Assembly (NCBI GenBank): GCA_030614915.1
Contig: JAUXAG010000003.1
Coordinates: 124,001-188,000 of the forward strand
From: Actinomycetes bacterium
GTDB lineage: Bacteria > Planctomycetota > Phycisphaerae > JAACET01
Direction of reading: 5' to 3'
Length of the DNA: 64,000 nt
Shown: positions 1 through 64,000 of the stretch, piece by piece
Layout of the letters: each line of letters opens with the position of its first letter
Numbering within the stretch: position 1 is the stretch's first letter
Program-made: the position numbers and the translations under genes
The notes under the pieces: generated by a model
Told to the model about the DNA's origin: nothing
What the model saw: only the letters and a program-made list of their open reading frames with translations
The model's database searches: none

Positions 1-1
1 A

Positions 2-154
2 CGGCAGCTCCGCTCGGCCGACAGTTATGCCTTCTGCCGTCTGTTGAAAAAATATGCCCTCAAAGAAACGCCTCCGTCCAAGGCTAAGAAGGCAAAATCG
101 GGTACCAGGAAAAAGACTTCGAAGAAGAAAAGTACAAAGCGGACAAAGGCCTGA
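2..154 (+). CDS. C-terminal end of an unidentified protein (partial)
   Basis: An open frame enters from the left edge and stops at a TGA at 152-154. The visible 50 residues begin with a short helical-looking stretch (SADSYAFCRLLKKYALKE) and finish in a strongly basic, low-complexity tail rich in Lys, Thr and Ser. Such Lys-rich tails are common on nucleic-acid-binding proteins, but the visible part holds no domain I recognise. It lies 42 bases upstream of hisG on the same strand and could share its transcript. Confidence 0.55.
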   Translation, partial: RQLRSADSYAFCRLLKKYALKETPPSKAKKAKSGTRKKTSKKKSTKRTKA

Positions 155-196
155 TCAAAATCAAGAAAATAGGCACACGGCAGCAGGAGACAAACT

Positions 197-1078
197 TTGT
201 CAGATAAAGAACGACAATTGAAGCTGGGTATACCCTCGGGCTCGTTGCAAGACTCGTCGCTGGATCTGTTTGCCAGGGCGGGATTCAATATTCGCGTATC
301 CGACAGGAGTTATTCGCCCAGCATAGACGATGAGACTATCAAGGTGGTGATGTTTCGAGCCCAGGAGATGAGCCGTTACGTTGAAGATGGAGTGGTCGAC
401 GTGGGGTTGACCGGGGTCGACTGGGTGCTGGAGAACGACTCGGATGTGGTGGAAGTGGCGGAATTGGTCTACTCCAAGGCAACTGCCATGCCGGCACGGT
501 GGGTGCTGGTGGTGCCGGCCGAGTCGAAGGTCAGCAAGCCGGAAGATCTCGAGGGGGGCATTGTGGCCACCGAATTGGTCAACTGCACCCGGAAGTATTT
601 CCAGGACAAGGGAATCAAGGTGAAGGTGGAGTTCTCCTGGGGAGCGACGGAAGTGAAGGCCCGGCTGGTTGACGCCATCGTCGATATTACCGAGACCGGT
701 TCGAGTCTGGCGGCCAACAACCTGCGGATCGTCGATACCATTTTGAGAAGCACCACCCGCCTGATAGCCAACAAAGAGGCCATCAGGGATCCCTGGAAAC
801 GGTCCAAGATCGAAAACATCACTCTGCTGCTGGAGGGGGCCTTGGCGGGACGTGAAAAGGTGGGACTGAAAATGAACGTACCCCGCTCGGCCCTGGAGGC
901 GGTGGTGGCTCTGCTGCCGGCGGAAAAGAGCCCAACCGTTTCAGCCTTGGCCGACGAAGACTTCGTGGCTGTGGAAGTTGTCCTGGAGGAAAAGTCTGAA
1001 CGGGAACTCATCCCCCAACTGAAAAAGGCCGGGGCCTCGGGCATTATCACCTATCCCTTGAATAAGATCATTCCCTGA
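197..1078 (+). CDS. hisG: ATP phosphoribosyltransferase, long form (HisG)
   Basis: Catalyses the first step of histidine synthesis, joining ATP and PRPP to give phosphoribosyl-ATP in the cytoplasm. The 293-residue length is that of the long form: a catalytic periplasmic-binding-like domain to about residue 205 and a C-terminal regulatory (HisG_C) domain to the end, the site of histidine feedback in this class. The PRPP-binding stretch VDITETGSSLAANN lies at 162-175. The start is TTG at 197, supported by an AGGAGA-type ribosome site at 184-189; no ATG fits. The family makes HisZ unnecessary for the long form, and none is seen here. ligA follows 67 bases later on the same strand. Confidence 0.95.
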   Translation: MSDKERQLKLGIPSGSLQDSSLDLFARAGFNIRVSDRSYSPSIDDETIKVVMFRAQEMSRYVEDGVVDVGLTGVDWVLENDSDVVEVAELVYSKATAMPARWVLVVPAESKVSKPEDLEGGIVATELVNCTRKYFQDKGIKVKVEFSWGATEVKARLVDAIVDITETGSSLAANNLRIVDTILRSTTRLIANKEAIRDPWKRSKIENITLLLEGALAGREKVGLKMNVPRSALEAVVALLPAEKSPTVSALADEDFVAVEVVLEEKSERELIPQLKKAGASGIITYPLNKIIP

Positions 1079-1139
1079 GCGGATTTGTGACAGCTTTCCC
1101 AAAGGCAAGAAGCGCATGATCTCAGCAGAGCCCATCTAA

Positions 1140-3170
<2,031 letters not shown>

Positions 3171-3190
3171 GGCACAAAGTAAGAGAGGAA

Positions 3191-3279
3191 AACCCCCGGT
3201 AAAACCGGGGGCTAAATACTAAAGAAACCCCCAGGATAAACCTGGGGGCTAAACAAAGGACCTGGTATCCTGATTCGGC
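3191..3279 (+). repeat. Tandem palindromes, CCCCCGGT/ACCGGGGG and CCCCCAGG/CCTGGGGG types
   Basis: Two hairpins lie side by side. The first has arms 3193-3200 and 3204-3211 with an AAA loop. The second has arms 3228-3235 and 3241-3248 with an ATAAA loop. Each is framed by AA before and CTAAA after. The unit that follows the second hairpin (ACAAAGGACCTGGTATCCTG) recurs at 3304-3381 and 8331-8409. No T-tract follows, so these are not ordinary intrinsic terminators. The form resembles REP/RAYT-type dispersed palindromes. Confidence 0.85.
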
Positions 3280-3303
3280 GACACGAAGTGTCCTTCGGAA
3301 ACC

Positions 3304-3381
3304 CTAAGAAACCCCCAGGATAAACCTGGGGGCTAAACAAAGGACCTAGCATCCTGATTCCACAAAACCTTAATGCACCCC
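3304..3381 (+). repeat. Second copy of the CCCCCAGG palindrome unit
   Basis: The hairpin and its downstream tail repeat the unit at 3218-3279, then continue with AAAACCTTAATGCACCCC. The whole stretch is nearly identical to 8331-8409, differing at a handful of bases. It ends where the transposase remnant begins. Confidence 0.85.
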
Positions 3382-3545
3382 AGGACAATGAGGCCCTTGG
3401 CAAGGTAACGCCGGATGATGTATACTTTGGCACGAGCAAGTCGATATTGTCGCGTCGGGCCAAGCTCAAAGAAAAAACCATCGCCCAACGTAAGTACGAA
3501 ACACGGGGAAACCCAAGGTCAGCCGGAGCCCAATCTATCCGCTAA
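3381..3545 (+). pseudogene. C-terminal remnant of an integrase-core (IS3-like) transposase
   Basis: An open frame from about 3381 to the TAA at 3543-3545 encodes a tail with NEALGKVTPDDVYFG followed by a basic helix (SILSRRAKLKEKTIAQRK). This is the typical ending of integrase-core transposases of the IS3 type, in which HEAL..VTP.DVY.G closes the catalytic domain. There is no start codon, no DDE residues and no room for the rest of the gene upstream. The AT-rich segment after the stop (TTTTGACCCCACAAA, 3547-3561) could be an old element end; this is inference. Confidence 0.7.
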
Positions 3546-3573
3546 TTTTGACCCCACAAATTTACCACTTTCG

Positions 3574-3602
3574 TTGACGATATAGGGCGATATTTCTTTA
3601 TA
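3574..3602 (+). promoter_or_regulatory. Probable sigma-70 promoter for archease-rtcB
   Basis: TTGACG at 3574-3579 and TTTATA at 3597-3602 are separated by 17 bases. Transcription would start near 3609, downstream of the first ATG (3604), which argues that the archease gene starts at a later ATG. Confidence 0.5.
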
Positions 3603-3615
3603 AATGGGTCCAGAC

Positions 3616-4044
3616 ATGTCCACAATGCAGCTTGGCTATCGGATATTGGACCACACGGCCGATGTCGGTCTGGAAGCTCGTGGTTCCGACTTGGCCGAGC
3701 TGTTCAGCAATGCCGCCCGCGGCATGTTTGCCATCATCGGCTGCCCGGATACGATCAGACCCAGCAAGGAGCTCCTCGTCAAGGCCGACGCCGATAATCT
3801 GGAGAATCTGCTGGTCAATTGGCTAAGTGAGCTGCTTTACTTATCCGCCACGCAAGGAATTCTCTTCTGCCGATTCGACATAGCCCAGATCGACCAGCAG
3901 CACATCTCGGCCAAAGCCCTCGGCGAACCAATTGACCAGAGCCGACACGAGCTCTATACAGAGATCAAGGCCGTCACTTATCATGACCTGAAGGTGGTCA
4001 AAGCCGACCAGATTTGGGTTGCCCGAGTCCTCTTTGACGTCTGA
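3616..4044 (+). CDS. Archease, RtcB co-factor protein
   Basis: Archease activates the RNA ligase RtcB by promoting its guanylylation and multiple turnover. The family signature is clear: YRILDHTADVGLEARG near the N-terminus, then a long mixed domain ending KVVKADQIWVARVLFDV, with the acidic metal-site residues expected in the N-terminal loop and at the C-terminus. In-frame ATGs lie at 3604, 3616 and 3625. The first sits inside the predicted -10/start region, so 3616 is used here; no strong ribosome site separates the options. rtcB follows after 14 bases, the usual partner arrangement. Confidence 0.9.
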   Translation: MSTMQLGYRILDHTADVGLEARGSDLAELFSNAARGMFAIIGCPDTIRPSKELLVKADADNLENLLVNWLSELLYLSATQGILFCRFDIAQIDQQHISAKALGEPIDQSRHELYTEIKAVTYHDLKVVKADQIWVARVLFDV

Positions 4045-4058
4045 CGGAGATCAGGCTT

Positions 4059-5519
4059 ATGGCCAACGAATGGGCCGGACCAATTGAGCAGATAGATTCC
4101 TGCCGCTATCGCATCCCCCGCAGCTATAAGCCGGGCATGCGGGTGGATGGAATTATTTATGCCGACTCCCGGCTGCTGCCGAGCATCCTGGACGACCGGG
4201 CTGCCGAGCAGGTGGCCAATGTAGCTTTTCTGCCGGGCATCCAGTCGGCCTCGCTGGCCATGCCCGACATCCACTGGGGCTACGGCTTCTGCATAGGCGG
4301 TGTAGCTGCCACTGACCCAGAGCAAGGCGGCGTGATTTCACCGGGCGGCGTGGGCTACGACATTAATTGCGGCGTTCGCCTGCTCCGCACGGATTTATCC
4401 GCCAAGGACGTCAAGGGCCGCGTTCCGGAGCTGATCCAAGCCTTATTCGCTAACATTCCTTGCGGCGTGGGCAGAACCGGCAAGATCAAGTTCAATATCG
4501 CCCAGCAGCGTCACCTCCTGGCCGAGGGCTCCGCCTACGTGGTCGGGCGCGGCTTCGGCGTTCCCGCCGACCTCGAGCACACCGAAGCCGGGGGTTGTTT
4601 GGCTGACGCCGACCCCGATGCCCTCACTGGCCGTGCCCAGGAAAGAGGCAAAGGCCAATGCGGCACGCTCGGCGCCGGCAACCATTTCATCGAAGTCCAG
4701 ATCATCGATGAAATCTACGACCGCCAAGCCGCCGAGATCTTCCGCCTCCAAACCGGTCAAGTTACGGTCATGATCCACTCCGGCAGCCGCGGGCTGGGCT
4801 ACCAGGTCTGCGACGACTCCATCAAGGCCCTGCAGAAGGCCCCGGCCAAGTATGGTATCGACCTGCCCGATCGGCAACTCATCTGCGCCCCCGTGAACTC
4901 TCCGGAGGGCCAACGTTATCTCTCGGCCATGCGGGCTGCGGCCAATTACGCCTGGGCCAACCGCCAGGTGCTGATGTACTTGGTCCGTCAGACCTTCGCC
5001 GAGTTCTTTGGCCAACCCTGGGCCAAGCTCGGCCTCGAGCTCATCTATGACGTAGCCCACAACATCGCCAAACTTGAGACCTATGAAGTCGAAGGGCGAA
5101 AGAAGCTCCTCTGCGTCCACCGCAAGGGGGCCACCCGCTCGCTGGGCCCGGGGCATCCGGAAATACCCGCCTGTTATCGAACCATAGGTCAGCCGGTCAT
5201 CATCCCCGGTGATATGGGCCGAAATTCGTACCTGCTCGTCGGCCAAGAGACCGCCATACAGCAGAGTTTCGGCAGCACTTGCCACGGCGCCGGCCGACTT
5301 ATGTCTCGCGGAGCCGCCATCCGCTCTGCTCGCGGCCGAAACATCCAAAAAGAGCTCGCCGAAAAGGGCATCACCGCCATAGCCCAAGGCCGCAGGGGCC
5401 TCGATGAAGAACAGCCCGCCGCCTACAAGGACGTCAATCTAGTCGTGGACATCGTCCACAAAGCCGGCCTGTCCAAAAAAGTCGCCCGTATGCGCCCCCT
5501 CGGCGTAATCAAAGGCTAA
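4059..5519 (+). CDS. rtcB: RNA-splicing ligase RtcB
   Basis: Joins RNA 2',3'-cyclic phosphate or 3'-phosphate ends to 5'-OH ends using GTP and Mn2+, in tRNA or stress RNA repair. The 486 residues carry the family motifs: DINCGVR at 101-107, GTLGAGNHF near 201-209, MIHSGSRGLG near 238-247, and TCHGAGR near 407-413, which holds the histidine that is guanylylated in this family. A GGAGAT site at 4046-4051 supports the ATG at 4059. It is translated just after archease. Its last four bases overlap the end of the convergent gene on the other strand, so no terminator fits between them. Confidence 0.96.
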   Translation: MANEWAGPIEQIDSCRYRIPRSYKPGMRVDGIIYADSRLLPSILDDRAAEQVANVAFLPGIQSASLAMPDIHWGYGFCIGGVAATDPEQGGVISPGGVGYDINCGVRLLRTDLSAKDVKGRVPELIQALFANIPCGVGRTGKIKFNIAQQRHLLAEGSAYVVGRGFGVPADLEHTEAGGCLADADPDALTGRAQERGKGQCGTLGAGNHFIEVQIIDEIYDRQAAEIFRLQTGQVTVMIHSGSRGLGYQVCDDSIKALQKAPAKYGIDLPDRQLICAPVNSPEGQRYLSAMRAAANYAWANRQVLMYLVRQTFAEFFGQPWAKLGLELIYDVAHNIAKLETYEVEGRKKLLCVHRKGATRSLGPGHPEIPACYRTIGQPVIIPGDMGRNSYLLVGQETAIQQSFGSTCHGAGRLMSRGAAIRSARGRNIQKELAEKGITAIAQGRRGLDEEQPAAYKDVNLVVDIVHKAGLSKKVARMRPLGVIKG

Positions 5520-6568
5520 TCCCCCTTGGATTCCCGTTTCGACGAAGGACGCTGATCAGGATTGCCGTACACCACTCGACTCTTCTCGTCTAGCACCTTG
5601 CCATTCTGCCATCGATAGCGAACACCTGGGACACGCGGGATGCCCATAAACTGAACAGTTGTTCCGTTTGCTATGTCGTCCGTGAGGAAGGAACCCAAGC
5701 GATCATGATCAGGATTTAGAATAAATGCAGTTCGCTTGTAGTGCTCTTTGATGGCACTGTTCTGCGTTGGAGTTCTGACGGATCCTTTCCTAACTGCTTC
5801 CATAGCTACCCATGCGCCATCGATCGCCTCGAAGCGAATAACTGTTTTCATACCATACAACTCAACACCTTTAGCCAAGCGAACGCCAGCTCCGCTAAAA
5901 TCACCCTCCCCGCGGACAACTTGTGATTGGGCGATGTTATGTCCATGCTGGGGGTCTATCCAAAGTGTAAACTTTCCATATTTTGTCGTAGCATCGATCA
6001 CGTAGCAATCCGATTCTCCAATGCGCTCCGTTCTATCACGTACACGTACTTCGTCAGCATCGCGTATAATAGCATCTATTCGTTTCTTACCTCGTTTTGT
6101 ACCAACGTAATCGACTAAAGGGTCGGTACTAAGTAGGCTCAAGTTCCTTGCTCTGCGTCTTTTATTGAATTTGGTTTTCCCAATAGCAAGCCTTGGAGAC
6201 CGACTTCTATCAAGATTTGTTCCATATTGATAGAAGTTTTTGCCATCCCACATGTGACTTGTGTATACAGCGTCTTCCTTTGGAAGATCACGCCTTATTG
6301 AACCTATATCTCCCCAAAGCCTCCGGATCATTTTGACTCGATCGCCGTCAGATCTCATTTCCACGGCAACATACTTCTTCACCTCTTTATAAATCCCATC
6401 ACGGTATCCGCTAGCTTCAATTACAGTTTCGGATTTGCAGATGAACGATTTGAGCTTGCCCTGCGTTTGTGCATATTTATTGAGCAACTCGCCAACACTT
6501 GGCTGGCCTGCAGCTAGCACCTGCGAAGCCATAACGTGCAGCGCAACGACAATTATTTCTTTGTACAT
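5516..6568 (-). CDS. Secreted LolA-like protein of unknown function
   Basis: The 350-residue product begins with a signal peptide (MYKEIIVVALHVMASQVLAA) and continues with a beta-rich domain. Features such as SDCYVIDATTKYGKFTLWIDPQHG recall the outer-membrane-lipoprotein-sorting (LolA/LolB) fold that is expanded in planctomycetes. A lipid- or polymer-binding role in the periplasm is inference. It lies 165 bases downstream of a sigma/anti-sigma pair on the same strand whose anti-sigma carries a similar C-terminal domain, so it may be part of that regulon. The sequence looks more A+T-rich than rtcB beside it. Confidence 0.75.
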   Translation of the reverse strand: MYKEIIVVALHVMASQVLAAGQPSVGELLNKYAQTQGKLKSFICKSETVIEASGYRDGIYKEVKKYVAVEMRSDGDRVKMIRRLWGDIGSIRRDLPKEDAVYTSHMWDGKNFYQYGTNLDRSRSPRLAIGKTKFNKRRRARNLSLLSTDPLVDYVGTKRGKKRIDAIIRDADEVRVRDRTERIGESDCYVIDATTKYGKFTLWIDPQHGHNIAQSQVVRGEGDFSGAGVRLAKGVELYGMKTVIRFEAIDGAWVAMEAVRKGSVRTPTQNSAIKEHYKRTAFILNPDHDRLGSFLTDDIANGTTVQFMGIPRVPGVRYRWQNGKVLDEKSRVVYGNPDQRPSSKRESKGD

Positions 6569-6733
6569 TGCTTTTATCTGCTTATCCGACCAAGGTTGAG
6601 AAAATACTCTCTACAATGGTATTCTCACCAAGTTACCGAAGGAAATCAACTCATTATCGACCTGGTTGATAAGGCATATAAGAGAAGCGTTTCATGGCTC
6701 CACAATCTTCCACCACCAGCGAGCACCGAAAGT

Positions 6734-7579
6734 CTAGTCATCACCGCGTGGCTTTATGCGATATCTCAGTAATGGCCTTGTATGTTCGATAGTCTTGTAA
6801 CCTTCGGGAGGCTCAAGGCTAAAAAGATTCTCATCGAGTTGTACATCGAACTCGATATCAGTGACAGTAACCTTGGTTTTGACCCCGGTTCTTCCAGAAA
6901 CGATCTCGGCTTCGATACGAATCGGTAGGCCAGTTCGCGCGTCAGCCCACACATCGAAATCTTGGTTACGCTTGCGGACCCGAAAACCTACAGCACTGCG
7001 GCCATCGATCTCTCTTACGCCCAGATCCTCTTCTTCTCCGACCTGAAAGGTCTTTACCTCTTCAATTATCTCGGGCACAGGATCTGCGGAAGGAGAAAGT
7101 ACTATGTATATTGTTGCCGTTTTTGTCGCCGGATTAACGATCAGCGTCTTTTTCTTGTGCCAATCCGCGATCCAAAAGCTGCCATCGCTAGCGGTACGTC
7201 GTGCCCGGTCTCCATCCAGTCGTATGTAATGAAAGAAACTAGGAGTCAGTCCTTCGCGCTGCACAATTTGTTTGTAGGTGAAAGGACGCTCGCCACTTAT
7301 CGGCTGCAGAACTTGGGCAAAGCTAACGCTGGCAGTACCGTTGCCCCCTGTCAGCCAAGCGAATAGGCCAACGACAGCGATCAGTATTGCCGCTGCAGCG
7401 GCTGTGCGAACCAGGAGACCTCGATACCACAGACGCGAGGCTCGCTTGCCAGCCGGTATATCCGCCAACAGTCTGCCCTCAAGTTCCGCGGGGACCGCAG
7501 GCTGCGGCATCTGCCGCAGCTCTGCCTCCAAGACCTCTAGCGAAAGCCCATCATGCTCGGAATTCTTTTCTGTTCCCAT
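6734..7579 (-). CDS. Probable membrane anti-sigma factor with LolA-like C-terminal domain
   Basis: The 281 residues have three parts: a cytoplasmic N-terminal segment of about 55 residues, one membrane segment (about 57-75, rich in Ala, Ile and Val), and an extracytoplasmic domain of about 200 residues. The outer domain has the pattern FDVWADARTGLPIRIEAE, seen in LolA-like and sigma-E-regulating proteins. The gene starts 2 bases after the ECF sigma gene stops, the usual pairing of a sigma factor with its anti-sigma. I see no canonical zinc anti-sigma HxxxCxxC motif in the N-terminal part, so the assignment rests on context and topology. Confidence 0.7.
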   Translation of the reverse strand: MGTEKNSEHDGLSLEVLEAELRQMPQPAVPAELEGRLLADIPAGKRASRLWYRGLLVRTAAAAAILIAVVGLFAWLTGGNGTASVSFAQVLQPISGERPFTYKQIVQREGLTPSFFHYIRLDGDRARRTASDGSFWIADWHKKKTLIVNPATKTATIYIVLSPSADPVPEIIEEVKTFQVGEEEDLGVREIDGRSAVGFRVRKRNQDFDVWADARTGLPIRIEAEIVSGRTGVKTKVTVTDIEFDVQLDENLFSLEPPEGYKTIEHTRPLLRYRIKPRGDD

Positions 7580-7581
7580 CG

Positions 7582-8178
7582 CTAAACCCTCCCATCAAGA
7601 GATACCTTCAATCGTCCAAGGGCCTGGCTTGTCCGCCACTTGACCGTGCCCACGGGCTCGGCCAAAACCGTGGCCATCTGCTTGAAGCTCAGTCCCTGAA
7701 AATAGTGCAGCACAATAACCTCCCGGTCCGCTCCGTCCAGCTCCCGCACGGCTGCGTAAACACACCGGCTACGCTCATTCGCGACTGCTTCGTCCAGTGG
7801 ACCTCGAAGGCCTGTTGGCCTGCTTTGGCCGTGCCGGAGTTGTTCTGCTACCGCCTGGCCACGTTTGCTGCGGCGTTTTAAGTCGATGAATTTGCCGTAG
7901 GCTATTCGGTGTAGCCAGGTGGCGAGTGATGCTCGGCCGCGAAAGCTGCGGATATTTGCCCATGCCGCGGTAAAGGTCTCCTGGGTCAGGTCTTCAGTTG
8001 TGCTCACCTGGCCGCTGAGGTGAAGCAGAAAGCCGTAAATCCGCCCATAATGTCTCCGCACAAGCTCTGCGCAGGCCTCTCGGCTTCCTGTACGAATCGC
8101 TTTCAATAGTCGCCGTTCCTGTCGTAGCGCCATCTTTGCCGCAATCAGCCAAGCCCTAGAACCATCGTTTGCCCCCAC
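7582..8178 (-). CDS. ECF-family RNA polymerase sigma factor
   Basis: Directs RNA polymerase to a small stress or envelope regulon. Region 2 is visible as ELVRRHYGRIYGFLLHLSG..DLTQETFTAAWANIRSFRG, and region 4 as REVIVLHYFQGLSFKQMATVL followed by GTVKWRTSQALGRLK. Length, 198 residues, is normal for the family. The longest frame starts with GTG at 8176-8178, directly against an AAGAGG, which is too close. The ATG sixteen codons in (about 8133) is a reasonable alternative. It is followed by the membrane anti-sigma gene with a 2-base gap. Confidence 0.9.
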   Translation of the reverse strand: MGANDGSRAWLIAAKMALRQERRLLKAIRTGSREACAELVRRHYGRIYGFLLHLSGQVSTTEDLTQETFTAAWANIRSFRGRASLATWLHRIAYGKFIDLKRRSKRGQAVAEQLRHGQSRPTGLRGPLDEAVANERSRCVYAAVRELDGADREVIVLHYFQGLSFKQMATVLAEPVGTVKWRTSQALGRLKVSLDGRV

Positions 8179-8263
8179 CTCTTAGACGAACGAGAGTGTA
8201 GAGGTGTTGGCCGAAAAAAGAAAGATTCCAAACCTTTGCCCCTGGGGGCTTTCAAGGATAACA

Positions 8264-8409
8264 AACCCCCGGTGGGCCCCCCAATCGCGAAATATCGCGA
8301 TTGGGGACCCCTAAAACCGGGGGCTAAATACTAAGGAAACCCCCAGGATAAACCTGGGGGCTAAACAAAGGACCTGGTATCCTGATTCGGCAAAACCTTA
8401 ATGCACCCC
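8264..8409 (+). repeat. Palindrome block with a second palindrome nested in its loop
   Basis: This block is collinear with 3191-3279. The first hairpin arms (CCCCCGGT 8266-8273, ACCGGGGG 8316-8323) are split by a 39-base insert at 8274-8312. The insert is itself an inverted repeat: CCCCAATCGCGA (8279-8290), loop AATA, TCGCGATTGGGG (8295-8306). The second hairpin (8340-8360) and its tail match 3304-3381 closely up to CACCCC at 8409. Confidence 0.85.
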
Positions 8410-8422
8410 TTTTTTGCATCGC

Positions 8423-8450
8423 TTGACTGAGGCCTGTTTAGTTGTATACT
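8423..8450 (+). promoter_or_regulatory. Promoter of tRNA-Asp
   Basis: TTGACT at 8423-8428 and TATACT at 8445-8450 are separated by 16 bases. The predicted start lies about 11 bases before the mature tRNA. Confidence 0.75.
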
Positions 8451-8467
8451 ATTGCTCTGTTGTAACC

Positions 8468-8541
8468 GGGGCCGTAGCTCAACTGGTTAGAGTACCGGAT
8501 TGTCGATCCGGTGGTTGCGGGTTCGAATCCCGTCGGCCTCG
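8468..8541 (+). tRNA. tRNA-Asp (anticodon GUC)
   Basis: The cloverleaf folds by eye. The acceptor stem pairs GGGGCCG (8468-8474) with CGGCCTC (8534-8540). A D-arm begins GCTC. The anticodon stem CCGGA/TCCGG holds the loop TTGTCGA with anticodon GTC. The T-arm is GCGGG-TTCGAAT-CCCGT, and the discriminator is G at 8541. CCA is not encoded. G at the discriminator and GUC both fit aspartate. A recombinase remnant lies 35 bases downstream on the opposite strand. Confidence 0.95.
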
Positions 8542-8575
8542 TTGCCTAACTGACGGCGTGGATTGCTGTTGTGAT

Positions 8576-8803
8576 TCACGCTGTCTTCTTTCGAAGGTCA
8601 TCATCAGGCCCGTGATATGAATCTGATACGTCCTCGAGCACTCTGATAAAAGGAAGCTGTGTCTGAGCAGAATGCATCGCCTCGGGCAGGATCTTCGTGT
8701 AGCATTGCAAGGTTGTGCTCATCGATGCATGCCCAGCCAGTTTTTGTACTACAGCCTCGTTCACGCCAGCCAGTGCCGGATGGCCTATGGCGAAAGCCCA
8801 CCT
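8576..8803 (-). pseudogene. C-terminal remnant of a tyrosine recombinase (phage-type integrase)
   Basis: Read on the minus strand, the frame ending at the TGA 8576-8578 carries AGVNEAVVQKLAGHASMSTT followed by LQCYTKILPEAM. This is the final catalytic box of tyrosine recombinases, with the LGH-type motif and the nucleophilic Tyr. Just upstream, the RH of the preceding Arg box appears in a different frame (FRHRPSG), which points to a one-base frameshift. The rest of the gene is absent, because the neighbouring gene's stop is immediately upstream. Such integrases usually insert at tRNA 3' ends, and tRNA-Asp is next door. Confidence 0.75.
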
Positions 8804-9649
8804 TTAGATCTTTACCTTCAAGAACGGTTTGAAGATCAACGCAGAAATCAAAGAGGCGACGAAGAAATAAAGCACCCAGTAATCTGTGCCGCTAGTCCAT
8901 GAGAGCCGCTCAGGATAGACAATGCTGATAGATTGCACGGCAGAATCATCGCTAAAAGGTTTTTCAGCAGGGTGCCAAAAGATATCCCACCATTGCCCTC
9001 CAGGCCGATCAGTGCTGACGCGCATGAAACCATCGCCAATGGCCAACTCTTTTTCAACCTCCTGATCGCCCACTTGGAAAATCAGGGGCTCGGCGCTGTT
9101 TTGGCGGGCCTTGATCTCCCAACATACTTGGCGCTGGCTGAAAATGCGGACCGGACCAGTAGTAAGCTCGACCGCAGGTGTTGACTTCATCGTGACCGCT
9201 GGCCAAGGTGAGTCGGAATTGCCATTGAGGTTCATGGTGACCACGGTGTATTCGCCGGGTTTTAATGGACGATATTGATACCACAGTCCCATTTGGGCCA
9301 ACAATAGTGATACCGGTACAAGCATTATCAGCAAGGGGCGAATGCTGTGGAACAATAAACGCAAAGCTCCCTGGAACAGTCCCCAAGGCGCCCTAAGAGT
9401 GACGGAGAAACTATCTTTGAAAAGCTTCAGGGCCAGCATATGGGCTTTCATGTCGTCGCGTGCCCGCTGAATGGCGGACTGATTGGAGATGTATTTGAAG
9501 AAGATAAGTAATAGCGGCCCCAGGAGAGCTGATATGATTGTGTTGGACAACCATCCGGACAATCCAGCGATGGGCGGCGTTAACAGGAACTTGCCCAAGG
9601 TGTTGGTCAGCCCGTTTATCCAGGTGATAATCTGAGCGAGTAGATTCAT
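8804..9649 (-). CDS. Membrane protein, possibly Oxa1/EMC3-superfamily-like
   Basis: The 281-residue product has N-terminal membrane segments (about 10-55), then a charged helix with many Gln, Arg and Met residues (QSAIQRARDDMKAHMLALK). One or more membrane segments follow (about 100-120), then an extracytoplasmic beta-rich domain of about 130 residues and a final membrane segment ending KVKI. A coiled basic hairpin between membrane helices recalls the DUF106/EMC3/YidC superfamily, which inserts or assembles membrane proteins; this is suggestion only. Its ATG overlaps the stop of the small upstream gene as TGATG, so the two are translationally coupled. Confidence 0.7.
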   Translation of the reverse strand: MNLLAQIITWINGLTNTLGKFLLTPPIAGLSGWLSNTIISALLGPLLLIFFKYISNQSAIQRARDDMKAHMLALKLFKDSFSVTLRAPWGLFQGALRLLFHSIRPLLIMLVPVSLLLAQMGLWYQYRPLKPGEYTVVTMNLNGNSDSPWPAVTMKSTPAVELTTGPVRIFSQRQVCWEIKARQNSAEPLIFQVGDQEVEKELAIGDGFMRVSTDRPGGQWWDIFWHPAEKPFSDDSAVQSISIVYPERLSWTSGTDYWVLYFFVASLISALIFKPFLKVKI

Positions 9650-9834
9650 CAGTCTATGTAGCCCAATCCACGGAGCCGTTCCGTTACGGTTGAATCATCG
9701 TCGGCAGCCTCAATCTTGGAGAGCTCCTTCTCAATGATGTGGGTTATGAATTCTTCCACGTTGCTGTAGCCCACTTTTTCGGCTGCCTTTTTAACCCGGT
9801 CATAAAGATTCGAATCAATTTTGATCTTGGCCAT
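9649..9834 (-). CDS. Small ribbon-helix-helix-like protein with an LGYI-type tail
   Basis: Sixty-one residues: a short strand (AKIKIDSNLYDRVKKAAEK), then GYSNVEEFITHIIEKEL, the pattern of ribbon-helix-helix dimerising DNA-binding proteins, then an acidic linker and the tail ERLRGLGYID. The gene sits between a secreted phosphodiesterase-like gene (40 bases upstream) and a membrane-protein gene it overlaps. The tail resembles the ends of the sulfatase-like protein and two coding remnants in this window. A role as a DNA-binding regulator or as a partner binding through its tail is possible; neither is shown. Confidence 0.75.
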   Translation of the reverse strand: MAKIKIDSNLYDRVKKAAEKVGYSNVEEFITHIIEKELSKIEAADDDSTVTERLRGLGYID

Positions 9835-9874
9835 ATGTAACTGCTTTCTTAGTTATGTGTAACAACAGATTTCT

Positions 9875-11917
9875 CTAGGTCTTAAAAACACTCTTGCCAA
9901 CCATCGAGTCAGGAATGTTCAATCCGAACTCTGTCAAGATGGACGGGGCCATATCCACTAAGGCCGGGGCGCGGGCGGCGATGGGCTTGTTACTAAACAA
10001 AACACCGGGTACCTCCGAGACATCGGCGCAATGATCCGCGGACCAGGCGGAATCATTGTCCAGCAATATCTCATCGGTCATACCACCGAGGCAGGTGTCC
10101 CAGGAAGCCCGATAACCTCGGCAGTAGCCCACGATCAGATCCGGGGCAAGAGCCGTGGCCTGGCCGGAATAAACCTTGTCAGCTCGGTGCACTTTCCGAA
10201 TAACCCTTTGGCCATTAGTGTCCCGGACTGCCTCCAACTGACTGACCAAGGTCTGGAGCAATTCTTCGCGCTGGCTGCCCGGGGCCACAATACCATCGCG
10301 CTCCCGCCCTTTAAGATTGAGGTATAGTCCGTTTATACCCAAGCCGTAGGCTCGCGTTCGGGACCAATCCACATCAGCCAAGACCGATGTAGCCTGAGCC
10401 GGCTGGATGTACCCGTTTTGCCGCAGCCAGGTATTGAGGTTGAACTGCCTCTTGAAGTTGGCAAAGCCATGGTCGCTCATCACGAAGACGGTGGCTTTAT
10501 CGCCGTAACGATTCAGGATGTCGCCGACCACAGCATCCAATTTCTGATAAAGCTTTTTGATATGGTTGAAGTAGTGCTTGGCCTGAGCGGCAGAGCGCGT
10601 GGGATGTTTCTCATTGGAGTCCCACCAGAACATGTGGGCCTGTAAATCGGTGCTGGAAAAATAAAAGAAAAGCAAACCATCATCATAGTGTTTCATGGCG
10701 TATTGCAAGAGATTGAGCCGTTCCTGGAGTACCATACCGGCCTGGGCGGCGTACTCGGCATCGCTAAATACCTTGTTTGACAGGGCCTTGTGGTCTTCCT
10801 GGAACCCGGTGGTGTAGAATAACCCCAATTCTTTCGAAATGTCCTTAATGAAAGTTGGGGGCTCGGTAATCTTAGTTGCCGGGTTGGAGGGGTCAGTATT
10901 AATAGGACTAACATAGAGCCTGAAGTTGGGAGCGACCTCCTGTAAGTAAAAACGGCAAATTCCACTGACGTGCTTGTCCAGAGCCGGCTTTGACAGATCG
11001 AAGTCCAACTTGATCCAACGGCTCCACTGCCCCTGCCTGAGCAGAATTTTCTGGCCTTGTATCTCGATGACCGCCGAGCGGGCCTGCAAATCACGATGTA
11101 CTAGAAACTCGATGGTAGTCGGTTCGGGTCTGATGAGAAAATTATTCGTGGGCCCAATCAGCTTCAAGGGCGGTTTGGAAGTATGGTTTTCGAAGAATAT
11201 TACGGATCGCCTGCCGCCGCCCTCATCTCTGGTGCGAATCGGCCCGTCTTCGGCAAAGTGCTGATAGGTGCCGTAACCTCCAAGCATATCGGGGGTACCC
11301 AGTCCCGACAGGCAGCGATGGTGCCCGTATTTTGAGGCACTGGGCGGATAGTCGGCCGGCAGATCATAGAAGTGGGACCAGATGCCGGCTTGGTCGAGAT
11401 AATCCCAGAAGGGAGTTCCCTGACGACGGAGCAAGGTTTGGGGCAGCTTATGCCCGAATGGCCAGAAATCCAGTTGAATCTTGTGGTCGCCCATTTCCCA
11501 GTAACCTTGGCCGGGAACAGTTTCGGCAATGGAAAAGAATGGGGCGCACTGTTTTTGGGGATCGCGATGGATGAAATCGAAGATGCCGTGAGTTCCTGGT
11601 CCTGCACCGTTGATGAAGTTGGACCAGGCTACGGGACTTTGGGGGGGAATGCTGGTGCCTAGCTTCGTGTAGCCACCGGCCTGGCGAAGCCTGTTGAAAT
11701 TTGGTAAAAGGCCTTGGCCCATCATCCTTTCGGATAATCCAGGATCCATTCCGTCGATGCCGATAACGATGACTTTGTTTGCCGCTCCAGCCGAGAGCCG
11801 TCTTTTCGTTGAGGCGTAAACTCGCGTTGCGTTCAGCCCGGCGCCGAAAGCCACCGCCGTCAGGGCCGACTGTTTCAAGAATTCTCTTCGATCAAGCTTT
11901 CCGTTATCCTTGTGCAT
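9875..11917 (-). CDS. Tat-exported phosphodiesterase/nucleotide-pyrophosphatase-like protein (alkaline phosphatase superfamily)
   Basis: Hydrolyses a phosphate or sulfate ester or anhydride at the cell surface; the substrate is unknown. The protein starts with a twin-arginine signal (DRREFLKQSALTAVAFGAG). Metal-site motifs follow: VIGIDGMDPGL near 51-61, the nucleophile region SPVAWSNFINGAGPGTHG, SDHGFANF, and WSADHCADVSEVPGVLFSN near the end. A longer frame runs to 11974, but the ATG at 11915-11917 has a GGAAG site and puts the Tat motif in the usual place. It is paralogous to the protein at 17009-19144 and appears to lead a three-gene operon. Confidence 0.88.
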   Translation of the reverse strand: MHKDNGKLDRREFLKQSALTAVAFGAGLNATRVYASTKRRLSAGAANKVIVIGIDGMDPGLSERMMGQGLLPNFNRLRQAGGYTKLGTSIPPQSPVAWSNFINGAGPGTHGIFDFIHRDPQKQCAPFFSIAETVPGQGYWEMGDHKIQLDFWPFGHKLPQTLLRRQGTPFWDYLDQAGIWSHFYDLPADYPPSASKYGHHRCLSGLGTPDMLGGYGTYQHFAEDGPIRTRDEGGGRRSVIFFENHTSKPPLKLIGPTNNFLIRPEPTTIEFLVHRDLQARSAVIEIQGQKILLRQGQWSRWIKLDFDLSKPALDKHVSGICRFYLQEVAPNFRLYVSPINTDPSNPATKITEPPTFIKDISKELGLFYTTGFQEDHKALSNKVFSDAEYAAQAGMVLQERLNLLQYAMKHYDDGLLFFYFSSTDLQAHMFWWDSNEKHPTRSAAQAKHYFNHIKKLYQKLDAVVGDILNRYGDKATVFVMSDHGFANFKRQFNLNTWLRQNGYIQPAQATSVLADVDWSRTRAYGLGINGLYLNLKGRERDGIVAPGSQREELLQTLVSQLEAVRDTNGQRVIRKVHRADKVYSGQATALAPDLIVGYCRGYRASWDTCLGGMTDEILLDNDSAWSADHCADVSEVPGVLFSNKPIAARAPALVDMAPSILTEFGLNIPDSMVGKSVFKT

Positions 11918-12114
11918 TGTCGGATTCTTCCATTGTAAACTTTTTTGACTCGCCGTCACAGAGCTTACTCTCAAGGGAGTCCGTTACATAGTTTACATAA
12001 AAACCTCAGAAATAGCCCAAGGATTCCGATTGTTTTCTTCGCTCAGGCATAAACAATTTGCTCTCATCCTTCGTGAAGGCTGAGCCGCACAGAAAAGACT
12101 GGGCAACCACAGCT

Positions 12115-13692
12115 TTACTGCCTTGGGCTTAAGTAATTGGTTGGGGCAGCGTTGCTGGCGATCCTTTCATATATTACGAAGAAATGGTCCTCTTTGGCAA
12201 CTCGATAATCTCGAAGCAAAAGGCTTGATAGTTCGGGAAAGTCTCTGGTTGTGTTGTCGCCATGGGGCCAAGGCTTGTCCCTGATGATTTGAATAATAAA
12301 CCTGGGCTGCTTCGCTTGCAGTTCTCGAATGAATCTACTTCTAAGTTCGTGAATATAGGGTGAACTAATATGGTGATAGAAATGGAAATCATAAAGGAAC
12401 GATGTCGCCAACTTGGCCTTTGCCTGTAACATTCCCTGAACAGCGCCTCCAGTCCAATCAAGAGGCTGAACGGCGTCACCTTGTCTTAGATGCGTTTCCA
12501 AGTAGTGTGAAATTCGGTCCGGTACTCCATTCTTGGCGGTTCTCGGTTTATCCCAGTTGCGGATCTCATAGATCATTGAAGGTAATACGTTGCCAACATA
12601 TATCAGAACGAAAAAGACTACAAGTATCAGTGAAAAATGGTCGAGTAATGCCAGCTTTTTCTTCCGAAGCGGAAGCAAGCACAGCCCCGTTCCAACTACA
12701 AGCCAGTACTCAAAAGGGAGCCAGTGGTAGAACCAGAATTTCCCTCCAAGCACTGTATATAAAACAAAGCTAGCGAGCATCCCGAAAATAAGCAGCACAA
12801 ACCGGTTTTCTCGTAATTGATGCCCTGCCACAAGCAATCCACAAACCGCCGTGGGTAACCAAAATTGCCCCAGGCCATCTTTTGTCATATACAATAGATA
12901 CGTCAAACGAGGCAGGCCTTCAACAACTTTGTGGTCAACAGTCATGCGCGTATAGAGAGGCCAGTAGTTAAGAGCGATATCAGTGAATGCTGCAAGGCTT
13001 TTCGTAACAACCAGATAGACAAAAGCTATCGAAATTGGAACTAGCCCGCCCAATGAACACCAAGCAATCAGTCGGGCGATATATTTTATTGCTGAATCTT
13101 TATCAGACTTCACATCATTGTGCCTGCTTTTTGCAAGATAAAGCAGAATTACAGGTACTCCGATAAGAAAATGTGGCTTGATGAGAGCAGATAGTCCCCA
13201 CAAGATGCCTGCTGCCAGCAGGCGGCATTTAGGGAAGGTCGTCCTCTCTGGAATGAGAAGGACTAAGCTAAACACAAAGGGTAGAAGTGCAAGATACTCA
13301 CGCTGCATACTCATCACAGGTCCATGCTGAAGATATACCATGGGAAAGACTATGCTTGCGAAAACTGCAACATACTTATCGATGTGTCTGATGCATAGAT
13401 AGGTCATAGATGAAAGTACCAACAGATATAGCAAATCAAAAACGCGAAATCCCAGGTCCTCATATCCAAATAGCCTACCTTGTATACAACTTACGAAATA
13501 GGTGCCGAGCATGTTCATATCGAACAAGTCTCGATACGGAATTACACCATGTTCATTCATAAGGAATCCGACATACAACATCAAAGGGGAATCGTGCACA
13601 ATGGGCCATCGTAACGATAGTATTACTCGAACTATCAGCAACAAGGCGCAAAGGCAGATTAAGCCGTTAACTATGCGTTTGCTAATATTCAC
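12115..13692 (-). CDS. GT-C family membrane glycosyltransferase-like protein (GT39/ArnT-like)
   Basis: A 525-residue protein with about ten to twelve membrane segments. After the first segment there is a loop with acidic residues (WPIVHDSPLMLYVGFLMNEHG) and IPYRDLFDMNMLG, the pattern of GT-C enzymes that take sugars from polyprenyl-phosphate carriers on the outer face of the membrane. A soluble C-terminal region of about 130 residues follows. It lies downstream of the sulfatase-like gene on the same strand with a coding remnant between them, and is probably part of a surface-polymer operon. Sugar and acceptor cannot be read from the sequence. Confidence 0.78.
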   Translation of the reverse strand: MNISKRIVNGLICLCALLLIVRVILSLRWPIVHDSPLMLYVGFLMNEHGVIPYRDLFDMNMLGTYFVSCIQGRLFGYEDLGFRVFDLLYLLVLSSMTYLCIRHIDKYVAVFASIVFPMVYLQHGPVMSMQREYLALLPFVFSLVLLIPERTTFPKCRLLAAGILWGLSALIKPHFLIGVPVILLYLAKSRHNDVKSDKDSAIKYIARLIAWCSLGGLVPISIAFVYLVVTKSLAAFTDIALNYWPLYTRMTVDHKVVEGLPRLTYLLYMTKDGLGQFWLPTAVCGLLVAGHQLRENRFVLLIFGMLASFVLYTVLGGKFWFYHWLPFEYWLVVGTGLCLLPLRKKKLALLDHFSLILVVFFVLIYVGNVLPSMIYEIRNWDKPRTAKNGVPDRISHYLETHLRQGDAVQPLDWTGGAVQGMLQAKAKLATSFLYDFHFYHHISSPYIHELRSRFIRELQAKQPRFIIQIIRDKPWPHGDNTTRDFPELSSLLLRDYRVAKEDHFFVIYERIASNAAPTNYLSPRQ

Positions 13693-13739
13693 ACGTGTCA
13701 GCCTAAATTGATTGCTGGGAAATAATCCTCGAACTTATC

Positions 13740-13814
13740 TTATTGTAAATACCCCAGACTTTTTAAGGCATCGATTGTCTGTTTGTCCGGGTTATTTCCG
13801 GGCAATTCTTTTAA
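13740..13814 (-). pseudogene. Duplicate C-terminal tail of a sulfatase-like protein, in frame after the stop
   Basis: Directly after the TGA of the sulfatase-like gene the same frame continues without interruption for 24 codons. It encodes LKELPGNNPDKQTIDALKSLGYLQ and ends in TAA at 13740-13742. The last part repeats the sulfatase's own ending (QIIESLKSLGYIR). The likeliest reading is the remnant of a second, tandem sulfatase gene lost by deletion; readthrough of the TGA would add a second tail. Confidence 0.65.
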
Positions 13815-15329
13815 TCAGCGAATGTAACCGAGGCTTTTCAGCGACTCGATTATCTGCGGGTGCATATTCTTGACCTTGGGTTGAGACATCGTTTTTGCCC
13901 GAGCCAGCAATTTACTGTAAAACTGGCCCATTTCCTGGTAAAGATCACGGGCGATTCCCGGCTGCTTGGTAATCAGATCCTCTTTTTGGTGAGGATCGTT
14001 ACGCCAATTGTAAAGCTCGGCTTTCCGCTTGGCCTGAGGATTCAGGTCTACAATATATGTATAGTGTTGCGTGCTCCAGGCCAGTTTGTCGCTGCCATAT
14101 AGCGTACCCTCACTGAAGGCCAAGAGATGTTCCTCCGTTTGCCCCATAATGAACGGCATAAGCGAACGTCCTACGAACGAGGCCGGCTTCTCAATCCCCG
14201 CCAGGGCAAAGAGCGTTGGCATAACGTCCAACTGCCGTATCTGGGCCTTGACCAGCGATTTAGCATACTGCACTGCCCGGGGTAGTTTCATGATCAGAGG
14301 AACCCTGATCAATTCATCATAGACCGTGTGGGCGTGCTCAAAACCTCCGTGTTCCCAGAATTCTTCCCCATGGTCCGAGGTGATAACCAGCGTTGCCTGA
14401 TCGTACAGGCTCATTTTTTTCAGTCCGTCAACTAACCTTCCGACTTGGGCATCCGAAAAATTGACTTCGCCGTAATAGACCCCTTTGATGTAGTCGGAGT
14501 CCTCTGCCGATGGTGGCTTGATACCGTCATCTGTCATCATAGCTTGTCGGTCACTGCCTATGCTGCGGAAGTATTTCCATCCCAGCGGAGGCGAAGGCCT
14601 GCGGCGTCCCGCAGTGAATTTTGCCTTGTAGCCGGGCGGAGGATCGTAGTCCAGGTGGGGATCGTAAAAGTGGATAAAGAGAAAGTTCGATTCATTTCGG
14701 TGCTGGTGGATTAATTTCAGGGCTGTGTCTATAGTTTCGTCGGCACGGCGGATTCTGTCGTTGTAGGCATGTCTATGATCGTACACATCGAACCCCCGAC
14801 CGAAGCCCAGCATGGCGCTCGTATAGGCGTTATTACCGAGCCCCAACGTACTAAATCCGTTGCTTTTAAAAACCTCCGCGGCCATGGGCAGCTCCGGCCG
14901 AATCGGCGTTACTATCGTCTTTTTGCCCAGGGCCCCGTGAATTGTCGGCCAAGTTCCAGTTAGCAGCGAAGCTATCGACGGCAAGGTCCATCCTGAAGAA
15001 GCAATGGCCCGGTCGAACCTGATACCTTCTGCTGATATTTCGTCAATCCGAGGCGAAATTGCAAAACGATTTCCATAACAGCCCAAGGCGTCACGCCGGA
15101 GCGTGTCTATCACCACGACGATCATATTGTGCTGTTGGCCGCGGGGCCGGGGCCAAAACCACCAAGAACCCAGCCCCGCGGCCGCCAAGCCCAGGCCGCC
15201 GTAGAGCCCGTATTTCAATAGCTGCCGCCGAGTCGGATCGCGTGATGAGCCTTGCTCAACTGCCGGTTTCCCCCTGCGGTCTTGCGAAACCTTCCGCTTG
15301 CGTTTTCTAGGCTTTTTATTAACTGTCAT
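13815..15329 (-). CDS. Sulfatase-like hydrolase with Thr at the nucleophile position
   Basis: An exported member of the sulfatase/alkaline phosphatase superfamily. A basic N-terminus with TRRQLLKYGLYGGLGLAAAG suggests Tat export or a membrane anchor. IVVVIDTLRRDALGCYG near 70-86 gives the first metal site. The catalytic motif is WTLPSIASLLTG near 114-125. Sulfatases need Cys or Ser at the second position of that motif (CxPSR) for formylglycine; here it is Thr115 and the Arg is Ile. Thr is the nucleophile in phosphotransferases such as LtaS-type enzymes, so this is more likely a phospho- than a sulfo-enzyme. ITSDHGEEFWEHGG supplies the second metal site. The protein ends SLKSLGYIR. Confidence 0.85.
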   Translation of the reverse strand: MTVNKKPRKRKRKVSQDRRGKPAVEQGSSRDPTRRQLLKYGLYGGLGLAAAGLGSWWFWPRPRGQQHNMIVVVIDTLRRDALGCYGNRFAISPRIDEISAEGIRFDRAIASSGWTLPSIASLLTGTWPTIHGALGKKTIVTPIRPELPMAAEVFKSNGFSTLGLGNNAYTSAMLGFGRGFDVYDHRHAYNDRIRRADETIDTALKLIHQHRNESNFLFIHFYDPHLDYDPPPGYKAKFTAGRRRPSPPLGWKYFRSIGSDRQAMMTDDGIKPPSAEDSDYIKGVYYGEVNFSDAQVGRLVDGLKKMSLYDQATLVITSDHGEEFWEHGGFEHAHTVYDELIRVPLIMKLPRAVQYAKSLVKAQIRQLDVMPTLFALAGIEKPASFVGRSLMPFIMGQTEEHLLAFSEGTLYGSDKLAWSTQHYTYIVDLNPQAKRKAELYNWRNDPHQKEDLITKQPGIARDLYQEMGQFYSKLLARAKTMSQPKVKNMHPQIIESLKSLGYIR

Positions 15330-15444
15330 ACTTTGTCACCTTGCTCGTGCTGCGTGTATCAGAATCGCAAACAATAATTAATCCGCGTCGGATTCCTCGA
15401 TCCGCTCATCAGCCATCGCGCCTTGTTAGATTCCAGAACAGCTA

Positions 15445-16992
15445 TCACTTTCTTCGCTCGTAATATATAAAACGGAGTCCTTTTTGCAATGTTTGTTCTC
15501 CATTCATATCAAGGATGACCTGACGCAGCACATAGTTCTTGGTAAATCTCGGATCATGCAACATTTGCCAATCCGATAGGAACCATGGTTTATCAATAAA
15601 GGTACCTTCAGCAGGGCCAACTATTATGAAATCAGGCCTTCTCGATAACACATAACCGCCGTCACCTTTCGAATGTCCCGGCACACGTTGCCAGGGCAAT
15701 ACGGGCTCATCAATCTGTCTCTTTGCTATATGACGATCGTTGAGCCCCAGCATGTCGATGTAGTAATGATTAGGCGCATAATATGGCGTCGACCCTGCAG
15801 TATTCAAAGCAATAAGAGAGTTTTTCGGCCAATACTTGGCGATATGTTTTCCTATGATTGTGCCAACGGAAGATGCCGGGTCTTCATGTCGTGGAATGAT
15901 TTTCTTCGCGCCTATTTGCCCTACTGCTAAGACAAACAGCAGAGAATAAACTGCGATTGTCTTCAGTTTGTCTTTTGGAGATATGATCCTCCTTAGTAAC
16001 AAATGAACCATATATGCACTAAGCGGGATGACGGGCAGAAGCAGTCGGAAACACTGCATGTGGTCGCCACCAACATAGACAATGTATAACATGTAACTCA
16101 CAATACAGCTAAAGATGTAAAGAAGCGAAGAATCAAGACGTCTCCTACAGACGGCATAAACAATTGCCAGGATGAGTAAGATGGCTATATACGGAGGAGA
16201 TCGTGAAAACCTCCATAGATAAAAAAGCCCCACCTTGGCTCTATCAAAACTAAAACCAGTGGCTCTTACATAGAAAGTATTCGGCACGATGTCACCGTAG
16301 TAAACTATGGTCCAGATTAAGTATGGAAGTACAGTGACCAGGAATGGCAGGATGAAGCTGCCTATAGTCCGGAAAAGCTTGTGAGGTCTAAGGATAATAA
16401 TGAAGATAAACGATATGAACGCAAATATGACACCATCCGGTCTTGTCATTATGGCAAAAGAAAAAAATATCCCGCTAAGCAATATTAGCCGTACATTGTT
16501 GTTGGGCCTGCTTGCGTACACGAGTGTCATTACACCTAAGGAAGATAATGTGCTAAACAACACCCCCTCCAATCCTCCAAGGATCCAGACTAGCATCGGC
16601 GCTGATGTGGATATTATGAAAAAAGAAATCATATCCATTGGATGACCACGGTCTCGTCCACCAAAAAGAATTGGGAAAATAACAGACCATGAAGTCAATA
16701 TGAAAAAGGCGATAACTGAGATAATGCGTGACGCCAGCCAAAGATCACATCCAAAAAAACCGAGTAGACTGATAAGCAGCAAATGCAAAAAGTTGGTATA
16801 CCCTTGCACATATTCACCCTTGTTCCAAACTATCCCATCTCCATGGATGAAATTATGAGCATAGCGTAATGTGATATATGCATCGTCGTGGTAAAAAGTG
16901 TAGCTCTTGTACAGAATAGGGACAAGGACTGCTGCGCACATAAAGAACACTATGACACGGTATTTTCGAATTGAGATGCTTGAGCTATTCAT
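15445..16992 (-). CDS. GT-C family membrane glycosyltransferase-like protein (AftB-like pattern)
   Basis: A 515-residue multi-span membrane protein. The first outer loop contains [18 protein letters not shown] and then [17 protein letters not shown]. The paired Asp and the GE.V.GYT pattern are typical of GT-C transferases related to arabinofuranosyl- and mannosyltransferases that use decaprenyl-phosphate sugars. A C-terminal soluble part (about 395-515) includes [23 protein letters not shown]. It lies 16 bases after the phosphodiesterase-like gene at 17009-19144 on the same strand. The sequence looks clearly richer in A+T than its neighbours, which may mean transfer. Confidence 0.8.
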
Positions 16993-17008
16993 TTATCGCA
17001 AACAACAA

Positions 17009-19144
17009 TTAGTCCGCATCGCGGGCTTCGTTGTGCTCGTCAGCCACAGCTAGCGGCTTGCCGTCCATATACTTGGGAACTGCGACGCCGAACATATCCA
17101 AAACAGTCGGCCCCATGTCCATCAATCTGGGATGTTCGCTGTCTATCGGCCGATTGCAGAAAAGAACACCGGGCACAAGACTAGGGTCTATGCAATGGTC
17201 ACCGCTCCAGGCCTTGGTATTATCATGGAAGACATCTTCAGTGATCTTTCCGATGGCTGTTTCCCAAGATGCCCGATAGCCCCGATGGTAGCCCACAATC
17301 AGATTGGGGGCTTCGTTTTTGTAGGGCCCGTGATACACTTCCTGGGCGATGTAAATCTTCTTGATGGCTTGCTTGTTCCTGGCTTGGTCGATCAAACTGG
17401 TGAGTTTTTCGGCGATCTCCTGGCTCAATGCTGTGGCTTCGCGGCCGGGATTGACAATACCCTGTGCTTCCCGGCCCTTGATGTTCAGGAAAATGCCCGC
17501 TAAACCTATGGCAAAAGCTCGGGTCTGCGCCCAGTCGACCGCAGCAAGGTAGTCTTTATCACGCAGGCCGTCTTTGACCTTAAGGTAGCCGTTGAGTTCA
17601 AGCCAGCGGTTTAGATCGACACCGTAACGAAAAGTTGCAAAACCGTGGTCGGAAATAACCATTAGCACATTCTTCTTGCCGTTACACTGTTGCATCGCTT
17701 TTCCGACTAGGTCATCCATCCGCCTATATACCTCTTCGATGGCATTGTAGACCCTCTCCTGGTCTGCTTCTCGGTGGGCTGGATGCTCTTTATCGATGTA
17801 TCGCCAGAATGTGTGCTGAATGCGATCAGTGCCATCAAACACACAGACACATAGCCCGTGCTTGACTTTGTCGAGAGCATCTAGAAACATCTTCTGGCGC
17901 TCGTGGTCCATTTCGACACATTGCTGCAGGAAAGCCTCGTCACTTAGAATCTCCTCGTTCAGTGCCCAACTGTCCTCGGCCAAGCCCAGGGTTGCGTAGG
18001 AACCCTGACGCTTGACGAGGTAGGTCGAGTAAATACCGGGATAGGCAACAGGCATAACGGGTTTTTCAGGGTCAATGTTAATGGGCGTAACATACAGCTC
18101 AAATTCGGGTTTGGTCCGGAGCAGCAGAAACTTACATATGCCACGGACCTTCATGCCGAGGCCGGTCTTGAACTTAACCTTTACCCACTCGGTATATTGG
18201 TCTTTCTTGAGTCTAAGCGTCTGGCCGTTTACCTTTATATCGGCCGAGGCCTCATCCCTAATTGTGACCACAAACGGGCATTCTAAAACTCTCCTGTCTC
18301 TGCGAAGCGGGTTCTCAGCCCCGATCAGGGTTGATTTTATTTGGTTACCTTCTTGAGTAACACAGAAACGCTGCCCACCGGTGTGTCCATCGTTGCCCTG
18401 CGTGCAGGTGGTATAGAAGGAAAACATCCCCTGCGTGCCTCGCAGGTCCGGCACGCACATTGCTGAGAGTTGCACACCTCGGAATTTTTCCGGCGGAAAG
18501 GTGATAGGAACGCGGATGACTGTGCTAAAGATGCCGTGCTCACCGAGGCTCTTCCAGAACGTCTTGCTCTTGCGGAGCATGCGGATATCGGATTTACCTA
18601 CGGGGAATTGATACTTGCCCAGAGATATCTTTCGCCGGGGACCCCTAATGTCCACAGAACTGAGCTTCGGTATATAGGTCCGTTTATCACGGGTCAGAAA
18701 ATCAAAAATATTGTGCTTGCCCGGATTGACGCCGGTTTGAAACGAGGACCAGGCCACCGGTGAAATAGAAGGAATTGTAGTAGCCAAGGGCTTAAAACAG
18801 CCCTGATCGCGAAGCTTGGCCAGGTTGGGCAGCTTTCCCTCGGCCAGCAATTTCCCGGTCATCTCTGGATCCATACCGTCCAAGCCCAGGACGACAAACC
18901 GCTTGACCCGGCTACGGGCGAAAGCGTGGCGATATCGAATCGCACGGATACAGTAGCGAATAGGCCAGCTTAACAGGGCCAACACCGCTGAAAGTATGGC
19001 CAAGAACATGGCCAGCAGAGAGGCCCCGAAGGTAAAGCCCGCCCCCGGGCCGATATAAGCCTGAGCCTGCTCGGGAATTGCTAGAATGGCAATAGCAGCT
19101 AAAAGCAGAAGATTTAAATTTTTACGCTGGCGGTTCAAAGACAT
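17009..19144 (-). CDS. Membrane-anchored phosphodiesterase/pyrophosphatase-like protein (alkaline phosphatase superfamily)
   Basis: 711 residues. An N-terminal membrane segment or signal is followed by AYIGPGAGFTFGASLLA and another long membrane segment (about 40-70). The catalytic domain has VVLGLDGMDPEM near 84-95, the nucleophile region SPVAWSSFQTGVNPGKHN, ISDHGFATFR, and WSGDHCIDPSLVPGVLFCN. It aligns along its length with the Tat-exported protein at 9875-11917, so the two are paralogs with different anchoring. It starts 15 bases after cysN, linking it to sulfate activation. Its true substrate is unknown; the family covers nucleotide pyrophosphatases and phosphodiesterases. Confidence 0.87.
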   Translation of the reverse strand: MSLNRQRKNLNLLLLAAIAILAIPEQAQAYIGPGAGFTFGASLLAMFLAILSAVLALLSWPIRYCIRAIRYRHAFARSRVKRFVVLGLDGMDPEMTGKLLAEGKLPNLAKLRDQGCFKPLATTIPSISPVAWSSFQTGVNPGKHNIFDFLTRDKRTYIPKLSSVDIRGPRRKISLGKYQFPVGKSDIRMLRKSKTFWKSLGEHGIFSTVIRVPITFPPEKFRGVQLSAMCVPDLRGTQGMFSFYTTCTQGNDGHTGGQRFCVTQEGNQIKSTLIGAENPLRRDRRVLECPFVVTIRDEASADIKVNGQTLRLKKDQYTEWVKVKFKTGLGMKVRGICKFLLLRTKPEFELYVTPINIDPEKPVMPVAYPGIYSTYLVKRQGSYATLGLAEDSWALNEEILSDEAFLQQCVEMDHERQKMFLDALDKVKHGLCVCVFDGTDRIQHTFWRYIDKEHPAHREADQERVYNAIEEVYRRMDDLVGKAMQQCNGKKNVLMVISDHGFATFRYGVDLNRWLELNGYLKVKDGLRDKDYLAAVDWAQTRAFAIGLAGIFLNIKGREAQGIVNPGREATALSQEIAEKLTSLIDQARNKQAIKKIYIAQEVYHGPYKNEAPNLIVGYHRGYRASWETAIGKITEDVFHDNTKAWSGDHCIDPSLVPGVLFCNRPIDSEHPRLMDMGPTVLDMFGVAVPKYMDGKPLAVADEHNEARDAD

Positions 19145-19159
19145 TCTCTTAGTGACTCA

Positions 19160-20392
19160 CTAAGGAGTGATGATTCCTCCCGCAACGATATCGTGTCCAC
19201 GAACTGCTACAAAACGGCCAAGTTCAGGAAAGTCGTAGAACCTCTCCACAACAATTGGAGCCTTTGTAGTGATGGTCAGTTCGGCAATTTCGTTGTTCCT
19301 GAGTTCAGCTGCTTCCTCTTCAATAATTTCAAGGGAAGATGAGTCTATTCGTCGATGGATCTTGCAGCCCTTGATGGCTATTTCCTGTGTGGCACACTTG
19401 ATCAGCAGCTTCTCATCGGCGGTCATGGGCTGACGACTCATCCAGAACAGACTGGCTTTGAAGCTATCTGTGATTTGCGGCTGCGAGTCGGCCGCGCAGG
19501 CGATCTGCCCTCTCTCGACGAAAAGCGAATTTTCCAGGGTAACCCCGATGGACTCGCCGGCCGAGGCCGATTTCAGGGGCGGTTTCATAAATTGCTCGAT
19601 GGACTGTATCTTACTACGGCTGGCGGACGGCAGAAAAACAACATCCTGGCCCCTACAGATTGTGCCGGATTCGACACGACCAACGAGTATCCGTTTGTCG
19701 CCTATCTTATAGACATCCTGTATGGGAAATCTCATCGGTTTATCTGCCGGTTTACTGGGCACAGTAAACTTATCCAGCATCTCAAGAAATGTCGCCCCAG
19801 CATGCCAATCCATATGACTTGACCTTGTGGCTACATTGTCGCCTTCCTTAGCCGAAATGGGCAGGATTTGCATGGGCTTGATTCCGATGGAGTCGCAGAA
19901 CTTCAGCACATCGTCCGTGACTTCCTCGAAGCGCTGCTTGCTAAACTTCACTCTATCCATTTTATTGATCACCACGGCGATCTGCTTTATCCCAAGCATG
20001 CTAAGCAGATATGCATGACGCCGGGTCTGCTCGCGCACACCTTCGGCTACATCGACAATCAGGACTGCAGCCTCGGCCTGGGAAGCGCCCGTGATCATAT
20101 TCTTGGTGAACTCTACATGTCCAGGCGCATCGATTATGACGTAGTCGCGTTTATCGGTATGGAAAAAGGCCTGAGCGGTATCGATGGTGATTCCCTGGTC
20201 GCGTTCTTCTTGCAAGTGATCCATCATGAAAGCGAATTCGACATCGCGGCCGAGTTCCTTTGATATCTTTTCGATCTCCGCGATTTTTTCCGCTGGTAGT
20301 GAATTAGTATCGAAGAACAAACGTCCAATCAGGGTGGATTTGCCATGATCAACGTGTCCCACAATAACAAATTTAAGCTTTTCTTTGTACAT
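19160..20392 (-). CDS. cysN: Sulfate adenylyltransferase GTPase subunit CysN
   Basis: Partner of CysD; GTP hydrolysis drives synthesis of adenosine phosphosulfate from ATP and sulfate. The 410 residues show G1 GHVDHGKST (12-20), then DAPGHVEFTKNMITGASQAE, and NKMD, followed by EF-Tu-like beta-barrel domains. The frame extends upstream to 20548, but ATG 20390-20392 is preceded by GGGAAG and matches the family's normal N-terminus; the extension lies over cysD. There is no fused APS kinase (CysC) domain and none nearby. It begins 10 bases after cysD. Confidence 0.93.
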   Translation of the reverse strand: MYKEKLKFVIVGHVDHGKSTLIGRLFFDTNSLPAEKIAEIEKISKELGRDVEFAFMMDHLQEERDQGITIDTAQAFFHTDKRDYVIIDAPGHVEFTKNMITGASQAEAAVLIVDVAEGVREQTRRHAYLLSMLGIKQIAVVINKMDRVKFSKQRFEEVTDDVLKFCDSIGIKPMQILPISAKEGDNVATRSSHMDWHAGATFLEMLDKFTVPSKPADKPMRFPIQDVYKIGDKRILVGRVESGTICRGQDVVFLPSASRSKIQSIEQFMKPPLKSASAGESIGVTLENSLFVERGQIACAADSQPQITDSFKASLFWMSRQPMTADEKLLIKCATQEIAIKGCKIHRRIDSSSLEIIEEEAAELRNNEIAELTITTKAPIVVERFYDFPELGRFVAVRGHDIVAGGIITP

Positions 20393-20402
20393 TGCTTCCC
20401 TC

Positions 20403-21206
20403 TTACATGTAGCCAAGGGCTCGCAGTTTTTGCATTGTGTAGGCCGATTCCTTGTCCTGGGCACGGCCCGCTCTTTCGGCGGTCGTCGTCGTCTCGAGTT
20501 CTTCAACGATCTTATCGATTGTATCTGCTTGCGAATCGATCGGCCCACAACAGGTATGGCAGCCTATGGACCTATAGCGTTTGCCATTCTTGGCGAAGTA
20601 AAGCGGGCAGACGGGGATATTTTCTCGCTGAATGTAGCGCCATATGTCGATCTCGGTCCAATGGAGCAGAGGATGCACCCGAAGATGTGTCTGATCGTCG
20701 GCACTGGATTTGAATTGATCCCAGAGCTCCGGCGGCTGATCTTTATAGTTCCACTTAAACTCACTGTCCCGTGGAGAGAAATAGCGTTCTTTGGCCCGGA
20801 TACCATGCTCATCCCTACGGATACCCAGCAGTAGGGCTTCAAACTTTTCCCGGGCGATGGTCATTTTTAGGGCTTGGGTCTTGAGAGCATTGCAACAAGC
20901 CAACTTATCGCTGGCTTCTGGGCCCATCCCTGCCGCCAGGGCTTCTTCGTTTTGGCTGATGATCAATCTCAGGCCAAACTCTTTGCTATACTTATCACGA
21001 AAGTCATATATCTCGGGAAACTTGTAGCTCGTATCAATGTGCAGCAGCGGGAAGGGCAGCTTTCCAAAGAAGGCCTTGCGGGCCAGCCATAAAAGGGTGG
21101 TCGAGTCTTTGCCGATGGACCACAGAAGTGCAAGCTTCTTGAACTGAGCGTATGCCTCGCGAATCACGTAAATACTTTTACTTTCGAGTTCATCAAGTAT
21201 ATTCAT
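20403..21206 (-). CDS. cysD: Sulfate adenylyltransferase catalytic subunit CysD
   Basis: Makes adenosine phosphosulfate with CysN. The 267-residue protein has the modified PP-loop LLWSIGKDSTTLLWLARKA, the substrate motif HIDTSYKFPEIYDFRD, GIRRDEHGIRAKERYFSPRD, and VHPLLHWTEIDIWRYI, then RSIGCHTCCGPI. The C-terminus MQKLRALGYM resembles the usual CysD ending. It appears to be the first gene of the minus-strand series cysD-cysN-phosphodiesterase-GT-C-sulfatase-GT-C. A small MITE-like element lies immediately upstream. Confidence 0.94.
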   Translation of the reverse strand: MNILDELESKSIYVIREAYAQFKKLALLWSIGKDSTTLLWLARKAFFGKLPFPLLHIDTSYKFPEIYDFRDKYSKEFGLRLIISQNEEALAAGMGPEASDKLACCNALKTQALKMTIAREKFEALLLGIRRDEHGIRAKERYFSPRDSEFKWNYKDQPPELWDQFKSSADDQTHLRVHPLLHWTEIDIWRYIQRENIPVCPLYFAKNGKRYRSIGCHTCCGPIDSQADTIDKIVEELETTTTAERAGRAQDKESAYTMQKLRALGYM

Positions 21207-21241
21207 TTTTCATTCGTCCTTACAGGTAGCCTAGGTTCTTT

Positions 21242-21403
21242 ACTCAAACTGACCGATTTTGCGATACGTTGTCATTGCGAGCAACCGCTTTGCGGTTGCG
21301 TGGCAATCTCAATCTCAAAAACGAGATTGCTTCGTCGTTCGCCAAGCTCACTCCTCGCAATGACATACAGCAAGCTTCCTCTAGAAACCGGTCAGTTTGA
21401 GTT
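21242..21403. mobile_element. MITE-like element with terminal inverted repeats
   Basis: About 160 bases bounded by ACTCAAACTGACCG (21242-21255) and its near inverse CGGTCAGTTTGAGT (21389-21402). Inside, a second inverted pair GTCATTGCGAG/CTCGCAATGAC flanks further palindromes (CAACCGC/GCGGTTG, CTCAAAAACGAG). There is no coding capacity. A GTCATTGCGAGGAGG fragment also occurs near 60094-60108. A target duplication is not evident. On the minus strand the element abuts a short frame VKNLGYL* (21222-21245), possibly the end of a disrupted gene. Confidence 0.75.
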
Positions 21404-21568
21404 AGTTTAGCTGGAAAACCTAAAACGGTCAATGTATTTGCCCTGACGATAAACAAGTCCGACGGCTGGCATTTTCGTCTTGGCTACACCGAGTTTAAGA
21501 GAATACTGGCCAGCATAAGTGCCTTTTTAAAAGAGTTTTACGTACTTAAATTAAAAAATCGGTGATTA
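21404..21568. other. Spacer between the MITE-like element and the membrane-protein operon
   Basis: No convincing gene. On the minus strand two short overlapping frames stop at or run into the MITE-like element. One reads RANTLTVLGFPAKL and could have joined the KNLGYL* tail on the other side if the element inserted into a gene end. This is inference from short stretches. Confidence 0.35.
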
Positions 21569-21630
21569 ATGTAAAATCTTCTTGACATTATGTAATCTAT
21601 AGCGTACATTGTGTCCGATGTAGGTTACAT
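21569..21630 (+). promoter_or_regulatory. Promoter with repeated ATGTA/TACAT half-sites, probable operator
   Basis: TTGACA (21582-21587) and TACATT (21605-21610) are spaced by 17 bases, a near-ideal promoter. Around it are ATGTA at 21569-21573, 21590-21594 and 21618-21622, and TACAT at 21605-21609 and 21626-21630. The last pair forms a perfect ATGTA-N3-TACAT dyad, and another pair overlaps the -10. An XRE regulator encoded in the downstream operon is the obvious candidate to bind here. Confidence 0.65.
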
Positions 21631-21658
21631 TAGTGCCCATTGTCCTGGGAGGACTATC

Positions 21659-22084
21659 ATGGTTCGGGAACAAAAACAGGCGTGGTGCTTGCTTGGTCTG
21701 TTTGCAGCGGCATTCTCCATATCCACGTTGCTCATTCTGCTGGTTAGTGTGAAGCTAGCGCCGCTGGGATTTGGGGTCTTTTTCCTTGGGTTTTTCGTGC
21801 CATTGGTGGGACGCAAAAAGCGAGACGAGGCCGAAGTGGATATGGACGAACGCGACAAAATGATCGCTCAGAAAGCGACCCTGGGCGGTGCGATGTTATC
21901 GATGACTGTCTTCATGTTGGCCTGTTTGATTACTTGGTCTGTCTACAGGAATCAAAACAAGGAGTCCATTTCCATTGAGGCCCTACCTCTCATAGTCAAC
22001 GCTGGGGCCATGACATTTTGGATTGTTAGATCCATCATGGTTGTTGTCCTGTATGGTCGGGAGAGAAGTGATGGGCAGAATTAA
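21659..22084 (+). CDS. Small membrane protein, first of three related (DUF2178-like)
   Basis: The 141 residues form four membrane segments: two, then a cytoplasmic loop GRKKRDEAEVDMDERDKMIAQKA, then two more. The DERD..I..KA loop is shared with the two neighbouring membrane proteins and recalls the DUF2178 family, often found beside small XRE regulators; that link is from memory. The frame opens at 21611, but ATG 21659 has a good GGGAGGA site at 21649-21655 and lies downstream of the promoter. It ends VLYGRERSDGQN, nearly the same as the next protein. Function unknown. Confidence 0.8.
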   Translation: MVREQKQAWCLLGLFAAAFSISTLLILLVSVKLAPLGFGVFFLGFFVPLVGRKKRDEAEVDMDERDKMIAQKATLGGAMLSMTVFMLACLITWSVYRNQNKESISIEALPLIVNAGAMTFWIVRSIMVVVLYGRERSDGQN

Positions 22085-22102
22085 GCGGAAGGAGCGGATC
22101 AG

Positions 22103-22546
22103 ATGAACAGACAACAAAAACTGGCCTGGTTCAACCTAGTCATTTTGGTATTCAGTCTCTTGCTTAGCAGCACGGTCGTTATCTGGATGGCAGTTGTGCT
22201 TAAGGCCGGTCCCATTGCTCTAAGCGGCTTCGGATTGTTCGCCATTTGCCTGCTACACCTCTTGGGGCCAGCTGTTTTCCCCAAGAAGCGCAAAGCGGGC
22301 CAGGTCCTCTTTGACGAACGCGATGCCGAAATTGCTCGGCGAGCGCTTTCCTATGGTGACGTTACCTCGAACGTGTTCTTTGTATCCACATTCGTCTGCG
22401 CCCTGCTTGCCCTCGGGTTTGAAGGCTCTGTCCGGGTCGCATCGCTTGGCCTAATCATCGGTGGTGCCTATTTTGTGTCAAAGGTGACCGAATCACTCAC
22501 CACGCTGATTCTTTACGGTCGGGAGAGAACTGATGGCCAAGACTGA
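22103..22546 (+). CDS. Small membrane protein, second of three related (DUF2178-like)
   Basis: 147 residues with four predicted membrane segments and a middle loop [23 protein letters not shown]. The C-terminus, [12 protein letters not shown], matches that of the upstream protein, so the two are tandem duplicates. An AAGGAGCGGATCAG site precedes the ATG. Its last 14 bases overlap the start of the XRE regulator gene, implying coupled translation. Function unknown; a membrane sensor or a target of the regulator are both possible. Confidence 0.8.
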
Positions 22547-22799
22547 GTTGAAGAATCGGATTCGTCGGCTGCGCTTCGACCACGAGGAGATGACGCAGCA
22601 GGAATTGGCCAATCGGGCGGGGGTTACGCGCCAGACGATTATTGCTATTGAGGGCGGCAAATATGCACCGTCGTTGATGCTGGCCTTTCGCATTGCCCGA
22701 GTGTTTGGGCTAAGGGTCGAAGAGGTTTTTGAGTACGAAGGTCCAGAACCAGATCAAGGTTCAGGCAAGAAGGAATCGGCAGGAGGGAATGTGTCATGA
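22533..22799 (+). CDS. XRE-family transcriptional regulator
   Basis: 88 residues, mostly one helix-turn-helix domain: [42 protein letters not shown]... ending with [10 protein letters not shown], the typical ending of short YozG-like XRE repressors. It probably binds the operon's own promoter. It overlaps the genes on both sides (14 bases upstream, ATGA downstream), so all four genes are co-translated. There is no ligand-binding domain, so any signal must come through a partner, plausibly one of the membrane proteins. Confidence 0.9.
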
Positions 22800-23821
22800 C
22801 CAGATTACAGAAGGTTGCAGTTTTCAATATTGCGATGATGATAGTCGCGGCTGGATTGGTACTAATGCTGTTTCACCTGACCGGTTCGAGCTTCTCGTTG
22901 TGCGGGATGGTGATTCTGGCAGTACTGTACTTCAATCGCTGGATGTTCAAGGGAAAGGACGGACCAAAGTGGGATGAGCGGGAAAACAAGATTGCCCGCC
23001 GAGCAGCACTAATCGGATATTGGGTTTTTTGGATGTTCTTTTTTATGTCAGCCTGGCTGTACGCTACGGTCATCGGTAGGCGTATTGTTGTGCCGCTGTG
23101 GTGCTTTACGTTTGTTCCGGTGGTGGGGGCTTATATACTTCTCATCTCTATGATGCTGGCGGTGATCTGGCTGGCCCGGGAACCCCAGGGGGGCAGGGGG
23201 AGGGTGGTTGGATTCTGCCTTTTAGTCATTCTTTTGGCCCTGCCGTTGGTTGGCACAGGTGTGCTGTTGGCCAGGGGGTTTGAGACACCATTTGCCGGGA
23301 GCTACCAGGCCGACGAATGGCATGTTACATCTGGCGGGGAAGTTGAGGCCCATTCGCGGATCAATCTTACACGCTGGCCCAAGGACTTCCGAGCCATGCC
23401 AATAACGCTTCCTTATGAGAACGCCAAAGTCAAGTCGGCCACGTTCGGGGCAAAGCCAGTCCAGTTCCGCGAGTTGGAAAACGGGAGCTATGAACTGGAG
23501 TTGGGCGAGAGATTTGCTGCCCCGTTCGACATGACTGTAGAGGTTGTCTGGACTGTTCCGCTCGGCGAGCTGGAAAGTGCACCGCCGCAATGGTTGGGTC
23601 CATATCGGGCCAGGCTCAGGAGCTTGATTCCGACCAACTCGCTTTCGCTCAAGGTGCTGTTGGAGCCGGGCTGTGGTTTTGAGTTTGTGGGAGGGGGCGA
23701 CAATCGGTGGACGTATCCTTTCACGCACATGCGTGGCGACGGCATCTACAGCGAAAAGCGGGGATCATGCTCAATGTGCATTGTCCGAGCCGATGCGAAA
23801 GCTGATGTAAAAAAGCAATAA
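22796..23821 (+). CDS. Membrane protein, third of the set, with a large extracytoplasmic domain
   Basis: 341 residues. The first 125 resemble the two small membrane proteins, including the loop [15 protein letters not shown] between membrane segments. Two further segments follow (about 105-125 and 142-160), then about 170 residues that should lie outside the membrane, beta-rich and without a recognised family. The ATG overlaps the XRE stop as ATGA. The C-terminal stretch [20 protein letters not shown] is duplicated in a remnant about 220 bases downstream. Function unknown. Confidence 0.78.
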
Positions 23822-23827
23822 AGGTAC

Positions 23828-23966
23828 TTAGCTGAATTTTTCCTGGCAGATGATCTCGGCGGGGGATTTTCGGGGGCGGGCTGGGGGCGACTCGGCTGGG
23901 TATCCCAAGGGCAAAACGTGGACGACGACAGCATCGGCGGGCACGGCTAAGAGTTTGGCGACGGCA
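23828..23966 (-). pseudogene. Duplicated C-terminal tail of the nitroreductase gene
   Basis: On the minus strand this encodes AVAKLLAVPADAVVVHVLPL..., ending QEKFS and TAA at 23828-23830, almost identical to the last 45 codons of the nitroreductase gene at 25987-26499. The remaining three quarters of that gene are absent. The copy joins a second duplicated segment at TGGCGACGGCA (23956-23966). A possible third, very short copy of the final codons (LPAKFS then TAA) lies near 24107-24125. Confidence 0.85.
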
Positions 23967-24031
23967 TCTACCGCCAGGAATGGGGATCATGCTCTATGTG
24001 TATTCGCCGGCTCGGGGCAAATAACAAGTAA
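23957..24031 (+). pseudogene. Duplicated C-terminal tail of the third membrane protein
   Basis: Encodes GDGIYRQEWGSCSMCIRRLG and ends NNK with TAA at 24029-24031. It matches [20 protein letters not shown] at the end of the gene at 22796-23821. No start or upstream part exists; the frame is cut at the junction with the nitroreductase tail. Confidence 0.8.
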
Positions 24032-24169
24032 CAAATGACTGATGACTAATAACTAATAACTCTGTTCTTCGTGCTGAGTAATCCTCTTATTGGAAGTGAA
24101 AATCTCTTAGCTGAATTTTGCCGGCAGGTGCCTTCACCAAGGGGCTTCGAGAGAGATAAATCAGAATTA

Positions 24170-24200
24170 TTGGAACGTTCCTCGCTTAAGGTTGTATAAC
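24170..24200 (+). promoter_or_regulatory. Possible promoter of the ECF sigma operon
   Basis: A perfect palindrome GGAACGTTCC at 24172-24181 precedes TATAAC at 24195-24200. GGAAC is the usual -35 core of ECF sigma promoters, so autoregulation is possible, but the spacing to a matching -10 is not diagnostic. Confidence 0.35.
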
Positions 24201-24237
24201 ACAATAGAAGCCCAATTCGCGTTCTGGGAAGATTTGG

Positions 24238-24780
24238 ATGACTGAGGAAATCAGGATCATTCGGCAGGTGCTCAACGGCCATACGGATTCTTTTGAGCTG
24301 TTGGTGCAAAGATACCAGAAGCCTATCGTGCGGATGATTAGAAATATCACCGGGGACAGCCAAGCCTGCGAAGATATCGGACAAGATGTGTTTTTCACGG
24401 CTTACAAGAAGTTGGCCTCCTTTGATTCAGCCCGGAGCAAATTCTCCACTTGGCTTTTTACGATTGCCAAGAACAAGAGCCTAAACGCACTGAAAAAGAA
24501 GAGACCCATTAGCCTGGCAGAGATGTCGGAGAAAGCCGATTACCACAATCCGGGGGATAAGCTGGCTCAAAAGGAGGTTGTTGCCGAGTTCGACAAAGCC
24601 CTGCAAGACTTACCAAAGAGGCAGAGAATGGCATTTGTTTTAGCGGAGTTTGAAGAATTACCATATGAGGAAATTGCCCAAATTGAAGGGGTCCGGATCG
24701 GTACCATCAAGTCCAGGATCAATAGGGCAAGAAAGAAGTTGGCTGCGGCCATGAAAAGTCGCCTGGGAGATATTCGATGA
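24238..24780 (+). CDS. ECF-family RNA polymerase sigma factor
   Basis: 180 residues. Region 2 is seen in FELLVQRYQKPIVRMIRNITG..EDIGQDVFFTAYKKLASFD, with SKFSTWLFTIAKNKSLNALKK. Region 4 is LPKRQRMAFVLAEFEELPYEEIA followed by GTIKSRINRARKKL. A GGGAAG site lies about 7 bases before the ATG. The next gene overlaps it as ATGA and encodes a small membrane protein, the usual place for an anti-sigma. A signal-peptidase-like gene follows, so envelope stress or secretion is the likely theme. Confidence 0.93.
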   Translation: MTEEIRIIRQVLNGHTDSFELLVQRYQKPIVRMIRNITGDSQACEDIGQDVFFTAYKKLASFDSARSKFSTWLFTIAKNKSLNALKKKRPISLAEMSEKADYHNPGDKLAQKEVVAEFDKALQDLPKRQRMAFVLAEFEELPYEEIAQIEGVRIGTIKSRINRARKKLAAAMKSRLGDIR

Positions 24781-25046
24781 AGATCACAGAGAGATATCGA
24801 GCCTGGGCAGAGCAAAAAAAGCAAATCGACATAAGCGATGGTTTCGCGGGAGAGCTGATGACTCAGGTCCGTCAGTATCAAGATACTAAAGAGAAAGGCT
24901 TGTTCGATTCTCAACAGTTTCTTGAATGGCTATCCGGCCGTTTCTGGGCCAAGGGCGCATTGGCAGTCATCGCAGCCGGGCTGGGTTTTGTCAGATTAGT
25001 ATGTGTAATCGTCACCATTCTAAACGGAGTAAATGTAAATGGCTGA
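24777..25046 (+). CDS. Small single-span membrane protein, possible anti-sigma partner
   Basis: 89 residues. A charged cytoplasmic-type region (about 1-55) with ITERYRAWAEQKKQIDISDG is followed by one membrane segment near 59-83. It overlaps the sigma gene by four bases and the following signal-peptidase-like gene by eight, so the three are tightly coupled. No zinc anti-sigma motif is present. Assignment as the sigma partner is by position and topology only. Confidence 0.6.
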   Translation: MKITERYRAWAEQKKQIDISDGFAGELMTQVRQYQDTKEKGLFDSQQFLEWLSGRFWAKGALAVIAAGLGFVRLVCVIVTILNGVNVNG

Positions 25047-25980
25047 ACAAAGAGTTAACATAAGAAACAAAAGACGTATGTGGGTAGCCATAATGTTGTC
25101 GCTGATCATGCCTGGTTTGGGGCAGGTATACTGCGGAAGATTGGCTAGAGGCCTCGTCCTCACTTTTCTGAATATGTTGCCTTTGCCCATAATCATGAGC
25201 CTGCTCTTAGCAAGCAATGCTGCAATCGTAGTGCAGCAGATAGTCGGTCTGATTATAGCAGGTGGGTTGGTACAGTTGGTGGCCATCATAGATTCGGCCC
25301 GCCTCGTAAAACGAACGAAAATGGATTATGAACTGAAAGACTACAACAGATGGTATGTGTATGTACTTTTGATTCTTACTATTACAGTAGGTAGTGCCGG
25401 CAGCGGGTTATACCTAAGAGATCAAGCACTGGAAGCTTTCGTTGTTCCAGTAGGCTCTATGTATCCGACGATTTTCCAGGGTGATCGATTGCTGGCAAAT
25501 AAGACGGCCTACAATAATGCTGATCCCCTAAAAGGCGATATCATAGTATTTCGTAATCCGCATAATCGCAAAGAGAACTACGTCGAAAGGGTCGTGGCCC
25601 TTGCGGGCGATACGGTCGAAGTTAGAGATAGTGAACTGTACATCAACGGAGAAAAACTCAAACGGGAAAGACTATCCGACTCCCCGTTGGCTACCCTGAA
25701 GCCGAAGATGAAGGGAGAGGTGTTTTACGAGTTCAACGGTCAGGCCAAGTACAAAATTATTATGGTATCTCCGAAAGGGGGCAAGAAATTTTCCTCGATG
25801 GATTTCCAGCAAATAACCGTTCCCAAGTATCATTGTTTTGTGTTGGGCGATAATCGCAATAATTCGCTGGACAGCAGATTTTTCGGTTCCGTGGCTATAG
25901 CGAGCATCAAAGGCAGATTCGATTATCTTTACTTCCCGGCTGAGCGTTGGTCGCGATTTGGAAGTCTGAAGAATCGATAG
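25039..25980 (+). CDS. lepB: Type I signal-peptidase-like protein with an N-terminal membrane domain; usual catalytic Lys replaced
   Basis: Signal peptidase I cuts signal peptides on the outer membrane face with a Ser-Lys dyad. The C-terminal 180 residues fit the family: VPVGSMYPTI with Ser140, DIIVFRNPHN, YVERVVALAGDTVEV, and GDNRNNSLDSRFFG. The catalytic Lys precedes the Arg of the third motif in E. coli and Bacillus enzymes (KR); here it is Glu183 (ER), read directly from GAA. The first 120 residues hold extra membrane segments (IMLSLIMPGLGQVYCGRLARG), like small TM2/DUF5683-type domains. It may be inactive, or may use another base. Confidence 0.85.
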   Translation: MAEQRVNIRNKRRMWVAIMLSLIMPGLGQVYCGRLARGLVLTFLNMLPLPIIMSLLLASNAAIVVQQIVGLIIAGGLVQLVAIIDSARLVKRTKMDYELKDYNRWYVYVLLILTITVGSAGSGLYLRDQALEAFVVPVGSMYPTIFQGDRLLANKTAYNNADPLKGDIIVFRNPHNRKENYVERVVALAGDTVEVRDSELYINGEKLKRERLSDSPLATLKPKMKGEVFYEFNGQAKYKIIMVSPKGGKKFSSMDFQQITVPKYHCFVLGDNRNNSLDSRFFGSVAIASIKGRFDYLYFPAERWSRFGSLKNR

Positions 25981-25986
25981 AAACGT

Positions 25987-26499
25987 TTAGCTGAATTTTT
26001 CCTGGCAGATGACCTCGTCGGCGGATTTTCGGGGGCGGGCAGGGGGCGACTCGGCTGGATATCCCAAGGGCAAAACGTGGACGACGACAGCATCGGCGGG
26101 CACGGCCAAGAGCTTGGCGACGGCAGGGGCGTCGAAGGCTCCGATCCAGCAGCTTCCCAGGCCCAGCTCGGTGGCGGCAAGGGTGATGTGGTCGACGGCG
26201 ATGGCTAAATCGACGGCGGCGGCGGATTGGCCGGAAGCCATGAGGCGGGTGGGATTGGTGGAACAGGCAGCAATGACAACGGGGGCCTGGGCGATGAAGG
26301 CTTGATTGTGACAGGCCTTGGCCAGGGCCTGGCGAGCTTGGGGGTCCTGAACGACGACGAACTTCCAGTCCTGGCTGTTGGAGGCTGAGGGGGCCAAACG
26401 GGCGGCCTCGAGGAGCCGTTGGAGCTTTTCGGGCTCGATAGGCTTGTCCTGATAGGAGCGGACGCTGCGGCGGGTCTTGATGGCTTCGATGACGTTCAT
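25987..26499 (-). CDS. Nitroreductase-family protein
   Basis: A flavin-dependent reductase of about 170 residues. NVIEAIKTRRSVRSYQDKPI at the N-terminus is the FMN phosphate-binding motif of the family. SNSQDWKFVVVQD and ATELGLGSCWIGAFD are also typical, and the protein ends with PLGYPAE..PRKSADEVI. The frame extends to 26562, but ATG 26497-26499 has GGAGGTG seven bases upstream. The physiological substrate cannot be inferred. It converges with the signal-peptidase-like gene, 6 bases apart. Part of its end is duplicated at 23828-23966. Confidence 0.9.
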   Translation of the reverse strand: MNVIEAIKTRRSVRSYQDKPIEPEKLQRLLEAARLAPSASNSQDWKFVVVQDPQARQALAKACHNQAFIAQAPVVIAACSTNPTRLMASGQSAAAVDLAIAVDHITLAATELGLGSCWIGAFDAPAVAKLLAVPADAVVVHVLPLGYPAESPPARPRKSADEVICQEKFS

Positions 26500-26680
26500 G
26501 AGCACACCTCCGGTGTAAATGATCAAGCAACGCGGAGCGTCCTTCGGAAAATCAAAATGCAAATATCAAGCATACATAGCAAAATGCAAAAAAGGAAGAA
26601 AAGATTTACAGCTATGATAGCATTTGTTGTCTTGCTCAAAACTCAGTCAGCGGTTATAAATGGTTGAAGGCGAACTAATT
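26500..26680. other. A-rich spacer, no gene seen
   Basis: Upstream of the nitroreductase gene the sequence is A-rich with no conserved frame. It leads into a palindromic repeat before malate dehydrogenase. Confidence 0.5.
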
Positions 26681-26745
26681 GAACCCCCGGCGCAGAGCCG
26701 GGATAACCCCCGGTAAAACCGGGGGCTAAATATAAAGAACTGGGG
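26681..26745 (+). repeat. Palindromic repeat of the CCCCCGGT/ACCGGGGG family
   Basis: Two hairpins: CCCGGC (26686-26691) with GCCGGG (26697-26702), then CCCCCGGT (26707-26714) with ACCGGGGG (26718-26725) followed by CTAAA. The second is identical to the hairpin at 3193-3211. A half copy, CTGGGGGTTTAG, follows about 12 bases later. Confidence 0.85.
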
Positions 26746-26797
26746 GTTTAGGGAAAATCGGGCGCAAGAGGATTTTTCAGTTTGAGGACAATTACTT

Positions 26798-27733
26798 ATG
26801 AGCAGAGCTAAGATCAGCATTATCGGGGCGGGTAACGTGGGGGCCAGCGCAGCGTGCTGGGCAGCGGCTAAGGAGCTGGGCGACCTGGTACTGGTGGACG
26901 TGGTAGAGGGTTTGGCAGCAGGCAAGGCGCTGGATTTGACCCAGGCTGGGCCAATCGAACGCTACGACGCGAAGATCAGCGGAAGCACTGAATACGAGGA
27001 AACGGCTGACTCGGATATCGTGATCATCACGGCCGGTTTGCCGCGCAAGCCGGGCATGAGCCGAGATGATCTGCTGTCTAAGAACGTGGCTATCGTGCGG
27101 GAGGTTACAGAGCAAGTGGCCAAGTATTCGCCGGGTGCGATTTTGATGGTGGTGGCGAATCCGCTGGATGCGATGGTTTACGCGGCCCATAAGGTTTCGG
27201 GCTTTGATACCAAACGGGTGATGGGCATGGCTGGGATTCTGGACATCAGCAGATACCGGGCTTTTATAGCTATGGAGTTGAATGTCTCGGTGGAAGATAT
27301 CAATGCCTTGCTGATGGGCGGGCACGGTGATGATATGGTGCCATTGCCGCGATATACGTCGGTGGCGGGGATACCGCTCGAGGAACTGCTCAGCGCCGAG
27401 CGGATTGAAGCTATCGTAGAGCGGACACGCAAAGGCGGGGCGGAGATTGTGGGGCTGTTGAAGACAGGCTCGGCCTATTATGCGCCGTCGGCGGCAGTGG
27501 TGCAGATGGCTGAGGCGGTGCTGAAGGATAAGAAACGGATTTTGCCGTGTGCGGCCTATTGCGATAAGGAATACGGGGTGGGCGGTTACTTCGTGGGCAC
27601 CCCGGCGGTGCTGGGGGCCGGCGGAGTGGAAAAAGTGATCGAGGTAAAACTCAGCGAGCCCGAACGCAAACTCTTCGAGGCCAGCGTAGCGCACGTGAAG
27701 GAGCTGGCAGGGCAGGTAGATAAGTTGCTCTAA
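26798..27733 (+). CDS. mdh: Malate dehydrogenase (LDH-like type)
   Basis: Interconverts malate and oxaloacetate with NAD in the TCA cycle. The 311 residues contain the dinucleotide-binding loop [12 protein letters not shown], the substrate loop [11 protein letters not shown], in which Arg marks malate rather than lactate, the catalytic [13 protein letters not shown], and the conserved [14 protein letters not shown] site precedes the ATG weakly. Two fumarase subunit genes follow on the same strand, giving consecutive TCA steps from fumarate to oxaloacetate. Confidence 0.96.
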
Positions 27734-27756
27734 GGGCTGGGCCAGGGGCGAATGCG

Positions 27757-28638
27757 GTGGTGAGAATTACTTATAAAGATGTTGTCGAGGCGGTACGGCA
27801 ATTGGCCGTGGATGTGGCGTTCAATCTGCCGGCGGATGTGCGAAGGGCGATAGAGACTGCTATCGAAGCCGAATCTTCGCCGCAAGGGCGTGAGTATCTG
27901 GAACAGATCCTGGAAAACGACCGATTGGCCCAGCGGGAAAAGCTGCCATTGTGCCAGGATACGGGCCTGGCCGTGCTCTTCGTGGATCAGGGCAATCAGG
28001 TGCAGGTGGCAGCGCCGGCGGAGCATCCGGAGGCTACACTCACCGATGCGATCAATGAGGGTATCCGGGCCGGCTATGAACAAGCCTATCTGCGCAAGAG
28101 CGTAGTGGCGGAGCCGCTGAACGAACGGCGAAACACGGGTACGAACACGCCGGCGATTATCCATCACCGCTGGGTGGCCGGGAGCGAATTGACCATCAGC
28201 CTGTTGGCCAAGGGCGGCGGGGCGGAGAATAAATCGAAATTAGCTATGCTCAAGCCGTCCGACGGGCGCGAGGGGGTGGTGGATTTCGTGCTCGATACTC
28301 TCAGGTTAGCCGGGGCGGACGCCTGCCCGCCGTTCGTGGTGGGGGTGGGAATAGGGGGCGACTTCGAGACGGTGGGGCTGTTGGCCAAGCGGGCCCTGCT
28401 TCGCAAGATCGATTCAGCCCACCCGGACAAATACTATCGCCAGTTGGAGAATGAATTACTGGGCAAGATTAATGCCTTGAAGATCGGCCCACAGGGCATG
28501 GGCGGCGATACCACAGCCCTGGCGGTACTGATAGAAACGGCCCCTTGCCACATTGCGTCGCTGCCGGTGGCGGTGAACATCGAGTGCCACTCGCATCGGC
28601 ACAGGTCGGTAACTTTACGAGGGGGCGAAGATGGCTGA
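27757..28638 (+). CDS. Class I fumarate hydratase, alpha subunit
   Basis: Iron-sulfur fumarase (or the related L(+)-tartrate dehydratase) subunit that binds the 4Fe-4S cluster. Typical motifs are LPLCQDTGLAVLFVDQG, with the first cluster Cys, NTGTNTPAIIHHRW, and PCPPFVVGVGIGG-like stretches (here ADACPPFVVGVGIGGDFE). GGDTTAL near the end is also conserved. The start is GTG at 27757 or GTG 27760, after AGGGGCG. It follows mdh by 23 bases and overlaps the beta-subunit gene by eight. Fumarase is favoured over tartrate dehydratase because of mdh. Confidence 0.92.
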   Translation: MVRITYKDVVEAVRQLAVDVAFNLPADVRRAIETAIEAESSPQGREYLEQILENDRLAQREKLPLCQDTGLAVLFVDQGNQVQVAAPAEHPEATLTDAINEGIRAGYEQAYLRKSVVAEPLNERRNTGTNTPAIIHHRWVAGSELTISLLAKGGGAENKSKLAMLKPSDGREGVVDFVLDTLRLAGADACPPFVVGVGIGGDFETVGLLAKRALLRKIDSAHPDKYYRQLENELLGKINALKIGPQGMGGDTTALAVLIETAPCHIASLPVAVNIECHSHRHRSVTLRGGEDG

Positions 28639-29164
28639 AGTTGTCCAGCTCAGACCGCCGTTGGACGAAGAGGCGGTGCGTTCGCTGCACGCGGGGCAGG
28701 CGGTGCTGATCAGCGGGCCATTGCTTACGGGGCGGGACGCAGCCCATAAACGACTGTACGATCTGCTGCAAGCCGGTGGGGAGTTGCCGGTGGACCTTGC
28801 GGGGGAGCTTATTTATTTTGTCGGCCCAACGCCGGCCAGGCCGGGCAGGGTAATCGGCTCGGCTGGGCCGACCACCAGCAGCCGGATGGACGCCTATTCG
28901 CCGGCTCTGTTGGCTACGGGGTTGCGGGGGATGATCGGCAAGGGCTATCGTGGGCCGGGGGTCCGCGAGGCCCTGGTCAAATACGGAGCGGTGCACCTGG
29001 CAGCCGCGGGGGGGTTGGGGGCTCTGTTGGGAAGTAAGATTACTGGTTCGGAGATTCTGGCTTACGAAGATTTGGGCCCGGAGGCCATTCGCCGACTTGT
29101 TGTGCAGGATTTCCCCGCAGTGGTTGCCTACGACGCCCACGGCAAATCGATCTACGATCGCTGA
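28631..29164 (+). CDS. Class I fumarate hydratase, beta subunit
   Basis: 177 residues of the C-terminal half of class I fumarases, carried as a separate polypeptide. The characteristic GRDAAHKRLYDLL and GPTTSSRMDAYSPALL motifs are present, and GMIGKGYRG, YGAVHLAAAGGLGALL and VQDFPAVVAYDAHG follow. It pairs with the upstream alpha subunit, overlapping it by eight bases, to form the active dehydratase. Confidence 0.92.
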   Translation: MAEVVQLRPPLDEEAVRSLHAGQAVLISGPLLTGRDAAHKRLYDLLQAGGELPVDLAGELIYFVGPTPARPGRVIGSAGPTTSSRMDAYSPALLATGLRGMIGKGYRGPGVREALVKYGAVHLAAAGGLGALLGSKITGSEILAYEDLGPEAIRRLVVQDFPAVVAYDAHGKSIYDR

Positions 29165-29224
29165 CTGTTGGCAGGCCGAAGAATATAAGCAAACCAAGAA
29201 TAACTGGAAATAGGCAACTGTCCC

Positions 29225-29635
29225 TCATGTCCCCTGCGTGAATAAATGACTCAAGCCAATCCACATAGTTGTTGCACACACGGATAATGCTAGTACCACA
29301 GCCAGTGCATTACCCAAGATACAACTGAACAGAATGCGGCCACTGAGCGTTCCGCGGCGGGTTTGCTTGACGTTCAGAATACATTCCATCACATAGACTA
29401 CTGCAAATGTGAATGTGCTAATCGACATGATAAGCATCCCGCATCCAATGCCGAAGCGAGTAGTTTGCCAACTCTTCTTCAAAAGACCCCGTGCCGCTCC
29501 CTCAATTACCGGGCCGGATAACATTGTAACCACTGCCACGACAAAGCAGGCAATAAACACACGCCACAGGAAATTTTGCTTTTTTACCAGTGAATCACTC
29601 GGGTCTCGTTTTCTGTTCTTGCCGCTAATCAACAT
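29225..29635 (-). CDS. Small four-span membrane protein of unknown function
   Basis: About 136 residues after a basic N-terminus (ISGKNRKRDPSDSLVKK), with membrane segments near 25-45, 60-85 and 95-130. No family is recognised. An ATG at 29633-29635 follows GGAG closely, while a TTG three codons upstream would extend the frame to 29644. It is isolated, convergent with the fumarase operon. Coding status rests on the clean membrane pattern and open frame only. Confidence 0.5.
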   Translation of the reverse strand: MLISGKNRKRDPSDSLVKKQNFLWRVFIACFVVAVVTMLSGPVIEGAARGLLKKSWQTTRFGIGCGMLIMSISTFTFAVVYVMECILNVKQTRRGTLSGRILFSCILGNALAVVLALSVCATTMWIGLSHLFTQGT

Positions 29636-29688
29636 CTTCTCCAATAAGCTTTGGGTTATGGTTATTAGTTTTCCAGTTTTCCGGCTGC

Positions 29689-29822
29689 GAAATCAGCGTA
29701 ATCAGCGTCAAAAAACTTCCCTTCTTTCTTCTAATCTGTGTTCATCAGTGAAATCTGTGGCTAATTCTCTTTCTGTATTTCTTTCTGTGCGGAGGCAGCT
29801 ATCTGTGGCTAATTCTTCTGCC
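29689..29822. repeat. Degenerate short repeats (AATCAGCGTAATCAGCG / ATCTGTGGCTAATTCT)
   Basis: AATCAGCGT recurs twice near 29690-29708, and ATCTGTGGCTAATTCT twice (29753-29768 and 29803-29818). CTTTCTGTATTTCTTTCTGT (29769-29788) is repeated identically at 57767-57786. Related AATCTGCG strings occur near 60200-60260. No gene is seen. Confidence 0.55.
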
Positions 29823-29824
29823 TT

Positions 29825-30547
29825 TCACCACATTTTATCTTCTGCGTATGGCCCGGTGGGGCCCTTGGGCTTGGGCTTGGGTACGGCGTCAATGATGGGA
29901 GCGGCTACGGTGAGGTCGTCGCTGGTAACTATGCGGATGTTTCGCCAGGAACTGGGCAGCACGGTGGCAGCCGTTCCGGCGGCGGCGACAAGGTCGGCGT
30001 CATCGGCGCAGCCCTTGGCGAACTCGGCGCGCTTGGCGTAAGCGTCGCGAAGAATCTGAGCTTTGAATATCTGAGGGGTCTGGGCGAACCAAAGGTCGGC
30101 TGAATCGAGGATGGCGGAGATCTTCTTGTCCTTATCGACCTTCCTTATATTCTGGCGGAGGGGGGCGGCCAGCATGGCGGCGCCGGTCTTGGCGGCTGTT
30201 TCGATGAGCTTATCTATCTGCATGGCGCTGACGGCTGGGCGAGCTGCGTCGTGAACGGCAATCAAGTCAGCATCGGCAGGAATCTGCTCCAGTGCAGCAG
30301 CAACGCCGTCGAAGTGGTCCTTGCCAGCGACTACTTTAACCGAGGCGAAGGCCAAGTGCGGGCCGTACTTGGTCTTTATCTGCTCTGCTTTATCCTGGGC
30401 TACAAGCAAGACGGTAGCGCAGACGTCGCCGCGGGCAATGAACAGCTCCAGGCTGCGCATGAAGACTTCGCGGCCTTTGACCTTGGCAAAACACTGACTT
30501 TGACCTGGACCTGCCAACGTGGAAACGATTACGCCAACCTTGGCCAC
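29825..30547 (-). CDS. ispD: Divergent IspD-family cytidylyltransferase
   Basis: IspD makes CDP-methylerythritol from MEP and CTP in the non-mevalonate isoprenoid pathway. The 240 residues retain LIAVHDAARPAVSAMQIDKL, AAPLRQNIRKV, FAQTPQIFKA and DDADLVAAAG. The N-terminal nucleotide loop, normally PAAGxGxRM..KQ, reads VSTLAGPGQSQCFAKVKG, so the catalytic Arg is missing. GTG at 30545-30547 is chosen because AGGAG sits just upstream; the frame itself runs to 30631. dxs and ispA elsewhere in the window belong to the same pathway. It might be degenerate or a relative with another role. Confidence 0.8.
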   Translation of the reverse strand: MAKVGVIVSTLAGPGQSQCFAKVKGREVFMRSLELFIARGDVCATVLLVAQDKAEQIKTKYGPHLAFASVKVVAGKDHFDGVAAALEQIPADADLIAVHDAARPAVSAMQIDKLIETAAKTGAAMLAAPLRQNIRKVDKDKKISAILDSADLWFAQTPQIFKAQILRDAYAKRAEFAKGCADDADLVAAAGTAATVLPSSWRNIRIVTSDDLTVAAPIIDAVPKPKPKGPTGPYAEDKMW

Positions 30548-30557
30548 TGCGATTCTC

Positions 30558-30890
30558 CTAAGGCTTCGACTGATTAGGCTCGTCGGAATTGGTCTGCTGC
30601 TGGTCTTCATCGTCATGCAGGTCTTCATCATCGTCGATTTTCCACTTCTCCGACTCGTCCATGTCGTCCAGTTCTCGCTCGACGTGTTTGAACATCCGCT
30701 CCTGCAGGGGAGCCAACCGGCGGTAATACTCGAGGGTGGCCTGGTAGGCCCGGACCATCGAGTCGATCTTGAGCAGGAGCCACTTGTTTATGCACTCCGG
30801 CTCCTTGACGTTGGAGAAGGGGTCGCAACTGAAGGACAACTGGCCGGAAGGGTCTACTTTGCAAAGCTCGCAGTCTTTACAGTTAATCAT
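30558..30890 (-). CDS. Small Cys-rich protein with acidic tail, unknown function
   Basis: 110 residues. The N-terminus has four Cys within 22 residues (INCKDCELCKVDPSGQLSFSC), suggesting metal binding. The middle is helical (LKIDSMVRAYQATLEYYRRL), and the last 35 residues are almost all acidic or Gln. A GGAG site lies 6 bases before the ATG. It stops 10 bases before the ispD start, so the two are probably co-transcribed. I do not recognise the family. Confidence 0.7.
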   Translation of the reverse strand: MINCKDCELCKVDPSGQLSFSCDPFSNVKEPECINKWLLLKIDSMVRAYQATLEYYRRLAPLQERMFKHVERELDDMDESEKWKIDDDEDLHDDEDQQQTNSDEPNQSKP

Positions 30891-30964
30891 GGTATGCTCC
30901 AGTGTGGTCTGGCCCCATAAAGCCTAGCAGCAATGCTCTTCAAAGTCCAGAGGCACGGCGTGAT

Positions 30965-31687
30965 TCAGGCTGGAGGCTTAAGGCGTAACTTTGCGGCTAG
31001 CAGGTGGGCTAATCGTGTCGGTTCGGGCAAGCGATAGCGGCAGGCCAGGGCAAGGACTATGCGGCTGGCCTGGTCGAGGTCAACTAGATGGCCGACGGAG
31101 ACGTAGAGGCACTTTACGGCCCGGCGGGTGCGGAGGACGCGTCCGATGACTTGGCCGTCTTTGTCCAGCAGGTCCGTGGAAGAGCCCCTGGCCAAGCCGG
31201 GCTGGCGGTGCTGACCGGTCAGGCGGCTCTTGGCGCAGCCTACGCAGGGCAAGCCGGAGAGGACGCCCACATGGCTGGCTAAGCCCGCACGGCGAGGGTG
31301 AGCTTTCCCCTGAGCGTCGAGAATTACCAGGTCCGGCCGGCGGGGTAACTTTTGCAGGGCCCGCAGAACTACGGGGGCCTCGCGAAAACTCAACAGGCCG
31401 GGAATGTAGGGGAAATCAAGGTCGGCCCAGGCGTGCTGCTGTTCGAGTACAGTAAAGCCCTGGCCGGGGACAGGAGCCTTCTCGCCCAGCCAAGGGTCCT
31501 GCAATTGCAGCAATACGACGGCGGCGACAATCTTGTCTTTCGCGGGGGCAATAGCAGCGTCCACACCGGCGACCAAACGGATGGGCCGACGCAGGGGGCG
31601 CTCTATTATTCGAGAACCAATCTGCTTTTGAATGCTGATGGCCTGGGCGGGACTGACTTTCCAAAGGTGATGAAAGCCCCCGGACAT
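30965..31687 (-). CDS. nfi: Endonuclease V
   Basis: Cleaves DNA near deaminated bases, mainly hypoxanthine, to start repair. The family's motifs are present: VAGVDAAIAPAKDKIVAAVV with the first metal Asp, YIPGLLSFREAPVVL, LVILDAQGKAHPRRAGLASH, and CVGCAKSRLTG. The 240-residue length is normal. AGGAG lies 6 bases before the ATG at 31685-31687. It is on the same strand as the Cys-rich gene and ispD with a 74-base gap. Confidence 0.93.
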   Translation of the reverse strand: MSGGFHHLWKVSPAQAISIQKQIGSRIIERPLRRPIRLVAGVDAAIAPAKDKIVAAVVLLQLQDPWLGEKAPVPGQGFTVLEQQHAWADLDFPYIPGLLSFREAPVVLRALQKLPRRPDLVILDAQGKAHPRRAGLASHVGVLSGLPCVGCAKSRLTGQHRQPGLARGSSTDLLDKDGQVIGRVLRTRRAVKCLYVSVGHLVDLDQASRIVLALACRYRLPEPTRLAHLLAAKLRLKPPA

Positions 31688-31754
31688 GAGCTACTCCTGA
31701 CGGCCGAGAGCAACAGGGGGCACTGCCCCTGACAACAACTGCGTCCGAACAAGC

Positions 31755-31964
31755 TTAGTGCTCCCACCTGCTGAGATGCCCGGGCTCATCAGTGAGCCAG
31801 AAGGTCTCTACATCCTCGGGCAATCCTTCCAAGTCGCTTTGGATGCGTAGATCGCGTCGTTCTATCCGGCGAGCGGTACGTTCGGTTTTGGGTCCTTCGG
31901 GGGCACACCCGCTTACAATACTCAGAGCCAAAACCAGCAACAGAATTGCCAAAAGTCTTTTCAT
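31755..31964 (-). CDS. Small lipoprotein
   Basis: 69 residues with a classical lipoprotein signal (KRLLAILLLVLALSIVSGC), the Cys at position 20 being the lipidation site. The mature part is short and charged (RTARRIERRDLRIQSDLEGLPEDVE) and ends WLTDEPGHLSRWEH. It is too short to assign a function; planctomycetes carry many such small lipoproteins. Confidence 0.75.
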   Translation of the reverse strand: MKRLLAILLLVLALSIVSGCAPEGPKTERTARRIERRDLRIQSDLEGLPEDVETFWLTDEPGHLSRWEH

Positions 31965-32079
31965 TAGAAATCTCCCAGTCCTCTTGTATTCTAGCCGAGC
32001 CGACCGCGGAGACTTGTATATCCCAGGAGTCCAGGCCTGTCAAGACAAAAGTAGCGGGGGTTTTGGGGGGGTAGAAAGG

Positions 32080-32922
32080 TCAGGCGGGCAAGCGGAGGTG
32101 ATCAGCCAAGCGATTCTGGAGCTCGTGGGCACTGAGGCCTTCTTCCAAGGAGCCGCTAAGGGCCAAGGATATCCTGCCGGTCTGCTCGGAGACGACTACA
32201 ACGGCGGCATCAGATTCGCTGCTGAGGCCCAGAGCAGCCCGATGGCGCGAGCCGAGGGAGCTGGTTCGTTCGTCCATTTCGGCCAAGGGGAACTGACAGC
32301 GGGCCGCCAAGACGTGATCGCCCCTGATGATAACGCCCATATCGTGGAGGGTGGATCCGGGCCAAAAAATACTCGTCAGCAGTTCGGTGCTAACGCGGGC
32401 ATTGAGCCTGACGCCGGATTCGGCGAGGCTTCCGAGCTTGACTTCACCTTCCACGGCCATGACGGCGCCTATCTTGTTCTTAGAAAAACTGGTGGCGGCC
32501 CGGACTATGTGGCTGATAACATCCTGGGTTTCGTCGACCGGGCCCCAGAAAAACCTGGTCTGTCCGACGTGCATGAGCGCCCGGCGGAGCTCGGGCTGGA
32601 AGACGATGACTACGGCAATGAAACTGGGCCACATGAGCGTGCTGAAGAGTAGCTTAATGCGGTCCCATTCGAGTCTCTTGGCTGCCAAGTTGATTATGAG
32701 ATAAAACACAGCCAAGAGAAACAGGGCTCCTTTGAAGAGCCTGGCACCGCGGGTGCCCCGCAGGAAACGGACGACCCACCATACGATCACACCGATGACC
32801 AGCAATTCGACCACAACAGTGAACAGGGATTCACTGTTGTAGATACGTCTGAGATAATCCTGAACAGCCTGTAATGATTCGACGAACACTTCTATGAGCC
32901 TCCAGAGGGTTGCCAGAAACAT
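32080..32922 (-). CDS. cdaA: Diadenylate cyclase, CdaA type
   Basis: Makes the second messenger cyclic di-AMP from two ATP. Three membrane segments (about 30-55, 65-85 and 95-110) precede the DAC domain, the CdaA layout. The domain carries FQPELRRALMHVGQ, GAVMAVEGEVKLG, the metal motif STLHDMGVIIRGD and the ATP motif LGSRHRAALGLS. The metal motif is normally DGA; here it is DMG. It diverges from the phosphatidyltransferase gene. No CdaR or GlmM is next to it. Confidence 0.9.
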   Translation of the reverse strand: MFLATLWRLIEVFVESLQAVQDYLRRIYNSESLFTVVVELLVIGVIVWWVVRFLRGTRGARLFKGALFLLAVFYLIINLAAKRLEWDRIKLLFSTLMWPSFIAVVIVFQPELRRALMHVGQTRFFWGPVDETQDVISHIVRAATSFSKNKIGAVMAVEGEVKLGSLAESGVRLNARVSTELLTSIFWPGSTLHDMGVIIRGDHVLAARCQFPLAEMDERTSSLGSRHRAALGLSSESDAAVVVVSEQTGRISLALSGSLEEGLSAHELQNRLADHLRLPA

Positions 32923-33098
32923 TATACCAACTAATCAGGATGCGGGGAAGGACTCCTGGCGGAATTTCAGGGGTCAGACCGCCCAGCCTTTTGGATTGCC
33001 GGGAAGGAGCGTGTGCATTACACTGGGGCCTGAGATTGTTGCTATCAGGGCGATTGTGTCCAGCTGGGGCTGTTGAGCCTGGGCCAAAGGAGCCAGCC

Positions 33099-33716
33099 GT
33101 GCCAAGATTATCGCTGCCGAACCGGGTAACTATAACGCGAGTGCTGCTGATAGTACCCTTTGTGGTGCTGGTGCTCTATCAGAACAAGCTGAGGTTTGTG
33201 GATTGGGCTCGGTACACGGCTATGGGGATATTCGCGGTGATGGCCTTCTCCGACGCCCTGGACGGCTATCTGGCGCGTCGGACGGGGCAGCGGAGCCGGT
33301 TGGGCTACTTCCTGGACCCTTTGGCGGACAAGCTGCTGATCACGGCGGCGTGTATCCTGCTGGCTATCGAGAGTACCGGTGTTGAAGGTGCACTGCTTCC
33401 GGGCTGGGTGGTGGTAGTTATCATCGGCAAGGATGTTCTGTGGTTTGCCGGGGTGCTGACCATCCAGTTTGTTACGGGGCACTTAGCCATTAGTGCAAGC
33501 AGACTGGGCAGGGCCTGTACCTGTGCCCAATTGGCTATGGTCATGGGGATACTGCTTTTTCCGGATATTTCCAGGGTATGGGCCGGGGCGGCCTGGTGGC
33601 TGACCCGCTCGTTATGGTGGATTGCAGCGAGCTTGGGGGTTCTGACTCTGGCGAACTATACTCGGATCGGAATTAGACAGCTGGGCGAGAACTCCAGCCA
33701 AACTGAAAAAGCATGA
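33099..33716 (+). CDS. pgsA: CDP-alcohol phosphatidyltransferase (PgsA-like)
   Basis: Probably makes phosphatidylglycerol phosphate in the inner membrane. The family signature DG..AR...G...D...D is intact in DALDGYLARRTGQRSRLGYF followed by LDPLADK. About 205 residues with five or six membrane segments fit the family. The frame extends far upstream, but GTG at 33099 follows AAAGGAG (33086-33092) and gives the family N-terminus SLPNRVTITRVLL. Another CDP-alcohol substrate is possible, since subfamilies are not separable by eye. ribBA follows. Confidence 0.88.
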   Translation: MPRLSLPNRVTITRVLLIVPFVVLVLYQNKLRFVDWARYTAMGIFAVMAFSDALDGYLARRTGQRSRLGYFLDPLADKLLITAACILLAIESTGVEGALLPGWVVVVIIGKDVLWFAGVLTIQFVTGHLAISASRLGRACTCAQLAMVMGILLFPDISRVWAGAAWWLTRSLWWIAASLGVLTLANYTRIGIRQLGENSSQTEKA

Positions 33717-33762
33717 TAGGATTAGATGTAATAAAATTGGTGTTTTTCGGCGGTAGAAAACC

Positions 33763-34995
33763 ATGGCATTTAGTAGCATTCCGGAAGTTTTGGCCGAGCT
33801 TCGAGCCGGCCGAATGATCATTCTGGTCGATGACGAATCGCGTGAGAATGAAGGTGATCTGGTCTGCGCGGCAGAGAAGATAACGCCGAAGATGGTCAAC
33901 TTTATGCTGCGCTACGGCCGAGGGCTGATGTGTCTGACGCTCTCGAGCCGGCGGTGCCAGAAACTTCAACTTTACCAGCAGGTTTCAGATAACACCGCAG
34001 CGATGGGTACGGCCTTTACGATTACCATCGATGCTCACCCGCGTTTTGGCTTGACCACCGGAGAATCGGCAGCCGAGCGGGCCCTGACCATCCGCCAGGC
34101 AGTCAAGGAAGACTGTACGGCCGAAGACCTGGTGCGCCCGGGACACGTATTCCCGGTTCGAGCCAAGCTGGGCGGGGTTCTGAATCGAGCCGGGCATACT
34201 GAGGCCTCGGTGGACCTGGCCCGCTTGGCGGGCCTGAAAGATGCGGGGGTTATTTGCCCTATCCTTAATGAGTCGGACGGGACCATGGCCCGGCTGGGCG
34301 AGCTGACCAAATTGGCTGGAGAACACGGCCTGAAGGTGGCTACTATTGCCGACCTGATCGACTATCGCCGGCATCGCGAGACGCTGGTCAAACGGCTGCA
34401 GCAGGTGTCGCTGCCCACGGCTTACGGGGAGTTTACTCTGATTGGTTACGAGAGTCCCTTCGATAGCCAGCCACACCTGGCCCTGTGCAAGGGCGGTGTG
34501 GGCGAACTGGACGATAAAGGCCAAGTCATAGTGCATCCGGAGCCGGTGCTGGTGCGAGTGCACTCGGAGTGCCTTACCGGCGATGTGTTCGGCTCGCAGC
34601 GCTGCGAATGCGGTCCGCAATTGGCCGCGGCTTTAGAGATGATCGAAAAAGAGGGCAAAGGAGCGCTGGTCTATCTTCGCCAGGAAGGGCGGGGGATCGG
34701 CCTGGCTAATAAGCTCCACGCCTACGTGCTGCAGGAAAAGGGGCTCGACACGGTGCAGGCCAATCAGGAGCTGGGCTTCGAGGCGGATCGGCGGGATTAC
34801 GGGATCGGCTCGCAAATCCTGCGAGACCTGGGGCTGCGGCAACTGCGGCTGTTGACCAATAATCCACAGAAGATTTACGGACTCCAAGGCTATGGGATGA
34901 AGATTGTCGAGCGGATCGGCTTAGCTATTGAGCCCTGCCCGCACAATATCGACTATCTCAAGGCCAAGAAGGACAAGTTGGGGCACATGCTCTAG
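33763..34995 (+). CDS. ribBA: Bifunctional riboflavin enzyme RibBA
   Basis: The N-terminal half (about 1-205) is 3,4-dihydroxy-2-butanone-4-phosphate synthase, with VDDESRENEGDLVCAAE and GHTEASVDLARLAGL. The C-terminal half is GTP cyclohydrolase II, with HSECLTGDVFGSQRCECGPQ (zinc Cys residues), LRQEGRGIGLANK and LLTNNPQK. Together they make both precursors of riboflavin. The 410-residue length is normal. No FMN riboswitch is visible in the 46 bases upstream. After the stop codon the same frame runs on into a transposase remnant. Confidence 0.96.
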   Translation: MAFSSIPEVLAELRAGRMIILVDDESRENEGDLVCAAEKITPKMVNFMLRYGRGLMCLTLSSRRCQKLQLYQQVSDNTAAMGTAFTITIDAHPRFGLTTGESAAERALTIRQAVKEDCTAEDLVRPGHVFPVRAKLGGVLNRAGHTEASVDLARLAGLKDAGVICPILNESDGTMARLGELTKLAGEHGLKVATIADLIDYRRHRETLVKRLQQVSLPTAYGEFTLIGYESPFDSQPHLALCKGGVGELDDKGQVIVHPEPVLVRVHSECLTGDVFGSQRCECGPQLAAALEMIEKEGKGALVYLRQEGRGIGLANKLHAYVLQEKGLDTVQANQELGFEADRRDYGIGSQILRDLGLRQLRLLTNNPQKIYGLQGYGMKIVERIGLAIEPCPHNIDYLKAKKDKLGHML

Positions 34996-35193
34996 TCAGG
35001 ACGCTGTAATTCTGGTGCCGGCGTTGGGCCCAAACTGACGGTCGTTTGCCATACCTCCAGCCACCTGTTTATCTCGGCGGTGGTCAGCCGAGACCCCAGC
35101 AATGATTCTCCAGAGTTTGCCGAGGCCAAGGAGAAGGCCACAGCCGAAGAGCTCATCGGGCGAATTACCAGCATAGCAGAAGGAATTACCTAG
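34996..35193 (+). pseudogene. Internal fragment of a DDE transposase
   Basis: Immediately after the ribBA stop, in the same frame, an open stretch encodes GPKLTVVCHTSSHLFISAVV followed by SRDPSNDSPEFAEAKEKATA and ends at TAG 35191-35193. PKL..V.....H...A...SRGP..D.PEF is the pattern around the central part of IS4/IS5-type DDE transposases. No start codon and no remaining catalytic triad are present. Confidence 0.65.
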
Positions 35194-35208
35194 AGGCTGT
35201 TTTTTTTC

Positions 35209-35236
35209 TTGATCATTGTACAGCAAGTGATATAAT
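35209..35236 (+). promoter_or_regulatory. Probable promoter of the two lipoprotein genes
   Basis: TTGATC at 35209-35214 and a perfect TATAAT at 35231-35236 are 16 bases apart, after a run of eight T residues. The first downstream gene starts about 180 bases further on. That leader shows no feature I recognise. Confidence 0.5.
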
Positions 35237-35419
35237 CGCGATCGCAGGTAGCTAGTGGGTGATCCCTTTGCGGGCTCTAGCAGTCTGTTCATTATGCCCA
35301 ATCCGTTCGGGGGCAAGTCGTGCCAGTCGTGCAGGATAATTGGAACATAAGACAGGGGCAGGTGAGCCTTTGTCAGGTTATTCAATCAAGTCTCGCGGCT
35401 TCTATAGGAAAGGGACAGA

Positions 35420-35791
35420 ATGAAAACAAGAGCTTTTGTTATCGCTCTGCTTTGCCTGATTTGCTCTGGATGTGCAGCACCCCTCCAGAAAAGTAATCTG
35501 ACCCCCGGCATGGCAAAAACACGAATAGTAAAAGGGGAAACTTCTCAGAATGATATATTAGAAGTATTTGGGCCGCCCAATATAATAACGAGAAACAAAA
35601 GCGGCAATGAAGTATGGACCTATGATAAAGTATCCATAGACACCAGCTCCTCGGGCGCGTATGGAACATTGGTTGTTATAGGCGCGGGTAGCGAAAGCGG
35701 CTCAGTCTCAACAAGAACCTTTATCTTGATGATTGAGTTTGGTGAAAATGACATAGTAGACGACTATAGTTATAGATCGTCAGCGTTCTAG
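35420..35791 (+). CDS. Lipoprotein, SmpA/BamE-like fold
   Basis: 123 residues with a lipoprotein signal (FVIALLCLICSGC, lipidated Cys at 18). The segment LTPGMAKTRIVKGETSQNDI...VFGPPNIITRN then EVWTYDK matches the small SmpA/OmlA-like domain, in which a two-helix motif precedes a beta sheet; BamE is the best-known member. A role in outer-membrane assembly is not established. AAAGGGACAG precedes the ATG. A second lipoprotein gene follows after 13 bases. The region looks more A+T-rich than ribBA. Confidence 0.8.
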   Translation: MKTRAFVIALLCLICSGCAAPLQKSNLTPGMAKTRIVKGETSQNDILEVFGPPNIITRNKSGNEVWTYDKVSIDTSSSGAYGTLVVIGAGSESGSVSTRTFILMIEFGENDIVDDYSYRSSAF

Positions 35792-35804
35792 GAGGGAATC
35801 ATTG

Positions 35805-36248
35805 GTGAGAAATCTTCTTAGCGTTTGTGCTGTCGCTATTATTCTCTCTGGCTGCGCGCCTACTTTGTCCTCTATGCAAAGGCGAAGTATAGAAGCGAGG
35901 GAATTAGAAGGTAGCTTCGACGACGCTTTTAAGGCCACTTTGCAGGTGTTTCAGGATCATGGCTATACAATCAAGAGCACTGATTATCAATCAGGTGTTA
36001 TACACGGTGAAACAGGAATTAAGCAAACCTGGTTTACTGGCATGACTAATTTTGAAATAACAGCCACTATTGAGCAGTTTGGGGAACACACTGTGAAAGA
36101 AAGAATATCTCTTATTAGGAAAAAGAAAAGCAGTTCACAATACGGCACTCACGAGAATTCTAAGATAATTGACGATCCGGGACTGTTTCAGAAATTGTAT
36201 GACGATATCCAAAAAGAAATGTTTATCCGCAGGAACTTGAATAAATAG
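35805..36248 (+). CDS. Lipoprotein of unknown function
   Basis: About 147 residues with a lipoprotein signal (LLSVCAVAIILSGC). The mature part has SFDDAFKATLQVFQDHGYTI followed by SGVIHGETG, a pattern common in small periplasmic lipoproteins of unknown role. GGAGGG at 35791-35796 supports GTG at 35805, with TTG at 35802 as an alternative. It is paired with the SmpA/BamE-like lipoprotein, so the two may act in the same envelope complex. Confidence 0.75.
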   Translation: MRNLLSVCAVAIILSGCAPTLSSMQRRSIEARELEGSFDDAFKATLQVFQDHGYTIKSTDYQSGVIHGETGIKQTWFTGMTNFEITATIEQFGEHTVKERISLIRKKKSSSQYGTHENSKIIDDPGLFQKLYDDIQKEMFIRRNLNK

Positions 36249-36288
36249 AACTATGCAACAATTCAATCAGGTTGTTTCGATAATTCTC

Positions 36289-36396
36289 GTTATCCCCGAG
36301 CCGGCCACGCTGGGGTTGCCGAAGCTGGGCAAGAGGCGAGTGGATAGCTGGGGGGGGACAGGCGTAGGCCTATTCTTCGACAGATTCCAGACATAA
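36289..36396 (+). pseudogene. Possible remnant of a PEP-CTERM C-terminus
   Basis: A frame without a start encodes VIPEPATLGLPKLGKRRVD. The first nine residues match the PEP-CTERM sorting motif (VPEPATLGLL), but the hydrophobic segment is missing. It may be the damaged end of a surface protein whose body has been lost. The similarity is short, so chance cannot be excluded. Confidence 0.4.
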
Positions 36397-36463
36397 TCAG
36401 CCCGAGCTTGGGCCAGTTCCGAAACGATCTGCCGTAAGGATCGCTATGTAACCCTTACCAGAC

Positions 36464-38239
36464 CTATTCCCCAATTTTTGCCACTACAATAGTAATATCG
36501 TCCATTCGTTCGGTCAGGCCGGTGAAGCGTCTCATTTCCCAAAGAATGTGCTTGGCGATGTGCTCGGCACTATCCTTCACTTTCGCCTGAGCTGCTTGCA
36601 AGACCCGTTTGCTGCCGAACTGTTCAGCCTGGAAGTTGATGGCCTCTATCAGCCCATCCGTGCAGATCACCAGCACATCTCCAGCCCGCAACTGGACCAC
36701 ATCCTGATAATACGTGCTGGCCGGATCGATCCCCAGCACCGGCCCGCCCTCGCCAAGATGCACCACCTTACCCTCACGCAACAATAACGGCGGTTCATGG
36801 CCCGCATTGGCATACGTCAGCCGCCAATTGGCCATATCCACCACCCCATAGAACATGCTCACGAACGGCGTAACCATATCCGTCGGATCCACGTCCCGGC
36901 AAAAGGCCTCGTTCACATTCTGCATGACTTCGCTGATTTCGAACACCTTGCCCACCTGGGCCCGCAGTGTTGCCCGTGTGCTGGCCATCCGCAGAGACGC
37001 CGCCACTCCTTTGCCCGAAACGTCCGCCACCGCAATGCCCAGATTGCCCTGCGGCAAATCAATGTAATCGTAAAAATCTCCCGCCAAACCCAGGCACGGT
37101 ACATATATCCCCGCCAGCTCCAGCCCCGCTCGCTCCGGAGCTTTGGCTGGGATCATCTGCATCTGAACCGCCGTCGCCAGACGCACCTGCCTCTCCATCT
37201 CCTTCGCTTGCAGAGAATCGCTGTAGAGACGAGCGTTTTCTATTGCCGCTGCCGCCACTGAAGCCACCGCTTGTAAAAGACCCAGCTCGAATCTTCCGAA
37301 CTCCTTCCGCTTGGCTGTGTACAGATGAATCACCCCCACAGCTTCGCCTTTGTACATCATCCCCAGGGCCAGACCGCTGGCCAGACCCTCAGCCCTCGCC
37401 TCCGGCCGGTACAGAACCCGTGGATCGCTGGTCATATCCGCTATGTACACCGGCTGGCCCGACAACGCCGCCGAGTCGATCTGCGATTCGCTCAGCGTTA
37501 CCGAGCCCTTCGTCAGATATTTTTTACTGAAACCATAACGGGCCTTGATCTGGAGCTCCTTGCTCTGCCGGTCGAGAATTCGCAGTGAGCAGGCCTTCGA
37601 CTTGGTAATCGCCACAATCGATTTGGCCAGATTCTTCAGCGTCTGCTCCAGGTCCTGGGTCCCCGAGAGCTGCCCGGTCAGATCGTATAATGCCCCCAAC
37701 TCCCCCAGCCGCTCCCGCAGGATATATTCCTGGTAACATATCCGGGCTACGTTATTGCTGAGCACTGAAAGCAGTCGGATGCAATTGCTCATCTGCTCGT
37801 CGGACCACAGCAATAGCGCCTCTGCCGCCTTGTCCAACTCCTCTGTTTTGAGCCCATACCGCTGGGCGATCTCGCCAATCTGCTTCTTACTCAGATGCTT
37901 CTTCGGCCGGTCCCCCATGGTAATGGTCCCCAACTGCTCAGAGTCCAACTCGATTGGCACCGTGTACTGATACAGCCCGGCATGGCACTTGCGAGCCCGG
38001 CGATGCCCCAGCCCCGCCGTCTTGGCTGCCGAGCGGTTGCTAGCCACACAGGCCTTGGCCCCGGCCGGAGTCGATTGAACCAATTTGCAGAACCCTCCTG
38101 GCCGGCTCGGCGGAATTATCAGCTTCCCTTGCCGGTCTCTAAAGCTCACTGCTACGTTCGTCGCCGCCGAGAAACCCTCCTGAATCTCCCGCAGGGCCTG
38201 GCGATCAATAAAGTCCGTCAGTTTCATAGCCATGGTCAC
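36464..38239 (-). CDS. SpoIIE-type protein phosphatase with PocR and GAF sensor domains
   Basis: 591 residues. The first part (about 8-165) looks like a PocR ligand domain with conserved Cys (GGFCKLVQSTPAGAKACVAS, KCHAGLYQYTVPI). A GAF domain follows (about 190-340; GVIHLYTAKRKEFGRFE). From about 370 a PP2C-like phosphatase of the SpoIIE/RsbU class has AGDFYDYIDLPQGNLGIAVAD, VSGKGVAASLRMA, NAGHEPPLLL and VICTDGLIEA. It should reverse serine phosphorylation of an anti-sigma-antagonist in a partner-switch pathway, but no such partner is adjacent. The start is ATG 38239 or one of two ATGs just inside. Confidence 0.9.
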   Translation of the reverse strand: MTMAMKLTDFIDRQALREIQEGFSAATNVAVSFRDRQGKLIIPPSRPGGFCKLVQSTPAGAKACVASNRSAAKTAGLGHRRARKCHAGLYQYTVPIELDSEQLGTITMGDRPKKHLSKKQIGEIAQRYGLKTEELDKAAEALLLWSDEQMSNCIRLLSVLSNNVARICYQEYILRERLGELGALYDLTGQLSGTQDLEQTLKNLAKSIVAITKSKACSLRILDRQSKELQIKARYGFSKKYLTKGSVTLSESQIDSAALSGQPVYIADMTSDPRVLYRPEARAEGLASGLALGMMYKGEAVGVIHLYTAKRKEFGRFELGLLQAVASVAAAAIENARLYSDSLQAKEMERQVRLATAVQMQMIPAKAPERAGLELAGIYVPCLGLAGDFYDYIDLPQGNLGIAVADVSGKGVAASLRMASTRATLRAQVGKVFEISEVMQNVNEAFCRDVDPTDMVTPFVSMFYGVVDMANWRLTYANAGHEPPLLLREGKVVHLGEGGPVLGIDPASTYYQDVVQLRAGDVLVICTDGLIEAINFQAEQFGSKRVLQAAQAKVKDSAEHIAKHILWEMRRFTGLTERMDDITIVVAKIGE

Positions 38240-38390
38240 TACTTACTCCGATCCAATGCCGCTTCCTTCAACTAGTCCTCAACCATAGACTTACCCTAAG
38301 AAGTCTTGCTAGGCAACATTTCAATTCGCTTTCTTGTTCGTTTTGATAATTATATGGCCTGGTAAACCAGAACTCCCCCCGCCCCCCTGC

Positions 38391-39992
38391 CTACTTGGAC
38401 ACAGCCTCGGCAAACTTGGCTATAGTCTTGGCCAGTTCGGGCGAAACGCTCGGGTCTGTCTTCGCCAGTTCCGCTGCTTCCTGTAGTACTGGTCCTGCCA
38501 AATCGCTCTTTCCGCTGTAATGGTAAATATAGCCCAGCAGCAGCCGGACGCTGGCATCGGCTTCTTTCGCCTCGGCCAAGGTATTCAGTTTCTCGGTTAT
38601 TCGATCGATCTCCTCTTGGCTGCTGAAGAATCCCCTCAGATCGATCTTGGTCTGGGCCTGCTCCGGAAAAATTGTCAAAGCTCTGCCCAGATTCTGGGCC
38701 GCAGAGACCAACTCACCCGCCCCCGCCAGGCTGAACGCCTGTCCCAGGTGCCCCAGCGGGTTTGTTCCCCGCAAGCCGATTGCCCCTTCGTATGCCCTGG
38801 CTGCCTGATAGTAATTTCGCCTTTTCAGCAGCGCTTCCCCGCGAGCCATGTAGTCGTCAAAGCTGCCCCCTCCTCTGCTCACGAACGAATTATAGACCAG
38901 CATTTTATTTAACAGTCTTTGCCGCGCCGATTCCGCATCTTCTCCCGGCCTCAGTTCGAAGGGCTCTGCCAGTTCCGAGCCCTTTTCGCTCGGAGCCGCC
39001 CCGGCTCGTTCTCTCAATTGGCTCTCCGCCATCATTTGCTCATAGATATCCACTATGCTCGGCAAGCCTGATTTGCCCTGCGACTCTTCTATTAGTTCTC
39101 TGGATTTGGCCAGATTTCGCTTGATACTCTCATCTGTTACTGTGGCTTTGGTGACTATTTCCGGCTGAATGAGTCCGGCCTCACTTTGAGCCTCGCTGCT
39201 TTGGGCTAGCTCCGGCTGGGCCCATGCCGGCAGCGCCTGGAACGCTTGTTGCTCTGCCGGCTGTGGGAATGATTCTTGCCCGACTGGCCGCCTCTTCGCC
39301 AGAGCTTCCTGTATCACCTCCTCATAAGGCCGATCCAAACCCAGCTCTGGACTTATCCGACGTATCCCGAACAGATTGCTTGCCGTCTCCACTACTGGTT
39401 GGCTGCCGATTGGCCGTAAACCTTGCGAGATTGGCCGCAGGTCCAGACTTCGGTCCACTGGCCCGGACCCCACAAATCTGGTCAACACCCCCCGCTGGCC
39501 CTGCACCGGACCACTTGGAGCCCGAGGCGTCAGGTTCACATTGCCCGGCATATTGCTTCCCGGCCTGGCCCGCCCGCTCGTTATGCCTCGTACACCCAAC
39601 ACTGTGCTACTTGGAAGAAAGAAGCTCTTCGGCACTCCCAGGTTCGACGCATTATTGCTCAGCCCGTAGCTATCCCGCTGAAAACTCCCTAAGCTGCTTG
39701 TACCCAGTGCTCCCTGAAAGCTCCTGAAACTGCCGATGGCCCCCCGCCCCTGGAAGTATTTGCCTGCACCTACATTGCCGCTGATGATCTGATTAGCTAA
39801 CGACCCTGGTACTCCTCCGCCCCTGGGGTTTTGCCCCCCGGAGCCCACCAGACGGTTAGCATCCAAACCTCGGCCTCTGCCCACCGGCATCTGAGCCCGC
39901 AGGGGCCCAGCGGCCCCGGCCATAATCACTACAGCCACCAGCCCCGGCCAAAACCCTATACGCCTTTTTACCATTACTATCTTGCAGCACAT
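38391..39992 (-). CDS. Exported TPR-containing protein with Gly/Arg/Ser-rich N-terminal region
   Basis: About 533 residues. A signal-like start (IGFWPGLVAVVIMAGAAGPLRA) is followed by about 180 residues of low-complexity Gly-, Ser- and Arg-rich sequence, a central helical region, and TPR-like repeats at the C-terminus (YYQAARAYEGAIGLRGTNPLGH, LLLGYIYHYSGKSDLAGPV). The frame opens at 40064, but ATG 39992 follows GGTGG and gives a better signal peptide. Its role is unknown; TPRs suggest a scaffold in the periplasm or envelope. It is downstream of the fused oxidoreductase gene on the same strand. Confidence 0.78.
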   Translation of the reverse strand: MCCKIVMVKRRIGFWPGLVAVVIMAGAAGPLRAQMPVGRGRGLDANRLVGSGGQNPRGGGVPGSLANQIISGNVGAGKYFQGRGAIGSFRSFQGALGTSSLGSFQRDSYGLSNNASNLGVPKSFFLPSSTVLGVRGITSGRARPGSNMPGNVNLTPRAPSGPVQGQRGVLTRFVGSGPVDRSLDLRPISQGLRPIGSQPVVETASNLFGIRRISPELGLDRPYEEVIQEALAKRRPVGQESFPQPAEQQAFQALPAWAQPELAQSSEAQSEAGLIQPEIVTKATVTDESIKRNLAKSRELIEESQGKSGLPSIVDIYEQMMAESQLRERAGAAPSEKGSELAEPFELRPGEDAESARQRLLNKMLVYNSFVSRGGGSFDDYMARGEALLKRRNYYQAARAYEGAIGLRGTNPLGHLGQAFSLAGAGELVSAAQNLGRALTIFPEQAQTKIDLRGFFSSQEEIDRITEKLNTLAEAKEADASVRLLLGYIYHYSGKSDLAGPVLQEAAELAKTDPSVSPELAKTIAKFAEAVSK

Positions 39993-40056
39993 AATTCCAC
40001 CATCCCTTCGACCTTTCAGCTTCTCCGTGCCGTCTTTTTGTCCGAACACTCTTTCC

Positions 40057-43000
40057 TCAGGCAATAGCTTTTTTCCGAGAAGCCATGGTAATAGATTCCA
40101 CTTTCTCCTTGGCTTGGGTCATCTTCTCTTCCCGCAGCTCAGCATAGCCACGGACGCTTTCTGGAGTGTTCAAAATCTCCACTTCCTGCTCATAGCTCAG
40201 GCGTCCATTCCTGGCGAATCCTTCGACCAATCCCAGGTACCAGCCCAGAAAGGCCCTTTCCTTTTGTCGGCTTGCCTGGCTAAGTACCCTTATGAATTTT
40301 AGGCGCGCCATTATCCTATTGGCAAAATGTGGCAGCCTAATATCCAGCCGATGCCCCAGTATTCGCGGATGGAACGTCCGTTTGTAGCGAATTTTATCCC
40401 CTCCAGCCATGTTGACCTGGTATTTTTGCCGATCCCGCTTGAGCTTCTCGTAACGCGTCAGCAGATAACTCACGTAAAAAACGTCCTTTACGATCATTAG
40501 CTTAGCCAAGTTCCAGATCACCGCCCGTGTGGCCGCATAGCCCCGCTCCGCCTTGTCTTTGCCATAAACCCCCTGCACTGCCCTGATATACTCATCGGCA
40601 TACTTGGGACTCTGGTACTGAATCAAGTCGTATATCCGGATTGCCAAATCTCGCATGGTCTGTTTACTAAGTCCTCTACAATTACGTAACGTCTTGAAAC
40701 AGCGTAACTTATAAGCCCTCGACAAGCCTCGCCCCCCCCAGCGAGTTCTCTCGAGTATTACCGCTCGCTCTCGCACTGCCCGAGCCAACGTACTTGGTTC
40801 TGCGGGTTTGGAGAAAACCTCCGGATGGGCCACTAATTTGCGACCTAAGTTGAATGCACGTAAGTTCTTACGGAAGTTCCTCCTGATCGTATGCTGGATC
40901 GCCCAGCGCATATTCTCCTCGCTGACCGGGATAAAACCCTTCTGAAAAGCTGCCCCTAGCAGGGCCATGTTCATGTGCAGCTTCGTAGCCAGCAGGCGTT
41001 CGCAGAGCTTCGTAACGTTGATAGCCAGAAAGTTCTCGCCCTTGCTGCGGGCGGCTATATCTTTGAGTAGTTCGTCTGCTTGGAATTCTTCCTTCCCCAG
41101 CAGCATGTTCGTCGTTGGGGCCAACTCGGTATTCAGCACCGTTGCGGTCCGTTCCGGGCTGCACACTCTAAAGGGCAGTTTCGGGTCGATAGCTCTTCCG
41201 GCCTCGAGCATATCTATACCCAGCAGCAGGTCTGCCTTGCCGTAGGGGATAATCTGCGATGCTGTTTTATCTTCCGGCGCAAAAACTATCTGCGAATACA
41301 CCCCCCCGTTACGAATCGCCATACCCTTCTTATCGGCAAACAATACCTGATAGCCCTGTTTGAACCCTGCCCGCACCAGGATACTGGTGGCCACGCCGAT
41401 ACCCATTCCCCCCACGCCGGCAATGTGAGCTCGCCAGAAGCGTTTTTCCTGGCACACTTGCGGAGACGGGAACTTCTCCAGGTGCAATTCTGCCGAACGC
41501 ATCTGGAAAGGTCTCTTGCGAATCACCGTCAGTTCTTCCACCGCCGGGCAGGCCCCGATTTGCTCACACGTACCTTCCCCCACGCACCATGACAGGTCCG
41601 TCTGCATTTTCGGGCCGTAGTCCGTTTGGGCGATTGAAAACCCCGGACACGACGTCAGGCTCGTGCACCGCAAGCAATATTCGCAGACCTCTTCGGTAAT
41701 ATTTGTGTAGCTGCGTTTATGCAAATACCCGCGTTTAGCGATTTCTGTTTGCCGCTGGCGGTTCACCAGCCGATTCGACACGATCGAGCATTCCCGATCG
41801 GCTATGATTACTTTGACCCCATCACGCAGCAGGGCATCTTCGAGTATCTGCCGATATCCCTTGCGATCGTGCGGATCCGCTCGCACTACCAGACAGCCTT
41901 CCGGCTCCAGCGAAGCTCGGACTATACTTTCTATATCCTGCGCCGCCGTCGGATTGTTCAACAGGTCCTTGCCCAGTCCCGCGTGGGTTTGGTGCCCAGT
42001 CATCCCCGTCGTATGGTTATCCAGAATAATGTAGGTGATGTCTTGCTTACCGAACAAGGAGTTCGAGATTGCCGCTTGACCCGAATGGAAAAACGTCGAA
42101 TCCCCCATAAACACCAGTTGCTTGTTGGTTACAAAGGGGTCCACCCCCGCTCCCGTGCCGCCGCCCAGGCCCATCCCCGAGTAGTTATGCATCAACTGCT
42201 CATTCGGGGGAAACATCAGCATCGTATAGCAGCCCGTATCCCCGTGGCATATCAGCCCTACCGGGTCGAGTCCGTGCCGCCGACGCATGTACGCTGGATT
42301 TTCAAAATCTTCTATTATCTCCAGCAGCACCGAGGCACTATCCCGGTGTGGGCAGCCCGGGCAGAAGGTCGGCGTACGAATTGGAATCCGCGTAACCGGC
42401 TGAGCCGTCTGGGCAACCGTCTGTAACTGTTTTGTAAAACGACCTTGGTCGTAGCTGAACTCGTCCGGCAATAATTTCGCCCCCAGCCTGGCCAATCGCT
42501 CAGCTACTATGGACGGATGAAGCCCGCGCACCGAAGGAAAGCCCTCCTGCCCGTCCGGAAAAACTTTGCCCCAGACCTCACAGCGGTCCCAGCCGCTTCG
42601 CTTTCTGTTCTTACTGAACAACTCAATTATTTGACGTTCCACGAAGCCCCGCCGTTCTTCCACTACCACCAGATTATCGACTCTCCCGGCCAATTCGCCC
42701 ACCAGTTCACCATCCACCGGATAGCTCATCCCCAGCTTCAGGATGGGCAATCTGCCCCCCAGCCCCAGTTCATCCAAGGCCTGCAGCAGATATTGATAGG
42801 CCGTCCCCGATGCCACAAAACCCATCGGAAACTGCCCCGGCCCCGGAAAATCGATTCGGTTTATCCCCAACTGCCTGGCTCGCTGCATTGCCCTGTCAAA
42901 ACGTTCCTCGAAAGCCAGTTCCTGACGCCAAGTCCGCGGCGGAAGCAGCACCCGCTCTTCCAGAGGGATTGTCTGCGGATCCACGCTGAGCTGCTGAAGC

Positions 43001-43620
43001 TCATTGACCTGGGGCCAATGGTTTTTGCCCAGCCGCACGGTACTGCCACCGTCTGCCAGCGTAGTGGTGATAATAAGCCCGCTGTAGAGGTTTGAGTTCG
43101 TGGAGATATCGAACCCTGCACTCACCATGTCTTTTACTTCTTGTGGGGTGCTCGGCTCCAGCACCGGCACCCGGTGATGTTCAAACAAAAACCGCGAGTC
43201 TGCCGGCACCTGCGTCGAATCCGACCAAGGATCGTCCCCCACCACTACCACCGCCCCCCCGTCGCCGGCCACCCCGGCCAGATTACCCAGAGCCAACCCG
43301 TCGGAGGCTACGTGCAGCCCCACGCTCTTGAACACCGTCATCCCCCGGAGCCCCAGCATCACCGCCCCGTTGACCGCCGCTATGCTCAGGGCCTCGTTGT
43401 TCGACAACTGTGCCCGGATACCGTGTTTCTCCAGCACCCCCTTGAGGCTGGTGAGCACGTCGAAGAACTCGCTTATCGGTGAGCCCGGATACCCCGTCAG
43501 AAGGTGCACACCGCCGGGAGTCTCCAGGGCACCCTTCACCAGCAGCTCGTTACCGGTGAATACATTGACCCCTTCTTCTTCCAGGAAACGGGGATCAACT
43601 TTTTTCGGTTTCGATGACAT
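40057..43620 (-). CDS. Fused indolepyruvate:ferredoxin oxidoreductase (IorA-IorB type)
   Basis: Oxidatively decarboxylates aryl or branched 2-oxoacids to acyl-CoA with ferredoxin. In order: a pyrimidine-binding IorA-like domain (LLTGYPGSPISEFFD near 41), a TPP domain near 490-570 (CHGDTGCYTM, GDSTFFHSGQAAI), a Cys-rich 4Fe-4S region near 643-690 (CEYCLRCTSLTSCPG, CVGEGTCEQIGAC), then an IorB/gamma domain from about 730 (AGVGGMGIGVATSILVRAG) and a C-terminal extension near 1000-1187 seen in aerobic-type fusions. The 1187 residues fit that class. True substrate unknown. Confidence 0.9.
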   Translation of the reverse strand: MSSKPKKVDPRFLEEEGVNVFTGNELLVKGALETPGGVHLLTGYPGSPISEFFDVLTSLKGVLEKHGIRAQLSNNEALSIAAVNGAVMLGLRGMTVFKSVGLHVASDGLALGNLAGVAGDGGAVVVVGDDPWSDSTQVPADSRFLFEHHRVPVLEPSTPQEVKDMVSAGFDISTNSNLYSGLIITTTLADGGSTVRLGKNHWPQVNELQQLSVDPQTIPLEERVLLPPRTWRQELAFEERFDRAMQRARQLGINRIDFPGPGQFPMGFVASGTAYQYLLQALDELGLGGRLPILKLGMSYPVDGELVGELAGRVDNLVVVEERRGFVERQIIELFSKNRKRSGWDRCEVWGKVFPDGQEGFPSVRGLHPSIVAERLARLGAKLLPDEFSYDQGRFTKQLQTVAQTAQPVTRIPIRTPTFCPGCPHRDSASVLLEIIEDFENPAYMRRRHGLDPVGLICHGDTGCYTMLMFPPNEQLMHNYSGMGLGGGTGAGVDPFVTNKQLVFMGDSTFFHSGQAAISNSLFGKQDITYIILDNHTTGMTGHQTHAGLGKDLLNNPTAAQDIESIVRASLEPEGCLVVRADPHDRKGYRQILEDALLRDGVKVIIADRECSIVSNRLVNRQRQTEIAKRGYLHKRSYTNITEEVCEYCLRCTSLTSCPGFSIAQTDYGPKMQTDLSWCVGEGTCEQIGACPAVEELTVIRKRPFQMRSAELHLEKFPSPQVCQEKRFWRAHIAGVGGMGIGVATSILVRAGFKQGYQVLFADKKGMAIRNGGVYSQIVFAPEDKTASQIIPYGKADLLLGIDMLEAGRAIDPKLPFRVCSPERTATVLNTELAPTTNMLLGKEEFQADELLKDIAARSKGENFLAINVTKLCERLLATKLHMNMALLGAAFQKGFIPVSEENMRWAIQHTIRRNFRKNLRAFNLGRKLVAHPEVFSKPAEPSTLARAVRERAVILERTRWGGRGLSRAYKLRCFKTLRNCRGLSKQTMRDLAIRIYDLIQYQSPKYADEYIRAVQGVYGKDKAERGYAATRAVIWNLAKLMIVKDVFYVSYLLTRYEKLKRDRQKYQVNMAGGDKIRYKRTFHPRILGHRLDIRLPHFANRIMARLKFIRVLSQASRQKERAFLGWYLGLVEGFARNGRLSYEQEVEILNTPESVRGYAELREEKMTQAKEKVESITMASRKKAIA

Positions 43621-43664
43621 TGCTTGACCAACTAAACAGCCCGACTATGGGCCCCACGCGGCTA

Positions 43665-44510
43665 CTACCTGTACTTCGGACCCTTGGCCCAGTGCAGCTT
43701 GGCCCCCAGGGTTCCCCAATAATCCCTGGCGGGACTGGCCACTACTTGCAGGCTATCTTTACCCCGTCGCACCTTCAACTCTTGGCCCACTGCGAATCCA
43801 CGGGATACCTGCCCGTCCAATATAATCGATGTACCTTTATTTACCTGCTCAGCTATTATACTTATCTCGTTCTGGGGACTCACTACCAAAGGTCGGTGGT
43901 TGAGCGAATGAGCACATATCGGCGTAACTATTATCGCCTGAACCAGTGGATCCACAATTGGACCACCTGCCGACATATTATACGCCGTCGACCCCGTTGG
44001 TGTACTTATGATCAGCCCGTCGCCCGCTATTCTCCCTGCTTCACTCGAACCTAATCGCATCGTCAGCTCGATCATCCGGAAAGGTTCACCCGCGGTAATG
44101 ACCACGTCGTTGATCGCCGGAGCGCAGAAGCTCTGGGTCCGGGCCCCCGACACCTCGCAATCCAGCGTCATCCGCTCCACTATCCTGCAGCGCTGGGCAC
44201 ATATATCCGGCCAATACTCCTTCAGATCACTCACCGAAAACTCCGCCAGAAAACCCAGCTTGCCAATATTGACCCCAACTATCGGCACCCCGCTGCTCCC
44301 CAGCCACCTGGCTACGTTCAGGATCGTCCCGTCTCCGCCCAGCACCACCGCCAGCTCGGCCTGGACCGCCTTGCTCGGCTTATCCTCCAGCCAAACCATC
44401 TCCACACTATCCCCGCATTCGGTTAGCCAGGCCCTTATCTGGCCCGCCACAGCCGAAACCTGGGCTTTTTGTTTCGACCCTACAAGCAGTACCCGCTTTG
44501 CTGCCATCAT
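43665..44510 (-). CDS. nadK: NAD kinase
   Basis: Phosphorylates NAD to NADP. The conserved LGGDGTILNVARWLG, GVNIGKLGFLAEF, APAINDVVI and ISTPTGSTAYNMSAGGPIV are all present, and the length of about 281 residues is normal. Two adjacent ATGs (44508-44510 and 44505-44507) follow GGAAGG. The first overlaps the dxs stop as TGATG, so translation is coupled to dxs. It is the last gene of the conserved xse-ispA-dxs-nadK order. Confidence 0.95.
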   Translation of the reverse strand: MMAAKRVLLVGSKQKAQVSAVAGQIRAWLTECGDSVEMVWLEDKPSKAVQAELAVVLGGDGTILNVARWLGSSGVPIVGVNIGKLGFLAEFSVSDLKEYWPDICAQRCRIVERMTLDCEVSGARTQSFCAPAINDVVITAGEPFRMIELTMRLGSSEAGRIAGDGLIISTPTGSTAYNMSAGGPIVDPLVQAIIVTPICAHSLNHRPLVVSPQNEISIIAEQVNKGTSIILDGQVSRGFAVGQELKVRRGKDSLQVVASPARDYWGTLGAKLHWAKGPKYR

Positions 44511-46474
44511 CAATCCTTCCGTGTCTCTCGCTTCTGCATTTCCGTTTTGATCCCCTTCAGGGCCCGAAGAGCCAAGCTCGCCCCGCCGGGCTCGCCAGCT
44601 GCCGGCTTGATCAGCAGTGCCTTTCTGGCCGCCTGCCGAATCCCTTCAGCATCCAGCCCCACTTTGCTCAGCAATTCTTCCCGGCTGCCGTGCGGCAAAA
44701 AGCTGTCCGGCAAACCAATGCTTACCACATACGCTGACATTATATCTCCCCCCCCCGCCAATTCTTGTATCGCCGTTGCCAAGCCCCCGATCACCGAATG
44801 CTCTTCAACCACCAACACTGGTTTACCCCTGGCCAAAATTTCTCTGAACCTTGTCTTATCTAGCGGCTTGGCAAAACGGGCGTTGATTACACCTGCCTCG
44901 ATCCCGTCCTTTACCAGCAGTTTTGCCGCTTCTATACTCGCCGCCACGCAACTGCCGTAGGCCACGATAACCAAGTCCCTCCCTTCTCGCACCACCCGGC
45001 TCTTGCCCAGAACGAACTCTTCCCCTTTCGGTAGTCCTTCCGACACCGTGCTCCGCGGATATCGCAGGGCCACGGGACCGTTATGCTTCAGGGCAAACTC
45101 CAGGGCTTGAGCCATCTCCGCAGCATCCGCCGGACTGCAGCAGACCATCCCCGGCAGGCTCCGCAGACAAGCTATATCCATAAAGCCCTGATGGGTCGAC
45201 CCATCCGCTCCCACCACTCCCGCCCGGTCGATGGCAAAAACTACCGGCAGGTTTTGCAACGCAACTTCCTGAAAAATCTGATCCACGCTCCGCTGCAAAA
45301 AAGTCGAGTAGATAGCCACCACCGGCCGAAATCCTTCCTTCGCCAGACCTGCCGCCATAGCCACCGCATGGGCTTCGCAGATCCCCACGTCAAACATTCG
45401 TTCGCCGAACTCCTCGGCGAACTCACTCAACCCTGTCCCGTCCGGCATGGCCGCGGTTATCGCTACGATCCGCTGGTCTTTTCTCGCCAGCCTGATCAGG
45501 TTCTGGGCAAATGCCTCCGTATAAGTTTCGCCCGACCCCTCACTCAATGCCTTTCCTGTCTCCAGCCGGAATGGACCCGTCCCGTGAAATCTCCGCGGGT
45601 CCCGCTGAGCTGGTTCGAACCCTTTGCCTTTGCGCGTTATCACGTGCAGCAGCACCGGTTCATTTACATGCTTGAGTCTGCCGAGCAGTTCGATCAGCGT
45701 CCCCAGATCGTGCCCATCCACCGGGCCGAAGTATCGCAGCCCCAACGGCTCGAATATCTGACCCGGCCAAAGCGTCGTCTTTAGACCTTGACGAATGTGT
45801 TCCAGGGCCTCCACCAGCGGCTGACCAAATACCGGCAAATGCTCCAAAATATGCTGCGACGTACGTTTCATATCCTCGTACGTATGTGTCAGTCGAATAC
45901 GCGACAAATACTTCGCCAGCGAACCTTGGCTTACGTCGATAGCCATCGAGTTGTCGTTCAGCACCACCAGCATTTGACGTTTGACCAAGTGGATGTTGTT
46001 CAGACCCTCGAAGCTCATCCCGTTCGCTACTCCTGCATCACCCACCACCGCTACTATTTTTTCCTCCTCTGATCTGAGCTGTTTGCCCACGGCCAATCCC
46101 ACCGCTGTGCTGATCGCCGTGCCGGCATGCCCCACCGTGAATACGTCGTAAGAGCTCTCTCGGGCATCCGGGAAACCGCTCAGTCCCTGCCGCTGCCGAA
46201 GGCTGGCGAACTCCCCTCGTCGTCCGGTAAGCAGTTTATGGCTGTAGCACTGATGTCCTACATCCCACAGCAGCCGGTCGTACCTGAAATCAAAGCAGTA
46301 GTGCAAGGCCAGTGTCAACTCCACCACTCCCAGATTACTCGCCAGATGACCACCCGTATTCGCCACCGTCGAGCTGATCAGGACTCGCATCTCCTGGGCC
46401 AATTGCCCCAACTGCTCCCTATCCAGCCGATTCAGATCCGCCGGTGAATCTATATGATCCAGCAAATCACTCAC
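44510..46474 (-). CDS. dxs: 1-deoxy-D-xylulose-5-phosphate synthase
   Basis: Condenses pyruvate and glyceraldehyde-3-phosphate with TPP, the first step of the MEP isoprenoid pathway. About 655 residues. GGHLASNLGVVELTLALHY, the TPP motif GDAGVANGMSFEGLNNI, YFGPVDGHDLGTLIELL, and the transketolase half with AIDRAGVVGADGSTHQG are seen. Three near starts lie together after AGGAG: GTG 46483, TTG 46477 and GTG 46474. The last gives the most usual spacing. ispA ends just upstream, and ispD is elsewhere in the window. Confidence 0.95.
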   Translation of the reverse strand: MSDLLDHIDSPADLNRLDREQLGQLAQEMRVLISSTVANTGGHLASNLGVVELTLALHYCFDFRYDRLLWDVGHQCYSHKLLTGRRGEFASLRQRQGLSGFPDARESSYDVFTVGHAGTAISTAVGLAVGKQLRSEEEKIVAVVGDAGVANGMSFEGLNNIHLVKRQMLVVLNDNSMAIDVSQGSLAKYLSRIRLTHTYEDMKRTSQHILEHLPVFGQPLVEALEHIRQGLKTTLWPGQIFEPLGLRYFGPVDGHDLGTLIELLGRLKHVNEPVLLHVITRKGKGFEPAQRDPRRFHGTGPFRLETGKALSEGSGETYTEAFAQNLIRLARKDQRIVAITAAMPDGTGLSEFAEEFGERMFDVGICEAHAVAMAAGLAKEGFRPVVAIYSTFLQRSVDQIFQEVALQNLPVVFAIDRAGVVGADGSTHQGFMDIACLRSLPGMVCCSPADAAEMAQALEFALKHNGPVALRYPRSTVSEGLPKGEEFVLGKSRVVREGRDLVIVAYGSCVAASIEAAKLLVKDGIEAGVINARFAKPLDKTRFREILARGKPVLVVEEHSVIGGLATAIQELAGGGDIMSAYVVSIGLPDSFLPHGSREELLSKVGLDAEGIRQAARKALLIKPAAGEPGGASLALRALKGIKTEMQKRETRKD

Positions 46475-46488
46475 CAAGCACACTCCTG

Positions 46489-47427
46489 TTAGGTCACTCG
46501 CCGGGCCAGTAGTTCAGCCAGCAGGGATAGTTTTTCTCCCCGCCGACCCAGCGGCCTCAGGGCCGCCGTTGCCGTCTCGCCCAGCGAACGCACCTTTTCC
46601 CGTGCCGCTTTTACTCCCACTATCGACGGGTAGGTCAACTTGCCCGTTCGATCATCTTTGCCCACGGCTTTGCCTAGCATCTGTGCATCCCCGCCCACGT
46701 CCAGCAGATCATCGATTACCTGAAAGGCCATTCCCACTGCTTCGCCGTAGGCCCCTAGAGCTTCGAGTTCCTCGCTACCAGTTGCTCCCGTCAATGCTCC
46801 CATCCGACAACAGGCCCGGATCAGCTTTGCGGTCTTATTGCTGTGGATGTACTCCAGCATCCGGGCATCGCCCTTTTTTCCCTGAGTCAGTATATCAGCC
46901 GCCTGCCCGGCTACCATACCTTCGGCTCCGGACGCCTGGGCCAATTCCTTCACCAGATCTTTCACCAACTGGGGCGAATCAATCTCCTCGGCAATTATTC
47001 CAAAGGCCTCGGTCAGCAGGGCATCGCCCGCCAGGATCGCCAGCGCTTCCCCGTACACCTTATGGCACGTAGCTCGCCCCCGACGCATATCGTCGTCGTC
47101 CATGCTCGGCAGGTCATCATGCACCAGAGAGTAGGCGTGCAGCATTTCCACCGCACAGCCGGCCGTCAGGGCCGCCGCTCTTTGCCCTCCGCAGGCCTCG
47201 TTGCACATCAGCACCAGTGCCGGGCGAATCCGCTTGCCAGGCCCCAGCGCCGCATAACCCATAGCCTCGGCCAACTGCTGCGGCCCTCGGACCCTTTTCA
47301 GGTACTCCCGTAGCTTGGCCTCCACTTGCTCAGCGTAAGGTCGCAGCAGACTCGCCAGTTCATTCTTGCCGCCGGCAACCGCTTCCGACAAAACCTTCTC
47401 CTGCTGAGCTTTCGACATGCCGCACAT
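46489..47427 (-). CDS. ispA: Polyprenyl (farnesyl-type) diphosphate synthase
   Basis: Builds C15 (or slightly longer) isoprenoid diphosphates from IPP and allylic primers. Two Asp-rich motifs are present: LVHDDLPSMDDDDMRRG and QVIDDLLDV. GPGKRIRPALVLM and GDALLTEAFGII are also typical. The CLD spacer between the first Asp pairs (DDxxxxD) marks the bacterial farnesyl/geranylgeranyl short-chain type. 312 residues. The start is ATG 47427 or ATG 47418; neither has a strong ribosome site. It lies between xseB and dxs, the common arrangement. Confidence 0.93.
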   Translation of the reverse strand: MCGMSKAQQEKVLSEAVAGGKNELASLLRPYAEQVEAKLREYLKRVRGPQQLAEAMGYAALGPGKRIRPALVLMCNEACGGQRAAALTAGCAVEMLHAYSLVHDDLPSMDDDDMRRGRATCHKVYGEALAILAGDALLTEAFGIIAEEIDSPQLVKDLVKELAQASGAEGMVAGQAADILTQGKKGDARMLEYIHSNKTAKLIRACCRMGALTGATGSEELEALGAYGEAVGMAFQVIDDLLDVGGDAQMLGKAVGKDDRTGKLTYPSIVGVKAAREKVRSLGETATAALRPLGRRGEKLSLLAELLARRVT

Positions 47428-47475
47428 TTTACCACAGCCTCAGCCGGAACCAAGTATTACCACCTGTCAACCTTA

Positions 47476-47733
47476 TCACCCCGAAGCCTCATCCTCGGTG
47501 AGTTTCGGGGCCTCTTCGATCTTCAATTGCCCGTCCAGACCCTTGCTCAGCTTGGCAATCTTCTGCTCCGCTTCGCTGAGAACCTTCTGGCAATACGATA
47601 TAAGTTCAATCCCCTTCTCGTATTGCGCCAGAGCCGCCGCCAGCGGAACCTGCCCGCTCTCGATGGCCTGAACGATTCTTTCCAGCTCGCCCATTGCCTG
47701 CTCAAATGACCTTTTTTCGCTATTTTTTGCCAT
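47476..47733 (-). CDS. xseB: Exodeoxyribonuclease VII small subunit
   Basis: 85 residues. FEQAMGELERIVQAIESGQV then LAAALAQYEKGIELISYCQ is the standard XseB helical hairpin, which binds the long helix of XseA. It starts 11 bases after xseA stops and is followed by ispA. Confidence 0.95.
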   Translation of the reverse strand: MAKNSEKRSFEQAMGELERIVQAIESGQVPLAAALAQYEKGIELISYCQKVLSEAEQKIAKLSKGLDGQLKIEEAPKLTEDEASG

Positions 47734-47744
47734 GGTCTTGCCCT

Positions 47745-49304
47745 TTATGCTCCGGTAGTTTTCACCGTACTTTCCACATGCCCCTTATGCAGCCGGGTCA
47801 GAATCTCCTGCCCCACGCCAAGCCGCTCTGCATCGGTGATTAGCTGGCCCGAGGCCGCATCTGTTGTAACGCTGTAACCCCTGGCCAAGACCCTCTCCGG
47901 GCCCACCGCTCGCAGTCGAGCTTCGAGGGCCTCCAGACGCTTGAGCTGTATATCTCTTGCCACCTGAACCCCCCGCCGCAATCTGCCGCCGGCTGCCCGC
48001 AGATGAGCGTCTTTGACTCTTATCAATTGGCCCGGGCCCCACCTTGCCAGGGCCACCATCTTATAGTGCAGCTCTCGCTCAGCCCGGAGAACCCTGCGGT
48101 CCGTATTCCGCCTGAGCCTTTCTCGGACCGAGCTTACTTCCCCTGCGGCCCTGGCCAGGGCCGCCGATGGACCCACCCGCAAAAGACGCCTCTCCAATTG
48201 GCCCGTTCGTTTGATTGCCCCGCCCAGCCTTTCGCTCATCGCCTTGCCCAGTCGCGCCGACACCTCGTCCAGCCGCTGTCCTTTGCTCATTACCTCTGCT
48301 AACGGCTCTCGGAAAAACCTCGATGCCAGCACCCGCTCCAGCCGTCCCCGGCACAACTGCACAGTCTGGCCGATAAACCTCCCCAGGCGTGTCCGGTTGA
48401 TATGCAGACCGTCCAGCAGCTCGCTGAGCACCGGCACCGCCAATTGGGCCCCAGCCGTCGGCGTCGCCGCCCGCTTATCTGCCACCATGTCCGCTATGGT
48501 TACATCCGTTTCATGGCCCACCGCACTGATAATCGGTATTCGGCAGGCAAATATGGCCCGGGCCACAACCTCCTCGTTGAACGCCCATAAATCCTCCAGT
48601 GAACCTCCACCCCTGCCCAGAATAATCAGATCAATTCCCCCCAGCTTCTCCTTTTGCCTGTCCAGATCGCCCAACGCCCCGGCGATCTGCTCAGCCGCCC
48701 CTGCTCCCTGGACTGCCACCGGATACAATAATATACGCAAGGGGGTAAATCGCCTGATAAGCGTGCGAATCATATCCCGCACCGCCGCCCCGGTTTCGGA
48801 CGTTACCAACGCCACCGTCCGCACAAAACCAGGCAAGGCCTTCTTGGCCGACGGCTCAAACAACCCTTCCCCGGCCAACTTCTCCTTCAATTGACGAAAG
48901 GCCAACTCCAGGGCCCCCATCCCCTCCGGCACGACCTTCGTCACCATCAACTGGTATTTCCCCTGCGGCTCATAAACCTCCACCTGCCCCGTAGCTATCA
49001 CCGCCAACCCGTTAGCCAGTTCGAAGCGCACCTTATTAGCTCTGCCCTTCCACATCACCGCTGGAATCTGAGACTGAGCATCCTTGAGCGAAAAGTACAC
49101 ATGCCCCGAGGCGTGCTGCTTCAGATTGGAAATCTCCCCCGCGACTATGATCCGCTCGGGCAGATGGTCTTCCAAGGCCCGTTTGATCATCCGCGTCAGG
49201 GCCGAGACACTGATCGGCCGGTTATTATTCCTAGAGCCCGCCCCGAACAAATTCCCCTGCACCGCACCTTTGGCCTTGGATGGATTAAATCGTGGCCTGG
49301 ACAT
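47745..49304 (-). CDS. xseA: Exodeoxyribonuclease VII large subunit
   Basis: Degrades single-stranded DNA to oligonucleotides together with XseB. An OB-fold DNA-binding domain lies near 30-130 (VAGEISNLKQHASGHVYFSL). The catalytic domain has VALVTSETGAAVRDMIRTL, LIILGRGGGSLEDLWAFNEE and ISAVGHETDVTIADMVADKR. A long helical segment (about 300-440) then binds XseB. Length of 519 residues is a little above the usual 450. It begins 3 bases after the YmdB-like gene stops. Confidence 0.95.
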   Translation of the reverse strand: MSRPRFNPSKAKGAVQGNLFGAGSRNNNRPISVSALTRMIKRALEDHLPERIIVAGEISNLKQHASGHVYFSLKDAQSQIPAVMWKGRANKVRFELANGLAVIATGQVEVYEPQGKYQLMVTKVVPEGMGALELAFRQLKEKLAGEGLFEPSAKKALPGFVRTVALVTSETGAAVRDMIRTLIRRFTPLRILLYPVAVQGAGAAEQIAGALGDLDRQKEKLGGIDLIILGRGGGSLEDLWAFNEEVVARAIFACRIPIISAVGHETDVTIADMVADKRAATPTAGAQLAVPVLSELLDGLHINRTRLGRFIGQTVQLCRGRLERVLASRFFREPLAEVMSKGQRLDEVSARLGKAMSERLGGAIKRTGQLERRLLRVGPSAALARAAGEVSSVRERLRRNTDRRVLRAERELHYKMVALARWGPGQLIRVKDAHLRAAGGRLRRGVQVARDIQLKRLEALEARLRAVGPERVLARGYSVTTDAASGQLITDAERLGVGQEILTRLHKGHVESTVKTTGA

Positions 49305-49307
49305 AAA

Positions 49308-50126
49308 CTATCCCGTAAAGGGGGCATTGGCCGGGCCATCTTCGCTTATGCAGACCCGCTCTATCTTGCTCGCCTTGCCCGTCTGGCTGTCCACTTCCAC
49401 TATAATGCCGTTTATCCGCACATCTCCGCTGGCCACTTCGAACAGGTTGGGCATATTCGTTGTCAGTGCCTTCAATACCCTATCCGTCCGCCGACCCAGC
49501 ACCGATTCATGCGGCCCGGTCATCCCCAAATCGCTGATATAGGCCGTGCCACCCGGCAAAATCCGCTCGTCTGCCGTCACCACGTGCGTGTGTGTCCCGA
49601 ACACGATCGACACCAGCCCGTCCAGATGCCAGCCCATAGCTATCTTCTCGCTGGTCGCCTCAGCGTGCATGTCCACAATACGAATCTTCACCGACGGGTC
49701 GATCGTCTTCAGACAGGCATCGACGGCATGGAACGGGCAATCCGCTTGCGTGCCCATGTACATCCGCCCCACTACGTTTATCACCGCTACCTCCACCCCG
49801 CAGTTTAGGTCTTGTACCACCCAACCCTTGCCCACTGCCTCGGTGGCGAAGTTCGCCGGACGTACAATGCCCTTAGCCTCCCCTATCACCGCCAGACCCT
49901 CCCGCCGGCGAAAGGCGTGATCACCAAGAGTAATTACATCCACCCCGTAGCTGTGGAGCTTTTCGCACATGGGTGCGGTTATCCCCGAGCCCCCCGCGGC
50001 GTTCTCCCCGTTAGCCACTACGCAATGTATCTCCTGCTCACTTATCAACCGCGGTAAATGCTCAGACAGAATCATCCGCCCCGGCTTGCCCACCACGTCA
50101 CCTATACATAACACCCTTACACGCAT
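49308..50126 (-). CDS. ymdB: YmdB-like metallophosphoesterase (TIGR00282 type)
   Basis: A dimetal phosphoesterase; Bacillus YmdB acts on 2',3'-cyclic AMP and affects biofilm choice. The metal ligands appear in RVLCIGDVVGKPGRMIL, VVANGENAAGGSGI, ITLGDHAFRR, DMHAEATSEK and VFGTHTHVVTADERIL. ATG 50124-50126 has GGGAGC just upstream and gives the normal N-terminus; the frame runs to 50162. The neighbour upstream is rny, the same pairing as ymdA-ymdB in Bacillus, which supports a role in RNA metabolism. Confidence 0.92.
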   Translation of the reverse strand: MRVRVLCIGDVVGKPGRMILSEHLPRLISEQEIHCVVANGENAAGGSGITAPMCEKLHSYGVDVITLGDHAFRRREGLAVIGEAKGIVRPANFATEAVGKGWVVQDLNCGVEVAVINVVGRMYMGTQADCPFHAVDACLKTIDPSVKIRIVDMHAEATSEKIAMGWHLDGLVSIVFGTHTHVVTADERILPGGTAYISDLGMTGPHESVLGRRTDRVLKALTTNMPNLFEVASGDVRINGIIVEVDSQTGKASKIERVCISEDGPANAPFTG

Positions 50127-50189
50127 ATGCTCCCGCTTTCTATTCGCCCTGGCGTCCGTCAACAGGTTTCAAATTCGAAATCTCCTCGC

Positions 50190-51821
50190 TTACCTGGCGT
50201 ATTCCACGCAGCGCACTTCACGCAGCAAGGTCACCTTTATCTCCCCGGGATACTGCATCTCGTGCTCGATTTTCTCAGCGATTTCCCTGGCCGTCTTCAT
50301 CGCCGTGCTGTCATCCATTTTCGAAGCATCCGCCAGGACTCGGATCTCCCGACCGGCTTGAATGGCGTAGGCCTGCTTGACCCCCGAAAAACTGTTCGCC
50401 AGACCTTCCAGTTTCTCCAGCCGCTTGATGTAACGCTCCAGGCTCTCGCGTCTGGCTCCCGGACGGGCTGCACTGACCGCATCTGCCGCCGCTACCAAAG
50501 GCGTGTAAAAATTCGTAGCCGCAATGTCCCCGTGGTGCCCGGCGATAGCGTTTAGGACCTCTTCCGGTTCATTGTAGCGCTTCGCCAAAGCCAGCCCGAT
50601 CTCCGGATGCGTTCCCTCCATCTCGTGGTCCGCCGCTTTGCCTATGTCGTGCAGCAGTCCGCACCGCCGGGCCAACTGCCCGTTCAAACCCAGTTCCTCA
50701 GCCATCATTTCCGTCAAGTAGGCCACTTCCATCGAGTGCCGCAGTACATTCTGACCGAAGCTCGTCCGATAGCTCAGCCGCCCCAGCAGGGCAATTTCCT
50801 TCGGATGAAGCTTTTGTATGTTTGCTTCCAGGGCCGCCTGCTTGCCAGCCTCCTGAATCTTTTCGTCCAACTCTTTCTTTACCTGCCCCACCAACTCTTC
50901 AATTCGACCCGGATGAATCCGACCATCGTGGATTAGCCTCTCCAGCGACTCCCTGGCCACTTCGCGCCGAATCGGATCGAAACAACTGACCACCACCACC
51001 CCCGGCGTGTCGTCCACGATTACGTCCACCCCCGTAGCCCTTTCAAAGGCCCGGATGTTACGCCCTTCTCGACCTATTACGCGGCCCTTCATGTCGTCCG
51101 AGGGTATATCCACGGTCGAGACCGTAGCTTCAGCCGTGTGCTCCGCCGCGTATCGCTGGATGGCATTAATCACGATTTCTCGGCTCTTGGCCCGGGCTTG
51201 TTCCTTGGCTTCGTTCACCCGCTGTTCAATCAGAGCCGAGCTTTCCTTGGCCAACTCCGCCTCCAGCTGACTCATCAGCATCTGGCGAGCCTGGTCCACG
51301 CTCAGGCCCGTGATCTTCAAAAGTTGAGTCCGCTGCTGAGCAAGGGTCTCGGCCACTTGCTTCTCTCGCCCCTGCAAACTGCTCTCCTTGGACGCCAAAC
51401 GTTTCTGCCCCTGCTCCAACAGCCGTTCCTTATGGGCCAAGGTATCCATCTTTCGCTCGAGGTTATCTTCCCTCTTGCTTAGCCGTTTGGTCAGATCGCG
51501 CAGTTCCCGTTGCGTTTGGGAAGTCTGTTCTTCGAATTCTTCCCGCCGCTTGAGAAACTCAGCCTTGGCTTCCAACTGGGCTTCCTTCTTTAGCCTCTCA
51601 GCATCCTCCCTGGCCCGAGCCGTGATAGCCCCCGCATTCTCTTTGGCCCTGAATTGCCGCTGCTTCCCTATAAGGCTTCTGATGACCAAGCCTACCACTG
51701 CCCCTATCACCAGCACCACGATCCCTATCAAAACAAGTTCCATAAGGCCCGGAGCAACAAATCCCAAAGGCAATCCCGCCATTCCTGCAGTACTTGAGCT
51801 ACTTATCATAGTTGTGTTCAC
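50190..51821 (-). CDS. rny: Ribonuclease Y
   Basis: A membrane-bound endoribonuclease that initiates mRNA decay. There is one membrane segment ([20 protein letters not shown]), a long coiled coil (about 50-205), a KH domain near 215-280 ([20 protein letters not shown]) and an HD domain near 360-450 with [16 protein letters not shown] and AGHHGD. 543 residues. The start is GTG 51819-51821, after AAGGGA. A promoter at 52419-52448 suggests a leader of about 590 bases. Confidence 0.95.
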
Positions 51822-52412
51822 GTTTATTCCCTTTCTTTATCGTTTTATTCAGCCAGCCTCGCGCCCGGCAGACTTATCACCTCGACCTGCTCTTGGCCCG
51901 CACTGGCCAAACTGTCCTCGCGGTAATCAGAACGAAAAAGATAGAGCCTTGTGGTTAGCCCCCGAACTACCCCCCCCCATAGGTCCTCAGCTCCAGGCCA
52001 AGAGTATCAAGCTAAGGTCTTCGCCGGAATCTCACGTCACCAGGGCTGACCTCCCCAGGCACAGTTCGGCAAACGAATCTCCCCTGCACCTCGTAAGCCC
52101 TTGAAGAAAACCATCCTGGCAGCCATTACGTGAACTTCCTGACACAGTTCTAGTCTTCCCTAGCCCTTACAGCCTGGAATCGCCGAGCATCCCGGAATGA
52201 GATTACCACTCCGGCAATACGCCCGACCCTCTCAGGACCGAAACCACTTTTTTCCGCGTCTGCACCGCCTGTTCTTCAGCCGTGCCGACAAGGTTCTACC
52301 TTTCCGTTATTCACCGCTCTTTCTGCTTTTGCTCGGCCATCCCCAGACTTCTGTCCGCTTCGCAAAAGCAAAACCACTCTGCGCCGCCGGCTCTGGCCGA
52401 CGACGTCCTCAA
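51822..52412 (-). other. Long untranslated leader of rny or an unrecognised structured RNA
   Basis: About 590 bases without a credible gene, starting from a promoter on the minus strand. Read in that direction it has pairable segments: GCTTTTGC with GCAAAAGC about 34 bases later, TTGGCC with GGCCAA, and GGCAC with GGTGC around CTGAAGAACAG. I looked for RNase P, tmRNA, 6S and SRP RNA landmarks and did not find them. No T-tract terminator is seen before rny. Confidence 0.4.
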
Positions 52413-52418
52413 GCTAAT

Positions 52419-52448
52419 ATTATAGTCCCATCGATCCGGCCGGGTCAA
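52419..52448 (-). promoter_or_regulatory. Promoter facing rny
   Basis: On the minus strand, TTGACC (52443-52448) and TATAAT (52419-52424) are separated by 18 bases, between the tsaE stop and the long leader. Confidence 0.6.
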
Positions 52449-52551
52449 ATGAAAAATTCGCTCGGCCCCGCCGCGTCCATATCGCTAACGTTATATAAAA
52501 AAAGGCTTTACCGCAGAGGCCGGGCCTGGCGAATAAATTTGTCCCCCCGTT

Positions 52552-53055
52552 TTATTCCCCTTTGCCTCTCTTGGCCCACTCTTGGCCCAGCCTCTCCAGT
52601 AGTGCCCTGGACTTCTGCCCCCCACAACTCAGGCTGATCCGCCGGCTCCTCGGGCCCGTTATAATCAAATGCAAGCTCAGCCGGTCGGCCGGTAGGCCAT
52701 CTGCCACGTGGTCCGCCCATTCCACCACCGTCAGACCGCCTTGGCTGAGAATCTCCTCAAAACCCAGCGAATTCAACTCCCCCGCCCCGCTCAGCCGGTA
52801 GGCATCAACGTGAAATAGCCGCAGCCGTCCGGCATGTTCCCGGATCAGAACGAAAGTCGGGCTTCTCACCTCCTGCCTGTTCTTCACTCCCAGAGCTGCC
52901 GCGACCCCTTTGATCAGACGCGTCTTGCCAGCCCCCAGTTCCCCCACCAATCCCACAACGTCACCCGCCCGGCTGGCCAAACCGATAGCCCGCCCCAGCG
53001 CCTGCGTCTGGGACTCGCTGTGGCTCATAAATTCCAGTTCTGATTTGTCGTTCAT
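52552..53055 (-). CDS. tsaE: tRNA threonylcarbamoyladenosine biosynthesis ATPase TsaE
   Basis: An ATPase needed, with TsaB, TsaC and TsaD, for the t6A modification of ANN-decoding tRNAs. The Walker A motif GELGAGKTRLIKGVAAALG, RSPTFVLIREH, LFHVDAYRL and VVEWADH are diagnostic. 167 residues, close to the usual length. It starts 3 bases after thiL stops. Confidence 0.93.
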   Translation of the reverse strand: MNDKSELEFMSHSESQTQALGRAIGLASRAGDVVGLVGELGAGKTRLIKGVAAALGVKNRQEVRSPTFVLIREHAGRLRLFHVDAYRLSGAGELNSLGFEEILSQGGLTVVEWADHVADGLPADRLSLHLIITGPRSRRISLSCGGQKSRALLERLGQEWAKRGKGE

Positions 53056-53058
53056 CTA

Positions 53059-54009
53059 TCAACCCGGCCGGTTCGGCCCAGTGAAGTGTTCGTAACCCCC
53101 AGCCGGCAGCTCCTGTTCCCTGCCATCTTTGCCCACCAGCACCACCTTTGCCTCTGTAATCTCGCCGATCCGGCTGGCCTGCGTACCTGCCGAGCGCAAG
53201 ACCTTGGCCGCTCTGTCTGCATCGGCGGCAGCCACCGTAAAGAGCAGTTCATAGTCTTCACCATCCGATAGGCTATGTGCCAGGGCAGTATCCCCGCACT
53301 TTCTAGCCAATTCTTTTGCCGCCTCGCTGATGGGAATCCGCTCTGCTATAATTCGCGCCCCGCAGCCGGACTCGGCTGTAATATGACGCAGGTCCACTGC
53401 CAGACCGTCCGAAACATCGATCATCGCCTGCACCTTTACCGCCTCAGCCAGTACCCGCGCCTCTTTGACCAGCGGCACAAAACTCAGATGCTTTCCCAAA
53501 ATAGCCCCCCCTAATTCACCCGTAACCATAATTACATCGCCCGGCTTGGCCCCGCTCCGCAGCACCGGCCCCACACCTGCTGCTCTGGCCAAAATGCTCA
53601 CATTGATTACCAAGGCCCCGCCCCAGCTGCCTACGTCGCCGCCTATTACCGGGAAGTTGAACTGCTCGGCCAAGTCCCACATTCCCCTGACGATTTGGCG
53701 GGCCTCTTCGGCCGGCATGTCATTCGGCAAAGCCACCGAGGCCAGCGCGGCCAGCGGCTCAGCCGCCATTGCCGCGACGTCCGACAGATTTCGGGCCAGG
53801 GCCTTTCGCCCCGCCGCCCGGGCCCCGCACTCGCTCAGCTTGAAGTGCACTGTGTCCAGCACCTGGTCGCAGCCGAAGAGCAGCTCTTGGCCGTCCAGAC
53901 GCAGTCCGGCCAAATCATCGCCGAGACCGATGCTCACCCTCGACGAGCGCAGCGTCTGGTTCCGTCGTATCCAGTCGATCAAAGCAAGTTCACCCTTTTC
54001 AGCCGCCAT
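53059..54009 (-). CDS. thiL: Thiamine-monophosphate kinase
   Basis: Phosphorylates thiamine monophosphate to the active diphosphate cofactor (used here by dxs and the fused oxidoreductase). SIGLGDDLAGLRLDG with metal-binding Asp residues, CDQVLDTVHF, AARNLSDVAAM-like KALARNLSDVAAMAA, FPVIGGDVGSW, and DVSDGLAVDLRHI are conserved. 316 residues. It sits in a compact minus-strand series with tsaE. Confidence 0.94.
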   Translation of the reverse strand: MAAEKGELALIDWIRRNQTLRSSRVSIGLGDDLAGLRLDGQELLFGCDQVLDTVHFKLSECGARAAGRKALARNLSDVAAMAAEPLAALASVALPNDMPAEEARQIVRGMWDLAEQFNFPVIGGDVGSWGGALVINVSILARAAGVGPVLRSGAKPGDVIMVTGELGGAILGKHLSFVPLVKEARVLAEAVKVQAMIDVSDGLAVDLRHITAESGCGARIIAERIPISEAAKELARKCGDTALAHSLSDGEDYELLFTVAAADADRAAKVLRSAGTQASRIGEITEAKVVLVGKDGREQELPAGGYEHFTGPNRPG

Positions 54010-54042
54010 AAATCCCGCCTTGCCTGTATTTGCCGAGCTCTG

Positions 54043-55551
54043 CTAAAAGTGCTCTTCCGTTTCGTGAAGTCTCAGTACGGACAAATCAGCCTTCACTGCT
54101 TGGCCCTCGGCAATCGCCGTACCCAGCCGGGCGATCTGACCAATCTTCCAGCTCAGTTCATCCTTCAGTTTTTCGAGCTCATCGCGATCCTGCTTCTTAT
54201 TATCCGCCTTGCCCGCTTCAGGCCACGGGTAATACTCCTGCTGATACCCCAAAAGGCTTCCCCGTAGATAGCTCCCATCTTTCTGCCGCACACCGATAGC
54301 CGCCCTGAAGTCGTTCACCGCTGCCCGCAAGTACTGATATCCAGCCGAGCCGATTGCAATCTTACCTTCGTTCTCCAGGATCGAGCAGAGCCCCAGGAAC
54401 AAATTCTTCCGCCCTCGGCTTATGGCCCCTTGATAGGTGCATATGTAAACATGCTTGCGGTGCGTTCCTTCGTCTTTCGGATATTTCTCCAGATGCTCTT
54501 TGAAACCCTCGATTGCCTCATTGAAGCGCAGCTGGGATTCCTCGAAGTGAAACCGTACAATTTCTTTCAGTTCATTCCACCGTTCGCTGCCGGGTTCCGG
54601 ATCACTCGGCTCGATGGGGATCGGCAAAATGAGATTATCCCGCTCCGCTTTGGTCAGCCCGCTGCCGCTGAGCATCTGCCCAGCCCAGCCTATGGCTGTG
54701 AGCATCTCCGAGCGGGCCCACCTCATCAGCGTTACCGGCGGGCGGGCATGCATCGGCACCTCTCCAAGCATACTGTGAGGATCCATCTGCCGCGTCCGCT
54801 TCTCGTATTCATACGACAAATAGAAGGGGCTCACCCCGTATGGATATTTCTTCAGATCAATCGGTACCAGTTCCAGCTGCCCCTGCCTCTCCCGCACCAG
54901 CAGAGCCGTCTTGTCCCGCTCCTTCAAAGACTTACTGTTAGCCAGGTCTTTCCGCTCCTGGACCGGCAACTTCTCCACAATTTTTGCCACCCGCACCGTG
55001 TCCGCTGAGAAGCGCTGCCGATAGTACAGACGCTCGGGTATCGCTGAACCCAGTTTCCGCCCGCAAATGTCCGCCAGCTGGAACATGATGTCCGGACTGT
55101 CCGGATTTATCCACAGCCCCTTCTGGGCATACCTGGCCCCGTCCTGCACCCACAGGTATTTGTTCTCCAGTTCGTGCCACTGTACCGAAAGGTTGTAAGC
55201 CAAGTTCCAGGCATTGAATACGTACACGCTGGGGAAGTTCGGCTGAAGATGGGCGATTATCTCGTGATAGGTTTTCACGTTCCACCATTGCTGCTGATTC
55301 TTCTCATCTTCTGCCCGGATCCAGAGGCCCATTACCAAAGGACCCCGAAACCCTCCCAGCAACAGGATTGGAAATTCAATCATAACGTCTCGTCTAATCT
55401 GGGGCCGCACCGGAACAACCTTTTTCTTTTGTTGTTGAATCAGCTCATCTATCCCGACCGAGCCCCGGCCGGCGAACCGCGGAAAACGAACCACCAGCAG
55501 GGCAACCGCCGCCAACACAATACATACTATTTGGTATCGCCGATCCCTCAC
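54043..55551 (-). CDS. Membrane-anchored companion protein of an ABC exporter, unknown function
   Basis: About 502 residues. One membrane segment lies near the N-terminus (IVCIVLAAVALLVVRFP), then a large, mostly helical outer region with TPR-like spacing (YHEIIAHLQPNFPSVYVFNAW, ENKYLWVQDGARYAQKGL). The C-terminus is charged. GTG 55549-55551 overlaps the permease stop as GTGA and follows GGGAG, so translation is coupled; a TTG upstream would extend it to 55569. The tie to the permease suggests a role in assembly or substrate handling, but the family is not one I can name. Confidence 0.72.
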   Translation of the reverse strand: MRDRRYQIVCIVLAAVALLVVRFPRFAGRGSVGIDELIQQQKKKVVPVRPQIRRDVMIEFPILLLGGFRGPLVMGLWIRAEDEKNQQQWWNVKTYHEIIAHLQPNFPSVYVFNAWNLAYNLSVQWHELENKYLWVQDGARYAQKGLWINPDSPDIMFQLADICGRKLGSAIPERLYYRQRFSADTVRVAKIVEKLPVQERKDLANSKSLKERDKTALLVRERQGQLELVPIDLKKYPYGVSPFYLSYEYEKRTRQMDPHSMLGEVPMHARPPVTLMRWARSEMLTAIGWAGQMLSGSGLTKAERDNLILPIPIEPSDPEPGSERWNELKEIVRFHFEESQLRFNEAIEGFKEHLEKYPKDEGTHRKHVYICTYQGAISRGRKNLFLGLCSILENEGKIAIGSAGYQYLRAAVNDFRAAIGVRQKDGSYLRGSLLGYQQEYYPWPEAGKADNKKQDRDELEKLKDELSWKIGQIARLGTAIAEGQAVKADLSVLRLHETEEHF

Positions 55552-57734
55552 TTGGCCAACTCCCGGCAACGCAGGAATAGATAAGCCATCACCACCAAAC
55601 CCACAACAGACAGGCTGGTCTGGTTGAACAGATCAGCCAATTTTTCGCCCGAGATAATCTCCCCCTCCGATATGTACTGCGTAGCCTGGTAAAGCGCAAA
55701 ATTGGGCAGAATCCTCCCCAGGGCCCCCATCGTGTAGCTGCTCAAACTCTCCGCGGCTTGGCCCCAGAACTTGGCCATCTCCTGCATGTAAGGCCGGGCC
55801 GTGCCCATCAGATAGATTACCATCGACAGAAAGCAGGCCACCGGCCAGGAAAGAAACGAGCTGGCCATCACCGCCACCGCCGCAATCGCCGAGACCTGCA
55901 GGAAAACAATTGCCTCACAGCGAGCCACGTTAGCTGCGAACGACCGCCCGCCCCGGGCCAGGTATCCGCTCTTTTTCCCGATGGCCAGCCATTCCTTCGG
56001 CGAGCCGCAAGCCAGAAAAACATACACATCCGCGTCCTTGCTGAACAGACGCCGCGGCAAATTCACCCAACTCGGGCGCTTTTCCTGGATGACTATCTGC
56101 TTCCACCCCGGCCAAGCCCGCTCCAGCAGCTTCTCTTCTGCAAGCGGTTCCAACTCCTTGCCCGTCGGCCAAAACTCCCTCTGGCCGTCGGGCTTGATGG
56201 CCATCGCCCGCACCAAACCCACCGTATAAGATTTCACCACGTCCGATTTCTCCCGGTACGACTGAATCTCAAATCTGATCTGCTCGCCCGGACCGAACTT
56301 GCTCAGCTGGACGTTCTTGAACCGCCAGTAGGCCACTTCCGGCTCGCCTGCCTCCACACCCGAAATCTCATAGGCATTGCGAAACTTATGAGCCACCACC
56401 ACCCCTCGTCCTTCTTCCGGTGGCAGCTTCCGGCGGCCTTCGCGTTCCAGCTCGGCTCTTTCCGGAGAAAGGTTCATCAACTCCGCCGACGCCGGACTGA
56501 AATACAGGTAATGGCCGCGCCCCGGCAACTTCAGGTCGATCACCACCGGACCTCTGTTGTACAATACGTCCCACTTTTCCTGAGCGAGCCTGAATACGCG
56601 GCCGGTGGGGAAAAACAATCTCCTATCCGGTGGAACCGGCAATTCCCACTCCTCTTCCACCCTGGAGCGCCTCGGAAGTCGCGCGCTTATCCCCTGAACC
56701 TTTATTCTCAGTCCCTCGATCGCTTTGGAATCCTCGCTCTGGCTGATCTCCTCCGGCACTCGTTCGACCACGAATCTCAGGGCCAGAGTCGGCTCCCGAT
56801 CCGTGACCGGTATGTCATCAAAGCGCCACTGGATGCTCGCCCCCGAGCCCCCTTTCAGACAAGGCCGCTGATTCAGCAGCGGATCATACTTGCCGTTGAA
56901 ACCGGGCGGCCCCGACGGGTACACCGCGTCGCGGGCATAGAGCACCCCCGCATCTACTATCTCTTGCAGGTCCGAGTCCGGCAGCAGTTGCCGCTGCCCT
57001 TGGCGGTACTGCTCCTGCTGGCTGGCCAATTCCAAGCGGGCCTGGCGACGAACCTGCTGCCCGTGATACCACAGCACCGCGTAGCTCAGTACCCCCATGG
57101 CCGCCACCAGCATCCCGGCCAGTAATAAAAAGCCCAGCAATTTCCCCCACACCAGTTCCAGCAGGCTGATCGGCTTGCTGGCCGTAACCATTATTGTCTT
57201 ACGCTCCAGCTCTCGCGGAATGCTCCGACAAGCCAGGGTCAGTATCAGAAGCCCCACCACCAGCAGTTGTCCGCGGACCAGCAGTTGTGTAGCCAACATC
57301 ATCCGGTCTTGGACCAGCCGATACGGGCTGATGAACATTCCCACCACCAGCACCCCCACCAGCCACAAAGGCACCGCCAGCCAGGCTCGCTGGCTCATCG
57401 CTTCACGGAAAGTCGTCCAGGCCATGGCCCACACTCGCCCGGGCCCGCGCCTTCTTAGCGAGCTCAGCCAACTCACCAGCACGAATAGTCCCAGACTAAA
57501 GCCCACAATCTTCGTCCAGAAAAACGCATTTGCCAGAGCCGCCAGCCAAGGACCGTCTTGCAAATACCAAATACCTCCCACTCCTGCTAACCACAGCACG
57601 AGTATAAACCCTGTCCGATAGCGATTGCTTCTGCCCGGCCCGATACGCAAAAAACCCACCATGTCCCGCGAACCGGCCACGGCGAATATCACCGCCAACA
57701 CAACAAAGGGAATAATCCAGACCAAATTCGCCAT
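55548..57734 (-). CDS. ABC-2 type transporter permease
   Basis: 728 residues. Five or six membrane segments in the first 240 residues include the ABC-2 pattern FREAMSQRAWLAVPLWLVG and LERKTIMVTASKPISLLELV. A soluble outer domain of about 330 residues (250-580) has beta-rich sequence (WRFDDIPVTDREPTLALRF). Membrane segments resume near 610-720. The ATP-binding gene is upstream on the same strand, separated by about 210 bases that include a repeat. Substrate unknown; such large ABC-2 permeases export polymers, lipids or peptides. Confidence 0.85.
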   Translation of the reverse strand: MANLVWIIPFVVLAVIFAVAGSRDMVGFLRIGPGRSNRYRTGFILVLWLAGVGGIWYLQDGPWLAALANAFFWTKIVGFSLGLFVLVSWLSSLRRRGPGRVWAMAWTTFREAMSQRAWLAVPLWLVGVLVVGMFISPYRLVQDRMMLATQLLVRGQLLVVGLLILTLACRSIPRELERKTIMVTASKPISLLELVWGKLLGFLLLAGMLVAAMGVLSYAVLWYHGQQVRRQARLELASQQEQYRQGQRQLLPDSDLQEIVDAGVLYARDAVYPSGPPGFNGKYDPLLNQRPCLKGGSGASIQWRFDDIPVTDREPTLALRFVVERVPEEISQSEDSKAIEGLRIKVQGISARLPRRSRVEEEWELPVPPDRRLFFPTGRVFRLAQEKWDVLYNRGPVVIDLKLPGRGHYLYFSPASAELMNLSPERAELEREGRRKLPPEEGRGVVVAHKFRNAYEISGVEAGEPEVAYWRFKNVQLSKFGPGEQIRFEIQSYREKSDVVKSYTVGLVRAMAIKPDGQREFWPTGKELEPLAEEKLLERAWPGWKQIVIQEKRPSWVNLPRRLFSKDADVYVFLACGSPKEWLAIGKKSGYLARGGRSFAANVARCEAIVFLQVSAIAAVAVMASSFLSWPVACFLSMVIYLMGTARPYMQEMAKFWGQAAESLSSYTMGALGRILPNFALYQATQYISEGEIISGEKLADLFNQTSLSVVGLVVMAYLFLRCRELAK

Positions 57735-57795
57735 GAAGACAGCTTCCTATATCAGCGTCTAATCATCTTTCTGTATTTCTTTCTGTATTATCCGC

Positions 57796-57946
57796 CTCAA
57801 GCCCCAGGCCTTGCTACTCTGCGATCCGTTCTCCGTAGCAGCTTCCAGCCTCTCTGCTCTGCGTAGCGCTTCGCAGAGCCAGAGTCGTAGCCACTTCGGC
57901 GGAGTAGGCACTGCGAAGGCTGGAAGCACGAGCACGCCTCAAGCCT
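57796..57946. repeat. Dispersed repeat, copy A
   Basis: About 150 bases with GCTTCCAGCC..CTCTGCTCTGCGTAGCGC and a palindromic core (GCTCTGCGTAGCGCTTCGCAGAGC). It lies between the ABC ATPase and its permease. Minus-strand reading of its flanks matches copy B (58938-59020), and its core matches copy C (61296-61495). Confidence 0.75.
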
Positions 57947-58832
57947 AATTCCCTTTCTGTTCAATCTCCTCGGACACCACTCGTTTGAAGAGTTCTTCGA
58001 GTTTGGCCCGCTGGGCCCCGGCCGAGATAGTTTCAGCTCCGCTGCTTTCCACCAGCTCGCTGAGCTTGTCCTGCAGCTCTTGGTTGACTCCTCGGGCCCG
58101 CAGTTCGAAAACATCCTTCAGGCTCAGGAGTTCATCCACTGCTCCGGTCATTTTCACCCGACCCCGGTAGAGTATTAGAATCCGGTCGCAGACATCTTCC
58201 ACGTCAGCCAGCAGGTGTGAGCTGAGAAAAACCGTTTTGCCTTGCTGTTGCAGTTCCTTGATGAGTTTCTTCATCTGTACCGTACCGATGGGGTCCAGCC
58301 CCGTGGTCGGCTCATCCAGGATAATCAGGTCCGGATCGTTTATCAGGGCCTGGGCCAAACCGATTCGCCTGGCCATACCTTTCGAATACGAGTCCACCCG
58401 CCGGTTGCGGTCTCGCCGATCGATGCCCATGGTACCAAGCAGTTCTTCGGTGCGTTCCCGGCGGAGCTGTCGGTTCATACCGAAAAGTTTGCCGTAGAAA
58501 TCCAGCGTTTGCCGCCCGCTCAAAAACGGGTACAGGTACGACTCTTCCGGCAGATAACCTATCCTGGCCCGGGCCTTCTGATCCCCCGCCGGCTTGCCCA
58601 GCACCACCGCTCTGCCGCCGGTGGGCCTGGCCAGGCCCAGCAGCAGCTTGATGATTGTCGTCTTGCCCGAGCCGTTCGGACCCAGCAGCCCGAACACCGA
58701 GCCCGAGGGCACCGCAAAGCTCACCTCATTCAAGGCCCGAACCCGCGGCAAACCCCAGAAGCTGCGATAGACCTTGCTCAGACGCTCGGTCAATATGACG
58801 TTGCTGTCGGAAACTTCCGCTTGTGAAACCAT
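57945..58832 (-). CDS. ABC transporter ATP-binding protein
   Basis: 295 residues. Walker A is GLLGPNGSGKTTIIKLLLGL, the signature is VDSYSKGMARRIGLAQALI (a variant, SKGM, usual in ABC-2 exporters), and Walker B is LIILDEPTTGLD, with HLLADVEDVCDRI as the switch region. A C-terminal domain of about 70 residues follows. It pairs with the ABC-2 permease downstream. The start codon is ATG at 58830-58832. Confidence 0.93.
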   Translation of the reverse strand: MVSQAEVSDSNVILTERLSKVYRSFWGLPRVRALNEVSFAVPSGSVFGLLGPNGSGKTTIIKLLLGLARPTGGRAVVLGKPAGDQKARARIGYLPEESYLYPFLSGRQTLDFYGKLFGMNRQLRRERTEELLGTMGIDRRDRNRRVDSYSKGMARRIGLAQALINDPDLIILDEPTTGLDPIGTVQMKKLIKELQQQGKTVFLSSHLLADVEDVCDRILILYRGRVKMTGAVDELLSLKDVFELRARGVNQELQDKLSELVESSGAETISAGAQRAKLEELFKRVVSEEIEQKGN

Positions 58833-58937
58833 CTATATGCTCGCAAATGCCTTATCTGATTTTCTCCGCCTTTACCCGACCACTTATCTTACGCAATTGT
58901 AGCCGTTTAGTTCCCCTGGTCCAGATATTATTTAGGC

Positions 58938-59020
58938 CTGAGGCTTGAGGCGTGCTCGTACTTCCAGCCTTCGCAGCCGAAGCTGCTACGGAGAACGGAT
59001 CGCAGAGTAGTAAGGCTTGA
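58938..59020. repeat. Dispersed repeat, copy B (shortened)
   Basis: GGCTTGAGGCGTGCTCGTAC, CTTCCAGCCTTCGCAG and GCTGCTACGGAGAACGGATC occur in order. It is the reverse complement of copy A with its central 70 or so bases missing. Confidence 0.75.
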
Positions 59021-59119
59021 GTACTAAGGCCTTGCGACTTTCTTTGTGTCTTTCTTCATCTGCGAAATCTGCGTCAAATGCCTTTTTTCTTACTTACCCT
59101 TTGATACAATCTTCTGGTC

Positions 59120-60064
59120 ATGATTACCGATCCGGACAAGTTGACTGGCGCTGTCAAAAAGTTGGCCAAAGAGGAGGGCTTCGATTTGGTGGGCATCAGC
59201 TCGGCCGAGCCACTGACTCAAGCCGGGCAAAGACTCCGCCGGGCCGTCCAGATCGGCTGCACCGCTGGCATGAGTTATCTGCAGCGAAACCCTGCACAAA
59301 GGGCCCGCCCCCAGGCCCTTTTTCCATGGGCCCGCAGTATCATCTGTGTGGGTTTGAACTACCATTTCGTCCCACTTTCTACCACCAAAAACCATTGCCG
59401 CCTACTCATCAGCCGTTACGCCCTGGGCAGGGATTACCACCTGGTCCTGGCCGAAAAGCTCCAATTATTCAAAGATAAATTGCCACGAACCATTGGCCGA
59501 GAGTTTCGCAGCCGAGTGGCTGTGGATACCTTGGCCCTGATGGAAAAGCCCCTGGCTCAGCGGGCTGGAGTTGGCTGGGGGGGGAAGAATTCGCTTGTCA
59601 TTAATCCTGAATATGGCTCATGGATCTTCCTCGGCGAGTTGCTGAGCGACCTGGACTTGACCTTTGATGAGCCGATTGAAAACCAATGCGGAAATTGTAG
59701 AGCTTGTATTGATGCGTGTCCTACCGGAGCACTATCCGAACTCGGCCTGCTGGACGCTCGAAAGTGCCTTAGCTATTTGACCACTGAACATAAAGGTAAT
59801 ATCCCCCCGCAAGTCTTTGGAAAGACAAGCAAAAAAAACGTATGTATTTATGGCTGCGATATCTGTCAGGAGGTCTGCCCCTTTAATCGCGATACGCCCC
59901 AGACCAAAGAGCAGCAGTTTCATCCGCGAGCCGAAACTCTTGATCTGAACATCGAGCAACTTCGCAGCTTGACTGAGCCGCGGTTCAAGAAGCTCTTTTC
60001 AGATACGCCTTTGGCTCGGCTTTCTTATCAACAGTTCCGGCGAAATCTTCAGTCCTTAACCTAG
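59120..60064 (+). CDS. queG: Epoxyqueuosine reductase
   Basis: The cobalamin and two-4Fe-4S enzyme that reduces epoxyqueuosine to queuosine in tRNA. 314 residues. SRVAVDTLALMEKPLAQRAG and GVGWGGKNSLVI hold the active-site Asp and the substrate-binding residues. The clusters use CGNCRACIDACPTGAL and CIYGCDICQEVCPFN. The start is ATG at 59120. It is flanked by repeats on both sides and is transcribed alone. Confidence 0.96.
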   Translation: MITDPDKLTGAVKKLAKEEGFDLVGISSAEPLTQAGQRLRRAVQIGCTAGMSYLQRNPAQRARPQALFPWARSIICVGLNYHFVPLSTTKNHCRLLISRYALGRDYHLVLAEKLQLFKDKLPRTIGREFRSRVAVDTLALMEKPLAQRAGVGWGGKNSLVINPEYGSWIFLGELLSDLDLTFDEPIENQCGNCRACIDACPTGALSELGLLDARKCLSYLTTEHKGNIPPQVFGKTSKKNVCIYGCDICQEVCPFNRDTPQTKEQQFHPRAETLDLNIEQLRSLTEPRFKKLFSDTPLARLSYQQFRRNLQSLT

Positions 60065-60328
60065 TACTCCGTCAAGGCTGATTTTAGGATCTGTCATTGC
60101 GAGGAGGCCGAAGGCCGACGCGGCCCTATCACTGCTTTAGCGGTAATCTAAAACCATTCGAAAGCCAGAAATTGCGCACGAAGATTATTTTGACGCAGAT
60201 TTCGCTGATTACACTGCAAGATAAAGAATTACTAAAATCTGCGTAATCTGCGTAATCAGCGTCTATAAACCCCGGCTTAGGCATATAGAACATACACAAA
60301 ACTTTTCCGATATTTTCTAAAAAACCGC
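60065..60328. other. Spacer with repeat fragments
   Basis: A GTCATTGCGAGGAGG fragment (60094-60108), as in the MITE-like element near 21.3 kb, is followed by near-palindromic GGCCGAAGGCCG. From about 60200 there are several AATCTGCGTAATC / AATCAGCGT strings of the family also seen near 29.7 kb. No gene is seen. Confidence 0.5.
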
Positions 60329-60357
60329 TTGACATATCGGACGCTTTGTGGTATATT
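60329..60357 (+). promoter_or_regulatory. Strong promoter of the PEP-CTERM gene
   Basis: TTGACA (60329-60334) and TATATT (60352-60357) with 17 bases between them; the transcript should start near 60365. Confidence 0.75.
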
Positions 60358-60363
60358 ATACGC

Positions 60364-60542
60364 CGGTGTGAGAGGGAGCGGGGAAGGGGGTTGTTCGCAC
60401 CTTCCTTTGAGTGAGCTTAGTTTGTTGTGTGGCTATTCATAATAGCCATGCTTGTCGTACAGAATCGTAGGCACGTGGAGCAGAGAGACCGCTTCGCGTG
60501 CCGTTTTTGTTTGGTGGCATTTTGAGAAAAGGAGAAAAGGAA
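60364..60542 (+). promoter_or_regulatory. Structured leader of the PEP-CTERM mRNA
   Basis: About 180 untranslated bases with three hairpins. GGTGTGA pairs with TTCGCACC (60365-60402). GGCTATTcATAATAGCC lies near 60430-60446. GGCACGTGGAG...GCGTGCC spans about 60470-60502. The leader ends in a purine-rich ribosome site (AAAAGGAGAAAAGGAA) before ATG 60543. Structure suggests attenuation or mRNA stability control, not shown. Confidence 0.5.
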
Positions 60543-61313
60543 ATGAAGAAGCACGTGATGGTAATGTTGAGCGTAGTAGTATTTACGGCGGGAAGTGTGG
60601 CTTCGGCAGCAGTCTACGAAAATTTTGAAGATGGAGATTATACGAATAATCCAGCTTGGTGGGTTGACCTTGACATGGGTGCTGACGAGATAAGCAATGA
60701 TCCTGTCCGTCAAGACAACCTTGTGTGGAAGGCTTATGCGACAGAGACGGGGCATCGTGTATTGAAGACTAATGTAAGTGGAATCCCTTGGGATACTTTC
60801 GATGTTTCCTTGGAATACATGGCTTCTACATCCGGAAATTTCCACGGGATATGGAAGTTGGAGACCGAGGGTGCGATTGATGGCATTACCTTCGGTTTAT
60901 GGTATGACCCCAAGAAAAGTCCAGGCTTTTCAGATTATGCACATCTTTGGATCCACGACTATGGCCTTACTGAGTATTTGTGGACATACACGTTAATCCC
61001 TATAGGCAACATCCCACGTGATCAGTGGCTGAAGCTGCACTCCTGGTATGATGTGAGTGCAGAGCTTGTGAGGGTTGAAGCTCGAATTCTGGAAACAGAC
61101 GTGCTTTTGGGACAGGTCAGCAGACAATCTGTCTTAGATCTGAGTGAAATGGGTGAAGTTGATGTGCTTGGTATCGATATAGGAGAAACAAACTGGCAAT
61201 ATATGGATAATATCAATCTTACCCCCGAACCTGCCACGCTGGCTTTGTTGTTGCTTGGTGGATTGGCCCTCCTTCGCGGCAGACGCCGCTTTCGTCCTCT
61301 CTGCTCTGCGTAG
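60543..61313 (+). CDS. PEP-CTERM sorting-domain surface protein
   Basis: 256 residues. A signal peptide (HVMVMLSVVVFTAGSVASA) leads a beta-rich body resembling concanavalin-like glycan-binding domains. The PEP-CTERM signal follows: TPEPATLALLLLGGLALL, then the basic RGRRRFRP. This signal is processed by exosortase, and the protein is linked to the cell surface or extracellular matrix. The final codons (LCSA, stop) lie inside a dispersed repeat that begins at 61296, so the natural C-terminus may have been replaced. The start is ATG 60543 with a strong ribosome site. Confidence 0.9.
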   Translation: MKKHVMVMLSVVVFTAGSVASAAVYENFEDGDYTNNPAWWVDLDMGADEISNDPVRQDNLVWKAYATETGHRVLKTNVSGIPWDTFDVSLEYMASTSGNFHGIWKLETEGAIDGITFGLWYDPKKSPGFSDYAHLWIHDYGLTEYLWTYTLIPIGNIPRDQWLKLHSWYDVSAELVRVEARILETDVLLGQVSRQSVLDLSEMGEVDVLGIDIGETNWQYMDNINLTPEPATLALLLLGGLALLRGRRRFRPLCSA

Positions 61314-61495
61314 CGCTACGCAGAGCATGAGTCGCAGTGCCTACTCCGCCGAAGTGGCTACGAAGGCTGGAAGCTGCTACGGAGAACGGATCGGAGGGTA
61401 AACCCTGCTGGGGAGAAGGCGGAGCGAAGAAAGGCGTGAGGCTTGCTCGTGCTTCGCAGCGAAGCGCCGCTTCGCAGAGTAGCAAGGCTTGGGGT
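61296..61495. repeat. Dispersed repeat, copy C
   Basis: Starts with CCTCTCTGCTCTGCGTAGCGC, identical to 57850-57870 in copy A, and includes the palindrome GCTCTGCGTAGCGCTACGCAGAGC. CTGGAAGCTGCTACGGAGAACGGATC follows, then an additional segment with GAAGCGCCGCTTC. It supplies the stop codon of the PEP-CTERM gene. Confidence 0.75.
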
Positions 61496-61510
61496 GTGAG
61501 TAAGAAAAGA

Positions 61511-61537
61511 GGCAAGTCCTTAGGGCTTGCCTTTTTT
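61511..61537 (+). terminator. Intrinsic terminator after the PEP-CTERM gene
   Basis: GGCAAGTCC (61511-61519), loop TTA, GGGCTTGCC (61523-61531), then six T residues (61532-61537). Confidence 0.9.
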
Positions 61538-61612
61538 ATTGCTTGAGCCATCATTCTATAGTATACTGGCTAAGGCGATATTTAGACACCTCCTCCGGTT
61601 ATAGGGTTTGAA

Positions 61613-62080
61613 ATGAAGCTACTACGCATTTATGCGGACACTTCAGTTTTCGGAGGTTGCTTCGATGAGGAGTTCGCTGAGGAAAGCAAAGCATTTTTCG
61701 AGGACATAAAAGCCGGCAAATTCATGCTTGTAATTTCGGATACAGCACTTGGAGAACTTGAAAGGGCACCTGATTACGTTCAAAGAATATTGACCGAACT
61801 GCCAGCGGAACGGGTCGAGGTAATTGACTTCTGCGATGAAATAGCTCTTCTGCGGGATGCATATTTGAAGGCTGGCATTGTTGGGCCAGAAAGCAAAGCA
61901 GATGCCGAACATATTGCCGCAGCATCGATAGCAGATGTCGATTTTGTTGTCAGTTGGAACTTTAAGCATATTGTGCATTATGAGAAGATAAGCGGATATC
62001 AGGCAATTAATTTGATAAACGGGTACAAAGAGATCCGCATCTATTCTCCCAAGGAGGTGGTTGATAATGATGAAGAATAA
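61613..62080 (+). CDS. PIN-domain protein, probable toxin of a toxin-antitoxin pair
   Basis: 155 residues. RIYADTSVFGGCFDEEFAEE with Asp near residue 8 is the first metal ligand of PIN ribonucleases. Further acidic residues lie in ADAEHIAAASIADVDFVVSW, the C-terminal PIN motif, ending in NFKHIVH. The body lacks extra domains. The adjacent small gene overlaps its end by 14 bases. PIN toxins cut tRNA or mRNA, but the antitoxin normally precedes the toxin; here it follows. Confidence 0.82.
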   Translation: MKLLRIYADTSVFGGCFDEEFAEESKAFFEDIKAGKFMLVISDTALGELERAPDYVQRILTELPAERVEVIDFCDEIALLRDAYLKAGIVGPESKADAEHIAAASIADVDFVVSWNFKHIVHYEKISGYQAINLINGYKEIRIYSPKEVVDNDEE

Positions 62081-62255
62081 GAAATTCGACTGTGTTCAGA
62101 TGAAGTGGGATATTCAGCGGGAAATATCAAGAGAGTTTTCAGGGATATCAGACGAAGAGGCCCACAAAATTCAAATGGCCAAAGTTATGCGAAATCCCAC
62201 CTTGGGACCGTTTTGTAAGAAAGTGTCTTCGTTAAAAAGGCCTTTAAGGAAATGA
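62067..62255 (+). CDS. Small protein paired with the PIN gene, probable antitoxin
   Basis: About 62 residues, charged and helical (KKFDCVQMKWDIQREISREF, DEEAHKIQMAKVM) with a basic end. A perfect AAGGAGGTGG site (62051-62060) precedes ATG 62067, with a second ATG at 62070. The gene overlaps the PIN gene by 14 bases, which suggests coupled synthesis. No DNA-binding fold is obvious. Its identity as antitoxin is by context. Confidence 0.65.
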   Translation: MMKNKKFDCVQMKWDIQREISREFSGISDEEAHKIQMAKVMRNPTLGPFCKKVSSLKRPLRK

Positions 62256-62287
62256 GAGAACATTAGAGTGGGATAGGCACTAAAAGA

Positions 62288-62319
62288 CACAGGCGGATAG
62301 GTTTGGCTGTCCGCCTGTG
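62288..62319. other. Hairpin between the PIN pair and bioA
   Basis: CACAGGCGGA (62288-62297) pairs perfectly with TCCGCCTGTG (62310-62319), with a 12-base loop. No T-tract follows, so it is not a standard intrinsic terminator. Confidence 0.5.
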
Positions 62320-62350
62320 CTCTGACGTACATATCACGTATAGTGGCGTA

Positions 62351-62380
62351 TTGGCAAATCCCGTGTAGTAAGGGTATACT
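62351..62380 (+). promoter_or_regulatory. Promoter of the bioA-bioD operon
   Basis: TTGGCA (62351-62356) and TATACT (62375-62380) are 18 bases apart, about 45 bases upstream of bioA. No clear BirA-type long palindrome is seen around it. Confidence 0.6.
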
Positions 62381-62424
62381 GGCCGAAACAAGAGCCTAGT
62401 GCAAAGATAAGGCAGCGGTCCAAG

Positions 62425-64000
<1,576 letters not shown>

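Follow-up and report, generated by a model that had tools for sequence, protein, structure and literature searches.

The window, a 64,000-nt stretch of DNA, lies on contig C2 of a 2.56 Mb genome (G000). On its minus strand the genes run in the order thiL, tsaE (52552-53055), a leader region, rny (50190-51821), a TIGR00282 phosphoesterase gene and xseA. The gene downstream of the leader is, judged by its domain matches, certain to encode RNase Y, which is an initiator of mRNA decay in many bacteria. An RNase E/G is also encoded in this genome (G000:C16:29874-30683, PF10150, 337 bits), so RNase Y is not the sole such enzyme there. We place the window DNA in the class Phycisphaerae by sequence comparison, the rny of its close relatives being next closest to that class. 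Two same-genus relatives, G001 and G002, carry rny genes with 93% and 76% identity to that of the window, respectively. The public records of close relatives (L058 and L059; DAOVKO010000232.1 and JAACET010000078.1) are titled Actinomycetes/Actinomycetota and have an rny otherwise closest to Phycisphaerae; these two records are probably mislabelled MAGs. The features of the locus, in the direction of transcription, are:

52443-52448, minus strand: -35 box TTGACC of the rny promoter (TTGACT in G001 and G002)
52419-52424, minus strand: -10 box TATAAT after an 18-base spacer (TATAAT in G001, TATAGT in G002)
52382-52405, minus strand: 5' hairpin H1, predicted in all three genomes with a pairing probability of about 1
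52321-52373, minus strand: predicted 5' hairpin H2 (GCUUUUGC/GCAAAAGC; GCUCUUGC/GCAAGAGC in G001 and G002), with one double compensatory change
52288-52317, minus strand: 5' strand of the predicted closing helix P1, with compensatory changes in G002
52258-52289, minus strand: hairpin P2 of the predicted fold
52232-52249, minus strand: invariant stretch AAGUGGUUUCGGUCCUGA, identical in the three genomes
52182-52227, minus strand: stem-loop P3 of the predicted fold
52022-52147, minus strand: domain P5 of the predicted fold, with the invariant CUGUGUCAGGAA at its 5' arm
51920-51952, minus strand: 3' strand of the predicted closing helix P1, where the conserved block ends
51829-51838, minus strand: Shine-Dalgarno-like AAAGAAAGGG of rny, also present in G001
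50190-51821, minus strand: rny, encoding RNase Y (TIGR03319, 692 bits with a cut-off of 454; PF12072, KH and HD)

The first-pass annotation had placed no gene between the promoter and rny, and indeed no credible gene lies between the tsaE end at 52552 and the rny start at 51821. The alignment of G000 and G001 across this region contains single-base indels, which argue against coding, and G002 aligns in islands only. A leader peptide from a short GUGAAUA frame was rejected, the frame spanning 12, 12 and 27 codons across the genomes (by eye) with no Shine-Dalgarno sequence kept. The start of rny itself is uncertain within 51809-51821 of the window: the GTG at 51821 is GTA in G002, and an ATG four codons on is present in all three genomes. 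In the rny leaders of other class members, the start lies nearer to residue 27.

The TTGACC-18-TATAAT element that had been read as facing rny is present on the minus strand at 52448-52419. It matches the consensus at 11 of 12 positions and is the sole promoter-like site in the 4 kb scanned, a scan that by itself is at chance level (1 found vs 1.0 expected). All three members of the genus retain the promoter with its 18-base spacer (TTGACT-18-TATAAT in G001 and TTGACT-18-TATAGT in G002), and G002 does so though most of the bases around differ. From the position of the promoter, transcription is predicted to start near 52412.

A strict form of the pattern, TTGACN-16/19-TANNNT at 300-850 nt upstream of rny as measured from residue 27, was scanned across the class. 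On the rny strand such a site occurs at 59 of the 84 rny loci (1 on the opposite strand; shuffles with a mean of 1.6 and a maximum of 4), a count in which related loci are not independent and for which the antisense control has the same relatedness. The promoter distances cluster at 500-800 nt from rny, the predicted leaders have a median length of 523 nt with quartiles of 435 and 576 nt, and a promoter-like site falls within the last 300 nt before rny at 1 of 83 loci. The pattern is also present at 3 of the 16 loci assigned outside the class by record titles and identity. A terminator-like site is present in 11 of the 59 leaders on the sense strand and in 6 on the antisense, at scattered positions, and no fixed terminator was found among these leaders. 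The other rny upstream regions of Phycisphaerae have conserved blocks of their own at a similar distance from rny, and the consensus folds of two genera, g3 and g4, are without a clear structure signal. The promoter-led leader layout thus appears to be common to the class, with leader sequences that seem to be lineage-specific.

Folding was performed genome by genome for G000, G001 and G002, and the three folds share two 5' hairpins, the closing helix P1, hairpin P2, stem-loop P3 and the P5 domain. The compensatory change in H2 is of the U-A to C-G type. The clearest helix is P1, in which 16 of the 18 listed pairs are retained in G002; four pairs carry double changes there (C-G to U-A, A-U to G-C, G-C to A-U, and A-U to G-C), and further pairs are retained via one-sided changes. 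The consensus fold of the three genomes is 6.3-6.5 sd below column shuffles on the rny strand, these shuffles preserving gaps and the conservation of each column but letting dinucleotides vary. The corresponding controls gave z-scores of -2.5 for the antisense strand, -0.9 for the rny coding sequence and +1.0 for the tsaE coding sequence. Folded as a single sequence, the 500-nt RNA is 3.6 sd below dinucleotide shuffles (antisense, -1.2). The long-range helices that the first-pass annotation had called possible therefore stand above chance in both the single-sequence (z -3.6) and the three-genome consensus (z -6.3) folds.

The leaders of G000 and G001 match at 89% across the first 530 of 627 bases. 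Beginning near 51919, their similarity is lost over some 70 bases; it is regained before the rny Shine-Dalgarno region, so that the boundary of the conserved block coincides with the end of the P1 3' strand. In G002, the leader retains conserved islands only, such as AAGUGGUUUCGGUCCUGA and CUGUGUCAGGAA. An intrinsic terminator at 51962-51943 was considered and rejected: the terminator-like site falls on the P1 3' strand and, as conservation stops with that strand, the U run there is read as part of the helix. At about 51970-51978 of the window, the RNA strand has nine consecutive G; this tract is not equally long in G000 and G001, and it may be a site that is prone to slippage or sensitive to assembly. 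Searches with blastn and a sequence profile found the window RNA in its own genus only (three genomes).

Two further leader families were characterized in the class. Of 397 class genomes, 20 contain the f10 motif GAGRCCYTCGGGYYATA, with 17 of the 20 sites located 259-448 nt before rny on the rny strand and the remaining 3 without a nearby rny; the motif has no match in G000, G001 or G002. The consensus fold of the f10 trio has a z-score of -9.5 (antisense -4.9, coding -3.8). In the f10 genomes L025/L093, L094 and L104, the entire 1.2 kb upstream of rny is 71-80% identical, which would be above expectation for ordinary intergenic DNA.

For f16, a covariance model (R3) was built from eight rny leaders. 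It matches 21 of 397 class genomes (20 f16 and one f25), some of which supplied these leaders, at one site per genome and with E down to 8e-29, and all 21 sites lie directly upstream of rny on the rny strand. R3 also matches several of the remoter leaders of group 3 in the same position (L099, E 4e-7; L107, 0.001; L109, 0.007), so that groups 2 and 3 very likely form a single leader family. In a structure-fitted alignment of 28 distinct sequences, double changes are seen at 17 of 22 pairs, and covariation amounts to 101 double-change cells vs 31 when shuffled and 14-24 when slid; the original MAFFT alignment of eight leaders gives 14 cells vs 4.9. The f16 core contains an invariant internal loop, GAWA/AA. 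The group 2 consensus fold has a z-score of -11.1 (antisense -4.3, coding -1.0), and its closing helix covaries, with a 3' arm ending about 40 nt before the AUG. In the case of group 3, the score is -9.2 for sense vs -10.7 for antisense, so the strand there is assigned from R3 and the position before rny. The covariance check upstream of rny that had been proposed for relatives thus revealed compensatory changes in P1 and strong covariation in the f16 leaders, and the search for conserved structure or sequence in relatives, run on sequence, found the promoter, the fold and the position conserved.

R3 has no matches in the phylum sample beyond Phycisphaerae and no leader match in the window, L054 or L055; hence the layout is shared between families, and kinship of their leader sequences is not demonstrable. 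The string CGGUGAAUA..GAAAGG is found in f16 leaders as well as in the window RNA; it is a tentative lead, since its pairing differs between the two. Weak R1 matches to further genomes of the class (L150-L155, E 0.001-0.009) were set aside as about the chance number over 397 genomes, and an R2 match in L101 as lying inside a coding frame.

The first-pass annotation had also suggested an unknown structured RNA, which agrees with the comparison against Rfam 15: no family reaches its gathering score in the window leader, and the only matches at E up to 10 are chance ones. The rny leaders of other class members sampled likewise match no Rfam family. Specifically, the Rfam rne families (the RNase E 5' UTR element and rne-II, RF01756) give no above-gathering match in the window leader, and the known riboswitch classes in Rfam give none in the window leader or the sampled class leaders. 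An identity with 6S RNA (RF00013) was rejected, there being no match here; the sole match of the genome lies at C35:23068-23252 (L057 5069-5253) and, at 49.8 bits against a cut-off of 46.4, is barely above it. RNase P RNA, tmRNA and SRP RNA were likewise rejected, their strong matches lying elsewhere, at C32, C31 and C35. In one Phycisphaerae MAG, three Acido-Lenti-1 RNA matches are clustered downstream of rny (L062 5982-6298).

With its conserved promoter, a fold that carries compensatory changes, a conserved position and the same layout throughout the class, the structured, promoter-led rny leader proposed earlier is well borne out, and we consider a conserved structured leader, as a claim on its own, highly probable. 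In the mechanism we propose, a sigma-70-type promoter would yield a transcript, its first 590 nt or so untranslated, in which two 5' hairpins would be followed by a multi-helix domain (52317-51920) closed by the long helix, whose end would lie about 100 nt ahead of the rny start codon, and then by rny. The leader would work in cis: free RNase Y would cut or bind it and leave the mRNA open to decay, capping the supply of the enzyme, and RNase Y occupied with other RNA would leave the leader intact. Action in cis is favoured because the leader is contiguous with rny, there is no fixed terminator and no nearer promoter, and the R3 RNA occurs only at rny. Feedback via the leader appears to be the likeliest role in view of two precedents. 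The RNase Y of Bacillus subtilis limits its own mRNA partly by cutting within a leader of 164 nt, after which RNase J1 acts (PMC10303841), and the RNase E of Escherichia coli is described in PMC10989929 as subject to feedback through its own leader. Taken as a whole, a promoter-led cis leader by which RNase Y restrains its own mRNA, in a class-wide layout, is in our analysis the favoured reading, held with moderate confidence.

The near-consensus promoter, the large closed fold and the invariant stretches are also like those of stable RNAs, and conservation falls for about 100 nt from P1 to the rny Shine-Dalgarno region. The RNA could accordingly be an independent ncRNA of 400-500 nt adjoining rny, with its own promoter and an end past the closing helix, acting in trans and possibly working with or on RNase Y, with rny reached via read-through or an unrecognised promoter. 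However, a terminator at a fixed place is absent among the 59 leaders, a promoter-like site occupies the last 300 nt at 1 of 83 loci only, the group 2 closing helix lies about 40 nt from the AUG, and R3 never finds the f16 RNA away from rny; we regard an independent RNA as unlikely. In a bolder reading, the Phycisphaerae rny leaders would form one ancient, fast-evolving class of large RNA with a role beyond autocontrol, the closed domain being freed from the rny transcript as a stable RNA guiding, reserving or scaffolding RNase Y, which we offer as a speculative and improbable extension.

A cis leader might instead respond to something besides RNase Y, such as a metabolite or ion (as a riboswitch), temperature or a different RNA-binding protein, and set rny expression accordingly. 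Large conserved leader folds are typical of such elements, and the invariant GAWA/AA loop of f16 could serve as a binding site, but no Rfam riboswitch matches, the conserved terminator switch is absent, and the RNA is found at rny only, while riboswitches usually serve several genes; such a sensor seems unlikely. The idea of a functionless long untranslated stretch, its fold a chance product of G-rich sequence, draws on the long spaces that occur in these genomes and on the weak signals in g3 and g4. It is opposed by the z-scores, the strand asymmetry, the compensatory changes and a promoter position shared across the class, and f16 covariation speaks against a chance fold for that family, which makes this explanation highly improbable.

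Among the papers found, leader-based self-control of rny has been worked out in B. subtilis only. A long, covarying rny leader across the class suggests that RNA decay in planctomycetes has long been under strong control. The sequence models from this analysis can find rny leaders, and the named helices provide targets for mutation.

The window RNA resembles 6S RNA, RNase P RNA and tmRNA in having its own promoter, a length of a few hundred nt and a closed multi-branch fold, features that also belong to the large bacterial non-coding RNAs OLE, ROOL and GOLLD. The window RNA differs from these large RNAs in its link to a single gene, rny, into which it would run on. The 5' UTR of B. subtilis rny is alike in being the untranslated leader of an orthologous gene, but it is 164 nt long vs about 590 nt in the window; its strongest cuts map to an AU-rich 5' end that contains a single stem-loop, whereas the window leader has a large covarying fold, and its control acts partly via cuts in the coding region (PMC10303841). 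The rne leaders, namely the enterobacterial feedback element and rne-II (RF01756) of Pseudomonadales, share a conserved structure ahead of the gene of a decay-initiating endonuclease, as described in PMC2864571 and PMC10989929; they differ in enzyme family and phylum, and no Rfam rne family matches the window leader. We found no description of a planctomycete rny leader in the open-access literature searched. The leader of a nuclease gene is a known kind of element; for the size, the fold and the class-wide use of the present one, the sources searched offer no precedent.
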